Assembly (NCBI GenBank): GCA_025449835.1 | Contig: JANWIO010000053.1 | Location: 1 to 45,922, forward strand | Reading direction: 5' to 3' | Source: Vampirovibrionales bacterium | GTDB taxonomy: Bacteria > Cyanobacteriota > Vampirovibrionia > Vampirovibrionales > JAGQHJ01 | Length of the DNA: 45,922 bases | Shown here: piece after piece, positions 1 to 45,922 of the stretch | Layout of the letters: every line of letters begins with the position of its first letter | Position numbering within the stretch: the first letter of the stretch is position 1 | Notes under the pieces: generated by a model | The model's input: only the letters and a program-made list of their open reading frames with translations | Databases searched by the model: none | Told to the model about the DNA's origin: nothing | Made by a program: the position numbers and the translations under genes

Positions 1-87
1 GAAGTGGGGCAATTGGTGAAGATGAATACGGTGTTGGTTCATTTGGAGGCCACTGAAGATGACTCTGTCGTATCCCAAAACCGTTAA
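1..87 (+). CDS. C-terminal end of a biotinyl-domain (biotin carboxyl carrier) protein, partial
   Basis: The reading frame is open from base 1 to a TAA at 85-87. Its first residues, EVGQLVKMNTVLVHLE, have the Gly-x-Val-x-x-x-x-x-Leu-Val-x-(L/I)-E pattern that closes biotinyl/lipoyl beta-barrel domains. It lies directly before HMG-CoA lyase and birA, which suggests the biotin-bearing subunit of a carboxylase such as 3-methylcrotonyl-CoA carboxylase. Its last 29 bases overlap the next gene in another frame, so translation is probably coupled. Only about 28 residues are visible and the biotinylated lysine is outside the window, so the exact carboxylase is inferred from context. Confidence 0.6.
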   Translation, partial: EVGQLVKMNTVLVHLEATEDDSVVSQNR

Positions 88-988
88 AATTGTGGAGGTT
101 GGTCCCAGAGACGGCCTTCAAAATGAATCTTTAGAGATTTCTACGGCTCATAAGCTTGCTTTTATTGACCTGCTTGCCCAAAGTGGATTGAAACAAATCG
201 AGGTCACATCGTTTGTGCATCCCAAGCGGATTCCCCAATTGGCCGATGCTTTTGAAGTAGCTCAAGGGGTGAAAGAATATCCTGAGGTTACTTACTCTGC
301 CTTGGTTCCCAATATGAAAGGGCTAGAACGAGCCATTTCGTCTGGCATAAAACGGATTGCCGTGTTTACGGCGGCTTCAGAAACCTTTACCCAGAAAAAT
401 ATTAATATGGGGGTTCAAGAATCTTTAGACACTTTTAACCCCATTGTTCAAGAGGCATTAAAACAGGGCATGAGTGTAAGAGGCTATGTTTCAACCTGCT
501 TTGTGTGCCCTTATGAAGGGGATGTGAAAAAAGAAAAAGTGCTTTTTGTGGCCAAAGCGCTCCAACAAATGGGGATTGATGAAATCTCTTTGGGAGATAC
601 CATTGGGGCCGCAGCGCCCAATAATGTGTACGAGACAGTCGGGGAGATTTTAAACGAGATTCCCAAGGAACAGATTGCCTTACATTTTCATGATACCTAT
701 GGCACAGCCCTTGCCAATGTGGTTGCTGGGTTAGACTTGGGGATTACCACCTTTGATGCGTCGGCTGGTGGTTTAGGAGGATGTCCTTATGCACCAGGCG
801 CCTCTGGAAATCTGGCAACAGAAGATTTGGTTTATCTTTTACAACGTATGGGGATTGAAACTGGGGTGGATTTAGAAAAATTGGCAAAAGCCTCCTTTTT
901 TATTCAACAGGTGCTGGGACGACCACTCCCCAGTAAGCAGTTGCAGCGACTATCCAGTTGTCAGCAGGTCCAGGAGTGTCAGGGGTGA
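59..988 (+). CDS. mvaB: Hydroxymethylglutaryl-CoA lyase
   Basis: Cleaves (S)-HMG-CoA to acetoacetate and acetyl-CoA, the last step of leucine catabolism, in a DRE-TIM metallolyase barrel. The 309 residues match the usual family size. The N-terminal strand VEVGPRDGLQNE (about 12-23) carries the catalytic Arg-Asp pair. HFHDTYG is the metal-binding His-x-His strand. The signature loop GLGGCPYAPGASGN holds the catalytic cysteine, here Cys242. The ATG at 59 fits the known N-terminus of bacterial homologues. The gene overlaps the upstream biotinyl-domain gene and the downstream birA, so the three are probably co-translated for leucine or branched acyl-CoA breakdown. The family assignment is very secure. 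The leucine role rests on context. Confidence 0.95.
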   Translation: MTLSYPKTVKIVEVGPRDGLQNESLEISTAHKLAFIDLLAQSGLKQIEVTSFVHPKRIPQLADAFEVAQGVKEYPEVTYSALVPNMKGLERAISSGIKRIAVFTAASETFTQKNINMGVQESLDTFNPIVQEALKQGMSVRGYVSTCFVCPYEGDVKKEKVLFVAKALQQMGIDEISLGDTIGAAAPNNVYETVGEILNEIPKEQIALHFHDTYGTALANVVAGLDLGITTFDASAGGLGGCPYAPGASGNLATEDLVYLLQRMGIETGVDLEKLAKASFFIQQVLGRPLPSKQLQRLSSCQQVQECQG

Positions 989-1653
989 TTGTGGATCTGC
1001 CTAAAGGATTTTGGTATGACACGGTGGATTCCACCATGGATGAAGCCCGACGCTTGATTGAGGCAGGGCAAATTCAAGGCACGGCTTTTGTCATGGCCAA
1101 TCATCAATCCAAAGGCCGGGGAACACAAGGTCGGTCTTGGGTATCTCCAGAGGATGGGGGTATTTATCTCTCTGTAATCCATTTACCCGAAGGAAAAGAA
1201 CATTTTGAGGCCATTCCGGATTATACCCTGGCGGCAGGGGTGGCCTGTGTGGAAGCGTTAACAAGTGTGACCGGTATAAACGCTCAGCTTAAACCCATCA
1301 ATGATATTTATGTGGCCGGGAAAAAACTGGGTGGAATTTTGGTGGAGAGTGATTTATCCCAGCAAGGGATTACGGCTCTGATTACCGGCGTGGGGTTGAA
1401 TCTTCGGTGCGTGCCAAGAGAATTGGATAGGCCTGTGATTACCCCCGTTTCTTTAGAAGAGCTGTTGTCTCCTGAAGCATTTGAGCATCTTGCTTTTGAT
1501 ACCTTGGTAGAGACCATGGTGGCAAAAATTTGTTTTTGGTATGCTCTATTGTTCAATGGGCAGGCTGGGCAAGTCCAACGGGCTTGGCAACAGTATCGGT
1601 TAGAGGAGGATTCTGGTGAAAAAGTTTTCTCAGATGAAAACACCAGGATATAA
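985..1653 (+). CDS. birA: Biotin--[acetyl-CoA-carboxylase] ligase, BirA type without DNA-binding domain
   Basis: Activates biotin as biotinyl-5'-AMP and attaches it to carrier lysines. Visible motifs are DSTMDEARRL, the nucleotide/biotin loop HQSKGRGTQGRSW, and INDIYVAGKKLGGILVES, which matches the ligase core (W/IND...KKLGGIL-E). There is no N-terminal helix-turn-helix, so it is a pure enzyme. The GTG at 985 forms a GTGA overlap with the stop of the lyase gene and has AGGAG at 972-976 eight bases upstream; in-frame TTG 958 is an alternative. The protein is 222 residues and stops just where the C-terminal SH3-like domain should start (SGEKVFSDENTRI). It is therefore either a natural short form or truncated. 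Its position next to a biotin carrier makes functional sense. Confidence 0.88.
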   Translation: MIVDLPKGFWYDTVDSTMDEARRLIEAGQIQGTAFVMANHQSKGRGTQGRSWVSPEDGGIYLSVIHLPEGKEHFEAIPDYTLAAGVACVEALTSVTGINAQLKPINDIYVAGKKLGGILVESDLSQQGITALITGVGLNLRCVPRELDRPVITPVSLEELLSPEAFEHLAFDTLVETMVAKICFWYALLFNGQAGQVQRAWQQYRLEEDSGEKVFSDENTRI

Positions 1654-1685
1654 TGGAATATTATTGTGTGCGTGAAAGTGACTGA

Positions 1686-3035
1686 ATGAATCACCGATCA
1701 TCTACAGTAAAAGTGGGTTTGTTAACCATGGTCTCCCTGGCGGTGTTAATTACCACCGTTATTTGGCTTCGAGGGCGTAGCTTTGGTGGTGGCCAAAGCT
1801 TTGATGTCTATTTTAAGGATGTTGACGGCTTACGTGGTGGTGCCCCGGTGCAATTTATGGGGATTCGGGTTGGCTTTGTGGATGAAGTGACTCCCATGCG
1901 AGTTAAAAACAAACAGTACCGGGTTCATATAAAGTTTACGATTACAGATAGAACCGTCCAGGTGCCGCGTGGTTCAACGATTAGTCTTGAGCAATCTGGG
2001 ATTATTGGTGAAAAATTTGTCGAAATTACGCCGCCTCACCCTCGGTCGTATTCCCTGGAATTACCCCGAAAAGACTCGATGATTGCCAAAGGCCTGCCCA
2101 TTTTGGTTGCTTTTCGAGAAGGATTGGTCCCTGTGGGGGAAGTGAAAAATGCAAGTTATACAACAGAGCCTCAGATTACGAAAACATCGCCGGATTATAT
2201 TTATCAACTGCAATATATTATCAATCTACCTGGCTATACCCCGCCAGATGAGCCAGAGCTTAAAGTAACCAAGGAAAAAGGAACAGAGGTTCTGGTACTT
2301 CAAGACCCCACGGCACAATGGGGATATGCGCCCTCTAGTGACACCTATTTTAGCTTAGAGGAACCTCTTCGGTTAAAAGATTTTCTGGCCCAGCAGCTCA
2401 TCTCGGCAGAATCCCTTGAAACGACCAACGATAAAATTAATAAACTGCTTTCTGATGATGCTATTGCCTCCATTCAAGGGACATTTAAGAACTCTGAAGA
2501 GCTAACGGCCCAAGCCACAAAGGTTTTAAAACAAGCCGATACTCTTTTTGTTGCAACCCAGCAAGATTTACATTCGTTGGTTGGTTCCACCCAGACCTTA
2601 ACTCGGAGTGTGGTATCTGTCAGCGATAATATTAATGAAATTGCTGGGGATCCGGAATTAAAAGGGGAAATAAAACGCACTGTACGCTCTGTAGATACCT
2701 CCATGGAGGCTTTGACTGCCTTATTAGATGATCCGCAATTGAAGGCAACGCTGTCTAACGCAAAAGTCACCTCAGATAACGCTGCCGAACTGATGAAATA
2801 CCTGAAAGATACGGCTGTGAATGGGGATTTAAAAGGGCGATTGGATCAATCCATTACATTACTCGATGCCTCATTAACTAGGCTTTCTAACGTTTTAGAA
2901 CAGGTTCAATCTGTTACTTCGGATAAGCAAAGCATGAAAGGCATTATTGATGAGACGAAAGAAACGTCACAGAACTTGAATAAGTTCTCCAAAAAACTGA
3001 ATAAACGCTTTTTACTCTTTAGATTGCTATTTTAA
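1686..3035 (+). CDS. MCE-domain (MlaD-like) membrane-anchored lipid-transport protein
   Basis: Residues about 8-28 form one N-terminal membrane anchor, followed by the MCE domain (about 38-120) with the typical DVYFKDVDGLRGGAPVQFMG start and the GIRVGFVDEV turn. MCE proteins are the periplasmic lipid-binding part of Mla/TGD-type ABC transporters in diderms. The C-terminal half (about 230-445) is polar, Ser/Thr/Leu-rich and heptad-like, and probably forms a helical tether or tunnel as in longer MCE proteins. No MlaE permease or MlaF ATPase gene is in the window, so the partners must lie elsewhere. The start ATG follows birA by about 30 bases. The gene end overlaps the convergent TusA-like gene by 9 bases. 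The 449-residue length is longer than E. coli MlaD. Confidence 0.85.
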   Translation: MNHRSSTVKVGLLTMVSLAVLITTVIWLRGRSFGGGQSFDVYFKDVDGLRGGAPVQFMGIRVGFVDEVTPMRVKNKQYRVHIKFTITDRTVQVPRGSTISLEQSGIIGEKFVEITPPHPRSYSLELPRKDSMIAKGLPILVAFREGLVPVGEVKNASYTTEPQITKTSPDYIYQLQYIINLPGYTPPDEPELKVTKEKGTEVLVLQDPTAQWGYAPSSDTYFSLEEPLRLKDFLAQQLISAESLETTNDKINKLLSDDAIASIQGTFKNSEELTAQATKVLKQADTLFVATQQDLHSLVGSTQTLTRSVVSVSDNINEIAGDPELKGEIKRTVRSVDTSMEALTALLDDPQLKATLSNAKVTSDNAAELMKYLKDTAVNGDLKGRLDQSITLLDASLTRLSNVLEQVQSVTSDKQSMKGIIDETKETSQNLNKFSKKLNKRFLLFRLLF

Positions 3036-3281
3036 ACGCCGAATCCAAAGGCAAATGCCTTCTGGATCAGCTTCCAATCGTTCATTTTTGATGATTTCAT
3101 GTCCTTCGGCCTCAATGCTCTTGGGAATATTCATCACCGATTCAGAGGTGGCACTGATCCATACTTCTAAAAAGGCATTTAATGGGATCTTTTCGAGGGC
3201 CAGCCGGGTCTTAACAAAGTTCAACGGACATTTTGTCAGTCGAAAATCTAAAATTTCTAGAGGCGATTCGTTGCTAGTCAT
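3027..3281 (-). CDS. TusA/SirA-like sulfur-carrier protein
   Basis: A small 84-residue protein with the TusA fold pattern: LEILDFRLTKCPLNFVKTRLAL, then LEVWISA and a late GHEI strand. TusA proteins relay persulfide sulfur on the Cys of a C-P-x-P motif. Here the motif is C18-P-L-N, so the second Pro is lost but the cysteine kept. The ATG at 3281 overlaps the stop of the upstream Cys-rich gene as ATGA (3278-3281), which supports this start over the upstream in-frame ATG at 3296. Membership of the family is well supported. The sulfur acceptor is not visible. Both minus-strand genes appear to be one transcript that runs convergently into the MCE gene. Confidence 0.75.
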   Translation of the reverse strand: MTSNESPLEILDFRLTKCPLNFVKTRLALEKIPLNAFLEVWISATSESVMNIPKSIEAEGHEIIKNERLEADPEGICLWIRRLK

Positions 3282-3550
3282 GAGGCAATTGGGCAAAAGC
3301 AGGTTTTATCGGTGATTCTAGGGCAGGGAGTTGGATTGAATTTTTCCCAAGGCGTTTTAAAGCATTCTCGTTCCATCACATAGTCTAACACCCAATGATA
3401 AAATGCATCTGGTTCTTTTTCGGTACTTTTTGCCAGGCACTCTAAGCAGAACTCAGAATCCACATTGTTCAACACCAGGTTCATCACATGGATGCGTTCG
3501 CAAAAAGGTTTATCACAAGCATCGCAATAATAATCAAAAAAGTCTGCCAT
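3278..3550 (-). CDS. Small Cys-rich zinc-ribbon-like protein, function unknown
   Basis: A 90-residue protein with cysteines at C9-x2-C12, C17 and C35-x2-C38 and a Cys-rich tail (PCPRITDKTCFCP). The paired CxxC knuckles suggest a metal site (Zn or Fe-S), and the tail could carry further reactive thiols. It is translationally coupled (ATGA) to the TusA-like gene, so a role in sulfur transfer or metal-sulfur assembly is plausible, but that is inference. The frame is open to 3646, but the ATG at 3550 gives a protein that begins at the conserved-looking region and avoids overlap with the divergent gene at 3630; its Shine-Dalgarno sequence is weak. I do not recognise a named family. Confidence 0.6.
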   Translation of the reverse strand: MADFFDYYCDACDKPFCERIHVMNLVLNNVDSEFCLECLAKSTEKEPDAFYHWVLDYVMERECFKTPWEKFNPTPCPRITDKTCFCPIAS

Positions 3551-3629
3551 GTGGTCAATTCGCCTTATCGGTGTGTTTGTCGTACCATAATCAATCAGCA
3601 AAAACAATCGAATAGAAAGGGTTATCCAA

Positions 3630-5012
3630 ATGCCGACGAGAACCAAAGCTGCCTATATTGCCGTTGAGGATACAACAGATTTGGCCCCGACACTTTTGAG
3701 TCTACAAGAGCAAGGATTTCATTTCAATGGTCCGGAGAGAATGGCTGCTTGGTTTAAAGAATCAGGGCTTCTCTTTCAGCCGCAAGAAATCCCTGCATTT
3801 ATGGAACGCTATTCCCAGTCGGTGTCTGCCAACTCACAATGGGTGGCGATTTTACATGGTCTTAGTAAGAAAGAGACTTCCTTTCAAGCACAACGAGAGG
3901 CCTTAACCAGTTTTTTAGCCAGCTTAGCTGACCCCAATATGTTACTGATCACACATCCGGGCCAATACAATTTGCTCCAGCCTGAAAATATACAGGATGA
4001 TGGCCATTGGACGAAGATATCAAAACGGCTTTTGCAAAATATATTTCCCTCTCAAATGCTTTTGCTCCAGAAAAAGATGTGCTTGGGCGATAAAAATCAC
4101 GTTCTCTACACCCATAATCCAGGTTGGCTGGAAGCGTTAGAAGTGTTACCCCATACTGCTCCCTACAAACTGAGTGAAGGTCATTTAAAAAGTGTTTTGG
4201 TGGGAACACAGCTCTTGATTCAATTGGGCAGAACCCAAAGTATTGCTCCTGGTCAGGTGATTTTGCTTCAGCATGGGCTTCCGGTTCAGGTGGCTTGTAC
4301 TGAAAAAGCCATCGGTGAAGCTGTCGATCATGTTTTATCCCAAAATAGTCTTTTGGTTGGGGGGGGTGTTCTGGTTGTGTCCCATCCTTTGTCGCCAGCG
4401 GTTTTGCAAAAAGTTGCTGCTTCTGGAATCCAGGCGGTTGTTGCTACAGCCTGGGAACCGGAATCCCTACAGGTTGCGCAAGCTCTATTGCTTCCAGTTC
4501 AGTTTCATCTGAATCGCCTTCATCTTGCGGACTCTCTGTTAATTCCCATGGGTGGGCAGTCTTGTCAGTTTCAAATCACAACCATTGACGCCCATCAGGT
4601 GGCGTGGCAAACCCCTCACAAACCCACCAATAAGCAATTACTCGATTTAGAAATGGGCGTTGTCTTGGCAGAACCCGTAAGTCCTTGCGCAGCTGTTATG
4701 ATTCAAAATCAAAAAACATTGGCGGTCTCCGGGAGTATGGCACTCCCCATTGAGGCGGTTGAGTATTGTATTTCCACTTCTTCTGGTGAAACTGAAGGGG
4801 CAGTTTGTGTCATTACTGGAGAAATCTATGATGAAGCCTTGATTCATCTCTTGGTCCAAAGTCGGATTGCAGGTGTTTTGTTTTTAAATACTGCTGGATA
4901 CTCTCCAGAAATGGTTCAGCGATTCCGAAAACTCCCCATCTTTGTGGGGACATATACAGAGCAAGGCATGCGTGAAGTGTTACATCAAGTGGGAGGCGTA
5001 CGACATGGATAA
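3630..5012 (+). CDS. Conserved-looking protein of unknown function (460 aa)
   Basis: Long open frame with codon use like its neighbours and no membrane segments or signal peptide, so probably cytoplasmic. The sequence alternates hydrophobic strands and helices (AVVATAWEPESLQVA, AVCVITGEIYDEALIHLL), as in alpha/beta enzymes. The general layout, with an N-terminal small alpha/beta part and a C-terminal segment rich in conserved-looking small residues, faintly recalls PurH-type AICAR transformylase/IMP cyclohydrolases. However, none of the PurH signature motifs (for example KTLHPKIHGG) is present, so I do not assign it. Its end overlaps the TPR lipoprotein gene by 8 bases, which suggests coupled translation. 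ATG 3630 is the first good start. Confidence 0.7.
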   Translation: MPTRTKAAYIAVEDTTDLAPTLLSLQEQGFHFNGPERMAAWFKESGLLFQPQEIPAFMERYSQSVSANSQWVAILHGLSKKETSFQAQREALTSFLASLADPNMLLITHPGQYNLLQPENIQDDGHWTKISKRLLQNIFPSQMLLLQKKMCLGDKNHVLYTHNPGWLEALEVLPHTAPYKLSEGHLKSVLVGTQLLIQLGRTQSIAPGQVILLQHGLPVQVACTEKAIGEAVDHVLSQNSLLVGGGVLVVSHPLSPAVLQKVAASGIQAVVATAWEPESLQVAQALLLPVQFHLNRLHLADSLLIPMGGQSCQFQITTIDAHQVAWQTPHKPTNKQLLDLEMGVVLAEPVSPCAAVMIQNQKTLAVSGSMALPIEAVEYCISTSSGETEGAVCVITGEIYDEALIHLLVQSRIAGVLFLNTAGYSPEMVQRFRKLPIFVGTYTEQGMREVLHQVGGVRHG

Positions 5013-5577
5013 AGGACGTATACAACTCGCCTTAGGGTGCTGTGTCTTGGGGGTAAGTGTGTTGATGATGAGTTGTGCCCAGAATAATACTGTTTATCAG
5101 CCGGCCATTGCAAAACTGATTGAAAAGGCCAGTGCGTTTAAAAATCAGAGTCACTTGGATGAAGCTATTTGCCGTTTAAAAGCTGCAGAAGATTTGGGGC
5201 CAGACGTATACCAAGTGCATTATAATCTAGGGGTCTTATACTCAGAGGCCAATCAATGGCAACCGGCCATTGACGAACTGCAGAAAGCTCTCAAAATTTC
5301 ACCCAATCAGCCCGATAGCTTGTACACATTGGCATACTCCTATGAGTCTCTTGGGGATATGTTGAGTGGCTCTCCTGGGAGTCCATCAACAGAAAAAACA
5401 AAGACATCTACTGCTTCATCAACGACCTCAGTGAGTGGGCAAGATGAAGCAAAGCAAGCCTATCAGGAGGCTTTGGCAACGTATCAGCAATATTTAAAAG
5501 TAGCGCCTCAAAATTCTCAACAGGCAAAGGATGCTCAAGGGGAGAGTACCTATTTGGAATCGAAGCTCAAACAATAA
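5005..5577 (+). CDS. TPR-containing putative lipoprotein
   Basis: The ATG at 5005 has GGGAGG at 4991-4996 eight bases upstream and overlaps the previous stop; the longer frame from 4942 lacks such a site. Residues 1-24 look like a lipoprotein signal: basic start, hydrophobic core, then VLMMSC with Cys24, although the lipobox is not canonical. Residues about 30-115 contain TPR-like helices (YQVHYNLGVLYSEANQWQPAI, SLYTLAYSYESLGD). A Ser/Thr-rich linker follows and then another helical pair (EALATYQQYLKVAPQ), which is TPR again. It probably acts as a scaffold at the envelope. The partner is unknown, though coupling to the preceding gene hints at a shared role. Confidence 0.75.
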   Translation: MDKGRIQLALGCCVLGVSVLMMSCAQNNTVYQPAIAKLIEKASAFKNQSHLDEAICRLKAAEDLGPDVYQVHYNLGVLYSEANQWQPAIDELQKALKISPNQPDSLYTLAYSYESLGDMLSGSPGSPSTEKTKTSTASSTTSVSGQDEAKQAYQEALATYQQYLKVAPQNSQQAKDAQGESTYLESKLKQ

Positions 5578-5651
5578 GCTTTTATTTGAAGCCTAAAAGC
5601 AAGAGCCACATTGAGCAAGCTGTCATCTTAAAAAAGATTTATTTTTCTTAT

Positions 5652-5666
5652 TGCAAATCATTCTCA
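5652..5666 (+). promoter_or_regulatory. Fur-like operator, upstream box
   Basis: TGCAAATCATTCTCA matches the 7-1-7 Fur consensus TGATAATnATTATCA at 11 of 14 positions by my count. It lies just upstream of the TATAAT at 5679-5684. Only a sequence match; iron control is inferred. Confidence 0.45.
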
Positions 5667-5684
5667 ATGTATGTACACTATAAT

Positions 5685-5699
5685 CGAGAATGGTTCTCA
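5685..5699 (+). promoter_or_regulatory. Fur-like operator, downstream box
   Basis: CGAGAATGGTTCTCA matches the Fur 7-1-7 consensus at 10 of 14 positions and contains the exact inverted repeat GAGAA-TGG-TTCTC. It begins directly after the TATAAT at 5679-5684, so a bound repressor would cover the transcription start. Together with the box at 5652 it brackets the -10 element. Confidence 0.45.
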
Positions 5700-5795
5700 A
5701 TAATAAATTTAAATTTTACGTTGACTGACAAAAACGGGCAGTGTTTCTACGTTCACTGGGCTTTACCTCCTACACGCACTGCCCTCTTTCTCTTT
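5691..5795 (+). ncRNA. Candidate Fur-controlled small RNA
   Basis: A TATAAT at 5679-5684 would start a plus-strand transcript near 5690, which would end at the stem-loop and T-rich tract at 5736-5795. No convincing open frame lies inside this interval and the next gene is on the other strand, so the Fur-like promoter has no obvious protein-coding target. A short RNA made under iron limitation is one explanation. The -35 element is poor (TTGCAA at 5651-5656 with a 22-base gap), and the hairpin may simply be the terminator of the convergent reductase gene. Low confidence. Confidence 0.25.
5736..5795. terminator. Stem-loop between convergent transcripts, possible bidirectional terminator
   Basis: GGGCAGTG (5736-5743) pairs perfectly with CACTGCCC (5777-5784) around a 33-base loop. 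On the plus strand it is followed by TCTTTCTCTTT. On the minus strand the stem is followed by GTTTTTG, so it could also end the aldo-keto reductase transcript. The long loop lowers confidence. Confidence 0.4.
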
Positions 5796-5816
5796 GGGTG
5801 AGCCAATACAATACTT

Positions 5817-6950
5817 TTATGGATGAGCTCCCATAAACATTGACTCAAATTCTTGGGCCGTTAAGGGTGAAGCTTGGGCAACCTGTAGGTTATCTTCTAC
5901 ATTGGCACTCTCTTTGTGTCCCACCAGAGGTGCTAAGACGCCTGGTGTGGAGCGAGCAAATTGGATGCAGGATTGAGCAGGTGTTTTGAGGCCTGGAAAC
6001 TGAGGTAAATTACTTTGTAAAAGTTGGCCTTGCATTAACGGAACACTGGTAAATACATGGATGCCGAGTACTTCTGCTGCTTTTAAGAGGCTCATGGGTG
6101 AATTGTTGACCTGTTGGTTATTGAGGGTTAAGGCCTCTGGCATAGCGAGGTTATAGGGGAGCTGGATGAATCGGAATCCATGGGTCTCTTTGCCTCCAAC
6201 GGATTCTGCAATTTGTACCACGGCTTCAAGGCTTAAATAGTCCGCCGTTTGGTTTGGCTGAGCTCGGAAACAATTCCAGGTGGCCAAACCATAATATCGA
6301 ATTCGGTTTTCTTGTCGGGCCTGTTCATAAAATTCAAAAGCCGTTTGGAGGCGATTCATAAATTGCGAGTAACCAATTTCTCCCAACTGTGATTCTGCCG
6401 CATTATGAAGATACATTAAATCCAGGGTTTCAAGGCCCAGGTTTTTGAGGCTTTGGTTAAGCTCATGATTTAAGAAGGATGGGGTCATGCAGTGACTTCC
6501 CCCCACAATATCCTGGGGGCTCACGATTCCAGGATGGATGTATTCTTGCTGAAAATAGGCTTGGAAGCTCTGTTGAGCGTGAGCATCGGGTGAGAGATAT
6601 CCGTTTTTGGAACAGATAAAAACTTCATCCCGTTGAAGCGTTCCAGCTTCAACGAGTTGACGTAAAGCCTTACCTAACGAACGTTCAGAACACTGGTATC
6701 GGTAGTTAATCGCTGTATCAATCACATTAATTGCACCAGACTGAATAGAGCGAAGCGCTGCTTCTTCCATTTGTTGGTCTGCCTCGGGCGTTGGATCTCC
6801 GAGATAGCTTCCCATACCTAGGGAAGAAAGAAACAAGCCTTGGTCTATTTTTCTAAAATGGTTTTTAGCAACTTTTTCCTGTGTTTCTTGGCGGGTTGCA
6901 AAGCCTTTTGTCCCCATTTCGGTTGCAAACCCTTGAATGGCATGATGCAT
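5817..6950 (-). CDS. Aldo-keto reductase family oxidoreductase
   Basis: NAD(P)H-dependent carbonyl reductase of the AKR TIM-barrel superfamily. The catalytic tetrad is visible: Asp and Tyr in VIDTAINYRYQCSERSLGKAL, Lys in FICSKNGYL, and His in LDLMYLHN. The C-terminal part (TPGVLAPLVGHKESANVEDNL) is the usual cofactor-binding region. At 377 residues it is longer than most AKRs (about 320), with an N-terminal extension of about 35 residues and an insert after the lysine strand. ATG 6950 has AGAAGAGG about nine bases upstream. It is the only gene on this strand here and ends at the stem-loop at 5736-5795. The substrate cannot be told from sequence. Confidence 0.88.
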   Translation of the reverse strand: MHHAIQGFATEMGTKGFATRQETQEKVAKNHFRKIDQGLFLSSLGMGSYLGDPTPEADQQMEEAALRSIQSGAINVIDTAINYRYQCSERSLGKALRQLVEAGTLQRDEVFICSKNGYLSPDAHAQQSFQAYFQQEYIHPGIVSPQDIVGGSHCMTPSFLNHELNQSLKNLGLETLDLMYLHNAAESQLGEIGYSQFMNRLQTAFEFYEQARQENRIRYYGLATWNCFRAQPNQTADYLSLEAVVQIAESVGGKETHGFRFIQLPYNLAMPEALTLNNQQVNNSPMSLLKAAEVLGIHVFTSVPLMQGQLLQSNLPQFPGLKTPAQSCIQFARSTPGVLAPLVGHKESANVEDNLQVAQASPLTAQEFESMFMGAHP

Positions 6951-7351
6951 GCTGTTTGCCTCTTCTCTTATTTACAAATGACACCCAGGTATCATAGCGT
7001 AAAAAAGGAGGGTTTATTGGGAAAAATAGAGGGTGGTTTTTATTGAGCCATATTAAATTATAATTATAATTTTAATTTAAAAAATAAAATTGCTTTTTTG
7101 ATTTAATGCAATTGTCTTTAAGAATTACTACAAGAATATAGTATCGTTCTATGGATGTTGATTGTTCGTAAAAAAACCTTGTGTTGAGCGGATATACATG
7201 ATAAACCAAGGAGTAATTTAAAGCATCGTATTTTCGTTATTTTGTGTTAATTTTTTTTAACTTTACTTGTAAGTCTTTTTCTTTTTTCTTATTTTATTTT
7301 AACTTAGTGATACTTTATTAATTAATATCCTTAGAAACGGGAGTGCATCGT
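6951..7351. other. AT-rich intergenic region upstream of the prkA cluster
   Basis: About 400 bases without a credible gene, much more AT-rich than the flanks. It must hold the promoter of the prkA-spoVR-yeaH cluster and that of the divergent reductase. It contains the 18-base palindrome at 7055-7072. A possible but weak promoter is TTGTAA (7267-7272), 17 bases, TATTTT (7290-7295), about 50 bases before the start of prkA. No riboswitch was recognised. Confidence 0.5.
7055..7072. repeat. Perfect 18-base AT-only palindrome, possible operator
   Basis: AAATTATAATTATAATTT equals its own reverse complement. It sits about 280 bases before prkA and 100 bases before the reductase start, between divergent genes. 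It could be a regulator-binding site or just an effect of AT-rich composition. Confidence 0.4.
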
Positions 7352-9703
7352 ATGCAAACGACGGGGTTCAGCATTTCACCAACCCAAAAGTTATTAAAAC
7401 CAACGCAACAAGTCACGCGCCAATTGGCCTCACAGTTACAGGGCAATGGAGCAGTATCAGGGGATGTTCGTTTTCAAGGGCGTTTGGCCCCACAAAAAAC
7501 AGCTTTTGTTCCATCAGGGCTTGGTAAAGTCTATTTTGGTATAGGACGTCCTGCTGATAAAACAGCGATAACAAATATTCTGGCTTCGTCGATTCAAACA
7601 GCGCAATTAAAAAAGCTTCATGAAGTCATTCCGTTTGATCAATATCTTGATCGGATTACCCAAAATCCAAAGTTGGTGCGTAACTCCGTGCAACGCATTT
7701 ATGACATGATTATGTCCAAAGGGCGGGAGCGTATTGAGTTGGACAATGGCAAAATTGGATATCGGTACAAACTGTTTACCAGTCCTTCCGAACCTAAATA
7801 TGCTATTTCGGGGATGGAAGAGCCCTTGGATAAATTGGTGGGTGCTTTGGGTGGTGCTGCTCGTGGGACAGGCCTGGAAAAACGGATTTTCCTCTTGGTT
7901 GGCCCTGTTGGAACAGCCAAAACAACCGTTGTGGAAGTCCTTAAAAATGAGTTGGAAGTTTATACCAAAAGTGATGAAGGCGCTTTGTTTGGCACCCAGT
8001 TTAATTTAAAAGGGTTGGAGAAAGACCCACTTTTTAAAGATTTGTTTCGGGATAAGGACGCCTCTGCTGTTCGGGCCTGTCAGGTTTTTGATGATCCCTT
8101 TAAGCTCATTCCCAATGAACCCGATGAAAACGGAGTGCGTTCTCGACAAGAAATTGTGAATCATTTAAACGAAAAACTTCGGGCGGATGCTGAAGCTGCA
8201 GGCAATAAGTCTGTTGCTTATACGCTTAACGCCAAAGGATCTGTTTGTCCGTCGTGTAACGACATCTTTAATCGTTTGGTTCAAAAGTATGATGGCGACA
8301 TGTCTAAGGTGATGCAGCATGTTGAAGCCAAGCGGGTTGTGTTGAGCGAAAAAGATCGGGTTGGTTTAACCACCTTTAGGCCGAAAGACTCTAAAGACCA
8401 AACAACAGACGAGCTGACCGGATCGGTGAACTATCGTAAGCTGGTTCAAAGTGGGAGTGATAGTGATCCGCAATCCTTTGATTATGATGGCGCCTTCGGT
8501 AAATCTAACCGTGGTTTATCCCACTTTGATGAAATCTTTAAGATGGATAAAGTGATGCTTAATCCGCTGTTGAATGCGGCAGAATTTGGGGACTACTCAC
8601 CCAGTAAATTCCCGGATGTGGAGTATGATGGCCTGATTCTTGGGACCACCAATATTCCGGATTGGGAAAAACTGCGAAATGATAAACACCTTGAAGCGAT
8701 TCGAAGCCGTGTGCTTAGGATTGATGTTCCTTATAACAGTAAAGTGAATGATGAAGTCAATATTTACCAAAAAGATTTCGGTAAAAAAGCTCAAGAGCAA
8801 GGGCTTCATGTGTCACCCCATGTGCTTTCCACCGCTGCCTTGTGGCGGGTGATGACAGGGTTAACACCACCCAAAAATGCCAACTTAACTTTGCTCCAAA
8901 AAGCCTTGCTGTATAATGGGCGTAAACTGCCAGGGTTTACAGAAACAAACGTTCGTGAATTAAGGCAAGAAGCAGCAGAAGGTGGTATTGAAAATAAAAA
9001 AGGGATGTCACCCAGGGATATTCAAAATGCGTTGGGCGGTGTGATGCAGCACCCCGAAGTGGTGGATGACGAGATTGGAACCCACTGTGTGAGCCCATTT
9101 TTGGTGATTGATGCCTTGAAAGCTCAGTTGGGCACTGGCGGTGTTTCCAATGTGAGTAAGGATGAGCAAGAGTCATATAGCGAAATGCTGACGGTTGCAG
9201 AAGGCCATATGAAGCACCAGATGATATTAGATGTGCGTCGGGCATTGTCTGGCAGTGACAAAGACATTGAAAAAGAATTTAATTACTACAAGAGCAACCT
9301 CATTGCCTGGAGTCAACGGGAGATGATTAAGGATCCCGTAACCGGTAAGCTTCGTCCACCGGATGAGGAGCACATGAGGGCCATTGAAATTAAAATGGAT
9401 ATCCCTGAGTCACGAAAAGATGATTTTCGTCGGGAGATTATGAACCAAATTGCCGTTACTGCCGTAAGAGGCGAAGAGTTTACCTATCAAACCAACGAGC
9501 GGTTGCGTAAATCCATTGAGGAGGTTCTTGTGGATAAACACAAGGATGGGAATTTATCCCTCGCCAGCCTTGGTAAGGATACGGCCAATTCCGAAGTAAA
9601 AGCACTTGAAAATGAAGTGAAAGATCGTATGGTGCGGGATGGGTATTGTCCTCATTGTGCAGATATTGCCATTGCCGTCTTTGCTGATCCAACCAATCGT
9701 TAA
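7352..9703 (+). CDS. prkA: PrkA-family AAA+ serine protein kinase with N-terminal leader
   Basis: PrkA/YeaG proteins combine an AAA+ ATPase with a C-terminal kinase-like domain and act in stress and stationary-phase or sporulation control; B. subtilis PrkA has also been reported to have ATP-dependent protease activity. Visible here are Walker A GPVGTAKTT (184-192), Walker B-like HFDEIFK (D393, E394), the PrkA Cys pair CPSC (299-302) followed by KYDGDMSKV, the block TFRPKDSKDQTTDELTGS, and a C-terminal CPHC knuckle (766-769). ATG 7352 follows CGGGAG by eight bases; the in-frame GTG 7343 lies in that site. The 783 residues exceed the usual 630-680. The first 63 residues form an acid-poor leader with VRFQGR (F41) and VYFG (F62). 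First gene of a tight cluster. Confidence 0.93.
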   Translation: MQTTGFSISPTQKLLKPTQQVTRQLASQLQGNGAVSGDVRFQGRLAPQKTAFVPSGLGKVYFGIGRPADKTAITNILASSIQTAQLKKLHEVIPFDQYLDRITQNPKLVRNSVQRIYDMIMSKGRERIELDNGKIGYRYKLFTSPSEPKYAISGMEEPLDKLVGALGGAARGTGLEKRIFLLVGPVGTAKTTVVEVLKNELEVYTKSDEGALFGTQFNLKGLEKDPLFKDLFRDKDASAVRACQVFDDPFKLIPNEPDENGVRSRQEIVNHLNEKLRADAEAAGNKSVAYTLNAKGSVCPSCNDIFNRLVQKYDGDMSKVMQHVEAKRVVLSEKDRVGLTTFRPKDSKDQTTDELTGSVNYRKLVQSGSDSDPQSFDYDGAFGKSNRGLSHFDEIFKMDKVMLNPLLNAAEFGDYSPSKFPDVEYDGLILGTTNIPDWEKLRNDKHLEAIRSRVLRIDVPYNSKVNDEVNIYQKDFGKKAQEQGLHVSPHVLSTAALWRVMTGLTPPKNANLTLLQKALLYNGRKLPGFTETNVRELRQEAAEGGIENKKGMSPRDIQNALGGVMQHPEVVDDEIGTHCVSPFLVIDALKAQLGTGGVSNVSKDEQESYSEMLTVAEGHMKHQMILDVRRALSGSDKDIEKEFNYYKSNLIAWSQREMIKDPVTGKLRPPDEEHMRAIEIKMDIPESRKDDFRREIMNQIAVTAVRGEEFTYQTNERLRKSIEEVLVDKHKDGNLSLASLGKDTANSEVKALENEVKDRMVRDGYCPHCADIAIAVFADPTNR

Positions 9704-9739
9704 TAAACCAACTGATCAAGACGGGGTGATATTTTAAGG

Positions 9740-11527
9740 ATGATGAATGGTGTTACAAGACCATTGACAGGAATGAGGATTCGGCAGAATCTCTCTTCGA
9801 GCGCTTTGAAAAATGCAAGGCGCTTAGCAACAGAGTCGAAAAATCCTTCTGTTCAGTTTTCCGCTTCATCTTCCCAGTTGTCTCGTTTGAGTCAAAGGGT
9901 TTCAGCCCAGGGAGCTCAAGGCATTCGGTTTGGGTATTACAACCCAAAGTGTAATCCCCTCAATGAGAAAACCGATCCGAATCTGGAATTTTGGCGAAGA
10001 AATGCGGTTCAGATTGCAAGAAAAGATGGGTTGGATTTTTATAATACCCACTTCTGGTTTGTGGATCAGGAAACCATGTTGCAGACGGCTGCTCGAGGTG
10101 GATTCCCGACTCGATATCCCCATTACTCTTTTGGCCAAGAGTATGAAAATCTGAGAATACCCAATCAATATGGGCTACAAAAATTATATGAGCTGGTGAT
10201 TAATCATGACCCAGCTCATGCGTATTTGTTAAAATCCAATCCGGCATACGCCCAGAAAGTGGTTGTGGCCCATGTGTTGGGGCATAGCGATTTTTTTAAA
10301 AATAATTACATGTTTCGAGAATCCAACCGAAAAATGCTGGGGCGGATGGGGGATCATTCGGGCATCGTTCGGCGAATTATGGATAAAGAACGTGTTTCTT
10401 TTGAAGAGATGGAAAAATTTATTGATAAGGTCCATTCCATTCAATGGCTCATCGATATGGGGCGGGCTTCTGGGCGTCCTCTGCAGATGACACCAGATAT
10501 GCCGCAAAAGATTAGGCCGATTCCGGACGAATGGGGGCGTGTGGATGTGTCTGGTCTACCCCGGCATATGGATAGGATTTTTAACCCGGATAAGCGGATT
10601 GTGGAAGAACGGGAGGCTGAGACACAACGTCGTGAAGCCCAGTTAAAACAGTTTCCGCAACATCCCGACCGAGATGTGATAGCCTTTATTATGGAAAACT
10701 CAACAGTCTTAAAGCCCTGGCAACGGGATGTGTTAAGCATGTTGCGGGATGAAAGCTATTATTTTACCCCGCAGTGGCAAACTAAGATTATGAATGAAGG
10801 TTGGGCGAGTTATTGGCATTGCCGATTAATGCATAAGCCTGAATTAGCGGATACTTCTCATGCCGTTGAAATTTCGGATATGATTGCAGGTGTTTTTGCG
10901 ATGTCAAAAACCCAGATTAACCCTTATACAATTGGCTATACCATTTTTAAAGATATTGAAGAACGATGGAATAAAGGTCGTCACGGAAAAGAATGGGAAG
11001 CGATTAAGGATAGAAAACAGCGCGAAGAATATGATACCCATGAAATGAATGGCTACAAAAAGATTTTTGAAGTGCGGGAGCGCTACAATGACTATCAATT
11101 TATTCAAGAATTTTTTACACCTGAAATTGCTGAAAAACTGAAGTTGTTTACATGGGAACCTAATGATACTGGAAATGGTCGACCCTCTTTGGAAATTGCC
11201 AGCCGTCAGTTTGAGGAAATTAAGCGTAGATTATTAGGAATGCTTGAAAATGGTGGGAAGCCATTGATTCGGGTGATTGATGGGAATTATCAAAACCGGG
11301 GTGAACTCTGCTTAGAGCATGTTTATGCCTACGATTTAAAATTCGATTGGGCCGTGAAAACCCTGCAAAATATTCATGCCATGTGGGGCCGCCCAGTACA
11401 TTTATTAACGTCTATCACTGATCCAGACAGTAAAAAGCTGGAAGCTGTTCGTATCAGTGTTGATGGACCTTCACGACAAAATGTTCATCTTGCCAAGAAG
11501 GGTGCAAAAGGGGAGTGGCTACGATGA
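9740..11527 (+). CDS. spoVR: SpoVR family protein with N-terminal leader
   Basis: SpoVR/YcgB proteins accompany PrkA and YeaH in many bacteria; their biochemistry is unresolved, and in Bacillus the gene affects the spore cortex. The family core is plain: HVLGHSDFFKNNYMF with H178 and H182, NEGWASYWHCRLMH (metal-site-like histidines), and YEN...YGL near the start. The 595 residues are longer than the usual 470-510 because residues 1-65 form an acid-poor, Ser/Arg/Gln-rich leader with VQFS (F40) and IRFG (F64). ATG 9740 or 9743 are both possible; AAGG lies immediately before. The gap to prkA is 36 bases and to yeaH 15 bases, so these are almost certainly co-transcribed. Confidence 0.93.
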   Translation: MMNGVTRPLTGMRIRQNLSSSALKNARRLATESKNPSVQFSASSSQLSRLSQRVSAQGAQGIRFGYYNPKCNPLNEKTDPNLEFWRRNAVQIARKDGLDFYNTHFWFVDQETMLQTAARGGFPTRYPHYSFGQEYENLRIPNQYGLQKLYELVINHDPAHAYLLKSNPAYAQKVVVAHVLGHSDFFKNNYMFRESNRKMLGRMGDHSGIVRRIMDKERVSFEEMEKFIDKVHSIQWLIDMGRASGRPLQMTPDMPQKIRPIPDEWGRVDVSGLPRHMDRIFNPDKRIVEEREAETQRREAQLKQFPQHPDRDVIAFIMENSTVLKPWQRDVLSMLRDESYYFTPQWQTKIMNEGWASYWHCRLMHKPELADTSHAVEISDMIAGVFAMSKTQINPYTIGYTIFKDIEERWNKGRHGKEWEAIKDRKQREEYDTHEMNGYKKIFEVRERYNDYQFIQEFFTPEIAEKLKLFTWEPNDTGNGRPSLEIASRQFEEIKRRLLGMLENGGKPLIRVIDGNYQNRGELCLEHVYAYDLKFDWAVKTLQNIHAMWGRPVHLLTSITDPDSKKLEAVRISVDGPSRQNVHLAKKGAKGEWLR

Positions 11528-11542
11528 AACGGGAGGCTCGAC

Positions 11543-12901
11543 ATGATTATTAAGCCTGTTTTTTCGCAATCGGTGACTTCTGCTTCATCAAAGCCGAAGG
11601 TGAATCAATCTTTGGTGAAACCCCCTTTATCTCAGTCTGCTCAAGCAATACCCCTTTCGGGTGTACAGGCCAAAAATGTGTTTCAGTCCTACCTTCGGTT
11701 TGGTGCTGATCCGGATCATCGTCGCTATAAAAGTATTGTGAAGGGACTGACCCGTAAGGACATTCGAGAACTGATTAACCCAGAAGAGTTGGAAGTGTTG
11801 GAGGGGGGAAAACGAGTTCGGATTCCCAAACATGTGATTCAACACCCCGAATTTACCCGTGGTGGCCCTACCCAAGGCCAAGGAGGCGTTGGCGCTGGCG
11901 ATGGTGAACCTGGAACCCCCATTGGTCAGACAGATGAAAATGGTGAGCCTCAAGAAGGAACCGGTAAAGCAGGAGCAGATCCTGGTGGTCATCTCACAGA
12001 AGAGTGGACTATGACCGAACTGATTCGCTCTTTTCCGGAGTGGACATTGCCCAACAGGCAACCCAAGGGCGAAGGGAAAATAAAAGAAAAAAAATATGTG
12101 TTTAACGATGTGCGTCGAGTGGGGCCCAAAATGCTCTTGAAAGAGACCATGCGCAATACCATTGAACGCACCATTATTGAACAAGGCAGCGAAAACATTG
12201 ATCCAGACGATCTGCTGGATAAGATGGTGATTGAGCCCCAGGATGTTCGTTATCGTTCTTACAATGAAATTGAAATCCCCCTTGAAAATTCTGTGGTGAT
12301 TTATATCATGGATGTCTCCGGCTCTATGACCGATGAACAAAAACGACAAGCTCGTACATCCTGTACATTTCTCTCAGGGGGTATTAAGGTCGCCACAGGG
12401 GAAGCTAATGCGGCAATCAGAGGGGAAGACTATTCTCATGACAAAGACTATGGCGAGGGCGTGGAGGAAGTGTTTATTGTCCATGATGCGGCTGCCAAGG
12501 AAGTGTCAGAGCATGATTTTTATCATACCCGTGAAAGTGGGGGAACCCGTATTTCTAATGCGTATCGCTTGGCAAAAGAAAGTATTGAAAAGCGTTACCC
12601 GCCAGACCAATGGAATGTTTATATGTTTCATTACAGCGATGGGGATAATTGGAGCGAAGATAACCGGGCGGCCATAGAACTCATTGATGAGTTATTGCCT
12701 CAGGTAAATGAAATTGGGTTTCTCCAACTTGAAAGCCCCTATGGTAGCGGTGAATTTTTGCGAGTTCTTGAAAACAAGTATGGTAAAAAACATGTCAAAA
12801 TGCGTCTTGCTGAAATAAAGAGCAATGCAACTCCTGATGAATTTTTTGGCGCCATTGGCGAAATGTTAAGCGAACGGGAAGGGGGGACCAAAAATGGATA
12901 A
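11543..12901 (+). CDS. yeaH: YeaH/YhbH (DUF444) family VWA-domain protein with N-terminal leader
   Basis: DUF444 proteins have a C-terminal von Willebrand A domain and work with PrkA kinases. The MIDAS motif D257-V-S-G-S is in VVIYIMDVSGSM. The family blocks HDAAAKEVSEHDFYHTRESGGTRISNAY and VYMFHYSDGDNW are present (the first spans residues near 310-337). The N-terminal third has the typical low-complexity Gly/Gln/Thr region. Residues 1-54 form a leader without any acidic residue that ends in YLRFG (F53). GGGAGG lies about six bases before ATG 11543. The end overlaps the second prkA gene by 8 bases, so translation is coupled. At 452 residues the length is normal for the family. An AAA+ plus VWA pairing recalls MoxR-type chaperone systems. 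Confidence 0.92.
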   Translation: MIIKPVFSQSVTSASSKPKVNQSLVKPPLSQSAQAIPLSGVQAKNVFQSYLRFGADPDHRRYKSIVKGLTRKDIRELINPEELEVLEGGKRVRIPKHVIQHPEFTRGGPTQGQGGVGAGDGEPGTPIGQTDENGEPQEGTGKAGADPGGHLTEEWTMTELIRSFPEWTLPNRQPKGEGKIKEKKYVFNDVRRVGPKMLLKETMRNTIERTIIEQGSENIDPDDLLDKMVIEPQDVRYRSYNEIEIPLENSVVIYIMDVSGSMTDEQKRQARTSCTFLSGGIKVATGEANAAIRGEDYSHDKDYGEGVEEVFIVHDAAAKEVSEHDFYHTRESGGTRISNAYRLAKESIEKRYPPDQWNVYMFHYSDGDNWSEDNRAAIELIDELLPQVNEIGFLQLESPYGSGEFLRVLENKYGKKHVKMRLAEIKSNATPDEFFGAIGEMLSEREGGTKNG

Positions 12902-15530
12902 AATTACCCTTTCACCTCGCCTTACCCTGCAGTCGAAACGGCCTGTTGCTGCCACAAGGTCTCACCAGGTGCCATTGTCTGCTCTTCAAAATACTTTACG
13001 CTTTGGGCAATCTGCACTTTCTTCGGCTTTATGGCAAAAATATACGGGGATTCGGTTTGGCTCAACGGATGACATTGCCGATGCGTTGCTGAATGATGTA
13101 AAACAAGTTGGGAAAAAGCAGTTTAAGTCATCGAAGCAGGTGATGACCTTTAAGGAATTTCTCAGAGAAGCTGCAAAAGAGCCAGCGAAATATCTACGGA
13201 ACTCAAGTCAGCATACGTTAGACGCCATTGATTTTTATAACAAGCAAGCGGGTGTGGATGGAAAAAAAGTCAATGTTTTGGGAAAAGAAGTAGAACCCTT
13301 TGCGGCTATGTCACGCCCTTGGGATGCAGATTTAACGAATAAAAATGCCATTTATGGGTTGGATCTGACCCTCCATGAAATTCAAGAAGTGCTTCGGGAC
13401 AATGAGCGAAAAACACATCCAGATCGTGCAATTGTCATTCATGGCCCGACGGGCACGGCAAAAACCAATACGGTTGTTACCCTGTTTGAGATGGATGAAA
13501 ACTATTCCAAAGAAGATGAAGGTGCCCTCTATACCTTTAACTGGGTTCTCCCGGATAATTCAGATGAGTTGGATGGTGGGTTAGAGCCAGCAACCCTCGT
13601 TTCAGAGGCAGAGGCTAACCAAAATTTTGAAGAACCCACTGATCTCTTCAATAATGGCATGGTGGTTCCCGTTAAAACCAGAACCAATCCCATTTTTCTC
13701 CTAGATAAAAAGAGTCGCAACCGATTTTTTCAAAAACTTCGAGAGAACGGTAAACTTCCAAAAAGCTTTAACAAAGACTATTTTTTAGTTCATGGTTTAG
13801 ATAGTGCCTCTCAAGTAATTTATGATGCCTTATGGCGCCATTATAAAGGGGATATTGATAAGGTCTTAAATCACGTTCAGGTGGTCCGTTGGACATCTTC
13901 TTTACAAAACCGCCGGGGCTTGGCAAGAATCCCCACAGCAGAAACACCGGATGCGGCTTTGGTCGATATTACCCCTGAGACAGATTGGAACCGATTGTCA
14001 CGACCTATTAAAGAAGCTTTTATGACAGCTGGCCTTCATGAATTGGTGGGTCCCTTTATTCAGGCCAATCGGGGGCATATCCTCTTTGATGATCAGTTTA
14101 AATTAGATCGGATTGCGCATTTCTTAACCCTTGTTCAGCCTGCCGAAAAAGGGATTGTTACCATTTCATCTCGTATGGGAACTAAGGCTGTGGAGGAGCG
14201 GACCGACTTAACCATTTGGACCACCACCAATGATGATGATTTAGAACTCCTGAAGGAAAAATATCCCAACTGGAAAACCATGTCTGAAAAATTGATCTTT
14301 ATTCCTGCGGGATATGCTCGTCGCTATGGCACGGCTGCGGAACTTTATGAAAGCAAGCTGAGAGAAGTGATTCCCGTAAATAGCGGCCGTCATATTTCTC
14401 CTCATGCAATAGACACTTTTGCCTTATGGGTGACCTTAACCACCTTGTTCCCACCCAACAGGCGCTCAAAGATTTATGACACCAAAATCGACGCCGAAAC
14501 ATCAGAAGTTTTGAAGCAAGCCCTTGAAAAACTAAAAGACAAAGGCCTGCTTTATAAAGCATTGCTTTATCAGGGAGAAGATTTAAACGCTTTTGAATTA
14601 GATCCGGCCAAACAACCTTTTTCAACGCAAGAACAAGAAATTTTAAAACAACATGTGGATAAAATTGCAAATGAATATAAGTTTGGCCCAGAACATGATC
14701 AGTATCCCTTTTTCTATGAAGGGCGTTTAGGGTTTCCAACCCGGATAGCGATCAGTCTATTTCAAGAAATGGCGGATAAAAAGCCCAATGAATGCTTTTC
14801 GGCAGTAGATGTGCTTGAGCGGTTGGATGAGCGTGCTCATGAGCCGTTTGAATATATCAAAGAATTTGAACAATTTAAGAACTTGGTGGGTGATCCGGCC
14901 AATCCCCAAAATTTACTGGCTCAGGTAAAACATCATATGGCCCGAAAAATCCGATATCAGTTTCAGAATGCTCTCGGCTTGATTAAGCCGGAAGAAGAGC
15001 ATGTGAAGGTATTAACCAAATACTTAAAGCATGTTGTGGCGGCAAATCAACATTCTGACGTTGAAAGAGGTTGGGAGGTTGGGAATAGTCGTTCTCCCAG
15101 CAATGAATTTATGGAAGAGCTTGAAAAGCTTTTTCAGCCGGATATTTACAAAGATACCCAAAGAAAGTCATTTCGAGACAATTTCCTCCAAAAATTTGTT
15201 GCTTGGAAAAACCGTAACCCTGGTAAAAATCCGCTGGAGAATATTGCTTCAATTTATGGCAACTATATAAACAACCTAAAATCCAAAGATTTGGCCGATG
15301 GTCAGGAGAAATTAAAAGAAGCCATTGTTGATATTCAATATTATTACACCCATAAAGATGAGCCTGAGGAGGCGCAGGTGACGGCGCAAAACCGAAAACG
15401 GATGAGCCGTCTGCATAAAGCTTTGGAAAACTTGAAATCTCCCGAAATGGGATACTGTGATGAATGTATCCCCAAGCTGGTTATGTTTGCCTTCGAACCA
15501 GGACAACACGGGAATTCTTGGAAACGGTAG
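12894..15530 (+). CDS. Second, diverged PrkA-like AAA+ protein with N-terminal leader
   Basis: A paralogue of the protein at 7352. Walker A GPTGTAKTN is again at residues 184-192, and a C-terminal knuckle CDEC (855-858) is kept. However, the Walker B-like segment reads FDDQFK (D399, D400) instead of FDEIFK, the central CPSC pair is lost (VIYDAL in its place, before HYKGDIDKVL), and the TFRPKDSKDQ block is degenerate (RIPTAETPDAA). ATP binding is likely retained while hydrolysis or kinase activity may be weak; a regulatory subunit of a mixed ring is possible. The 878 residues include extra C-terminal helical sequence. The leader has LRFG (F37) and IRFG (F55). GAAGGGGGG lies just upstream of ATG 12894, which overlaps yeaH by 8 bases. 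Confidence 0.85.
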   Translation: MDKITLSPRLTLQSKRPVAATRSHQVPLSALQNTLRFGQSALSSALWQKYTGIRFGSTDDIADALLNDVKQVGKKQFKSSKQVMTFKEFLREAAKEPAKYLRNSSQHTLDAIDFYNKQAGVDGKKVNVLGKEVEPFAAMSRPWDADLTNKNAIYGLDLTLHEIQEVLRDNERKTHPDRAIVIHGPTGTAKTNTVVTLFEMDENYSKEDEGALYTFNWVLPDNSDELDGGLEPATLVSEAEANQNFEEPTDLFNNGMVVPVKTRTNPIFLLDKKSRNRFFQKLRENGKLPKSFNKDYFLVHGLDSASQVIYDALWRHYKGDIDKVLNHVQVVRWTSSLQNRRGLARIPTAETPDAALVDITPETDWNRLSRPIKEAFMTAGLHELVGPFIQANRGHILFDDQFKLDRIAHFLTLVQPAEKGIVTISSRMGTKAVEERTDLTIWTTTNDDDLELLKEKYPNWKTMSEKLIFIPAGYARRYGTAAELYESKLREVIPVNSGRHISPHAIDTFALWVTLTTLFPPNRRSKIYDTKIDAETSEVLKQALEKLKDKGLLYKALLYQGEDLNAFELDPAKQPFSTQEQEILKQHVDKIANEYKFGPEHDQYPFFYEGRLGFPTRIAISLFQEMADKKPNECFSAVDVLERLDERAHEPFEYIKEFEQFKNLVGDPANPQNLLAQVKHHMARKIRYQFQNALGLIKPEEEHVKVLTKYLKHVVAANQHSDVERGWEVGNSRSPSNEFMEELEKLFQPDIYKDTQRKSFRDNFLQKFVAWKNRNPGKNPLENIASIYGNYINNLKSKDLADGQEKLKEAIVDIQYYYTHKDEPEEAQVTAQNRKRMSRLHKALENLKSPEMGYCDECIPKLVMFAFEPGQHGNSWKR

Positions 15531-15572
15531 CCTAACCTAATTTTTTGATAACCAATAAGAGGATAATCCACC

Positions 15573-16589
15573 ATGGTCATATCAATTCCCGCCATAAAAA
15601 AATATCCATCTTCCGCCAAAAAGCAGCCCCTTTTTCAACGGCCTGCAATAAAAGCCCAGCCTACGCCTTCACAAGTAGTATTTGGATGTAATGCTTCGGA
15701 TTTTCCTCAGTTTCAAGGGATTCCGCATGGTTTAAAAACCCTCTCAACAAAGTCTGCTAATAAAATTCGGTTTGGGGTTTCCAAGGATGACTACAAAGGC
15801 CCCCCTGTGTTTATCAGCCCCGACTATCTTGGGGAGTTTCTACGGGTTCATAATGGTCAGGTGCCTCAAACTGAGAATCTTGAGCATCAATTGATGATCT
15901 CGGAGTTTCAACGGGTTCTTAATGCCAAAGAATCTTCTGCCAGCCGCCGTGATCCCATGCGTGTTTTTCTAAAATACAATAATATCCCGGTATATGGCGC
16001 TGTGCATGATGGGATGGCCAATGAAATTCGGACAAGGGCACAGTTGTTAGTCTCTGCCATGAAAAAAACAGGGATTAAAAAGCCCATTCGCTTTTTGGTC
16101 AATAGTCCAGGTGGCTCAATCTATTCTTTATACTCTATTATGGATACCATGGATGCCCTAAAAAAGGCAGGCATTACCGTTGAGACCTATTGTGTTGGCA
16201 TGGCAGCCAGTGCGGCATCGGTGATTATGGCAAATGGCAGCCAGGGGCATCGTTATATGACGCCGCGTTCAACCATCATGATTCACCAACCCCTCTCAGG
16301 TACCCAGGGCCCAGTATCCAATATGGAGCGGGATTTAAACCGGGCTAAAAAAATGAAAGAGGAATTAACCCAGTTCTATGAACAGACAACCAAAATGCCT
16401 CCAAAGAAACTGAGAGAGGTTTTGGAGATAGATTACTATATGGATTCCGAAGAAAGCTTACAGTATGGTTTTGTGGATAAAATTGCCAGTCAGTTCCCCG
16501 TTCTGGAATTGAAATCAGAGGACTCTGAGTCGATCTGTGCCTTAGGTAAAGAGAAACCATCTGAAGACCCAAACCAGACAGAACAGTAG
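15573..16589 (+). CDS. ClpP-like serine peptidase with long N-terminal extension
   Basis: The Clp peptidase fold is clear: oxyanion segment NSPGGS, nucleophile Ser213 in GMAASAASVIMANG, His238 in IMIHQPLSGTQG, and Asp287 in EIDYYMDSEESLQYGFVDKI, so the catalytic triad is intact. ClpP forms a barrel fed by an AAA+ ring. This protein has 338 residues, not about 200, with roughly 120 extra at the N-terminus, including a leader free of acidic residues to residue 38 with VVFG (F37) and IRFG (F67). No clpX or clpA gene is nearby; the AAA+ proteins in the same cluster are the two PrkAs. AAGAGG stands ten bases before ATG 15573. It may be a dedicated peptidase of this cluster and not the housekeeping ClpP. 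Confidence 0.88.
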   Translation: MVISIPAIKKYPSSAKKQPLFQRPAIKAQPTPSQVVFGCNASDFPQFQGIPHGLKTLSTKSANKIRFGVSKDDYKGPPVFISPDYLGEFLRVHNGQVPQTENLEHQLMISEFQRVLNAKESSASRRDPMRVFLKYNNIPVYGAVHDGMANEIRTRAQLLVSAMKKTGIKKPIRFLVNSPGGSIYSLYSIMDTMDALKKAGITVETYCVGMAASAASVIMANGSQGHRYMTPRSTIMIHQPLSGTQGPVSNMERDLNRAKKMKEELTQFYEQTTKMPPKKLREVLEIDYYMDSEESLQYGFVDKIASQFPVLELKSEDSESICALGKEKPSEDPNQTEQ

Positions 16590-16682
16590 TTCTGCTGGCG
16601 GACAAGGTAAGGCGTATTCGATAAGGTGTATGATAAAATGAACAAAACGAACCCACGTAAAGGCGTGAGGAGGTAAGTTAAA

Positions 16683-17060
16683 ATGCAGATTTCAAAAGCA
16701 ATGGGGCCAAACCCTCGGTTTTCAGGAAAATGGCACTTTCGTTCGTCCTGGGTGAATAAAGACACCATCCAAAGCCTTACGGGGAAAGAACCTCAGCCAG
16801 CACACCAAGGTCGGTTTTGGCTTTTAGAGGTTCCCGATGAAGAAGATATTGCCATTGCAGCAAAGATGCGTCATTTATCCTTTGCCTACGCTGGAGAAGA
16901 CAAGGAATTTGTAAACGCCAATGATCATGCGTATGCCTCGGAAGGGGAAATGCTGACCAGCGTTTTGAAAAAAAAACCGGGGCATTGGCTTCCCCCAGCC
17001 TCGGAACCAAAACCTGAACAACCTGAATTCCCAGGATCTTTATTGGATCTTTTGGGCTAA
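16683..17060 (+). CDS. Small protein of unknown function with RFSG leader
   Basis: A 125-residue protein with an excellent Shine-Dalgarno sequence (GAGGAGGT at 16667-16674). It begins MQISKAMGPNPRFSGKWHF, so it has the same R-F-x-G-[K/R] type of motif (F13) as PrkA (VRFQGR) and the metallophosphoesterase at 45342 (HPRFQGK). No acidic residue occurs before about residue 27. The rest is soluble, with an EVPDEEDIAIAAKMRHLS helix and a Pro/Glu-rich tail. I do not recognise a family. It follows the ClpP-like gene by 93 bases on the same strand and may be the last gene of the prkA cluster. Confidence 0.7.
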   Translation: MQISKAMGPNPRFSGKWHFRSSWVNKDTIQSLTGKEPQPAHQGRFWLLEVPDEEDIAIAAKMRHLSFAYAGEDKEFVNANDHAYASEGEMLTSVLKKKPGHWLPPASEPKPEQPEFPGSLLDLLG

Positions 17061-17203
17061 CGATAGAATACTCACTCGTTTTATGCTTCAGGACTCACGT
17101 AGATTTGGGTGTTGTCCTCAATCTCCAATGCCTCCTCATGTCCCTATTTTTGCAGTAAAATAACACCCGTTATCAATCGGTGATGATAGAGAGGAGCTTG
17201 GCC

Positions 17204-18742
17204 ATGAAAATTACCGTTGAAGTTGGGGATATTATTCAATTTAAAGCCGATGCCTTGGTGGTAAATCTGTTTGAAGGAGTGACTCAGCCCGGAGGTGGAA
17301 CCGGTGCGGTGGATAAAGCCTTGGCTGGGGTGATTACAGAAGAATTGGCACAAGGCAAAACCTTTAAAGGTAAGGTGGGCGAAACCTTGGTTCTACCCAC
17401 TTATGGCAAGCTCCCTGCTCGGTATGTGGTGGTGGTAGGGCTGGGTAAACAAGCCGATTGTAAAGGCCTCCAGCTTCGACGAGCCAGCGCCGCAGCACTT
17501 CGTGCCTGTAAAAAATTACGGGTTAAAACCGTGGCAACCTTGCTTCATGGGGCTGGTATCGGCCAAGTGGATTCTCAGGTTGCGAGCCAACTTTTGACAG
17601 AAGGGGCTTTGTTAGGTGTTTATCAATTTACCCTTCGTAAAACGGGTAAAACACAGCCTGAAGAGGGAACGGATGCCTTAAAAAACCCAATTGAAACTGT
17701 GGTCATCGTGGAGCAGGATGCGGCGAAAAAAGAAAAGATTGCGCGGGGTGTTGCCGTAGGAACTGCCATTGCGGAAGCTACGAATCAAGCTCGGGATTTT
17801 GTTTTTGATAGCGCCAATTATGTGACGCCAGCCTTTTTAGCAGAAGCGGCGAAAAAATTTGCAAAAGGCGATGTCACCTGCAAGGTGTATGAAAAAGCAG
17901 ACATTGAAAAAATGGGAATGGGGTCTTTCTTAAGTGTAAGTAAAGGCGGTGGCCAGGATCCCAAGCTGATTCATTTAACCTATAAGCCCAAAGGGACCCC
18001 TAAGAAAAAAGTAACCATCGTGGGGAAGGGTATTACATTTGACAGTGGCGGCCTTTCTCTTAAACCGGCCAGTGCCATGGAGTTGATGAAAGATGATATG
18101 ACCGGGGCAGCGGTGGTGATTTGTACCATGAAAGCCATTGCAGAATTAGGGGATTTAGATATCCAGGTGGATGCCATTGCGCCCAGTTGCGAAAATATGC
18201 CCAGCGGTTCTGCCAATAAACCTGGAGATATTGTGACCGCTATGAATGGTAAAACCATTGAGATTAATAACACCGATGCCGAAGGGCGATTAATCTTAGC
18301 AGATGCCTTGGTATATGCCCAGAAGGAAATCAAGCCCGATGAGCTGATTGACTTGGCTACCCTGACCGGCGCTTGCATTGTGGCTTTGGGTAAAGAAGCC
18401 TCTGGGATCATGGGAACCGATGACGGCCTGATTGATGGGATTCGGAAAGCGGGTGAAAATGCGGGTGAGCGTTACTGGCCACTTCCCCTGTTTGAAGAGT
18501 TTAAGGAAATGCTCAAAAGTGAGGTTGCAGACATTATTAATGCCGGTAGCAAAGGGCAAGCCGGGTCTTCAGCAGGGGGCATCTTTTTGAATGAGTTTGT
18601 TGAAGAGGGGCAGAAATGGGTTCATCTGGATATAGCAGGCCCTTCGTATACAGATCGTGATGTCCCTGAGGTGCCCAAAGGAGCGACAGGGGTTGGGGTG
18701 AGGACATTGCTCTATTATTTGTATGGTTTGAACGCTGTCTAG
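17204..18742 (+). CDS. pepA: Cytosol (leucyl) aminopeptidase, M17 family
   Basis: A hexameric two-metal exopeptidase that removes N-terminal residues, in some bacteria also a DNA-binding architectural factor. The metal and catalytic segments VGKGITFDSGGLSLKP and MKDDMTGAA, and the signature NTDAEGRLILADAL, are all present. The N-terminal macro-like domain (residues 1-160) and the 512-residue length are typical. ATG 17204 has GAGAGGAG about eight bases upstream, better than the in-frame ATG at 17180. It stands alone between the prkA cluster and a membrane-protein gene, with no clear operon partner. Nothing is unusual in the sequence. Confidence 0.96.
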   Translation: MKITVEVGDIIQFKADALVVNLFEGVTQPGGGTGAVDKALAGVITEELAQGKTFKGKVGETLVLPTYGKLPARYVVVVGLGKQADCKGLQLRRASAAALRACKKLRVKTVATLLHGAGIGQVDSQVASQLLTEGALLGVYQFTLRKTGKTQPEEGTDALKNPIETVVIVEQDAAKKEKIARGVAVGTAIAEATNQARDFVFDSANYVTPAFLAEAAKKFAKGDVTCKVYEKADIEKMGMGSFLSVSKGGGQDPKLIHLTYKPKGTPKKKVTIVGKGITFDSGGLSLKPASAMELMKDDMTGAAVVICTMKAIAELGDLDIQVDAIAPSCENMPSGSANKPGDIVTAMNGKTIEINNTDAEGRLILADALVYAQKEIKPDELIDLATLTGACIVALGKEASGIMGTDDGLIDGIRKAGENAGERYWPLPLFEEFKEMLKSEVADIINAGSKGQAGSSAGGIFLNEFVEEGQKWVHLDIAGPSYTDRDVPEVPKGATGVGVRTLLYYLYGLNAV

Positions 18743-19031
18743 AAGCGTTTCAGCCGGGTTGTGACCAAAAGACAATCTTTCCAGGATGAAAATCTTGGGA
18801 ATACTGCGCAACAAAGATATCTGGAAGGGCGAAATGAAGCTTGGCAAGAGGAGAAAGCTCTATTTTATTCTGGATATCCCATTCTGTCAGGGGGAGAGAC
18901 AAACCATGTCTCTTCATCTTGGGGATAACCTGGCTATTTTGATGAATCCATACACCTTATTCGCAATACCTATAGGGGCGCCTGAAATCCCCCCCCTTGG
19001 CCAATCATTTTGGTAGAATAAAAAAAGGTCT

Positions 19032-20312
19032 GTGGCGAGGGTTATTTTGAGAAAAATGCAGGTTTCTGATCTCAACCGGCGCTATAAGGTTTTTGTGCCA
19101 CTCCTTGTTTTACTGGGAGTTGTTATCCGAATAGCCATTGCCATCTCTTTTAAGCATGGGGATGGCGATCCCTATGCCTGGCAGAGGGTCGCCAATGCCC
19201 TTGAGCATAGACAGAACTTCTATCTTATGGGATGGCTTGGTTGCCCTGTTTGGGCAATTTTATGTGGGTGTTTCCTGTTAATTCAAAAGACTTTGGGGCT
19301 TTCCGGTATTGCATCATTTCACGTGATAGTGACCTGTTTTTTAACCATAGTTGATTTGGCATTCTCATGGGTGTTATATCGAACGTTCGGTTTAGCGGCA
19401 GGATTATTGTATTTCTTGGCGCCTACCGTTATGGTTGTTACGGGTTTTCAGACACAGCCTGAAACCTTTGCCTTGTTTTTAGGGTTTTTAGCTTTTTTAT
19501 ATCTTCGGAAGGAGGCTATTCAGCCCAATCGAGAGAACCAGGTTTGTGCAACCCTATTGTTAGCCTTATCTCTTCTCATTAAGGCAGATTTGATTTTTTT
19601 TCCCTTCTGGCTTCTTTTTTGGTCGGCATTAGGCTCTTTGAAAAAAAGGATTTTTATCTGCTTTATTCCGATTTGTTTGTTGGTCCTGAGTTTTATTCCG
19701 TTTGTTCATGATCCGCAAGTATTTGTTGTGTTGAAGCACAATGTGAGTGAGCATACTGCGGCGTTCCCTGGGGTTGTCTATGCCTTGATGGATCTGGTTG
19801 CGCCTCGAAATCTTTGGGAGCAGCTTTTTCAATGGGTTCCCATTCTTAACGGTATCAAATTTATATGGTTTTGCTTGATGATGGGGACTGGTATTCTGGT
19901 CGCTCGCAAATCTCCTGAAAATATGTTTTTCTATTTTGTGATTGCCATGATTGCATTTACGCCTTGTATGTGGGCGTATCATTTGGCGATTGCAACGAGT
20001 GCCTGTGCTATTTTTAACCGACGGTGGTCGTTTTTGCTCTTTCTTTTCTTTGGAGGGCTTTTGGAAATTGGGCGACTTCCTTTGTCTACATTTCCAGTTC
20101 ATGATCTAAGTGGTCAATGGTATCTCGGTTTTTTTACCTTAAGCCAACAGAGAGCACCGGGGTTCTCGCCCTTGTTAGACCTCTTGTGGTTTAACAACAA
20201 TTTTCGGGCCCAACTTCTACTTTTAGTGATATTATTCAAGGATTTACTATTTTCAAATCGTAAGGCCTCAGAATCGACTGTTGCTTGCAATTTAGAACAT
20301 GTCTCCAGCTAG
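19032..20312 (+). CDS. Polytopic membrane protein, probable GT-C type glycosyltransferase
   Basis: A 426-residue protein with about ten hydrophobic segments. After the first segment lies KHGDGDPYAW, an acidic loop motif like that of GT-C glycosyltransferases that use lipid-linked sugars (mannosyl- or arabinosyltransferase type), and the helices after it resemble the PIG-M/DUF2029-like pattern. Such enzymes add sugars on the outer face of the inner membrane. The start is unsure: GTG 19032 has AAGG upstream, and ATG 19056 is also in frame. No other glycan gene is close by, so the acceptor is unknown. The 289 bases before it contain no credible gene. Confidence 0.65.
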   Translation: MARVILRKMQVSDLNRRYKVFVPLLVLLGVVIRIAIAISFKHGDGDPYAWQRVANALEHRQNFYLMGWLGCPVWAILCGCFLLIQKTLGLSGIASFHVIVTCFLTIVDLAFSWVLYRTFGLAAGLLYFLAPTVMVVTGFQTQPETFALFLGFLAFLYLRKEAIQPNRENQVCATLLLALSLLIKADLIFFPFWLLFWSALGSLKKRIFICFIPICLLVLSFIPFVHDPQVFVVLKHNVSEHTAAFPGVVYALMDLVAPRNLWEQLFQWVPILNGIKFIWFCLMMGTGILVARKSPENMFFYFVIAMIAFTPCMWAYHLAIATSACAIFNRRWSFLLFLFFGGLLEIGRLPLSTFPVHDLSGQWYLGFFTLSQQRAPGFSPLLDLLWFNNNFRAQLLLLVILFKDLLFSNRKASESTVACNLEHVSS

Positions 20313-20558
20313 GAGCAAAACCTGGATATCTCCGAGGCATCCTTGAGAAAATAGTTAATATTTTGAAACAATTGAGCTACTCTTTGAATGTCAGGTGTTT
20401 ATCCTGAAGCGTCTTGTTCAAGGGCAATTTATAGAAACTGTTTATGTCTTTCAATAAGTTAATAAGATGATTTTTGGGAGGATTTTTGAAGAGAAGATGA
20501 TCCATGTCGAAACATTTTGAGCTAACATGAAACATGGAGAAGGAAGGACAGACAAAAA

Positions 20559-21149
20559 ATGATTTCACAAAAAACGCTTTTTGTTAAACAAGCTGTTCTT
20601 CAGTGTGTTTCTGGGCTTCAAGAACGGGTTGTTTTTCAATTAACTCAAGTTCAAAAGCTATGTTTGGTGCTGCTAGCCGTTGCCATTGCAGGTCTCATTA
20701 CGCTTGGGATCTGTAAATTATCGGATAATGGCAATTTAGCTGTTTTAAAACAACATGTCTTTGGTCAAGTTCATTTAAGTACGGGTACGTATTCTGCAAG
20801 AAGCCGTTATGAGCTAAACGAGCTAAGTTGGCAAAATGGATTGGATATTTTAGGGGCATTAGATAAAGTTAACGAAAATATTCAAGCCATATCGCGTTTA
20901 CAGGCCGGTTCTCCCATTGATGAAGGGCAACTCATAGAAAGCCAACACCTTTTAGGGGCATCTGTTAGCCAAATGAATGCATTATTAAAAGATCGAAGTG
21001 AAATCCAAAAGTCAGCACATCTATTAAAAGCCAACCAACTTTATACGCCTGAATATCAGGAATATCTTCATGATACGTTGGCAAAGTTGGCCAATGTGGA
21101 AGCCAAAAGTCGTATTTCGCAAAAGATAGTGAAAAATGAGTCTTTTTAG
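20559..21149 (+). CDS. Single-pass membrane protein, unknown function
   Basis: A 196-residue protein with one membrane segment at about residues 33-52 (LCLVLLAVAIAGLITLGIC) and a helical, Gln/Leu/Ser-rich outer domain (YELNELSWQNGLDILGAL, NENIQAISRL). The N-terminal basic stretch suggests an N-in orientation. GGAGAAGGAAGG stands upstream of ATG 20559. Its end overlaps the next gene by 14 bases, so the two small membrane proteins are probably made together. No family is recognised. Confidence 0.65.
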   Translation: MISQKTLFVKQAVLQCVSGLQERVVFQLTQVQKLCLVLLAVAIAGLITLGICKLSDNGNLAVLKQHVFGQVHLSTGTYSARSRYELNELSWQNGLDILGALDKVNENIQAISRLQAGSPIDEGQLIESQHLLGASVSQMNALLKDRSEIQKSAHLLKANQLYTPEYQEYLHDTLAKLANVEAKSRISQKIVKNESF

Positions 21150-21516
21150 TCAACCCGGATCTACTTTACCCGATGATGATTTAGTTTGTGTTGTTTGTGC
21201 AACGCCATTGCTCAACAAACAAACGGTTTGTCCCAAGTGCGGTAATAAATGGGGGCAAACACCCAAGACCAATAAAGGTTCAGGACCGCAAGTTTCAGAT
21301 CTACCGGCGGAACATTATTTTGCAGTGTCTGATGCGGTTCAGCATGGGGATGATTTATTGACCACCAGCCTTATTTTTATTGCTGGGATGGGGGTTTTGT
21401 TTGCCGTAGTAAATTTATTTGTAAGCCGTTTTGGGCTTCAAGACATTTGGCGTTCTTGGGCGACCCTGGTATTGAGTATGGGCTTATTGGGCCTTCGCCG
21501 TCTTATCTTAAAATAA
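21136..21516 (+). CDS. Zinc-ribbon membrane protein
   Basis: A 126-residue protein with a zinc ribbon at residues about 18-36 (CVVC...CPKCG), a short polar linker, and two C-terminal membrane segments (TSLIFIAGMGVLFAVVNLFV; SWATLVLSMGLLGL). This small-ribbon-plus-membrane plan is common in bacteria and has no single function. It overlaps the end of the previous gene and precedes a strong terminator, so these two genes form a transcription unit. Confidence 0.7.
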   Translation: MSLFSQPGSTLPDDDLVCVVCATPLLNKQTVCPKCGNKWGQTPKTNKGSGPQVSDLPAEHYFAVSDAVQHGDDLLTTSLIFIAGMGVLFAVVNLFVSRFGLQDIWRSWATLVLSMGLLGLRRLILK

Positions 21517-21527
21517 GCTTAAAAACC

Positions 21528-21555
21528 AAAAAGCTGACCTTGTGATCAGCTTTTT
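21528..21555. terminator. Bidirectional rho-independent terminator
   Basis: AAAAAGCTGA (21528-21537) pairs perfectly with TCAGCTTTTT (21546-21555) around an eight-base loop, giving a ten-pair stem with a T-run on either strand. It lies between convergent genes ending at 21516 and 21599. Confidence 0.85.
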
Positions 21556-21598
21556 GAATCAATTTAGAATTGTGTAAGATGCTTTCCAGTAAGCAATC

Positions 21599-22033
21599 TT
21601 AGCTGATTTTTTCCAGGAGAACAGGCTTTTGTTCTGGAACCATTTGTTGCGGTGCTTCCAGTCCCAGTTCATGAAGGATAAATTGGAAAATCCAGCGAGT
21701 GGTTTTTTTGCGGCTGTACTTTGGATAAGCTTGCAAAATAGCGTCTTCGGCAACGGGGCCCAGACGAATTAAGGTCATGGCAGCAATTGACCGAACATTG
21801 AGGTTATCCGTTCCCAAACTCTTAATCAATTCGGGAACACCCAAGGCACCAGCTTTCACTAGTACATTCTCTATTTCGGTAGAGAAGCTGGCATCGGCGT
21901 ATGCCAAAGCTTTAATTAAATAATGTATGCCATCTTTGGTTAACAGCGGGTCAGGTACAGAGTTAGGCTTAGCAGAATTGCTGATGAGCCTGAGCTTTAA
22001 TGCTTCAAGACTGAGAGGAGCCTGTCTCATCAT
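21599..22033 (-). CDS. HEAT-repeat protein
   Basis: A 144-residue all-helical protein with HEAT-like repeats such as VPELIKSLGTDNLNVRSIAA and MTLIRLGPVAEDAILQAY, typical of PBS-lyase/armadillo-like scaffolds used for protein binding. ATG 22033 (followed by ATG 22030) has GGAG upstream and lies downstream of a good minus-strand promoter at 22092-22120. The open frame to 22120 would include the promoter, so the shorter start is chosen. The partner protein is unknown. Confidence 0.7.
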   Translation of the reverse strand: MMRQAPLSLEALKLRLISNSAKPNSVPDPLLTKDGIHYLIKALAYADASFSTEIENVLVKAGALGVPELIKSLGTDNLNVRSIAAMTLIRLGPVAEDAILQAYPKYSRKKTTRWIFQFILHELGLEAPQQMVPEQKPVLLEKIS

Positions 22034-22342
22034 TATAAATAATCTCCGTGTGTCGTAAGTGTATTGAAATAGATAATCATTCTTTAATCTGTTTATAGCG
22101 GATCCACAAAGAAGGTGCAACGCAGAAGACGCTGCGCAAGTTAAAATTTAACCCCATTTTCAAGACCTTCTTTATATTTTGGCGGACATGGACTTAAGAT
22201 TCAAATTTTTAAAAGAAGGGGCTAAAGGTTGTTTTTATCGGAATTTTTCTAAAAGGGGGGTGAAGGGGGATGTTGGGATTTATTGACAAATGCAGAATCT
22301 CTTTTTCAGAGAATTTTTACCAAATCTTTATATCTTCTTAAT
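22034..22342. other. Intergenic region between the HEAT and adenosyltransferase genes
   Basis: 309 bases without a gene. It holds the minus-strand promoter at 22092-22120 and a small hairpin CGCAG/CTGCG at 22121-22136 directly beside it. The remainder shows purine-rich runs (AAGGGGGGTGAAGGGGG near 22254-22270) but nothing that I can name. Confidence 0.5.
22092..22120 (-). promoter_or_regulatory. Sigma-70-type promoter for the HEAT-repeat gene
   Basis: Read on the minus strand: TTGCAC (22120-22115), a 17-base spacer, TATAAA (22097-22092). Spacing is ideal and both hexamers are near consensus. The gene start follows about 60 bases later. Confidence 0.6.
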
Positions 22343-23218
22343 TTACAAGGGGCTGCCTGCGGGGGAGCTTTGTTTTTTGAAATGGATTGATGTGCAAGGG
22401 GATACGCCTAAAGTAGTGGCCGCATCCCCTTGTGGAAGAGAGATTTCAAGCATGCCATGACTTCCTGGGATGATCACAAAAAGGGGAGACTTTTCGGTGG
22501 CTTTAAAAGCTGCTTGATAGTGAGAAGCATAGAAGGCTTCATGGGTTTTACCTGCCAACTCAATTTGAAGCAGATCGCCAGGGTGAAACGGTTCATTGGC
22601 AGGAATATTGGTAATTAAATTACCGAAAACATCAATAATGTCAATTTGTCCTTGAATCACCAGGGCATCTATTTGTACTGGATGCTGGATGTCCAAAAAG
22701 GTGAGGTCTTCCAAAGAAACAGCGGGGCCTAAGGTCGGTATAAATGACTCAATGGTATTTTCTGCAAAGACCTTGGCGAGATGGGTTGCCGCTGGAGCGT
22801 AAATGTCTTTGCCATGAAAGGTTTGGCTAACGGTTTTACCGGCTCTGAAAAATTGGGGATTTTCCAAAGAAACACATGAAAAGTCATTAGGATATCGCTG
22901 AAGAATCCGGGTGGCGAGGCCATTATCAGGCAAGACCAGCCCTTTTTTAAGACGCTGGCTATAAAAAGCCAGTTTCTTTTGCTGCGGGTTCCCTACATCT
23001 GGATCAACCACGCAGAGAAAAAAAGTGCCTGGGGGAAATTCGTCAAAAGCTTGGTTTAAAACCCAGCTGCCATGGCGTATATTTTGGGGTGAAATGTGAT
23101 GGGCAATATCTACGAGGTGAACGTTGGGGTAACGAGATAGGATAACGCCTTTCATCACGCCAACAAAGCCGTCTTGGTCGCCAAAGTCTGTGATAAGCGC
23201 AATAATAGAGTGAGACAT
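22343..23218 (-). CDS. SAM hydroxide adenosyltransferase (DUF62/SAM_adeno_trans family)
   Basis: The family splits S-adenosylmethionine with water to adenosine and methionine and is related to fluorinase/chlorinase. Visible blocks are ALITDFGDQDGFVGVMKG at the N-terminus with the SAM-binding Asp, VVDPDVG (usually VVDPGVG), FHGKDIYAPAA, and the C-terminal VDVFGNLITNIP-type strand (IIDVFGNLITN) with GSHGMLEIS. At 291 residues the length is slightly above usual. The ATG at 23218 agrees with the family start. It is divergent from holA, whose start is 69 bases away, so the two share a promoter region. Biological role of the family is SAM/adenosine homeostasis. Confidence 0.92.
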   Translation of the reverse strand: MSHSIIALITDFGDQDGFVGVMKGVILSRYPNVHLVDIAHHISPQNIRHGSWVLNQAFDEFPPGTFFLCVVDPDVGNPQQKKLAFYSQRLKKGLVLPDNGLATRILQRYPNDFSCVSLENPQFFRAGKTVSQTFHGKDIYAPAATHLAKVFAENTIESFIPTLGPAVSLEDLTFLDIQHPVQIDALVIQGQIDIIDVFGNLITNIPANEPFHPGDLLQIELAGKTHEAFYASHYQAAFKATEKSPLFVIIPGSHGMLEISLPQGDAATTLGVSPCTSIHFKKQSSPAGSPL

Positions 23219-23287
23219 GTTTCAGTAGCAGAATCTTAATCTTCCATGTACCATTCTATTGGTACCACAAAGGAGCGCGGTAATCTT

Positions 23288-24250
23288 ATGCCGGTTGTTG
23301 TGTTTTATGGCGAAGAAAGCTACCTGCTGGATGAGGCGGTTGTAAAACTGCGTCAGGAAGTGGTAAATCCTGCCATGGCCAGTTTATGCCACCGAATTTA
23401 TACACAACCCAATTTGTCTACGGTATTAGAGGCTGTTGGAAGCGTTTCTTTGGCGTTGGGCGGGCAAACATTGATTGAAATTCGAGATTTTCCCATGCTG
23501 TTTCAAGCCTCTAAGGATGCTGGCACCGATGCGCAGTTGGAAGAATTAAAAAGCTTGTTGGTGTCAGTGGAAGCGACCAAAATCGTTTTATTTGTCAGTA
23601 GCAAGGTGGATGGGAAAATTAAATTTCCCAAATGGCTGGTGAAACACCCGCAATTTCAGGTTCAGAAGTTTGAACCCTTTAAGTTTTGGGAGACGGATCG
23701 GGCTGCTGATTTCTTGATAAAGGATGCTGGACGCAAGGGAATCTCTCTTTTGCCTGAAGCCGCAGAACTTTTAGTGGAAAGCTTAGGAACCGGCTTGCGT
23801 CTGTTGGTGAGCGAAGTAGATAAACTGGCCCTTTATGCCGATAATCGAGCCATTACCCGAAATGATGTGGTATTACTGTGTAACCACAGCGATAACTTGT
23901 TTCACCTGCTTGATCGCTGGATTTTGCAGCAATCTCCCACGGATAATTTTCGGGATTTAAGTGAAATTTTGTTAAAACACCACGCCGTTGAGGTGTTTGC
24001 CCGGGCGCAAACATACTTCAATAATATTTTTCGAGTCCTCTGGCTGAATCATAAGGGGGCTAGTATGGATACCATTGCGCAGCGGACGGGCCAGAAACCC
24101 TTTACTATTACAAAACACCTCAGGAATTTTAGAGGTGTCCCCATGGCCCGGTGGATGGCCTTAAAGCATCAGTTGGTTGAATTGGAGTGGAAAGCCAAAA
24201 CTGGCCAGTTAGAAGGCACGTTGGCCTTAGAAACATTGTTGGGAACCTAA
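23288..24250 (+). CDS. holA: DNA polymerase III delta subunit
   Basis: The clamp-loader wrench that opens the beta clamp. The start VVVFYGEESYLLDEAV is the usual HolA N-terminus, followed by the degenerate AAA region (IVLFVSSKVDGKIKFPKWL) and the collar domain (LFHLLDRWI...HHAVEVFARAQTYFNNIFRVLW). ATG 23288 has AAGGAG upstream and gives 320 residues, a normal length; ATG 23246 has no ribosome site. The gene is followed by holB after six bases, so the two clamp-loader subunits are made from one operon. Confidence 0.85.
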   Translation: MPVVVFYGEESYLLDEAVVKLRQEVVNPAMASLCHRIYTQPNLSTVLEAVGSVSLALGGQTLIEIRDFPMLFQASKDAGTDAQLEELKSLLVSVEATKIVLFVSSKVDGKIKFPKWLVKHPQFQVQKFEPFKFWETDRAADFLIKDAGRKGISLLPEAAELLVESLGTGLRLLVSEVDKLALYADNRAITRNDVVLLCNHSDNLFHLLDRWILQQSPTDNFRDLSEILLKHHAVEVFARAQTYFNNIFRVLWLNHKGASMDTIAQRTGQKPFTITKHLRNFRGVPMARWMALKHQLVELEWKAKTGQLEGTLALETLLGT

Positions 24251-24256
24251 CGCACG

Positions 24257-25258
24257 ATGACGAAAACCTTAATTGATTTTGAGACGAGACAACCCTTTGC
24301 AACCCGGTTTTTTACCCAAGCTTTATCTGGGAAAAATCTCGTCAATGCTTATATTCTCCGAGGACGGGATTTAACCCAGCCTTATAAAATGGCCTTACGT
24401 CTTGCACAGCTGATAAATTGTCAGCAGTCCTCTGATGTTTTAAAGGCTTGTGGTCAGTGTCAGTCGTGTCGTTGGATTGAAGAAAATGCCCATCCCGGGG
24501 TAATTACGGTCTCCAATGCCACGTATTTACAGACTGTAGATCCAGAAACAGGGTTGGGGAAGAGTAAAACAGGAAAGCCTCAAAAATCTATTGCTGTGGG
24601 GCAATTGGAGAGTTTGTTAAAATCCCTGAGCTTGCACAGTGGTGGGTTTCATCGGGTGGTGATTTTAACCGGTGTGCAAGAGACGCTTGCGGAGTTTCAA
24701 CAGGGTGAGCCTTGCACCAGCCCAAGAGACTGGGCGCCAGAAAATGGGGGGACCTTTCAACCAACTCCGTTGGATCGGCGTTTATTTCCCGATACGTTGG
24801 CCAATAAATTTTTAAAAGTGCTGGAAGAGCCTCCCTTGGATGTCATTTTCTTCCTCCTCACCGATTCGGAAGACAAGCTGTTGGAAACCATTGTCTCTCG
24901 GTGCCAACTGGTTCCCTTTGTGACACCAGCCGCTTACAATCAAACAGAATTATCGCATCCGGCCAGAGAAACTTTTCAAACGCTTTTAACAGGGATTGCC
25001 CGCCAAGACTTTTTAGAGCAGGTACAGATTTTTAATCGCTATCTGGCTGATGGGGGCGTTGATGCGCCAGAGGCCTTATCGGTCTTTCAACAATTTTTGC
25101 AAGAGCAGATGTCTCACAATGCTCTGGAAAAAAGCCAGTATCTGCGTTTAAAACAATATCTTCAAAGTCTTGAGTCGGCAAAACGTTGGATTCAAGATAA
25201 GGTTCGAGAAGAGGCTGTTTTAGAAGATCTGTTTATACAGTGGGCTGCGCTTTCATAA
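24257..25258 (+). CDS. holB: DNA polymerase III delta' subunit
   Basis: The stator of the clamp loader. It has the DnaX/HolB zinc module (CGQCQSC with an upstream Cys), the segment NKFLKVLEEPP that follows the sensor region, and the SRC arginine-finger motif in LLETIVSRCQLVPF. There is no functional Walker A, as expected for delta'. An unusually acidic/Pro-rich insert (PCTSPRDWAPENGGTFQPT) breaks the usual QEALAEFQ...N region at about residues 150-175. The gene directly follows holA. Length 333 is normal. Confidence 0.9.
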   Translation: MTKTLIDFETRQPFATRFFTQALSGKNLVNAYILRGRDLTQPYKMALRLAQLINCQQSSDVLKACGQCQSCRWIEENAHPGVITVSNATYLQTVDPETGLGKSKTGKPQKSIAVGQLESLLKSLSLHSGGFHRVVILTGVQETLAEFQQGEPCTSPRDWAPENGGTFQPTPLDRRLFPDTLANKFLKVLEEPPLDVIFFLLTDSEDKLLETIVSRCQLVPFVTPAAYNQTELSHPARETFQTLLTGIARQDFLEQVQIFNRYLADGGVDAPEALSVFQQFLQEQMSHNALEKSQYLRLKQYLQSLESAKRWIQDKVREEAVLEDLFIQWAALS

Positions 25259-25358
25259 AGGGTGTTTAATCCCCAATTGAAAAAACGTTTAGTCTATTCT
25301 CGAAACAAAGTTGTTTTTGAGAAATATTACAAAAAAGATATGAGATTGTAATTTATAC

Positions 25359-25388
25359 TTGCATTTTCATGTGTCTTATCGATATGAT
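25359..25388 (+). promoter_or_regulatory. Promoter upstream of the ADA-family gene
   Basis: TTGCAT (25359-25364), 18-base spacer, TATGAT (25383-25388), about 30 bases before the gene start. Sequence match only. Confidence 0.45.
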
Positions 25389-25416
25389 TTGGTGTGAAGA
25401 ATGACAGGGTTTAAAG

Positions 25417-27417
25417 GTGTTACGTCCAGTCCTGCCGATTCAAACTAAACCATTTTTTTCTGCTCAAGTTGGGGTACAGGGCCCGCCAAAATCGCAGAAC
25501 TCTTTGGTCTATCCGCATTCAAAAGCTTCTGTTCAACTCCATTTTGGCTCAGAACAAACCGATTTCCACCACGAAGGTCACTATGAGGGTGATTTCTCAA
25601 TCCCCAGAGCCATTTGGAAACCGGTCCGTAACTACCTCCTCCGTCTTATTTCCTATTGGGATAAAGCATTAGACTTTGTTGATGACAAATTGGCGAAACT
25701 TTGGCGTATGCTTGCGCCGGTTTCTGTCCCAATACTGCAAGAAGCTTTAATCCCGTTGTTGCATCAGTCTTCTGCCGGGTTTCCCGTTGGACTTTTACGG
25801 GCCAGTTTAATTCGAAAAGGCTCACCCGATGCAATGCTGTCTTATCAGGCGCTTCAAGAAAAATATCTTTCCAAAACAACAGATCCAACCTTGTTGCTCA
25901 AAAATCTCGTTGACTCTGAATCTCAAGCTTATCTGGCCAGCCATTTAATGGCCATGGAAACGGCCATTAAAACGCCGGGGCAAAAACTTCAGGTGGATTC
26001 AAAACCATCGTTAAGGCCCTTGAGAATTGGCATTAATGATGCCAATGCCGTGGTGGCGAGAAGAACCACCGAATTACTTTATGGGCATCATCGTCATTCT
26101 GTGGCCAATGGGTTGTATAATCTCATTTTGGCATCTCCCAAAGTGGTCTTGCATGAACATTATCGGGGATGTGCCCCCATGGCCATGGTGCGGGCATGGT
26201 TTATTGAGCAGCAACATTCAAAGGCCTATAAGGGTAATGATGCTTTACAAGAATTTTGCCGGACGGATCGATTGTTTACACCCGATGGGGAAGGTCCCTT
26301 GTATCAGCGGAGTTTAAATCGATTTCGGCTTAAAAACGATAATTTGGTTTCAGTCTCGATTCACTCAGATGATACAGCCTACTTGGCGGCGTATATGTAC
26401 ACCATGCGTCTTGGCTTGGAAAATGTGCGCTATTTTGAGTATCGTCTGAATCCCCTGAGCAAAAATGTTAAAAACCCCATTCGGTATGCCAAGGCCATTC
26501 AACAAGGGCTTGATGATGCAAGAACCTTTTTATATCAATCTCGGGGACAAAAAATTGATGGAAATCTCATTTTTTCTGCAGATCGGCAGCCTAAAGCGGG
26601 GGTGGTGATGAATGCACAATCCGGAAAACAGTTGGATCCTCGGGTATCCCTTGCAATGCAGGTCCTGGACGTTGCCATACAAGCCAAAAAAGAGGGCGTT
26701 CGTGTCACCGGGTTTGATATCCAAGGGGATGAGGCGGGGTATGCCATTACCGATTTTAAACCTGTGGCAGATGCCTTAAAAGCCTATAATCGAAATGTTT
26801 GCCAAAATGGGCATGCTGAACTTCGGATTGGGGCAACCATTCACGCTGGGGAAACACCTTTTTCAGGGTTACTGAGTCATCCAAAGTCATATTTAACGGG
26901 CCAGCAGTCTGTTGAAAAAGCAATTGAGCTTTTCTGGGATCCGACCACCCCGGTACGCATTGGCCATGGCATTCGGGCCATTTATGATCCAAGACTCTTA
27001 AAAACCTGTGTGGAGAAGAATATTGGTTTTGAACAGTGCCCTAAAAGTAATGTTCAAACCGGTGCAGTGTCATACTATACCGAACTCCCCACGTTAACCC
27101 TTTCTCGTCCAAGCCCGGAGGGGCATGGCCTGTTGGTGAACATCAGTTGCGATAATCGAACCACCAGTAAAACCAACTCTTGTAATGAATTGGTGAAGCT
27201 TACCCGACACCTGGGGGCTCGGCATGCAGATCGTAAGAAGTTCCAAACCGATGGCATGGAAATGGCCTTTATTTTTGATCCCGTGGAAAAACAGCGCTTA
27301 CAAAATGAAATGATGGCGACCTATCGGCAAATTGAGTCCCACGATAAGCATCGTCGTATTATTGCTTTAGAGCAAGATGAAAAGTCATTTAGAACCTTAA
27401 TTGATGGACAGGATTAG
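25417..27417 (+). CDS. Adenosine deaminase-family metal-dependent hydrolase with leader
   Basis: The ADA-type TIM-barrel motifs are all in order: first metal pair HEH (H246, H248) in VVLHEHYRG, GFDIQGDEAGY, ATIHAGE (H476, E479), RIGHGIRAIYDPRLLKTC, EQCPKSNVQTGAV, and the late aspartate in NISCDNRTTS. It should hydrolyse an adenosine-like amine, though the substrate may differ because the first motif reads HEHYRG, not H-x-HLDG. The protein has 666 residues with about 240 before the first motif, far more than normal ADA (about 340). Residues 1-44 are an acid-free leader ending in VQLHFG (F43), like the prkA cluster. The start is GTG 25417 with CAGGG seven bases upstream. Confidence 0.87.
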   Translation: MLRPVLPIQTKPFFSAQVGVQGPPKSQNSLVYPHSKASVQLHFGSEQTDFHHEGHYEGDFSIPRAIWKPVRNYLLRLISYWDKALDFVDDKLAKLWRMLAPVSVPILQEALIPLLHQSSAGFPVGLLRASLIRKGSPDAMLSYQALQEKYLSKTTDPTLLLKNLVDSESQAYLASHLMAMETAIKTPGQKLQVDSKPSLRPLRIGINDANAVVARRTTELLYGHHRHSVANGLYNLILASPKVVLHEHYRGCAPMAMVRAWFIEQQHSKAYKGNDALQEFCRTDRLFTPDGEGPLYQRSLNRFRLKNDNLVSVSIHSDDTAYLAAYMYTMRLGLENVRYFEYRLNPLSKNVKNPIRYAKAIQQGLDDARTFLYQSRGQKIDGNLIFSADRQPKAGVVMNAQSGKQLDPRVSLAMQVLDVAIQAKKEGVRVTGFDIQGDEAGYAITDFKPVADALKAYNRNVCQNGHAELRIGATIHAGETPFSGLLSHPKSYLTGQQSVEKAIELFWDPTTPVRIGHGIRAIYDPRLLKTCVEKNIGFEQCPKSNVQTGAVSYYTELPTLTLSRPSPEGHGLLVNISCDNRTTSKTNSCNELVKLTRHLGARHADRKKFQTDGMEMAFIFDPVEKQRLQNEMMATYRQIESHDKHRRIIALEQDEKSFRTLIDGQD

Positions 27418-27418
27418 G

Positions 27419-28069
27419 CTAACCATTGGTCCAATCCAGAATATAAGGGGGATCTACAGTTGTTGAGGGAAGATTGGTGTCATTGGTGGTGGCCCCTATG
27501 GAATATGTTTCAGTGGTGATGCGTCCGCTATAAAACAGAGTAAAGGCAATGGCAAATTGTGGCCCTGTACCATCGGGATCATAGATAAAGTGAATGGCAT
27601 TGGTATTATAACCGGTCCCATTAAAGGTGGATGGGGTTGCTGCATCGTATTGCAATAGTGCGCCAGTTTGAAGCAATGCACACGGTGTGGTGGCGTCGCA
27701 CGGGGTTGTACAGACGGCATATGTTTCCCCGGTTACTGATGAAGTTCCAGTACATGTGCTATGTGCAGAGGCATCCTGGTTCGTTTGCCCCAACTGGGTA
27801 TTCATCGAGCCATCACTCACCATCCGAACGTAATTTAGGTTGCTGACAATGTCTTGGGCTCTTGTATTTGCGTTTAGTGTACTGTTTTTGACGTAGATTG
27901 CAAATGCTTGTGAAATTTCACTGGCCCCATCTTTTCCCAGTGCAAGGAGTTTGTCCTTACCAACGCTATCACTTAGCATCGGCAAAAGCATGGAGGCCAA
28001 TAATCCCAAAAGGCTTAGGGTAATTAAGATTTCGGCAAAGGTATAGGCTTTTCTTCTCTTTTCAAGCAT
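27419..28069 (-). CDS. Type IV pilin-like (prepilin) protein
   Basis: The N-terminus from ATG 28069 reads MLEKRRKAYTFAEILITLSLLGLLA, a class III prepilin signal: short basic leader, cleavage before Tyr9, Glu at +5 (E13), then a hydrophobic helix. The residue before the cut is Ala8, not the usual Gly. After the helix come a spacer helix and a Ser/Thr/Cys-rich globular part with cysteine pairs (CTGTSS, CTTPCDATTPC) that may form disulfides. It resembles minor pseudopilins of type II secretion or type IV pili. No assembly genes are near. The frame is open to TTG 28123, but the short leader fits prepilins better. Confidence 0.8.
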   Translation of the reverse strand: MLEKRRKAYTFAEILITLSLLGLLASMLLPMLSDSVGKDKLLALGKDGASEISQAFAIYVKNSTLNANTRAQDIVSNLNYVRMVSDGSMNTQLGQTNQDASAHSTCTGTSSVTGETYAVCTTPCDATTPCALLQTGALLQYDAATPSTFNGTGYNTNAIHFIYDPDGTGPQFAIAFTLFYSGRITTETYSIGATTNDTNLPSTTVDPPYILDWTNG

Positions 28070-28187
28070 CGGCTGTTTTGCTGCGACCTTACATTCTTCA
28101 TCACCAGGAAAAAGTATCGGCAAAAAACCTGTTGGCTTTAAATTTTATTGAGAATCTACACGAGAAGGCGATATCGAGAGAAGGGGA

Positions 28188-28685
28188 TTAGTGTTGGGCT
28201 GTAGCCGGTGTGGTTTGGGTCGCTGGTGTGGAATCCATAAAGTATTGGTCACCCAGTTGCTGCTTCATCCGTTGTATCGCCACTTTCGATTGGGCGCCAT
28301 AAGGCGTTTGGGGAAATGTGGTTTGAATATAGTTGTAAAAATCATAAGCATCATCATACATTTCCCGGTTCTTAAACAGACGGGCTGCTTCATAAGCAGG
28401 CTTGATCAACAGTTGATCCGTGGGGTAGGTTTGGATTAAATCTAATAATTGCAGTTTAATGTCCAGCATTTTAGAAACTTCATCTGGAGAAAAAAGTGCG
28501 TTGGCAGCACTTTTTGCAGAAAGCGTATTGAGTTCTTGCGTAATCGGGTCCAATTGTTTCTGCACTTCAATATCTGCTTTGCTTTTGTGTTTTGTGGCTG
28601 CAATGGCCGGATCAATGGCTATTAGCACAATGAGTAAGACCAGAAAGCCAATTAACAAATTTTGTACAAACACACGTAAACCCAC
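28188..28685 (-). CDS. Secreted or anchored TPR-like protein
   Basis: A 165-residue protein with a hydrophobic segment at about 9-27 and a possible signal-peptidase site AIA before ATKH. The mature part is helical, with a repeat-like pair KPAYEAARLFKNREMYDDAY and DFYNYIQTTFPQTPYG that resembles the TPRs of YfiO/BamD-like proteins. The C-terminus is Thr/Pro/Ala-rich. The GTG start at 28685 follows GGTGG only weakly; an in-frame GTG at 28673 is possible. It lies upstream of the prepilin-like gene on the same strand (118 bases apart) and may share its transcript. No named family is recognised. Confidence 0.65.
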   Translation of the reverse strand: MGLRVFVQNLLIGFLVLLIVLIAIDPAIAATKHKSKADIEVQKQLDPITQELNTLSAKSAANALFSPDEVSKMLDIKLQLLDLIQTYPTDQLLIKPAYEAARLFKNREMYDDAYDFYNYIQTTFPQTPYGAQSKVAIQRMKQQLGDQYFMDSTPATQTTPATAQH

Positions 28686-29091
28686 CTAATTTTTGTTTAT
28701 TTCTTCTAAAATTTATTGTAATCGAATATTGAGAAATACTATTCCTCTATTTGGAGGACACCTTCTTGTCATAAAGGACGAGTTGATTTAAAAATTGTTT
28801 CATAAAAGAACACAACTCTCAATAAACTTATACTTTTGTAAGGGGATTGCTCGGAAAAACCCCTTGATATGTGTACGGTTGAACCTGGATAGAGAAGGGA
28901 AACTACCTGGGCGACCAGTGGACTTTCTCCCCCAGGCGGAGGAAATTAAGGAAATGATAAATCACATTCAAGAGAATTCAAAATAGGTCGAAATCCGCAA
29001 TAGACTTTTAGAAAAGTCGGAATATACCGATTTTGTGACCTGCTATAATTGAACATACTTTTTAGGTTGTTGCGCATCAAAGGATAAGATA
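28686..29091. other. Intergenic region before the sigma factor gene
   Basis: About 400 bases. It contains a plus-strand frame at 28795-28986 (63 codons from TTG, ending DFLPQAEEIKEMINH) whose C-terminal half has a protein-like, helical look but no good start or ribosome site; it may be a small gene or a remnant and is not called. AAGGGG...CCCCTT near 28839-28864 can form a hairpin. The sigma factor promoter lies at the right end. Confidence 0.4.
29041..29049 (+). promoter_or_regulatory. Extended -10 promoter of the sigma factor gene
   Basis: TGCTATAAT is a perfect extended -10 (TGnTATAAT). No good -35 hexamer is present, as allowed for this promoter class. The imperfect palindrome TCGGAATATACCGA (29017-29030) overlaps the -35 zone and could be an operator. 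The gene starts 43 bases further on. Confidence 0.6.
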
Positions 29092-30123
29092 TTGATAGTG
29101 AATAAGCGAAAAAGAACTTCTAGCCCTGCCGCAAGAGCATACGTTAAAGAAGACCTGCTTGAGGAGATGGATGATGAGGCGGTTGTCTTTAATGATGCTC
29201 ATGAAAAAGTAGATTTATACGAAGAAGATCTGGGTGACGGTGCCGAGGAGGAGCAGAAAGAGCCAGAAGAACGGACGTCTGCTGATGACTCGGTGAAGAT
29301 TTATCTGCAACAGATTGGCCGTGTAAAGCTTTTAACTGCAGATGAAGAAATTGATTTGGCCAAGCGTATTGCTGAAGGGGATGAGCTGGCCAAGCAAAAA
29401 CTCATTCAAGCCAATTTAAGGCTCGTGGTGAGTATTGCCAAAAAATATATCGGCCGTGGGTTATCCTTTTTAGATCTGATTCAAGAAGGTAATTTAGGTC
29501 TGATTCGGGCCGCAGAGAAATTTGATTATAAGCGTGGATTTAAATTCTCAACCTATGCCACCTGGTGGATTCAGCAATCGATTACCCGCGGGATTGCCGA
29601 TAAGTCAAGAACAATCCGTTTACCGGTTCATATGATTGAAACCATTGGTAAACTCAAACGTGTTTCTCGTGAAATGACTCTGGAACTCGGCCGAACCCCG
29701 ACCAAAGAGGAGCTAGCACAGAAATTGGGGATCTCTTTAGCTAAGCTCAGATTGGTTTTAAAGGCAACTCAGTCTACCATTAGTTTAGAAACCCCTTTAA
29801 ACACTAAAGAAGAGGCGTCTAAAATTGGAGATTTCCTGGTGGATGAAACTATGGAAGCACCAGACTCTCGAGTCTCCAACGAAAGCTTGGTTTCAGAGCT
29901 TGAAAAAATTCTTTCCACGTTACGCCCCCGTGAACGAGATGTTTTAAAGCTTCGATTTGGCTTAAATGATGGGAATAAAAGAACCTTAGAAGAAATTGGT
30001 CAGTTGTTTGGTGTCTCAAGGGAGCGTGTGCGACAGATTGAAACCCGAGCCCTCAATAAACTCCGAAAAATGTGCCGCAATAATCGAAGTATCCGGAGCT
30101 TGAGAAACTATCTGGGTGCTTAA
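29092..30123 (+). CDS. rpoD: Primary sigma factor, sigma-70 group
   Basis: Directs RNA polymerase to housekeeping promoters. An acidic N-terminal region (about 20-65, Glu/Asp-rich) stands in for region 1.1. Region 1.2 is [17 protein letters not shown], region 2 is [54 protein letters not shown] (key parts near residues 125-175), region 3 is [14 protein letters not shown], and region 4 is [19 protein letters not shown]. At 343 residues it is compact, close to SigA of cyanobacteria-like lineages. The start is TTG 29092 after AAGGA, with GTG 29098 as alternative. A monocistronic unit with an extended -10 promoter is likely. Full-length with all regions, so it is the primary or a group 2 factor. 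Confidence 0.93.
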
Positions 30124-30275
30124 AAGCCTCTTTGAAAGGTTGTAATCCTTCTTCTTAAACCTCTTTGGGGGTTATTTACAAATGTTTCAAAATTAAAATT
30201 CTTGAGAAAAAAGGGGGCAGCCCTGGAAATAAAGTGCTTTTCCTGTGAGATGAATTCGCTTTATGAAAGAATCAA

Positions 30276-30306
30276 TTTACAAATCCTCTTTTAGCCGGTT
30301 TATAAT
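30276..30306 (+). promoter_or_regulatory. Promoter of ybaB
   Basis: TTTACA (30276-30281), 19-base spacer, TATAAT (30301-30306), about 43 bases before the start codon. The spacer is long, so moderate support. Confidence 0.45.
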
Positions 30307-30349
30307 AGGGGCATTCAGTATGGTTTGACAATTATTGAGGGACCAGCCA

Positions 30350-30661
30350 ATGGGATTTGATATTCAGAAAATGATGAAGCAAGCACAGAAGATGCAAGAG
30401 CAAATGGCCACTGTGCAAGAAGAATTGGGTCATATGGAAGTGACAGGAAGTGCTGGCGGTGGCGCTGTTACTGTAACCTGCGATGGCAAAGGGGAAACCA
30501 AATCCGTTAAAATTTCAAAAGAAGCTTTGGAAGATGTTGAAATGTTGGAAGATTTGGTGCTGGCGGCCATTAAAGATGCCAGCAAAAAAGCAAATGACTT
30601 GGCTCAGGAAAAAATGGCCGGGGTAACCCAAGGGCTTAAAATTCCAGGAATGCCTTTTTAA
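30350..30661 (+). CDS. ybaB: YbaB/EbfC nucleoid-associated protein
   Basis: Small dimeric DNA-binding protein, usually next to recR as here. The N-terminal helix FDIQKMMKQAQKMQEQM and the strand VTGSAGGGAVTVTCDGKGE are the family hallmark. ATG 30350 has GAGGGA seven bases upstream, giving 103 residues; the frame starting at 30335 adds five residues without a better site. A terminator-like hairpin follows at 30669-30710 and recR begins 102 bases later. Confidence 0.95.
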   Translation: MGFDIQKMMKQAQKMQEQMATVQEELGHMEVTGSAGGGAVTVTCDGKGETKSVKISKEALEDVEMLEDLVLAAIKDASKKANDLAQEKMAGVTQGLKIPGMPF

Positions 30662-30668
30662 TTTGCTA

Positions 30669-30710
30669 TCACGCAAAAATCGGTTTTATTTTTTCCGTGA
30701 CGTTCTTTTT
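30669..30710 (+). terminator. Rho-independent terminator or attenuator between ybaB and recR
   Basis: TCACGCAAAAA (30669-30679) pairs with TTTTTCCGTGA (30690-30700) with one C-C mismatch around a ten-base loop and is followed by CGTTCTTTTT. It may end ybaB or lower read-through into recR. Confidence 0.55.
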
Positions 30711-30763
30711 GCCTGACGCTGTGGCAAGATAAATCATAAAAGAGAGGTCTCTGGGTTTTTAAA

Positions 30764-31369
30764 ATGGGGATGATTTACACAAAACCGTTGGCTCGTTTAA
30801 TTGAAGAGTTTCAGAAGCTGCCAGGAATAGGGCCAAAGTCGGCTCAACGGCTGGCATTTCATGTATTAAAGCGCTCAGGGGTTGAGATTCAAAGCTTTTC
30901 TGAAGCGTTACTCGAAGCCAAAGAAAAGATTGGAACCTGTTCCGTTTGCTTTAACTTATCCTGCGAAAACCCTTGCGAAATTTGTACCAGCTCTGCACGA
31001 GACAAAACCTTGCTTTGTGTAGTTTCAGATCCCAGAGATTTATATGCTTTAGAGCGAACAGGCGAATATCGTGGGCTGTATCATGTGCTTCATGGGCTTA
31101 TTTCTCCCTTGGAAGGAATTGGTCCCCAAGATTTAAAATTATCAGAGCTCTTACATCGTTTATCGAGTGAAACAGAAATTAAAGAAATTATTTTGGCCTT
31201 GCCGCCATCTGTCGAAGGCGATACGACAAGTCTTTATTTGGCTCGGGTCATTAAGCCTCTTGGGATTCAGTTGAGCCGGATTGCTTTTGGCTTACCCGTG
31301 GGAGGCGATATTGAGTATGCCGATGCTTTAACCTTAACACGGGCGATTTCCGGACGGAGCGCTGTTTGA
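30764..31369 (+). CDS. recR: Recombination protein RecR
   Basis: Acts with RecF/RecO to load RecA at gaps. The N-terminal helix-hairpin-helix is LPGIGPKSAQRLAFHVL (residues 19-35), the zinc finger uses C59, C62, C71 and C74 with a further Cys67, and the Toprim domain starts at LLCVVSDPRDL, with the C-terminal Walker B-like and VGGDIEYAD motif. The 201 residues are a full-length protein. Start ATG 30764 or ATG 30770; ribosome site weak (CTGGG). The ybaB-recR order is the classical arrangement, though dnaX is not adjacent. Confidence 0.96.
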   Translation: MGMIYTKPLARLIEEFQKLPGIGPKSAQRLAFHVLKRSGVEIQSFSEALLEAKEKIGTCSVCFNLSCENPCEICTSSARDKTLLCVVSDPRDLYALERTGEYRGLYHVLHGLISPLEGIGPQDLKLSELLHRLSSETEIKEIILALPPSVEGDTTSLYLARVIKPLGIQLSRIAFGLPVGGDIEYADALTLTRAISGRSAV

Positions 31370-31511
31370 AAAAGTTGAAATCGGACAAGTCCCTACCTTG
31401 CTAATTTAATCCAAAAGTTAGCCCAGGATGCTAATACCAGCCTGGGGAATAGTGATTTGGCTTTATTTTCGATACGTTAACCTCAACAGTTTGAGAATAA
31501 CAACAGGTGGG

Positions 31512-32573
31512 ATGTTAACGATAATGATAAATTCACTTTTAGACGAACTTGAAACCAGCACGCTTGCGGATCCTTTAGCCTTTATCCAGGATAAGATGCT
31601 GAAAACGCAGTTGGAAAAAACTTTAGAAGGGCTTCATTTAAGCCATGAGAGTAGTTACTCACAGTTTCATCACCTTTTGGCGAGTTTAAATCGTAAACGT
31701 CTGTCTATTGATTTAAAAATGACCTCTGAAACAGAGGCGGCCCTCAATTTCCTCTGTGGCTACTTGGAAGAACATTGGCTTCAACATGAAAGGGCCCGGA
31801 TTGCACCCAAAATGAAAGAGGTTCCTGTGGAACAAGCGGCCTTTATCGATTGGTTTGAATCGTTACAGCAGAATGGTTATGGTCAAGGGCACCCTTTGTT
31901 TTTGTATCTTTCTGAAAGAGCCTCAAGGGAAGAATTTCACTATTTTTTAAAGCAGGAAACGTCAACCGAAGCCGGTTTTGATGATTTAATTGCCTTAACC
32001 CAAGTGAAAACCCCTCCCTTTGTCAAAATGGAATTAGCCCATAATTTTTGGGATGAAATGGGAGAAGGGGAATTGGAAGGGGTGCATTCCCACCAGTTAA
32101 CCCGGCTGATTGAAAGTTTCCATTTGTCGTGGCAGACGCATTATGAAGATGTTCACTGGGAACCCTTGGCACTCTCCAATATGATGATTGCCGTGGCGAC
32201 CAAACGTTCACGGTTTTATCAATCCATTGGGGCCTTGGGAGCCATTGAATTAACGGCGCCTGGACGGTGTCAAAAAGTGATGGAAGGCTTAAAGCGAATT
32301 GGCTTGTCTTCAACAGAATACCACTACTACACCCTTCATTCTGTTTTGGATGTATCCCACTGGGAGGGCTGGAAGGAAAATGTCTTGACACCCCTGCTTG
32401 CAGAGAATCCCGAAAGTATCTTGCCCATTGCAGAAGGAGCGCTTTTGCGATTGTTTGCAGGGGAGCGGTGCTATCGAGTGTATTCTCAGCATCTGGGATT
32501 TTACTATCGAGAAACCATGTTACCTTGCTACTCAACCGTAAGGCCTTTGCGTCGGGCTGGCCGAAACTCATAA
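31512..32573 (+). CDS. Haem-oxygenase-like diiron (iron-containing redox enzyme) family protein
   Basis: A helical protein (353 residues from ATG 31512; ATG 31524 also possible with GGTGGGA upstream). The segment KMELAHNFWDEMGEGELEGVHS matches the pattern of the Haem_oxygenas_2/iron-containing redox enzyme family (E-x-x-x-N-x-x-D/E-E-x-G-x-G...H-S), and upstream lies FHYFLKQE with a further acidic ligand candidate. Members of this scaffold include diiron oxidases and oxygenases that act on fatty acids or amino acids in natural-product and iron-related pathways. The substrate here is unknown. The gene is followed after 94 bases by an adenylating enzyme on the same strand, suggesting that an activated acid is processed. 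Confidence 0.7.
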   Translation: MLTIMINSLLDELETSTLADPLAFIQDKMLKTQLEKTLEGLHLSHESSYSQFHHLLASLNRKRLSIDLKMTSETEAALNFLCGYLEEHWLQHERARIAPKMKEVPVEQAAFIDWFESLQQNGYGQGHPLFLYLSERASREEFHYFLKQETSTEAGFDDLIALTQVKTPPFVKMELAHNFWDEMGEGELEGVHSHQLTRLIESFHLSWQTHYEDVHWEPLALSNMMIAVATKRSRFYQSIGALGAIELTAPGRCQKVMEGLKRIGLSSTEYHYYTLHSVLDVSHWEGWKENVLTPLLAENPESILPIAEGALLRLFAGERCYRVYSQHLGFYYRETMLPCYSTVRPLRRAGRNS

Positions 32574-32666
32574 TTCTGGGACGAAATCAGATTTTGCCAA
32601 GGGGTAACCAACCCTCTGGCCGCTTTGGAAACAACAAGAACAAGGAAAACAGGAACATTCCCCTCT

Positions 32667-34082
32667 ATGGACTCACGTATTAAGGCAGCGATTTATATTG
32701 GCTTAAAATACTGGAAACGATCGCAGTTTTTTACCTATTATCGCTGGCTTCAACAAAATCAATATCAGCCTTTTGAGATGCTTTGCCATTATCAGGAAAG
32801 ATTTTTGCGCCAACTCCTTCAAGAGGCCTATGATTTTGTTCCTGCCTATCGAGATCGTCTTGAAAATGCAGGTGTTTTTGCTAATGGAAAGTTAGATCTG
32901 GCTAATTTTGCACAGATTCCCCCTTTGACGAGAGAGGATATTGTGTTTCACGGCACTGATTTTACCCATCTCAAAGGAAAAGAGCGCGGTATGTACCTGT
33001 TTAAAACCGGTGGATCCACAGCAACCCCTATTCAAGTTGTTCAAGATAACCATTACTGGGACTGGTATCTGGCGGCAAACTTTTTTACCAACAGTTGGAG
33101 CGGCTTAAGAATTGGCACGCCTTATTTTCTCCTTTGGTCTGCCTATCGAGACTTACATGCACAACTACACTCCTGGAAAGACCAATTCTTGGTCGGGTTT
33201 CTTCAGGGGCGTCGGATTTTAAATTGTCGTGTGTCTTCTCCAGATGTTTTTACAAGCTTTATTCAAACCATTAACCAGCAAACCGATTGCCATTATCTCG
33301 TAGGATATGCTGCTGAGCTTTATGCTCTTGCTTGTCATAGCCAGGAGCAGAACTTACCCATCAATCGTCCCTTTAATGCCATCTACTCAACGGCTGAAAA
33401 CCTAACACAACAGATGCGAGAAACCATTGAATCGGTATTTCAATGCCCGGTTTACAACCGGTATGGTTGTCGTGAAGCGGGTGATTTGGCCTGTGAATGC
33501 GATCATCAGAATGGGCTTCATATCAATCCCTTGTGTAATTATGTTGAAGTTGTTGATGATGAGGGCAAGCCCTTGCCTTATGGGGAAGAAGGGCGAATTT
33601 TAGTGACCAATCTGCATAATTATGCCATGCCCTTAATTCGCTATGCCATTGGTGATGAAGGCTGTTTAGGTTCACCACAGCGGTGTCAGTGTGGTAGAGA
33701 ATGGCAAACCTTGGCCAAAATTACAGGCCGTACGAGTGAAAAATTATATTTATTCAATGGAAAACGTTTTGGTGGGTCCTTTTTACATACAGCGTTTGAT
33801 CACTTGCCCTTATTGCAACGCTATCAAATTCACCAATTTGATTTTGATAAACTCTTCATCAAGCTTCGGTCATCGGAGCCGGATTATGTCCAAAAATTTC
33901 AGCAAGATTTAGTGGAAACTGCCCGCCGTCTTGATGTTTGGTCGGGGCAACATTTTCAAATTCAATATGAACAAACCCATGATTTTGAGAGAACCCCGAC
34001 GGGCAAAGAGTTAATTATTATCCACCATTTCAATACATTTCAGTCCTTACCCGATGCTATCCCTGTTGGGGTGGCTGGGTAA
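32667..34082 (+). CDS. PaaK/CapK-type AMP-forming acyl-activating enzyme
   Basis: A 471-residue member of the phenylacetate-CoA ligase/CapK branch of adenylating enzymes. Motifs are the P-loop-like FKTGGSTATPIQV (normally TSGSTGxP; T-G-G-S-T is kept), a Tyr-Gly-x-x-E-like YGCREAGDLACECD, and the late GRILVTNLHNYAMPLIRYAIGDEG with the ribose-binding Asp. CapK-like proteins are found in polysaccharide and natural-product loci. Cysteines in LACECDH and CQCG may bind a metal, as in PaaK-like proteins. ATG 32667 is chosen over TTG 32625. Neighbour of a haem-oxygenase-like protein, likely same pathway. Confidence 0.82.
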   Translation: MDSRIKAAIYIGLKYWKRSQFFTYYRWLQQNQYQPFEMLCHYQERFLRQLLQEAYDFVPAYRDRLENAGVFANGKLDLANFAQIPPLTREDIVFHGTDFTHLKGKERGMYLFKTGGSTATPIQVVQDNHYWDWYLAANFFTNSWSGLRIGTPYFLLWSAYRDLHAQLHSWKDQFLVGFLQGRRILNCRVSSPDVFTSFIQTINQQTDCHYLVGYAAELYALACHSQEQNLPINRPFNAIYSTAENLTQQMRETIESVFQCPVYNRYGCREAGDLACECDHQNGLHINPLCNYVEVVDDEGKPLPYGEEGRILVTNLHNYAMPLIRYAIGDEGCLGSPQRCQCGREWQTLAKITGRTSEKLYLFNGKRFGGSFLHTAFDHLPLLQRYQIHQFDFDKLFIKLRSSEPDYVQKFQQDLVETARRLDVWSGQHFQIQYEQTHDFERTPTGKELIIIHHFNTFQSLPDAIPVGVAG

Positions 34083-34096
34083 ACAACTTTTAATCT

Positions 34097-34282
34097 TTAT
34101 TCTTCCAATGGTTTTACGGTATAGTCTCCTAAATAATGGTCTCGGGAGCAGGCTAAGACAAATTCCTCATAGAGGGTTTTCCGCATTTCAGCCGTCTTGA
34201 GTTCTGCAAATACGATGCTTTCAGCTGTAATTACCTTGCGCCCCACTCGTTTGTATTGATACAGTATTTCAAATTTGGGCAT
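34097..34282 (-). CDS. Small protein of unknown function
   Basis: A 61-residue soluble protein (MPKFEILYQYKRVGRKVITAES...). ATG 34282 has AAGGA about eight bases upstream. The segment KFEILYQYKRVG followed by a helix (VFAELKTAEMRKTLYEEFV) gives a small alpha/beta look. Convergent with the adenylating enzyme gene, 14 bases away. No family recognised. Confidence 0.55.
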   Translation of the reverse strand: MPKFEILYQYKRVGRKVITAESIVFAELKTAEMRKTLYEEFVLACSRDHYLGDYTVKPLEE

Positions 34283-34427
34283 CACTTATCCTTTTTTGGA
34301 GATCCTGGAAAGTGGCCTGATTATAAACGAAGGGCACTCAAAATGTGTCGATAAATCTTCGGTTTTACAAAAATCCATCCTTTGATTTAAGTTTTTTTCG
34401 GAAAACTCTTAACGGAAGCGGACAAAA

Positions 34428-34697
34428 CTACAAGGCTTTGAAAATAAAAACCTGAGCCACAGAGTCAATCAGAAGTGCGGCAGCCCATAAGTAAATTGTG
34501 TATTTAAAGTCAAAGGCATTTTCCTTTGGGCAATACTTGGCTAAAATGTCTTGGCGAGACAGGGTGAGCATGGGGTTTTGAGTGTAAACATTCTCCAGGC
34601 AAACATTTTCTGCCTTTTGTGTGGAAAAATTATAGGCGGTGAACAAAATTGCTAGGGTTAGCACCACTGCAAGGATACATTTTTGCGGAATATTCAC
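34428..34697 (-). CDS. Small membrane protein, unknown
   Basis: An 89-residue protein with two hydrophobic segments (about 8-24 and 68-87) flanking a polar loop with two cysteines. GTG start at 34697 without a clear ribosome site. Function unknown. Confidence 0.45.
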   Translation of the reverse strand: MNIPQKCILAVVLTLAILFTAYNFSTQKAENVCLENVYTQNPMLTLSRQDILAKYCPKENAFDFKYTIYLWAAALLIDSVAQVFIFKAL

Positions 34698-34831
34698 GAA
34701 TCGGTGGTTCCACGCTAAAGGACGCTTTTAAAATCTGCAAAGAGAGATTCCTTCACCAATACTTTAAAGTGACTGGGAAAGGATGTCAATGAAAAGGGCT
34801 TTGTTTTTGGCATCCGGCTAAAAATCGGGTT

Positions 34832-34861
34832 TTTCCATACTTTCGTTGTTTATGGTATATA
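34832..34861 (+). promoter_or_regulatory. Promoter for the small gene at 34893
   Basis: TTTCCA (34832-34837), 18-base spacer, TATATA (34856-34861), about 32 bases before the start codon. Confidence 0.35.
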
Positions 34862-34892
34862 AAAACAAATTAGTAATTGGTGAGGATGGCAA

Positions 34893-35180
34893 ATGATTCA
34901 ACCGCTATTTCAACCCTTAAATGCCAATGGGCTTTTTCCCATTCATTATTGGGCAATGTCTGACAATGCTCAACTCTATCATCCCAAGAATAACAATAAT
35001 GTGTCCAGTCGGTCTTACATTTTGGCGCCCCAGGTTCCACATATTAATCAGTACGGCTATGGTATTCCAGTCGTAAGCCTGTACCGAAATGAAAAAGGCG
35101 ATTTGTTGGATGTGTCAACAAATCCCAAAAAGCCGATTCCGTTGGTTAAATCGTTAAAGCCTGCAGGAATGGTGTATTAG
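34893..35180 (+). CDS. Small protein of unknown function, MIQPLF start
   Basis: A 95-residue soluble protein with GGTGAGG seven bases before ATG. It begins MIQPLFQPLNANGLF, the same first six residues as the metallophosphoesterase at 45342, and has no acidic residue in its first 23. It is rich in Asn, Pro and Tyr. It has no RFG motif, so it is at most a variant of the leader group. No family recognised. Confidence 0.6.
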   Translation: MIQPLFQPLNANGLFPIHYWAMSDNAQLYHPKNNNNVSSRSYILAPQVPHINQYGYGIPVVSLYRNEKGDLLDVSTNPKKPIPLVKSLKPAGMVY

Positions 35181-35205
35181 GCCAAAATAAAGGTCCGGTT
35201 GTGTT

Positions 35206-35619
35206 TTAGGTTGGGGGCGATGAAAACATGTTAAGCATAAACAAAACACAGGGCAGCACCCCAATAACAATCAATCCGATAATAATAATTGTAAGCATTT
35301 TGTCATCGCCCGGCGTGACTTGAATAACATCATTGGGTGAATCCAAGCCGTCACTAGATTCAATGGCATGGATGCTTTCATCTTTGTAAAGTAAGGCCAC
35401 ATCTTCGCCCAATTCTTCTTTGGCTTCAATGGCAAGTAACTGTTTTACCAAAAATAAAATGAGCAAAATCAGTAAAATGGGTATCACCAAAAGGCGAAAC
35501 CAATTATTGGCATTGAGTCCTGGGACAACAAAAAGAGAAAAAGATGAGAAAAACCATAAAATCAAACTTAAAACAAAGAAAACAAGGCCAGTGACAACAA
35601 ATGAACGTGGAAGCGTCAT
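35206..35619 (-). CDS. Membrane protein with three hydrophobic segments, unknown
   Basis: A 137-residue protein with segments at about 7-30, 42-63 and 108-130 and an acidic loop between the second and third (EAKEELGEDVALLYKDESIH). A strong Shine-Dalgarno sequence (AAGGAGG) precedes ATG 35619. Divergent from the Mg2+ ATPase gene. Function unknown. Confidence 0.65.
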   Translation of the reverse strand: MTLPRSFVVTGLVFFVLSLILWFFSSFSLFVVPGLNANNWFRLLVIPILLILLILFLVKQLLAIEAKEELGEDVALLYKDESIHAIESSDGLDSPNDVIQVTPGDDKMLTIIIIGLIVIGVLPCVLFMLNMFSSPPT

Positions 35620-35966
35620 GGGTTAAACCTCCTTGAAAATAGTCAAGTCCCTATTGGGGGGATTTTACTGAAGATAATCCCATGGATAAGTCTCTTTTTC
35701 CAGTTGATTTCACAACTTTTTGAGAAAACGTACTCTTGGTATCATTCTGAAAGATTGAAATTACGAGGGGGCGTCTTGTAATAACACTTACTCTACCGGG
35801 TGAAAAAAGGATAGATGTGCTGTTTTAGTAAAGGGTAGCCTTCCGGTGGTTGAGATAGCCTTAAGGAATTGATATTGTTAAGGGGACATTCTTTCTATCA
35901 GGAATAAAAGGTCTTTCTGAAATTAATGCCCTGGTTTTAACCATAAGACGCTTGTGCGAGGGGTGA
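35620..35966. other. Intergenic region upstream of the Mg2+ ATPase gene
   Basis: About 350 bases without a credible gene. I looked for an M-box (Mg2+ riboswitch) core and did not recognise one. TACTTACTCTACCGGG-like and GGTAGCCTTCCGGTGG segments could form weak hairpins around 35785-35860, but I cannot assign a function. Confidence 0.35.
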
Positions 35967-38660
35967 ATGAAACTGTCCCAACATTTTAATCTTCAGGCCC
36001 TAGGCTTTTTAAGAAGATTTGCAATAGCTCCTTATCATAAGAAGGCTCAACAGCTATCCTCAAAAGGACCTAGGACTTCAAACATACTTAATGAAATGGC
36101 CTTAACGGAGATTGATTCGGTACTGCAACAATTGGCAACCCAGCAAGAAGGGTTAAGGGAATCTGATGTCCAGGCTCGTATAAAACAGTATGGTTTAAAT
36201 GAAATTGCCCGGGAAAAACGCCGACCCTGGTATATTCAATTGCTTTTTTGCTTTAAAACACCTTTTAACTTGCTATTAATAACCATTGCTGCGGTCTCTT
36301 ATTATACGCATAACCCAAGTTCTACCATTATTATCAGCGTTATGATTCTTGTAAGTGTGTTTTTACGCTTTACTCAAGAATTTCGTTCAAGTAAGGCGGC
36401 TGAAGAATTACAAGCTTTAGTGAGCACCATGGTAACCGTCTTTCGTCTTCCGGAGGTGCCTGAAGAACGGCCGACCCAAATGGAAATTCCCATAAAGAAC
36501 CTGGTTCCTGGTGACATTCTTCATTTGTCCTCCGGGGATATGGTCCCAGGCGATGTAAGATTGATTTCAGCCCGAGACCTCCTTGTATCGGAGGCTTCTT
36601 TAACTGGGGAAGCGATGCCGGTTGAAAAAGATTCTGCTCCAATTCGTGTCGTTCCCAAAAACCAATTGGCTCTGCCCAATACATGTTTTATGGGGACGAG
36701 TATTATCAGTGGCACGGCAACTGGGGTGGTTGTATTAACAGGAGAACGAACTTATTTTGGTGCTTTGGCAAAAAGCATTGTGGGTGAAAAAGAAGAAACC
36801 AGTTTTGATAAGGGGATTACTGCTTTAAGTTGGCTTTTAATCCGTTTTATCGTCGTGATGATCTCGATTATTTTCTTAATTAACGGTATTACGAAAGGTA
36901 ATTGGCTCGAAGCCTTTATGTTTGCTCTTTCTGTGGCAGTGGGATTAACTCCTGAAATGCTGCCCATGATTGTAACAACAAATTTGGCTAAAGGGGCATT
37001 GGCGATGTCTAAGCATAAGGTTATTGTGAAAAGGCTTGATGCTATTCAAAATCTGGGGGCCATGGATATTTTATGCACAGACAAAACAGGAACCTTAACT
37101 CAGAACAAGGTTATTTTGGACAAACACCTGAATATCCATGGAGAAGAAGAGCAAAAAGTCTTGGCATTTGCCTATCTAAATAGTTTTTATCAAACGGGTC
37201 TCAAAAATTTATTAGATGATGCCGTCTTAAAACACGCTGCTATGGATAAGATTGCGGACAAACTGGGCGAGTATTCCAAAATTGATGAGGTGCCTTTCGA
37301 TTTTGTCCGACGTCGAATGTCCGTAGTTGTGGAAAAGAATAAGGTGTCACATCTCTTAATTTGTAAAGGAGCGCTAGAGGAGATCTTTAAGGTGTGTACC
37401 CTGGTTGAGGACAGTGGAAAAATCTACCCTCTGGAAGATAAGTTGCGGGAAAATATCAGGCAGATCGCTCAAGAGCTTAATGAAGATGGTTTTAGAGTGA
37501 TTGCCCTTGCCTATAAAGAACTATCATTGGGGCAAACCCATTATTCTGCTGAAGATGAAAAGGATTTAACATTGCTGGGATACATCTCTTTTTTAGATCC
37601 CCCCAAAGAAACCGCTTCATCAGCAATTGCGGCCCTTGAACAACAAGGAATTAAAGTAAAGATTTTAACAGGAGATAATGAGGCCGTTACTCGCAAAGTT
37701 TGCCGAGATGTGGGACTGAAAATGACTCAGGTTGTCCAGGGAGATGAAATGGATTCACTTTCAGGGGCTGCATTGGACGCCATGGTGGATAAGGCCAATG
37801 TGTTTACAAGGCTAACCCCCCGGCATAAAGAGATTTTAATTGAATCTTTAAAACGAAAAGGTCATGTGGTTGGGTTTTTAGGAGATGGAATTAATGATAC
37901 TGCTGCCTTAAAGTCTGCTGATGTGGGTATATCCGTGGAAAGTGCTGTGGATATTGCCAAAGAATCCGCTGATATTATTCTTTTAGAAAAAAGTTTGCTG
38001 GTGCTGTCCAAAGGTGTTCTCGAAGGGCGGCAGGTTTTTGGCACTATTATTAAATATATTCGGATGACGACAAGCTCGAATTTCGGCAATGTATTCAGTA
38101 TGGTGGGCGCCAGTGCCCTATTGCCCTTTTTGCCGATGCAACCTGTTCAGATTCTGATTCAAAACTTATTGTACGATTTTTCTCAAATAGCGATTCCTAT
38201 AGACACCGTTGATGAAGACTATGTGGATCAGCCCCGCCAATGGCAAATTGGTAACATTAGCCGCTTTATGTTGTTTTTTGGCCCTATCAGTTCAATTTTT
38301 GATTATGTGACTTTTGGGGTGCTATGGTTTATTTTTGGAGCAAATTCCGTGGCTGGAAAATCTTTATTTCAGTCGGGGTGGTTTGTGGAGGGCTTATTGT
38401 CTCAAACTTTGATTATTCACATGATTCGAACCGCTAAAATTCCCTTTGTTGAGAGTTGGGCTGCGCCACCTTTAATTATTTTAACGGTTTGTATTATGGC
38501 AATTGGGGTTTATATTCCATTTTCACCCATTGCACCTTTTATTGGATTAAGGCCGCTTCCACTCCATTATTTCTTGTGGCTGGCTGCCATTTTAATGGGC
38601 TACTGTGTTTTAACCCAGGTTGTTAAACGTTGGTTTATCCGAAAATTTGGCTATAACTAA
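35967..38660 (+). CDS. mgtA: Mg2+-importing P-type ATPase (P3B)
   Basis: Inner-membrane P-type ATPase of the MgtA/MgtB type, driving Mg2+ entry. Order: N-terminal cytosolic part with GLNEIAREKRRPWYIQLL, actuator motif SLTGEAMPVEKD (TGE loop), phosphorylated Asp372 in CTDKTGTLTQNK, nucleotide domain, TGDNEAVTRKVCRDVGL, and hinge GDGINDTAALKSADVGISV. GISVESAVDIAKESADIILLEKSL is the P3B-like end of this block. The 897 residues are normal. ATG 35967 has GAGGGG upstream. The C-terminus carries the expected last membrane helices. The gene is convergent with an unknown gene that ends 12 bases away. P3A pump lies 2 kb downstream. Confidence 0.94.
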   Translation: MKLSQHFNLQALGFLRRFAIAPYHKKAQQLSSKGPRTSNILNEMALTEIDSVLQQLATQQEGLRESDVQARIKQYGLNEIAREKRRPWYIQLLFCFKTPFNLLLITIAAVSYYTHNPSSTIIISVMILVSVFLRFTQEFRSSKAAEELQALVSTMVTVFRLPEVPEERPTQMEIPIKNLVPGDILHLSSGDMVPGDVRLISARDLLVSEASLTGEAMPVEKDSAPIRVVPKNQLALPNTCFMGTSIISGTATGVVVLTGERTYFGALAKSIVGEKEETSFDKGITALSWLLIRFIVVMISIIFLINGITKGNWLEAFMFALSVAVGLTPEMLPMIVTTNLAKGALAMSKHKVIVKRLDAIQNLGAMDILCTDKTGTLTQNKVILDKHLNIHGEEEQKVLAFAYLNSFYQTGLKNLLDDAVLKHAAMDKIADKLGEYSKIDEVPFDFVRRRMSVVVEKNKVSHLLICKGALEEIFKVCTLVEDSGKIYPLEDKLRENIRQIAQELNEDGFRVIALAYKELSLGQTHYSAEDEKDLTLLGYISFLDPPKETASSAIAALEQQGIKVKILTGDNEAVTRKVCRDVGLKMTQVVQGDEMDSLSGAALDAMVDKANVFTRLTPRHKEILIESLKRKGHVVGFLGDGINDTAALKSADVGISVESAVDIAKESADIILLEKSLLVLSKGVLEGRQVFGTIIKYIRMTTSSNFGNVFSMVGASALLPFLPMQPVQILIQNLLYDFSQIAIPIDTVDEDYVDQPRQWQIGNISRFMLFFGPISSIFDYVTFGVLWFIFGANSVAGKSLFQSGWFVEGLLSQTLIIHMIRTAKIPFVESWAAPPLIILTVCIMAIGVYIPFSPIAPFIGLRPLPLHYFLWLAAILMGYCVLTQVVKRWFIRKFGYN

Positions 38661-38671
38661 TCGAAAAGGTG

Positions 38672-39319
38672 TTAATCTAAAAAATCGTCAGAGGGTTTAA
38701 AAGGTTCAAAATCATCATCACCATCCGTGGGTTTAAAAGGCTCATAATCAAAATCATCATCATAATCATGCGTCGTTTGAATGGGTGTGGGTGGGAGCGG
38801 TTTTTTTTCCTGATCTGGAAGATGGGGGCTTAAAATACTGTAAAACTCAGGGAGTGCTTTTTGCTGAATTAACCCAACAAAAGAGTGCCAAGAACCGGTT
38901 TGCCAGGGGATACCCGTATTACGGGCATTGGCTGCCATATCTTCGGAACGGCTGGCTTTTGGCTTAAATTCTTGTATCATGCGTCCCACCAAGTCTTCAT
39001 CCCAAAACTCTCGTCTAAAAAAGGCCACAAAGCGCTTTAGGCGCCCTGCTACATAAGCTGCATCTTCTCGTTTTGGGCCAAATTTGTTTCCATGGGGTTG
39101 TTTAAGCTTCTCAATGGCTTGGTCAACAATTTGAGAAAGGGTCACAATGGCGCCTCTGGGATTTTCAGCCCAAGCCTCTGTAAACGCGGATACCTGTTCC
39201 CCATTCATTTGGTTTTTGGGGTGAACCAATACTGCCAAAGGGGGCAATATGTTTGGGTTTGCGTAAGTCGGCCTTACTGCTGAACTTGCTGGCAGGCGGC
39301 TTGAAAAACGAATCACCAT
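38672..39319 (-). CDS. Unknown protein with IRF start and acidic C-terminal repeats
   Basis: A 215-residue protein. It begins MVIRFSSRLPASSAVRPT; the first 40 residues have no acid, similar to the leaders of the prkA cluster, although the Phe is not followed by Gly. The middle part is helical (IVTLSQIVDQAIEKL, AAYVAGRLKRFVAFFRREFW). The tail holds two copies of D-[YF]-EPFKP-[TS]-D in a very acidic context, perhaps a short linear motif array. The start is ATG 39319 (GAGG close upstream) or GTG 39328. No family recognised. Confidence 0.65.
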   Translation of the reverse strand: MVIRFSSRLPASSAVRPTYANPNILPPLAVLVHPKNQMNGEQVSAFTEAWAENPRGAIVTLSQIVDQAIEKLKQPHGNKFGPKREDAAYVAGRLKRFVAFFRREFWDEDLVGRMIQEFKPKASRSEDMAANARNTGIPWQTGSWHSFVGLIQQKALPEFYSILSPHLPDQEKKPLPPTPIQTTHDYDDDFDYEPFKPTDGDDDFEPFKPSDDFLD

Positions 39320-39410
39320 AAACCTCACTCAACTTAGCCAAGCCTTTATTTTTCAATCAATGGTCTCGCTTGTCAACTGTTTTTATAAGGATGAGGCTGA
39401 TAAGGTGTGT

Positions 39411-39671
39411 TTAAGATAAGGTGACTAAAACCCGGTTATAAAGCCAGGCAAAGATAATGCCACCAATCAGGCCGTCAAAAAACCCCCAACAGGTTCCAAC
39501 CAGGGTTCCCACAATGGTGGGAGTGTAGCCGATATAAACACTTCCCAATAAAGTTACCCAGGGAGTTCCATAATTGAAAAAAGTTGCTGTTACGCCAAGT
39601 GTTAATACCGATAATGCCCAAAGTATGCCTAGCGTGAGTCCAACAACTTTTAGATTCAGTGAATTGTTCAT
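39411..39671 (-). CDS. Small holin-like membrane protein
   Basis: An 86-residue protein with two to three membrane segments and the Gly-rich signature GTCWGFFDGLIGGIIFAWLYN at its end, like the short membrane proteins annotated as bacteriophage holin in many bacterial genomes. No phage genes are nearby, so a cellular role is more likely. ATG 39671 has AAGGAGT about seven bases upstream, better than ATG 39689. Confidence 0.7.
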   Translation of the reverse strand: MNNSLNLKVVGLTLGILWALSVLTLGVTATFFNYGTPWVTLLGSVYIGYTPTIVGTLVGTCWGFFDGLIGGIIFAWLYNRVLVTLS

Positions 39672-39851
39672 CAATAAAGACTCCTTCATTGCTATTATTC
39701 ATTAAATAATAAATTTAGCTGTCAGGAAATACGAAAAAGGATATTCCCCAAAAGGCGAATACGGATATGTCTTGCAAGTGAATTTCCTCATGGGCAAGAG
39801 AGCATCATAATGAAGGGGTGTTAAGGTGTGCACTCTGGAGGAGAGAATTCA

Positions 39852-40547
39852 ATGGAGAAAAAACAGGATTATTCAACAGGATTGGTTACGATTGAAGAGC
39901 TGGAAAAAGATATCCTGAAAATAAAAACGACCATTGAAAAGATGGAATCCGAGATTTCAAACCGTCAAAAGGAGATTGAACAAGAAAAATCAAAATTGGA
40001 AGGGGAGAAAAAAAGCAGCCATAAACCAATGGATAGAACCTTGAGATCTGCCAGAATCTCTATGGAAGATGTAGAGCTCGATCGGATGAAAGCGGAGCTG
40101 GCCCAGTATAAATCTCAAATTGCCCGTGGACAGGCAGAGTTTTATCGCCATCAGGCAGAACATTCTCAGCATGAGGCTGAATTGTCAAGCGCCAAGGCGA
40201 AATTCGGCCAAGAGCAGGCAGAGTCTGCATTAAAAGAAATTGTACTTGCAAAGGATCAGGCAGACGCAGCAAAAAAAACGGCTGAAATAGCTCTAAAAGA
40301 GGCTGAGGTGGTAAAAGGAAATATGGAAATTGCGAATGTCAAAAAAAATCAGCTTGTTATTCACCTGAGCCAGGAATTGAAGGCGTCATTAAAAGAGATG
40401 TTGGATCAGCTATATAAGCTTCAACACGATTCCCAAGAGCCATTAACAACCAATCAGTTATCACAGACTCGTCAGGTTTCGATTTCAGGACACTTAATGC
40501 AGGATACCATTGACGGAATTTTAGAGCTTTTTCACGCACCCGCATAG
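39852..40547 (+). CDS. Coiled-coil protein of unknown function
   Basis: A 231-residue protein dominated by charged heptads (KTTIEKMESEISNRQKEIEQ, then a long Ala/Gln/Glu run such as QAEFYRHQAEHSQHEAEL, SAKAKFGQEQAESALKEI). It should form a long coiled-coil. GGAGGA lies about nine bases before ATG 39852. It precedes the P3A pump by about 160 bases on the same strand, but a link is not shown. It resembles no family I can name; coiled-coils match many unrelated proteins. Confidence 0.7.
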   Translation: MEKKQDYSTGLVTIEELEKDILKIKTTIEKMESEISNRQKEIEQEKSKLEGEKKSSHKPMDRTLRSARISMEDVELDRMKAELAQYKSQIARGQAEFYRHQAEHSQHEAELSSAKAKFGQEQAESALKEIVLAKDQADAAKKTAEIALKEAEVVKGNMEIANVKKNQLVIHLSQELKASLKEMLDQLYKLQHDSQEPLTTNQLSQTRQVSISGHLMQDTIDGILELFHAPA

Positions 40548-40705
40548 ATTACAGCGGGTGTGAAAAGCAATACCTTATCCTTTTGGGGATTATCTATTTG
40601 GACATTCCTGAGGAGAGCCTCTTGTGCCAGAATGCTTGATAAGGCGACTGCATGGATTGAACATGCGCATTCAAAAAAACAACGCAAATCCAGGGGAGGC
40701 CATTG

Positions 40706-43189
40706 ATGCCACCAGTAATAGGTGTAGATTTCAGTAAAATTTCGGCACAAGAAGCCCTTGAAACCCTAAAAAGTGACATAAACCAAGGTTTAACCCAAGA
40801 TGACGTTGAAAGCCGTCGGGCTGAGTACGGCGAAAACGTATTAGAAGAAAAACGGATTAATCCCCTTTTAAAATTTATGTCCTATTTTTTGGGCCCCATT
40901 CCGTGGATGATTGAAGTGGCTTGCATCTTTTCAGCCATCATTCGTCATTGGGAAGATTTTGGCATCATTTTGTTTATGTTGTTGATCAATGCCGGGGTTG
41001 GGTTCTGGGAAGAGTTTAAAGCCAGTAATGCCATTGAAGCCCTCAAGAAAAAACTGGCGCCCACGGCATTGGTTTTACGGGAAGGCAAGTGGCAGAATAT
41101 TGAGGCCAGAGCCCTTGTTCCAGGAGATATGATTAAATTGCAGATGGGGCACATTGTGCCTGCCGATGTTAAATTGCTGGAAGGGAAACAACTCAGCATT
41201 GATGAATCAGCATTGACGGGAGAGTCTTTGCCAGTCGATAAAGAGGCCTTGGATATGGCTTACTCTAGCACTGTTGTGAAGTTAGGCGAAATGAAAGCAT
41301 TGGTGACGGCAACAGGGAGTAAAACCAAGTTTGCAAAAACCGCAGAACTGGTTCAAAAATCCGAAACACCAGCCCATTTTCAGAAAATGATTTTGAAAAT
41401 CGGGCATTTTTTAATTATGGTCACGGCAGTTTTGGCGGTGATTATTTTAATTGTGGCTTGGCTTCGGGGGAATTCTCTGGTGGAGACCATTTTATTTGTG
41501 TTGGTTTTAACCGTTGCAGCCATTCCTGTGGCTTTACCGGCGGTGTTGTCGGTTACCATGGCTGTGGGAGCGTGGCGCCTCTCTAAAATGGAAGCCATTG
41601 TTACTCGGTTGGTTTCTATTGAAGAGATGGCGGGTATTGATGTGCTTTGTGCTGATAAAACCGGCACGTTAACCCAAAACAAATTGGTTTTGGGGGATCC
41701 GGTTGTTGTTGAAGCCAAAGACGCCCAAGAGGTGATTTTAATGGCGGTTTTGGCGTCCCATCTTGAAGGGGATGATCCCATTGATAATGCAGTTGTTCAG
41801 GGGCTGAAAGACAGATCGCATTTAGACCCCTATAAAATCACCGACTTTAAGCCATTTGATCCGGTGATTAAACGCAGTTGGGCAGAAGTTCAGCCAAAGG
41901 AAGGCCCAAAATTTGTGGTCACCAAGGGGGCCCCTCAGATTATTTTAAAGCTGGTTTCACCGGATGAGGCCCTTCAGCACAAGGTGGAAGATGCCGTGAT
42001 TGAGATGGCGTCTCGTGGGGATCGGGCGCTGGGGGTTGCCCGGCAAAGTAATTTTGGAAAATGGCAGTACTTAGGTGTTTTACCCATTTATGATCCTCCC
42101 CGGCTGGATTCCAAGGAAACATTGAGGGATGCCAAAGACAAAGGGCTTCAAATTAAAATGATTACGGGAGATCATTTGGCCATTGCCAAGGAAATCGCCA
42201 AACAATTGGATTTAGGGGAAAACCTTGTTGTTGCCGATACGGTCTTTACGGAAGATGCGATGGCAGAAAACGGTAAATTGATTGAGCGGATTGAAGCGGC
42301 AGATGGCTTTGCCCAAGTTTTACCCGAACATAAATTTCGGATTATTCAATTGCTTCAGTCTCGAAACCACATTGTGGGGATGACGGGGGATGGCGTCAAT
42401 GATGCGCCCGCCTTAAAACAGGCTGATGTTGGAATTGCAGTGAGTGGTGCAACGGATGCAGCAAGGGCGGCCTCAGATTTGGTGTTAATGGCGCCGGGAA
42501 TCTCTGTGATTACTCGTGCTATTGAGGAGGCTCGAAGAATCTTTGAGCGGATGACCAGTTACGCCACGTTTCGGATTGCTGAAACCATCCGGGTTCTCCT
42601 TTTTATATCTCTCTCCATCTTTATTTTTAATTTCTTTCCCATTACGGCCGTTATGATTGTCTTGCTGTCGATTTTAAATGATGTTCCCATTATGACCATT
42701 GCATATGATAATGCCCCCATTGCGCCCAAGCCGGTTCGATGGCAGATGCCCAGAATTCTCACTATTTCATCCACCCTGGGCCTGATGGGCGTGATTGAAA
42801 CCTTTCTTCTGTTGCTCATTGCCAAATTTTTGCTGCATTTGCCTGTGGATACCTTAAAAACATTTATCTTTTTAAAATTGCTGGTGGCAGGCCATATGAC
42901 CATTTATGTGACTCGAAATGTTGGAAATATCTGGGATAAACCCTATCCCAGTTGGATTTTAATCACTGCGGCAGAAACCACGCAAATTATTGGCACGCTG
43001 GCGGCGGTGTATGGTTGGTTTATACCGCCGTTGGGATGGCCGTTAGCATTGTTGGTCTGGGGCTATGCCCTGGTCTGGCTTCTTATTGAAAACTACGTCA
43101 AAATCGGGACCTATCGTCTCTTGCTGGCAAAAGGAAGAACCATTTCGCTGCCCTGGCTTTTTGGACCCAAGCCACACAAAGCTAACTGA
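40706..43189 (+). CDS. Plasma-membrane-type H+-exporting P-type ATPase (P3A)
   Basis: Proton pump of the P3A group, best known from fungi and plants and present in some bacteria and archaea. GFWEEFKASNAIEALKKKL, TGESLPVDKEAL (actuator TGES), the phosphorylated Asp317 in CADKTGTLTQNK, and GDGVNDAPALKQADVGIAV with AVSGATDAARAASDLVL are typical. The 827 residues lack a long C-terminal regulatory tail. ATG 40706 has CAGGGGAGG just upstream. It may acidify the periplasm or restore pH and membrane potential. The phosphoribosyltransferase gene is convergent. Confidence 0.92.
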   Translation: MPPVIGVDFSKISAQEALETLKSDINQGLTQDDVESRRAEYGENVLEEKRINPLLKFMSYFLGPIPWMIEVACIFSAIIRHWEDFGIILFMLLINAGVGFWEEFKASNAIEALKKKLAPTALVLREGKWQNIEARALVPGDMIKLQMGHIVPADVKLLEGKQLSIDESALTGESLPVDKEALDMAYSSTVVKLGEMKALVTATGSKTKFAKTAELVQKSETPAHFQKMILKIGHFLIMVTAVLAVIILIVAWLRGNSLVETILFVLVLTVAAIPVALPAVLSVTMAVGAWRLSKMEAIVTRLVSIEEMAGIDVLCADKTGTLTQNKLVLGDPVVVEAKDAQEVILMAVLASHLEGDDPIDNAVVQGLKDRSHLDPYKITDFKPFDPVIKRSWAEVQPKEGPKFVVTKGAPQIILKLVSPDEALQHKVEDAVIEMASRGDRALGVARQSNFGKWQYLGVLPIYDPPRLDSKETLRDAKDKGLQIKMITGDHLAIAKEIAKQLDLGENLVVADTVFTEDAMAENGKLIERIEAADGFAQVLPEHKFRIIQLLQSRNHIVGMTGDGVNDAPALKQADVGIAVSGATDAARAASDLVLMAPGISVITRAIEEARRIFERMTSYATFRIAETIRVLLFISLSIFIFNFFPITAVMIVLLSILNDVPIMTIAYDNAPIAPKPVRWQMPRILTISSTLGLMGVIETFLLLLIAKFLLHLPVDTLKTFIFLKLLVAGHMTIYVTRNVGNIWDKPYPSWILITAAETTQIIGTLAAVYGWFIPPLGWPLALLVWGYALVWLLIENYVKIGTYRLLLAKGRTISLPWLFGPKPHKAN

Positions 43190-43227
43190 TTTTAAGGGGA
43201 ATAGAACAAAGGCCATGATTTTGATAG

Positions 43228-43289
43228 CCCCGGGGCCCCGGACCCTCCCTGTTTCTGAGGGGCTTCGCCCCACATCTCCCCACTTTTTT
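43228..43289. terminator. GC-rich hairpin region, possible terminator
   Basis: GGGGC (43259-43263) pairs with GCCCC (43267-43271) around TTC, followed at a distance by TTTTTT (43284-43289). Just before it is CCGGGGCCCCGG (43230-43241), a perfect 12-base palindrome. Located between the convergent P3A pump and phosphoribosyltransferase genes. Function as a terminator is likely but not certain. Confidence 0.45.
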
Positions 43290-43292
43290 CCA

Positions 43293-43955
43293 TTACTTTT
43301 GTTCCGCCCCCATTTTAAGGGGTGGGAACATTTTATGAAGCAATTCGATGGCTTTGTGATCCCCGATACGTTGATGGGGCGGGTACCATGTGGTGGGGAG
43401 TGAAAATTTGGGAGCCACCTTGGCGCATACCAATTCGTCAACGTCTAAATAAATGCCATGAGCTGTTTCTGAGGTGCAGACAGGGAGGGCCATGATGATT
43501 TTTTGGGGGGACATTTTTCGGATGACCTGAACTGCTGCGATGATTGCAGAACGGTTCGTCATGCCATCATCGGTGATGATTACCGTTTTTTGATGAAGTT
43601 TGGGCATGGGGTTATACCCCCGGTAGTCTCTGATGCGGCGCTCTAAAAGGGCTTGTTCTTCTTGAATTAATTCTTCAATTTTCAGGCCAGGAATCCCCAA
43701 GAGATTGATGACTTCGGTATTCAAAACCCGTACCCCTTGAGGTGCAATAGCCCCAATGTAAAGGCCAGGCTGCCTGGGGGCACCGATTTCTTGAACCACA
43801 ATGACATCCAGGGGCGCTTTTAAGGCTTTGGCAATTTCGGAGCCCACAATCACTCCCCCTTTGGGGAGTGCAAAAATATAAGGCGATTCCGATTGATAAT
43901 GGAGGAGGTTACTGGCCAGTTCTCGACCGGCCTCATGCCGATTTTGAAAAAACAT
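43293..43955 (-). CDS. Phosphoribosyltransferase family protein with altered PRPP loop
   Basis: A 220-residue PRTase-fold protein of the type often coupled to dienelactone hydrolase in stress loci. FALPKGGVIVGSEIAKALKAPLDV, IGAIAPQGV and the helix EEQALLERRIRDYRG match the family. The PRPP-binding motif (usually VIIVDDGIATGxT) reads VIITDDGMTNRSA (126-138): the acidic pair is kept but Thr-Gly is replaced by Asn-Arg, so PRPP binding may be lost or changed. ATG 43955 has GGGGGA eight bases upstream, better than ATG 43970. A non-catalytic or differently acting variant is possible. Confidence 0.8.
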   Translation of the reverse strand: MFFQNRHEAGRELASNLLHYQSESPYIFALPKGGVIVGSEIAKALKAPLDVIVVQEIGAPRQPGLYIGAIAPQGVRVLNTEVINLLGIPGLKIEELIQEEQALLERRIRDYRGYNPMPKLHQKTVIITDDGMTNRSAIIAAVQVIRKMSPQKIIMALPVCTSETAHGIYLDVDELVCAKVAPKFSLPTTWYPPHQRIGDHKAIELLHKMFPPLKMGAEQK

Positions 43956-44212
43956 GTTTTTTTCCCCCATTTTCTAGATGCATCGCATGACCCTTATTTT
44001 TTATTAAAATCCCTGTTTCTCAAGAATGCTATCGCCGGTGATACGTATTTTCGGATGCAACAGGTTGGGCCAAAAAGATGTGGGTTGGGTGGTTCAAAAA
44101 TCAAGTTCAGGCTTTTCGCTATTTCATAGGCTTATCCCATTGTGGCTGGTGGGGATGAACTACTTTGTCTAGGATAAAAATGGGGAAATAAATTGAGGCG
44201 GGGGGGAGAACG

Positions 44213-44419
44213 ATGGTTAAAACGGAAGCGGTAGAATCTCAAAAAATGCAAGAGGATACCTTGGAGGCCTACAACCAGGTGTTGATTGAAAATGGCCTGG
44301 AACATTTTATTGGGCAGGTTAATTTTAAAGTCCAAAAAGGCATGTTAAAGGTCTTTCCCAAAACGGAATATGCCCGAGAAATTTTGGGTGCTGCGCCGTA
44401 TTTGGAAATTCATTTATAA
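44213..44419 (+). CDS. Small protein of unknown function
   Basis: A 68-residue soluble protein with a GGGGGGAGA ribosome site. It is helical in the first half (EDTLEAYNQVLIENGLEHF) and then strand-like (IGQVNFKVQKGMLKVFPK). No family recognised. The two-part fold and good translation signals support a real gene. Confidence 0.6.
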   Translation: MVKTEAVESQKMQEDTLEAYNQVLIENGLEHFIGQVNFKVQKGMLKVFPKTEYAREILGAAPYLEIHL

Positions 44420-44548
44420 ACTTTTCGATATTGTAAAAAAGTCTGCATCAAAATGTTACAGAATCTTTACGGTGGAGGGGGGAAATTGAATCTTTGGGCA
44501 GAATGAACGATTACTGAAGCAATGGCAAGGCTTTGGAGTTATTCGGAC

Positions 44549-45085
44549 ATGTTGATGAACAAAGCAAAATTAGCAGCACTAACAGCCGTTATTGCGTTGA
44601 GTTTACCCATGCTTTCAGCACATGCACAACAATATTACCAGCAACAACCCAATTATTATCAAAATCAGCAGGGTGGCATTATGGGGAATCACCCCATCGT
44701 TAAAGATACAGCTATGGGAGCAGGGTTAGGTGCCCTAATAGGTGGATTTACCTCTTCCAGTAACCACGGAAAAGGGGCCTTAAAAGGAGCGCTCATGGGA
44801 GGATCTCTGGGGGCAGCCTACGGCTTTTTTACCAATCGAAATAATCCTCCTCCAAATGGCTATGACCAACCCAATTATGGCTACAATTCAGGTTATGCAC
44901 CACCACAACCCCCACCGCAATACAATAATTATGGCTATCAAGGATATGGTGGCGGGAATGGTGGCGGCTATGGTGGACCACCCCCAAATCAGGGTTACGG
45001 ACAATATAATCAAGGATATGGCCCCCCGCCAGCCTATCAACAACAGGCGCCTCAGCAATCCCAAGATGGATCCTTCTGGCGATAA
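44549..45085 (+). CDS. Secreted glycine-zipper protein with Tyr/Gly/Pro/Gln-rich tail
   Basis: A 178-residue protein. A Sec signal peptide runs to about residue 28 (ALTAVIALSLPMLSAHA, then QQ). Next is a glycine zipper, TAMGAGLGALIGG and GALMGGSLGAAYGFF, as in outer-membrane small antigen and YMGG families, which can insert into membranes or pack helices. The C-terminal 80 residues are low complexity (Tyr, Gly, Pro, Gln, Asn), prion-like, and likely disordered. ATG 44549 or 44555 are both possible; TTTGGAG lies 11 bases before the first. A good terminator follows at 45111-45146. Surface structural or envelope role is inferred. Confidence 0.8.
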   Translation: MLMNKAKLAALTAVIALSLPMLSAHAQQYYQQQPNYYQNQQGGIMGNHPIVKDTAMGAGLGALIGGFTSSSNHGKGALKGALMGGSLGAAYGFFTNRNNPPPNGYDQPNYGYNSGYAPPQPPPQYNNYGYQGYGGGNGGGYGGPPPNQGYGQYNQGYGPPPAYQQQAPQQSQDGSFWR

Positions 45086-45110
45086 ATTTTGTTAAATTGA
45101 AAAGATGTGC

Positions 45111-45146
45111 GGTTATCCTGGCCGAAGGGCTGGGATAACCCTTTTT
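45111..45146 (+). terminator. Rho-independent terminator
   Basis: GGTTATCC (45111-45118) pairs with GGATAACC (45133-45140) around a 14-base loop that itself has a GCC/GGC pair, followed by CTTTTTG. It ends the glycine-zipper gene. Confidence 0.85.
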
Positions 45147-45341
45147 GTAAAGTTTTTTTCAGCGTCATCGAATCCGGTGATTGAGCGATTCGTGGCAATA
45201 TTTGAGAATCCGATCGATGCAAGTTTGTTTTGCTCGGTTTTTTTGCAGGCAATTTTTAAGATTGAGGGATTTTATTGAAGAAGCTGCTGTATAATCCAGG
45301 TGCTTTTATAAAGAGCCGAATTTGTGGATGATTGGAAGAGG

Positions 45342-45922
45342 ATGATTCAACCACTTTTTAATATCAAGGGACACCCCCGGTTTCAAGGTAAAAAGTCGAA
45401 AACAACCCCTGTACTGGAAGGGCAAGAGCCATTCCCACTGGATCCAAACGTGAAAGGGCTGGATCGATTTGTGTTTTTTGCAGATGGTGGGCTGAATAAC
45501 GATGTGTTGCAAGATTTGGTTCGCCAAATGGAGGACCAGTATGCTCAGGGGCCTTATGGAACCATTTTACGAGGGGGCGATAATGTCTATGGCCCTGGGC
45601 TTCCTCACCGAACTAACCCACTGGATGGTGACCCAAGCCTTTTTGAGGACCGATTAACCAAACCCTTTAAAGCGTTGGAAGAGAAACCGGTGCAAATTTT
45701 TACGATTATGGGCAACCATGACGTGAGGTGGGAGCATGAAGAGGCGCAGTTAGCCTATTTGGGGTTACCGCGTTATTATTCTTTTCAACGGGGAAATATT
45801 GGATTTTTTGCCCTGGATACCACGGTATATTTGCCAGGCTATGATAAGTGTTATAAAAACCGAGAGGAGAAAGCCCATCAAATTGGCCAAGCTCAATCAA
45901 ATTGGTTGGATCGAGCGTTGCA
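45342..45922 (+). CDS. Calcineurin-like metallophosphoesterase with RFQG leader, partial at window end
   Basis: The frame is open from ATG 45342 to the window end (193 codons seen). Metal-site motifs: FVFFADGG (D48, in place of the D-x-H motif), GGDNVYG (D80, Tyr; the GDxxY form of purple acid phosphatases) and MGNHDV (N125, H126). It belongs to the metallophosphoesterase superfamily and looks closest to the purple-acid/TRAP-like group. It begins MIQPLFNIKGHPRFQGKKSK, acid-free to residue 25, with R-F-Q-G-K (F14) as in PrkA (VRFQGR). GGAAGAGG stands directly before the ATG. The remaining C-terminal metal histidines lie outside the window. Confidence 0.8.
   Translation, partial: MIQPLFNIKGHPRFQGKKSKTTPVLEGQEPFPLDPNVKGLDRFVFFADGGLNNDVLQDLVRQMEDQYAQGPYGTILRGGDNVYGPGLPHRTNPLDGDPSLFEDRLTKPFKALEEKPVQIFTIMGNHDVRWEHEEAQLAYLGLPRYYSFQRGNIGFFALDTTVYLPGYDKCYKNREEKAHQIGQAQSNWLDRAL

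Follow-up and report, generated by a model that had tools for sequence, protein, structure and literature searches.

Why should a row of proteins encoded side by side in a Vampirovibrionales genome begin with extensions of similar composition that run into much the same short motif? The question is raised by the prkA cluster in a 45,922-nucleotide stretch of DNA (the window; contig C53 of genome G000, a 2.9-Mb assembly in 167 contigs that is about 92% complete), for which an earlier note had described a Phe-Gly motif, mostly doubled, in the leaders of six proteins and had proposed a new sorting, docking or processing signal. All of these leaders are encoded on the forward strand. That of PrkA, whose ATG at 7352 is preceded by a Shine-Dalgarno-like match, spans 7352..7540 and carries VRFQG (7466-7480, F41) and VYFG (7529-7540, F62). 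The SpoVR leader (9740..9934) has VQFS at 9851-9862 (F40) and IRFG at 9923-9934 (F64), and that of YeaH/YhbH (DUF444; 11543..11704, its ATG preceded by GGGAGG) has a single LRFG at 11693-11704 (F53). The PrkA-like protein follows, with a leader at 12894..13061 containing LRFG (12996-13007, F37) and IRFG (13050-13061, F55), and then the ClpP-like protein, whose leader (15573..15776) contains VVFG (15675-15686, F37), PQFQG (15705-15719, F47; missing from the earlier list) and IRFG (15765-15776, F67). The phenylalanines named earlier in these five proteins are all present in the sequence at the residues given, and the acid counts are likewise correct: none in 38 residues of the ClpP-like leader, none in 54 of YeaH and one in 65 of SpoVR. 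The sixth, 125-residue protein is a weak case read from its sequence, with PRFSG at residues 11-15 (16713-16727) closing its start (16683..16727); it matched no Pfam or NCBIfam family and showed no convincing similarity to a small protein beside the cluster of a related genome, G026 (E 0.79).

For five of the six proteins a leader does stand ahead of a known or conserved domain, with the Pfam domains beginning past it at residue 98 in PrkA, 80 in SpoVR and 125 in the ClpP-like protein. The last of these has Ser213, His238 and Asp287 invariant in a 20-sequence alignment, which we take to be its catalytic residues. In AlphaFold2 models, residues 1-61 of the ClpP-like protein and 1-66 of SpoVR fall below a pLDDT of 50, the nearest motif (65-68 and 62-65, respectively) lying at or next to the border, and the leader is predicted to be unstructured and outside the folded domain. 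By sequence the PrkA-like protein is a divergent relative of PrkA (29% identity over 480 residues), and the earlier description of six unrelated proteins has to be corrected in this respect. Nor is the tag confined to the cluster: elsewhere in the window, an adenosine deaminase homologue (25417-27417; PF00962 at residues 297-632) has a leader at 25417..25548, also on the forward strand, that closes with LHFG at 25537-25548.

Because the motif was chosen after seeing the window, the independent test of it lies in relatives of the same order. We compared the first 57-80 residues of cluster orthologues from five other genomes (G026, G031, G042, G056 and G062), with the leader length for each gene set by hand and the motif written as [LIVPAM]xF followed by G or xG, the second x not acidic. 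It was present in 21/21 orthologues against a mean of 2.77 in shuffled leaders (maximum 9 in 5000), a count that includes a PrkA-like protein of G062 scored over 80 residues and becomes 20/21 if 70 are used. Together with the five main proteins of the window (5/5), the six genomes give 26/26: PrkA, SpoVR and the PrkA-like protein in 6/6 each (one PrkA-like row needing the longer stretch), YeaH in 5/5 and the ClpP-like protein in 3/3, with no frame for the ClpP-like protein seen in the stretches from G042, G056 and G062 and none for YeaH in that from G062. Segments from the bodies of the same proteins, window included, had the motif in 2/26. The leaders are thus a real, non-chance N-terminal element common to the five main cluster proteins, and the earlier judgement that a chance origin is unlikely holds. 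The doubling fared differently: it is there in the window, where the ClpP-like leader even has a third copy, but only 3/21 leaders of relatives contain two copies, which lends no support to its being essential.

What is conserved is the motif: the relatives' leaders are less acid-poor than those of the window (mean 7.1% against 3.9%), so that low acid content is not the conserved part. A narrower form with Arg, Lys, His or Gln before the Phe was found in 14/21 relatives' leaders (1.04 in shuffled ones), so that Arg is preferred and not fixed. G042 and G056 belong to one genus, and between them identity is 21-36% in the leaders and 58-75% in the bodies (the G042 YeaH frame being begun 8 residues later, at a Met, for this comparison), and the motif is still kept. 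The PrkA motifs of the two genomes align, those of SpoVR nearly so and those of YeaH lie a few residues apart, while the PrkA-like proteins have PLFRG in G042 and VQFSG in G056 at non-aligned places. In the pairs P0124/P0125 and P0008/P0009, F-S-G or F-x-G is likewise retained amid changed surroundings; P0122, P0124 and P0125 also resemble the PrkA-like leader, with YAGIRFGS, YKGIHFSG and YKGVRFSG, respectively. Family f8, which has cluster genes and belongs to the same class outside the order, gave 2/18 (shuffled 1.61); with five more rows, none with the motif and two of them YeaH proteins (G058 and G050) whose starts may be cut short, the count is 2/23, or about chance.

In the window's own genome the tag extends well beyond the cluster. 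We sampled 20% of it (578,535 bases) and called 487 open frames no shorter than 100 residues; calling them by length makes their starts approximate. The most enriched tripeptide pattern at residues 11-80 was RFG (35 against 7.1 expected). Matches to the motif [LIVPAM][RKHQ]F(G, S or xG) reached 4.21 per 1000 positions at residues 20-39, compared with 1.23 at 0-19, 1.23 at 40-59, 0.92 at 60-79 and 0.36 deep inside proteins. When proteins were selected by the motif only, acid content was 2-5% ahead of it and 9-12% behind, and internal motifs had no such step. An acid-poor leader together with the motif was found in 44 sampled proteins, or about 9%. Outside the cluster the count was 39/481 against 5.45 in shuffled N-termini; counting one protein per paralogue family left 32.8 of 419 tagged against 4.6 expected (maximum 10), and a looser rule gave 47/487 against 7.9.

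The carriers are a mixed company. Of 30 motif proteins picked by hand, in the strict or the loose form, 17 had no Pfam match and the other 13 were matched as follows: three ankyrin proteins, a phospholipase D-like protein, an RNase T-type exonuclease, a GlgB-like amylase and a DinG-like helicase (these two names are our reading of the domains), a DeoC-type aldolase, an adenosine deaminase, a metallophosphoesterase, a PLP enzyme, a cytidylyltransferase and a weak AAA match. The tagged cytidylyltransferase is NadD-like and ranks fourth among six such matches in the genome. Of random untagged proteins, 11/18 were matched (two of the 20 drawn were dropped as tag variants), and Pfam content falls short of showing the tagged ones to be lineage-specific. 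The tag recurs along tandem arrays of small proteins, most of them of membrane type (L065, L057), and a hydrophobic segment is present in 16/44 tagged proteins and 116/443 others. By eye, a leader apparently precedes a lipoprotein-type signal in one case (L068:4125-4679) and a signal-peptide-like stretch in another (L056:5135-5968).

The tag itself can be described as an acid-poor stretch, mostly of 20-40 residues, that is closed by a motif approximating [L/P/V/I]-R-F-(x)-G/S. The consensus of the 44 leaders is [S/Q]-[L/P/V/I]-R-F-[G/S]-[A/S/G/E], with Arg in 32/44 and Gly in 29/44. These leaders are rich in Ser, Pro, Lys and Gln and poor in Gly and acid; having been chosen partly for low acid, they contain 12.9% Ser, 10.1% Pro, 7.4% Thr and 1.4% Asp plus Glu. 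The resemblance to organelle transit peptides noticed earlier therefore stands for composition but fails for a mitochondrial-type presequence, since an amphipathic helix is absent (the hydrophobic moment is 0.93, shuffled leaders giving 0.91, with 18 of 38 above). A hydrophobic core of the Sec type within the leader is not a feature either: the first hydrophobic segment came before the motif in 1/44 proteins.

The distribution among genomes is uneven. N-terminal enrichment of the Arg-type motif is 6.8-fold in the window's genome, and enrichment is also seen in G026, G031 and G042 plus G056, in small samples that include the cluster, but neither in G037 nor in G002 plus G014. It is 1.5-fold in family f8 (two hits) and 1.5-fold in other f1 genomes. 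A class-wide tag is not supported by family f4 (0.6-fold), f6 (1.0-fold) or pooled f5, f7 and f9 (0.5-fold), none of which is enriched. Some f6 protein starts look similar, and we do not claim them as tags. Of 18 genomes of the order, six had the PrkA AAA family over the cut-off, and these are the ones whose clusters were compared; SpoVR was found in the same six. G060 and G061, of the same family and with PrkA not over the cut-off (one weak match in G061), nevertheless have a few leader-like proteins, which counts against a link to PrkA. Outside the cluster, 9/228 proteins are tagged in PrkA-bearing relatives (shuffled 1.8) and 6/324 in PrkA-lacking ones (shuffled 3.1), a difference that does not make the tag clearly commoner where PrkA is present (Fisher p 0.18) and to that extent speaks against such a link; G031 alone has 4/64 against 0.4 shuffled. 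Because the tag is always on the cluster and elsewhere uneven among genomes, the cluster is its constant carrier, and a genome-wide spread is clear only in the window's genome and suggestive in G031.

We suspect, at a little under an even chance, that the leaders are N-terminal tags bound through the hydrophobic-Arg-Phe-Gly motif by a shared partner, predicted to be the PrkA-type AAA+ complex that the cluster itself encodes. The Phe side chain would dock into a groove of this partner, and docking would assemble PrkA, the PrkA-like protein, SpoVR, YeaH and, where present, the ClpP-like protein into one machine, to which, in the window's genome, the tag may bring further clients such as ankyrin proteins, membrane proteins and divergent enzymes. 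The leaders turn over while the motif is retained, sometimes shifted or repeated, and we therefore read it as a short docking motif; its repeated copies (three in the ClpP-like leader, two each in PrkA and the PrkA-like protein) fit avidity better than a single cut site. PrkA is predicted to be the partner from its presence and neighbourhood, and because it is itself tagged it would be partner and client at once. According to PMC5438985, the AAA+ proteases Yme1/YME1L recognise unstructured, Phe-rich N-terminal tails, and Lon a similar motif; PrkA of Bacillus anthracis is described in PMC13001217 as YME1-like by AlphaFold 3 and as forming oligomers with ATP, with no detectable protease activity. 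Leaders that seemingly stand ahead of export signals would be removed on export, which sits poorly with docking. A broader picture, which we put forward tentatively and think somewhat doubtful, is a sorting code at protein N-termini peculiar to this order of likely cyanobacterial relatives that do not photosynthesise. A tail free of acid and ending in Arg-Phe-Gly would have arisen on the PrkA-SpoVR-YeaH machine and come in some genomes to cover a tenth of the proteome, directing cytosolic and membrane proteins of unrelated kinds to a single hub as a bacterial counterpart of transit peptides.

Several other readings of the same element have to be weighed against docking. It is very improbable that the motif belongs to the DNA or to translation, as a repeated element, a slow-translation ramp or the product of wrongly called starts, even though three genes of the cluster share an identical DNA string, ATTCGGTTTGG, and a position of about 20-40 residues corresponds to roughly one ribosome tunnel. 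Codon choice for Arg, Phe and Gly at the motif largely follows that of the genome, with five Arg and all four Gly codons in use, and since synonymous codons vary, selection acts on the peptide. Among tagged genes, a start upstream of the motif is preceded by a Shine-Dalgarno-like match of at least 4 bases in 33/43 and a start downstream of it in 16/43, and the upstream start has the better site in 35/43, which favours translation of the leaders; the figure for other genes is 319/437. The motif is, moreover, conserved across genera; we set the artefact aside on the spread of codons and the Shine-Dalgarno-like sites at leader starts. A presequence that a peptidase cuts at or beside Phe-Gly, so that the mature protein begins there, is a more serious candidate and still an unlikely one. 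It would suit the rise in acid content at the motif and the two models, where the last motif lies on or close to the edge of the folded part, and an Arg ahead of the Phe is reminiscent of the Arg-2 rule for mitochondrial presequences. Several motifs within single leaders do not suit a cut, nor does a motif far upstream of the domain in relatives, as in the YeaH protein of G031. M16-type peptidases occur in 18/18 genomes, and being in all of them, equally in G037, which shows no enrichment of the tag, they are uninformative as a phylogenetic match.

A related possibility, which we also consider unlikely, is that the tag marks proteins for degradation or remodelling by an AAA+ protease of the Lon, Clp or PrkA type instead of for assembly. 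Such a degron would agree with the cluster's pairing of AAA+ proteins with a ClpP-like protein whose presumed catalytic residues are invariant, with a Phe in every tag (by definition of the motif), with the disorder predicted for two proteins and with the Phe-rich unstructured tails that, according to PMC5438985, act as degrons for Yme1, Lon having a similar motif. It is hard to square with a tag on the machine's own subunits and with retention of the tag in G042, G056 and G062, where no ClpP-like gene was seen in the cluster stretches. Export into a prey or host cell by a type III-like signal seems to us quite improbable, and this reading is weakened by the data taken together. Its attraction is an acid-poor, Ser-rich start on proteins that include ankyrin and tandem membrane-type families, in an order where 16/18 genomes, the window's included, have two near-complete FlhA-type export genes. 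By the rules that PMC3338616 gives for Pseudomonas syringae type III signals (acid, Ser and aliphatic/Pro composition), there is no acid in the first 12 residues of 47/61 tagged proteins against 183/426 others (p 5e-7), at least 10% Ser in the first 50 of 32/61 against 117/426 (p 1.6e-4), and agreement with all three rules in 13/61 against 28/426 (p 6e-4). Positions 3 and 4, however, show no enrichment for an aliphatic residue or Pro at either of them (30/61 against 214/426), the carriers include intracellular types (PrkA, SpoVR, YeaH, GlgB-like, DinG-like), and G037, without tag enrichment, also has two FlhA-type genes. We rejected two further candidates: a type IV secretion substrate, with VirB4 (PF03135) found in 2/18 genomes and not in the window's about 92% complete one, and encapsulin cargo, the shell protein, searched as PF04454, being found in G060 and G031 only and not in the window's genome.

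How does a putative Phe-docked tag on a PrkA-type machine compare with what has been described? We found no account of an N-terminal tag in Vampirovibrionia or Melainabacteria in the titles and opening lines of abstracts in the open-licence literature, and nothing there that mentions SpoVR, PrkA and YeaH together, so that within this scope the signal is, as first suggested, undescribed. If the interpretation is correct, a tag on about 9% of sampled proteins would amount to a recognition system not known before, and would give a natural example of tails resembling transit peptides in bacteria that are likely related to the phylum of the plastid ancestor. Chloroplast transit peptides are acid-poor, Ser/Pro-rich N-terminal tails with a Phe-Gly element (the FGLK motif). 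The leaders resemble them in being acid-poor, Ser/Thr-rich tails, in a host that is likely of a sister class of cyanobacteria; they differ in that Arg precedes the Phe, no fixed L-K follows it, and no organelle is involved, the carriers being bacterial proteins of cytosolic and membrane types. The IGF loop by which Clp ATPases dock on ClpP is, like the motif, a short hydrophobic-x-Phe-Gly element, but it is a loop of ClpX, whereas here the element sits in an N-terminal tail and is kept where no ClpP-like gene was seen. With the degrons of Yme1/YME1L and Lon presented in PMC5438985, where an AAA+ machine recognises them, the tag shares a Phe in a terminal tail predicted to be unstructured; unlike them it has one defined F-(x)-G motif, which is also on the AAA+ proteins themselves. 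Type III signals of P. syringae have the same acid-poor, Ser-rich N-terminus but are described in PMC3338616 by composition without a consensus motif. Of the known signals tested, only the AAA+ degron fits all of its testable features. The nearest relative of the cluster as a whole is the PrkA-SpoVR-YeaH/YhbH gene set, which it matches in domains and neighbourhood. In other phyla, relatives of SpoVR have about 500 amino acids and start near the domain, whereas the proteins studied here add leaders of about 55-80 residues, and the cluster an extra PrkA-like and a ClpP-like protein; the tag may thus offer a handle on the role of these widespread and poorly understood genes.

The acid-poor N-terminal leader that closes in a hydrophobic-x-F-(x)-G-type motif also occurs on runs of neighboring genes at other loci. 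One sampled locus (L065:4868-10158) encodes a row of eleven small, divergent proteins, most of which contain a hydrophobic stretch when read by eye; the leaders differ among all eleven, and every one of them ends in L/P-[R/K/Q]-F-G. Another (L041:190-5335) carries genes in tandem with I/L-R-F-G leaders on four, and the one product of this array that was scanned contains many ankyrin repeats. In two further cases (L068:4125-4679 and L056:5135-5968), reading by eye places a lipoprotein-type or signal-peptide-type stretch immediately after the leader and motif, an arrangement that is hard to square with a tag retained on the mature protein. Within the sister family f6 (L128, L131 and L167-L183), some starts have an MKV...FxG form, in numbers too small for enrichment to be called.

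Among the window's own leader-bearing proteins, the PrkA-like protein (12894-15530, forward strand) is a divergent second PrkA that matches neither PrkA Pfam model at 0.001, even though these models are matched by most of the database proteins closest to it. The ClpP-like protein (15573-16589, forward strand) has about 125 residues preceding its domain, as do several of its nearest relatives, and its Ser213, His238 and Asp287 are invariant across an alignment of 20 sequences. Encapsulin genes are present in two relatives (G060:C4 and G031:C4), and a search of the source genome found none.

Sixteen of the 18 genomes compared in the order encode two near-complete FlhA-type export proteins each, those of the source genome lying on G000:C153 and G000:C14 (L044); G062 has its second as fragments and G063 has only one. 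For one protein of each kind, one of these proteins being partial, FlhA scores above SctV. A second export system of the flagellar type may be present.
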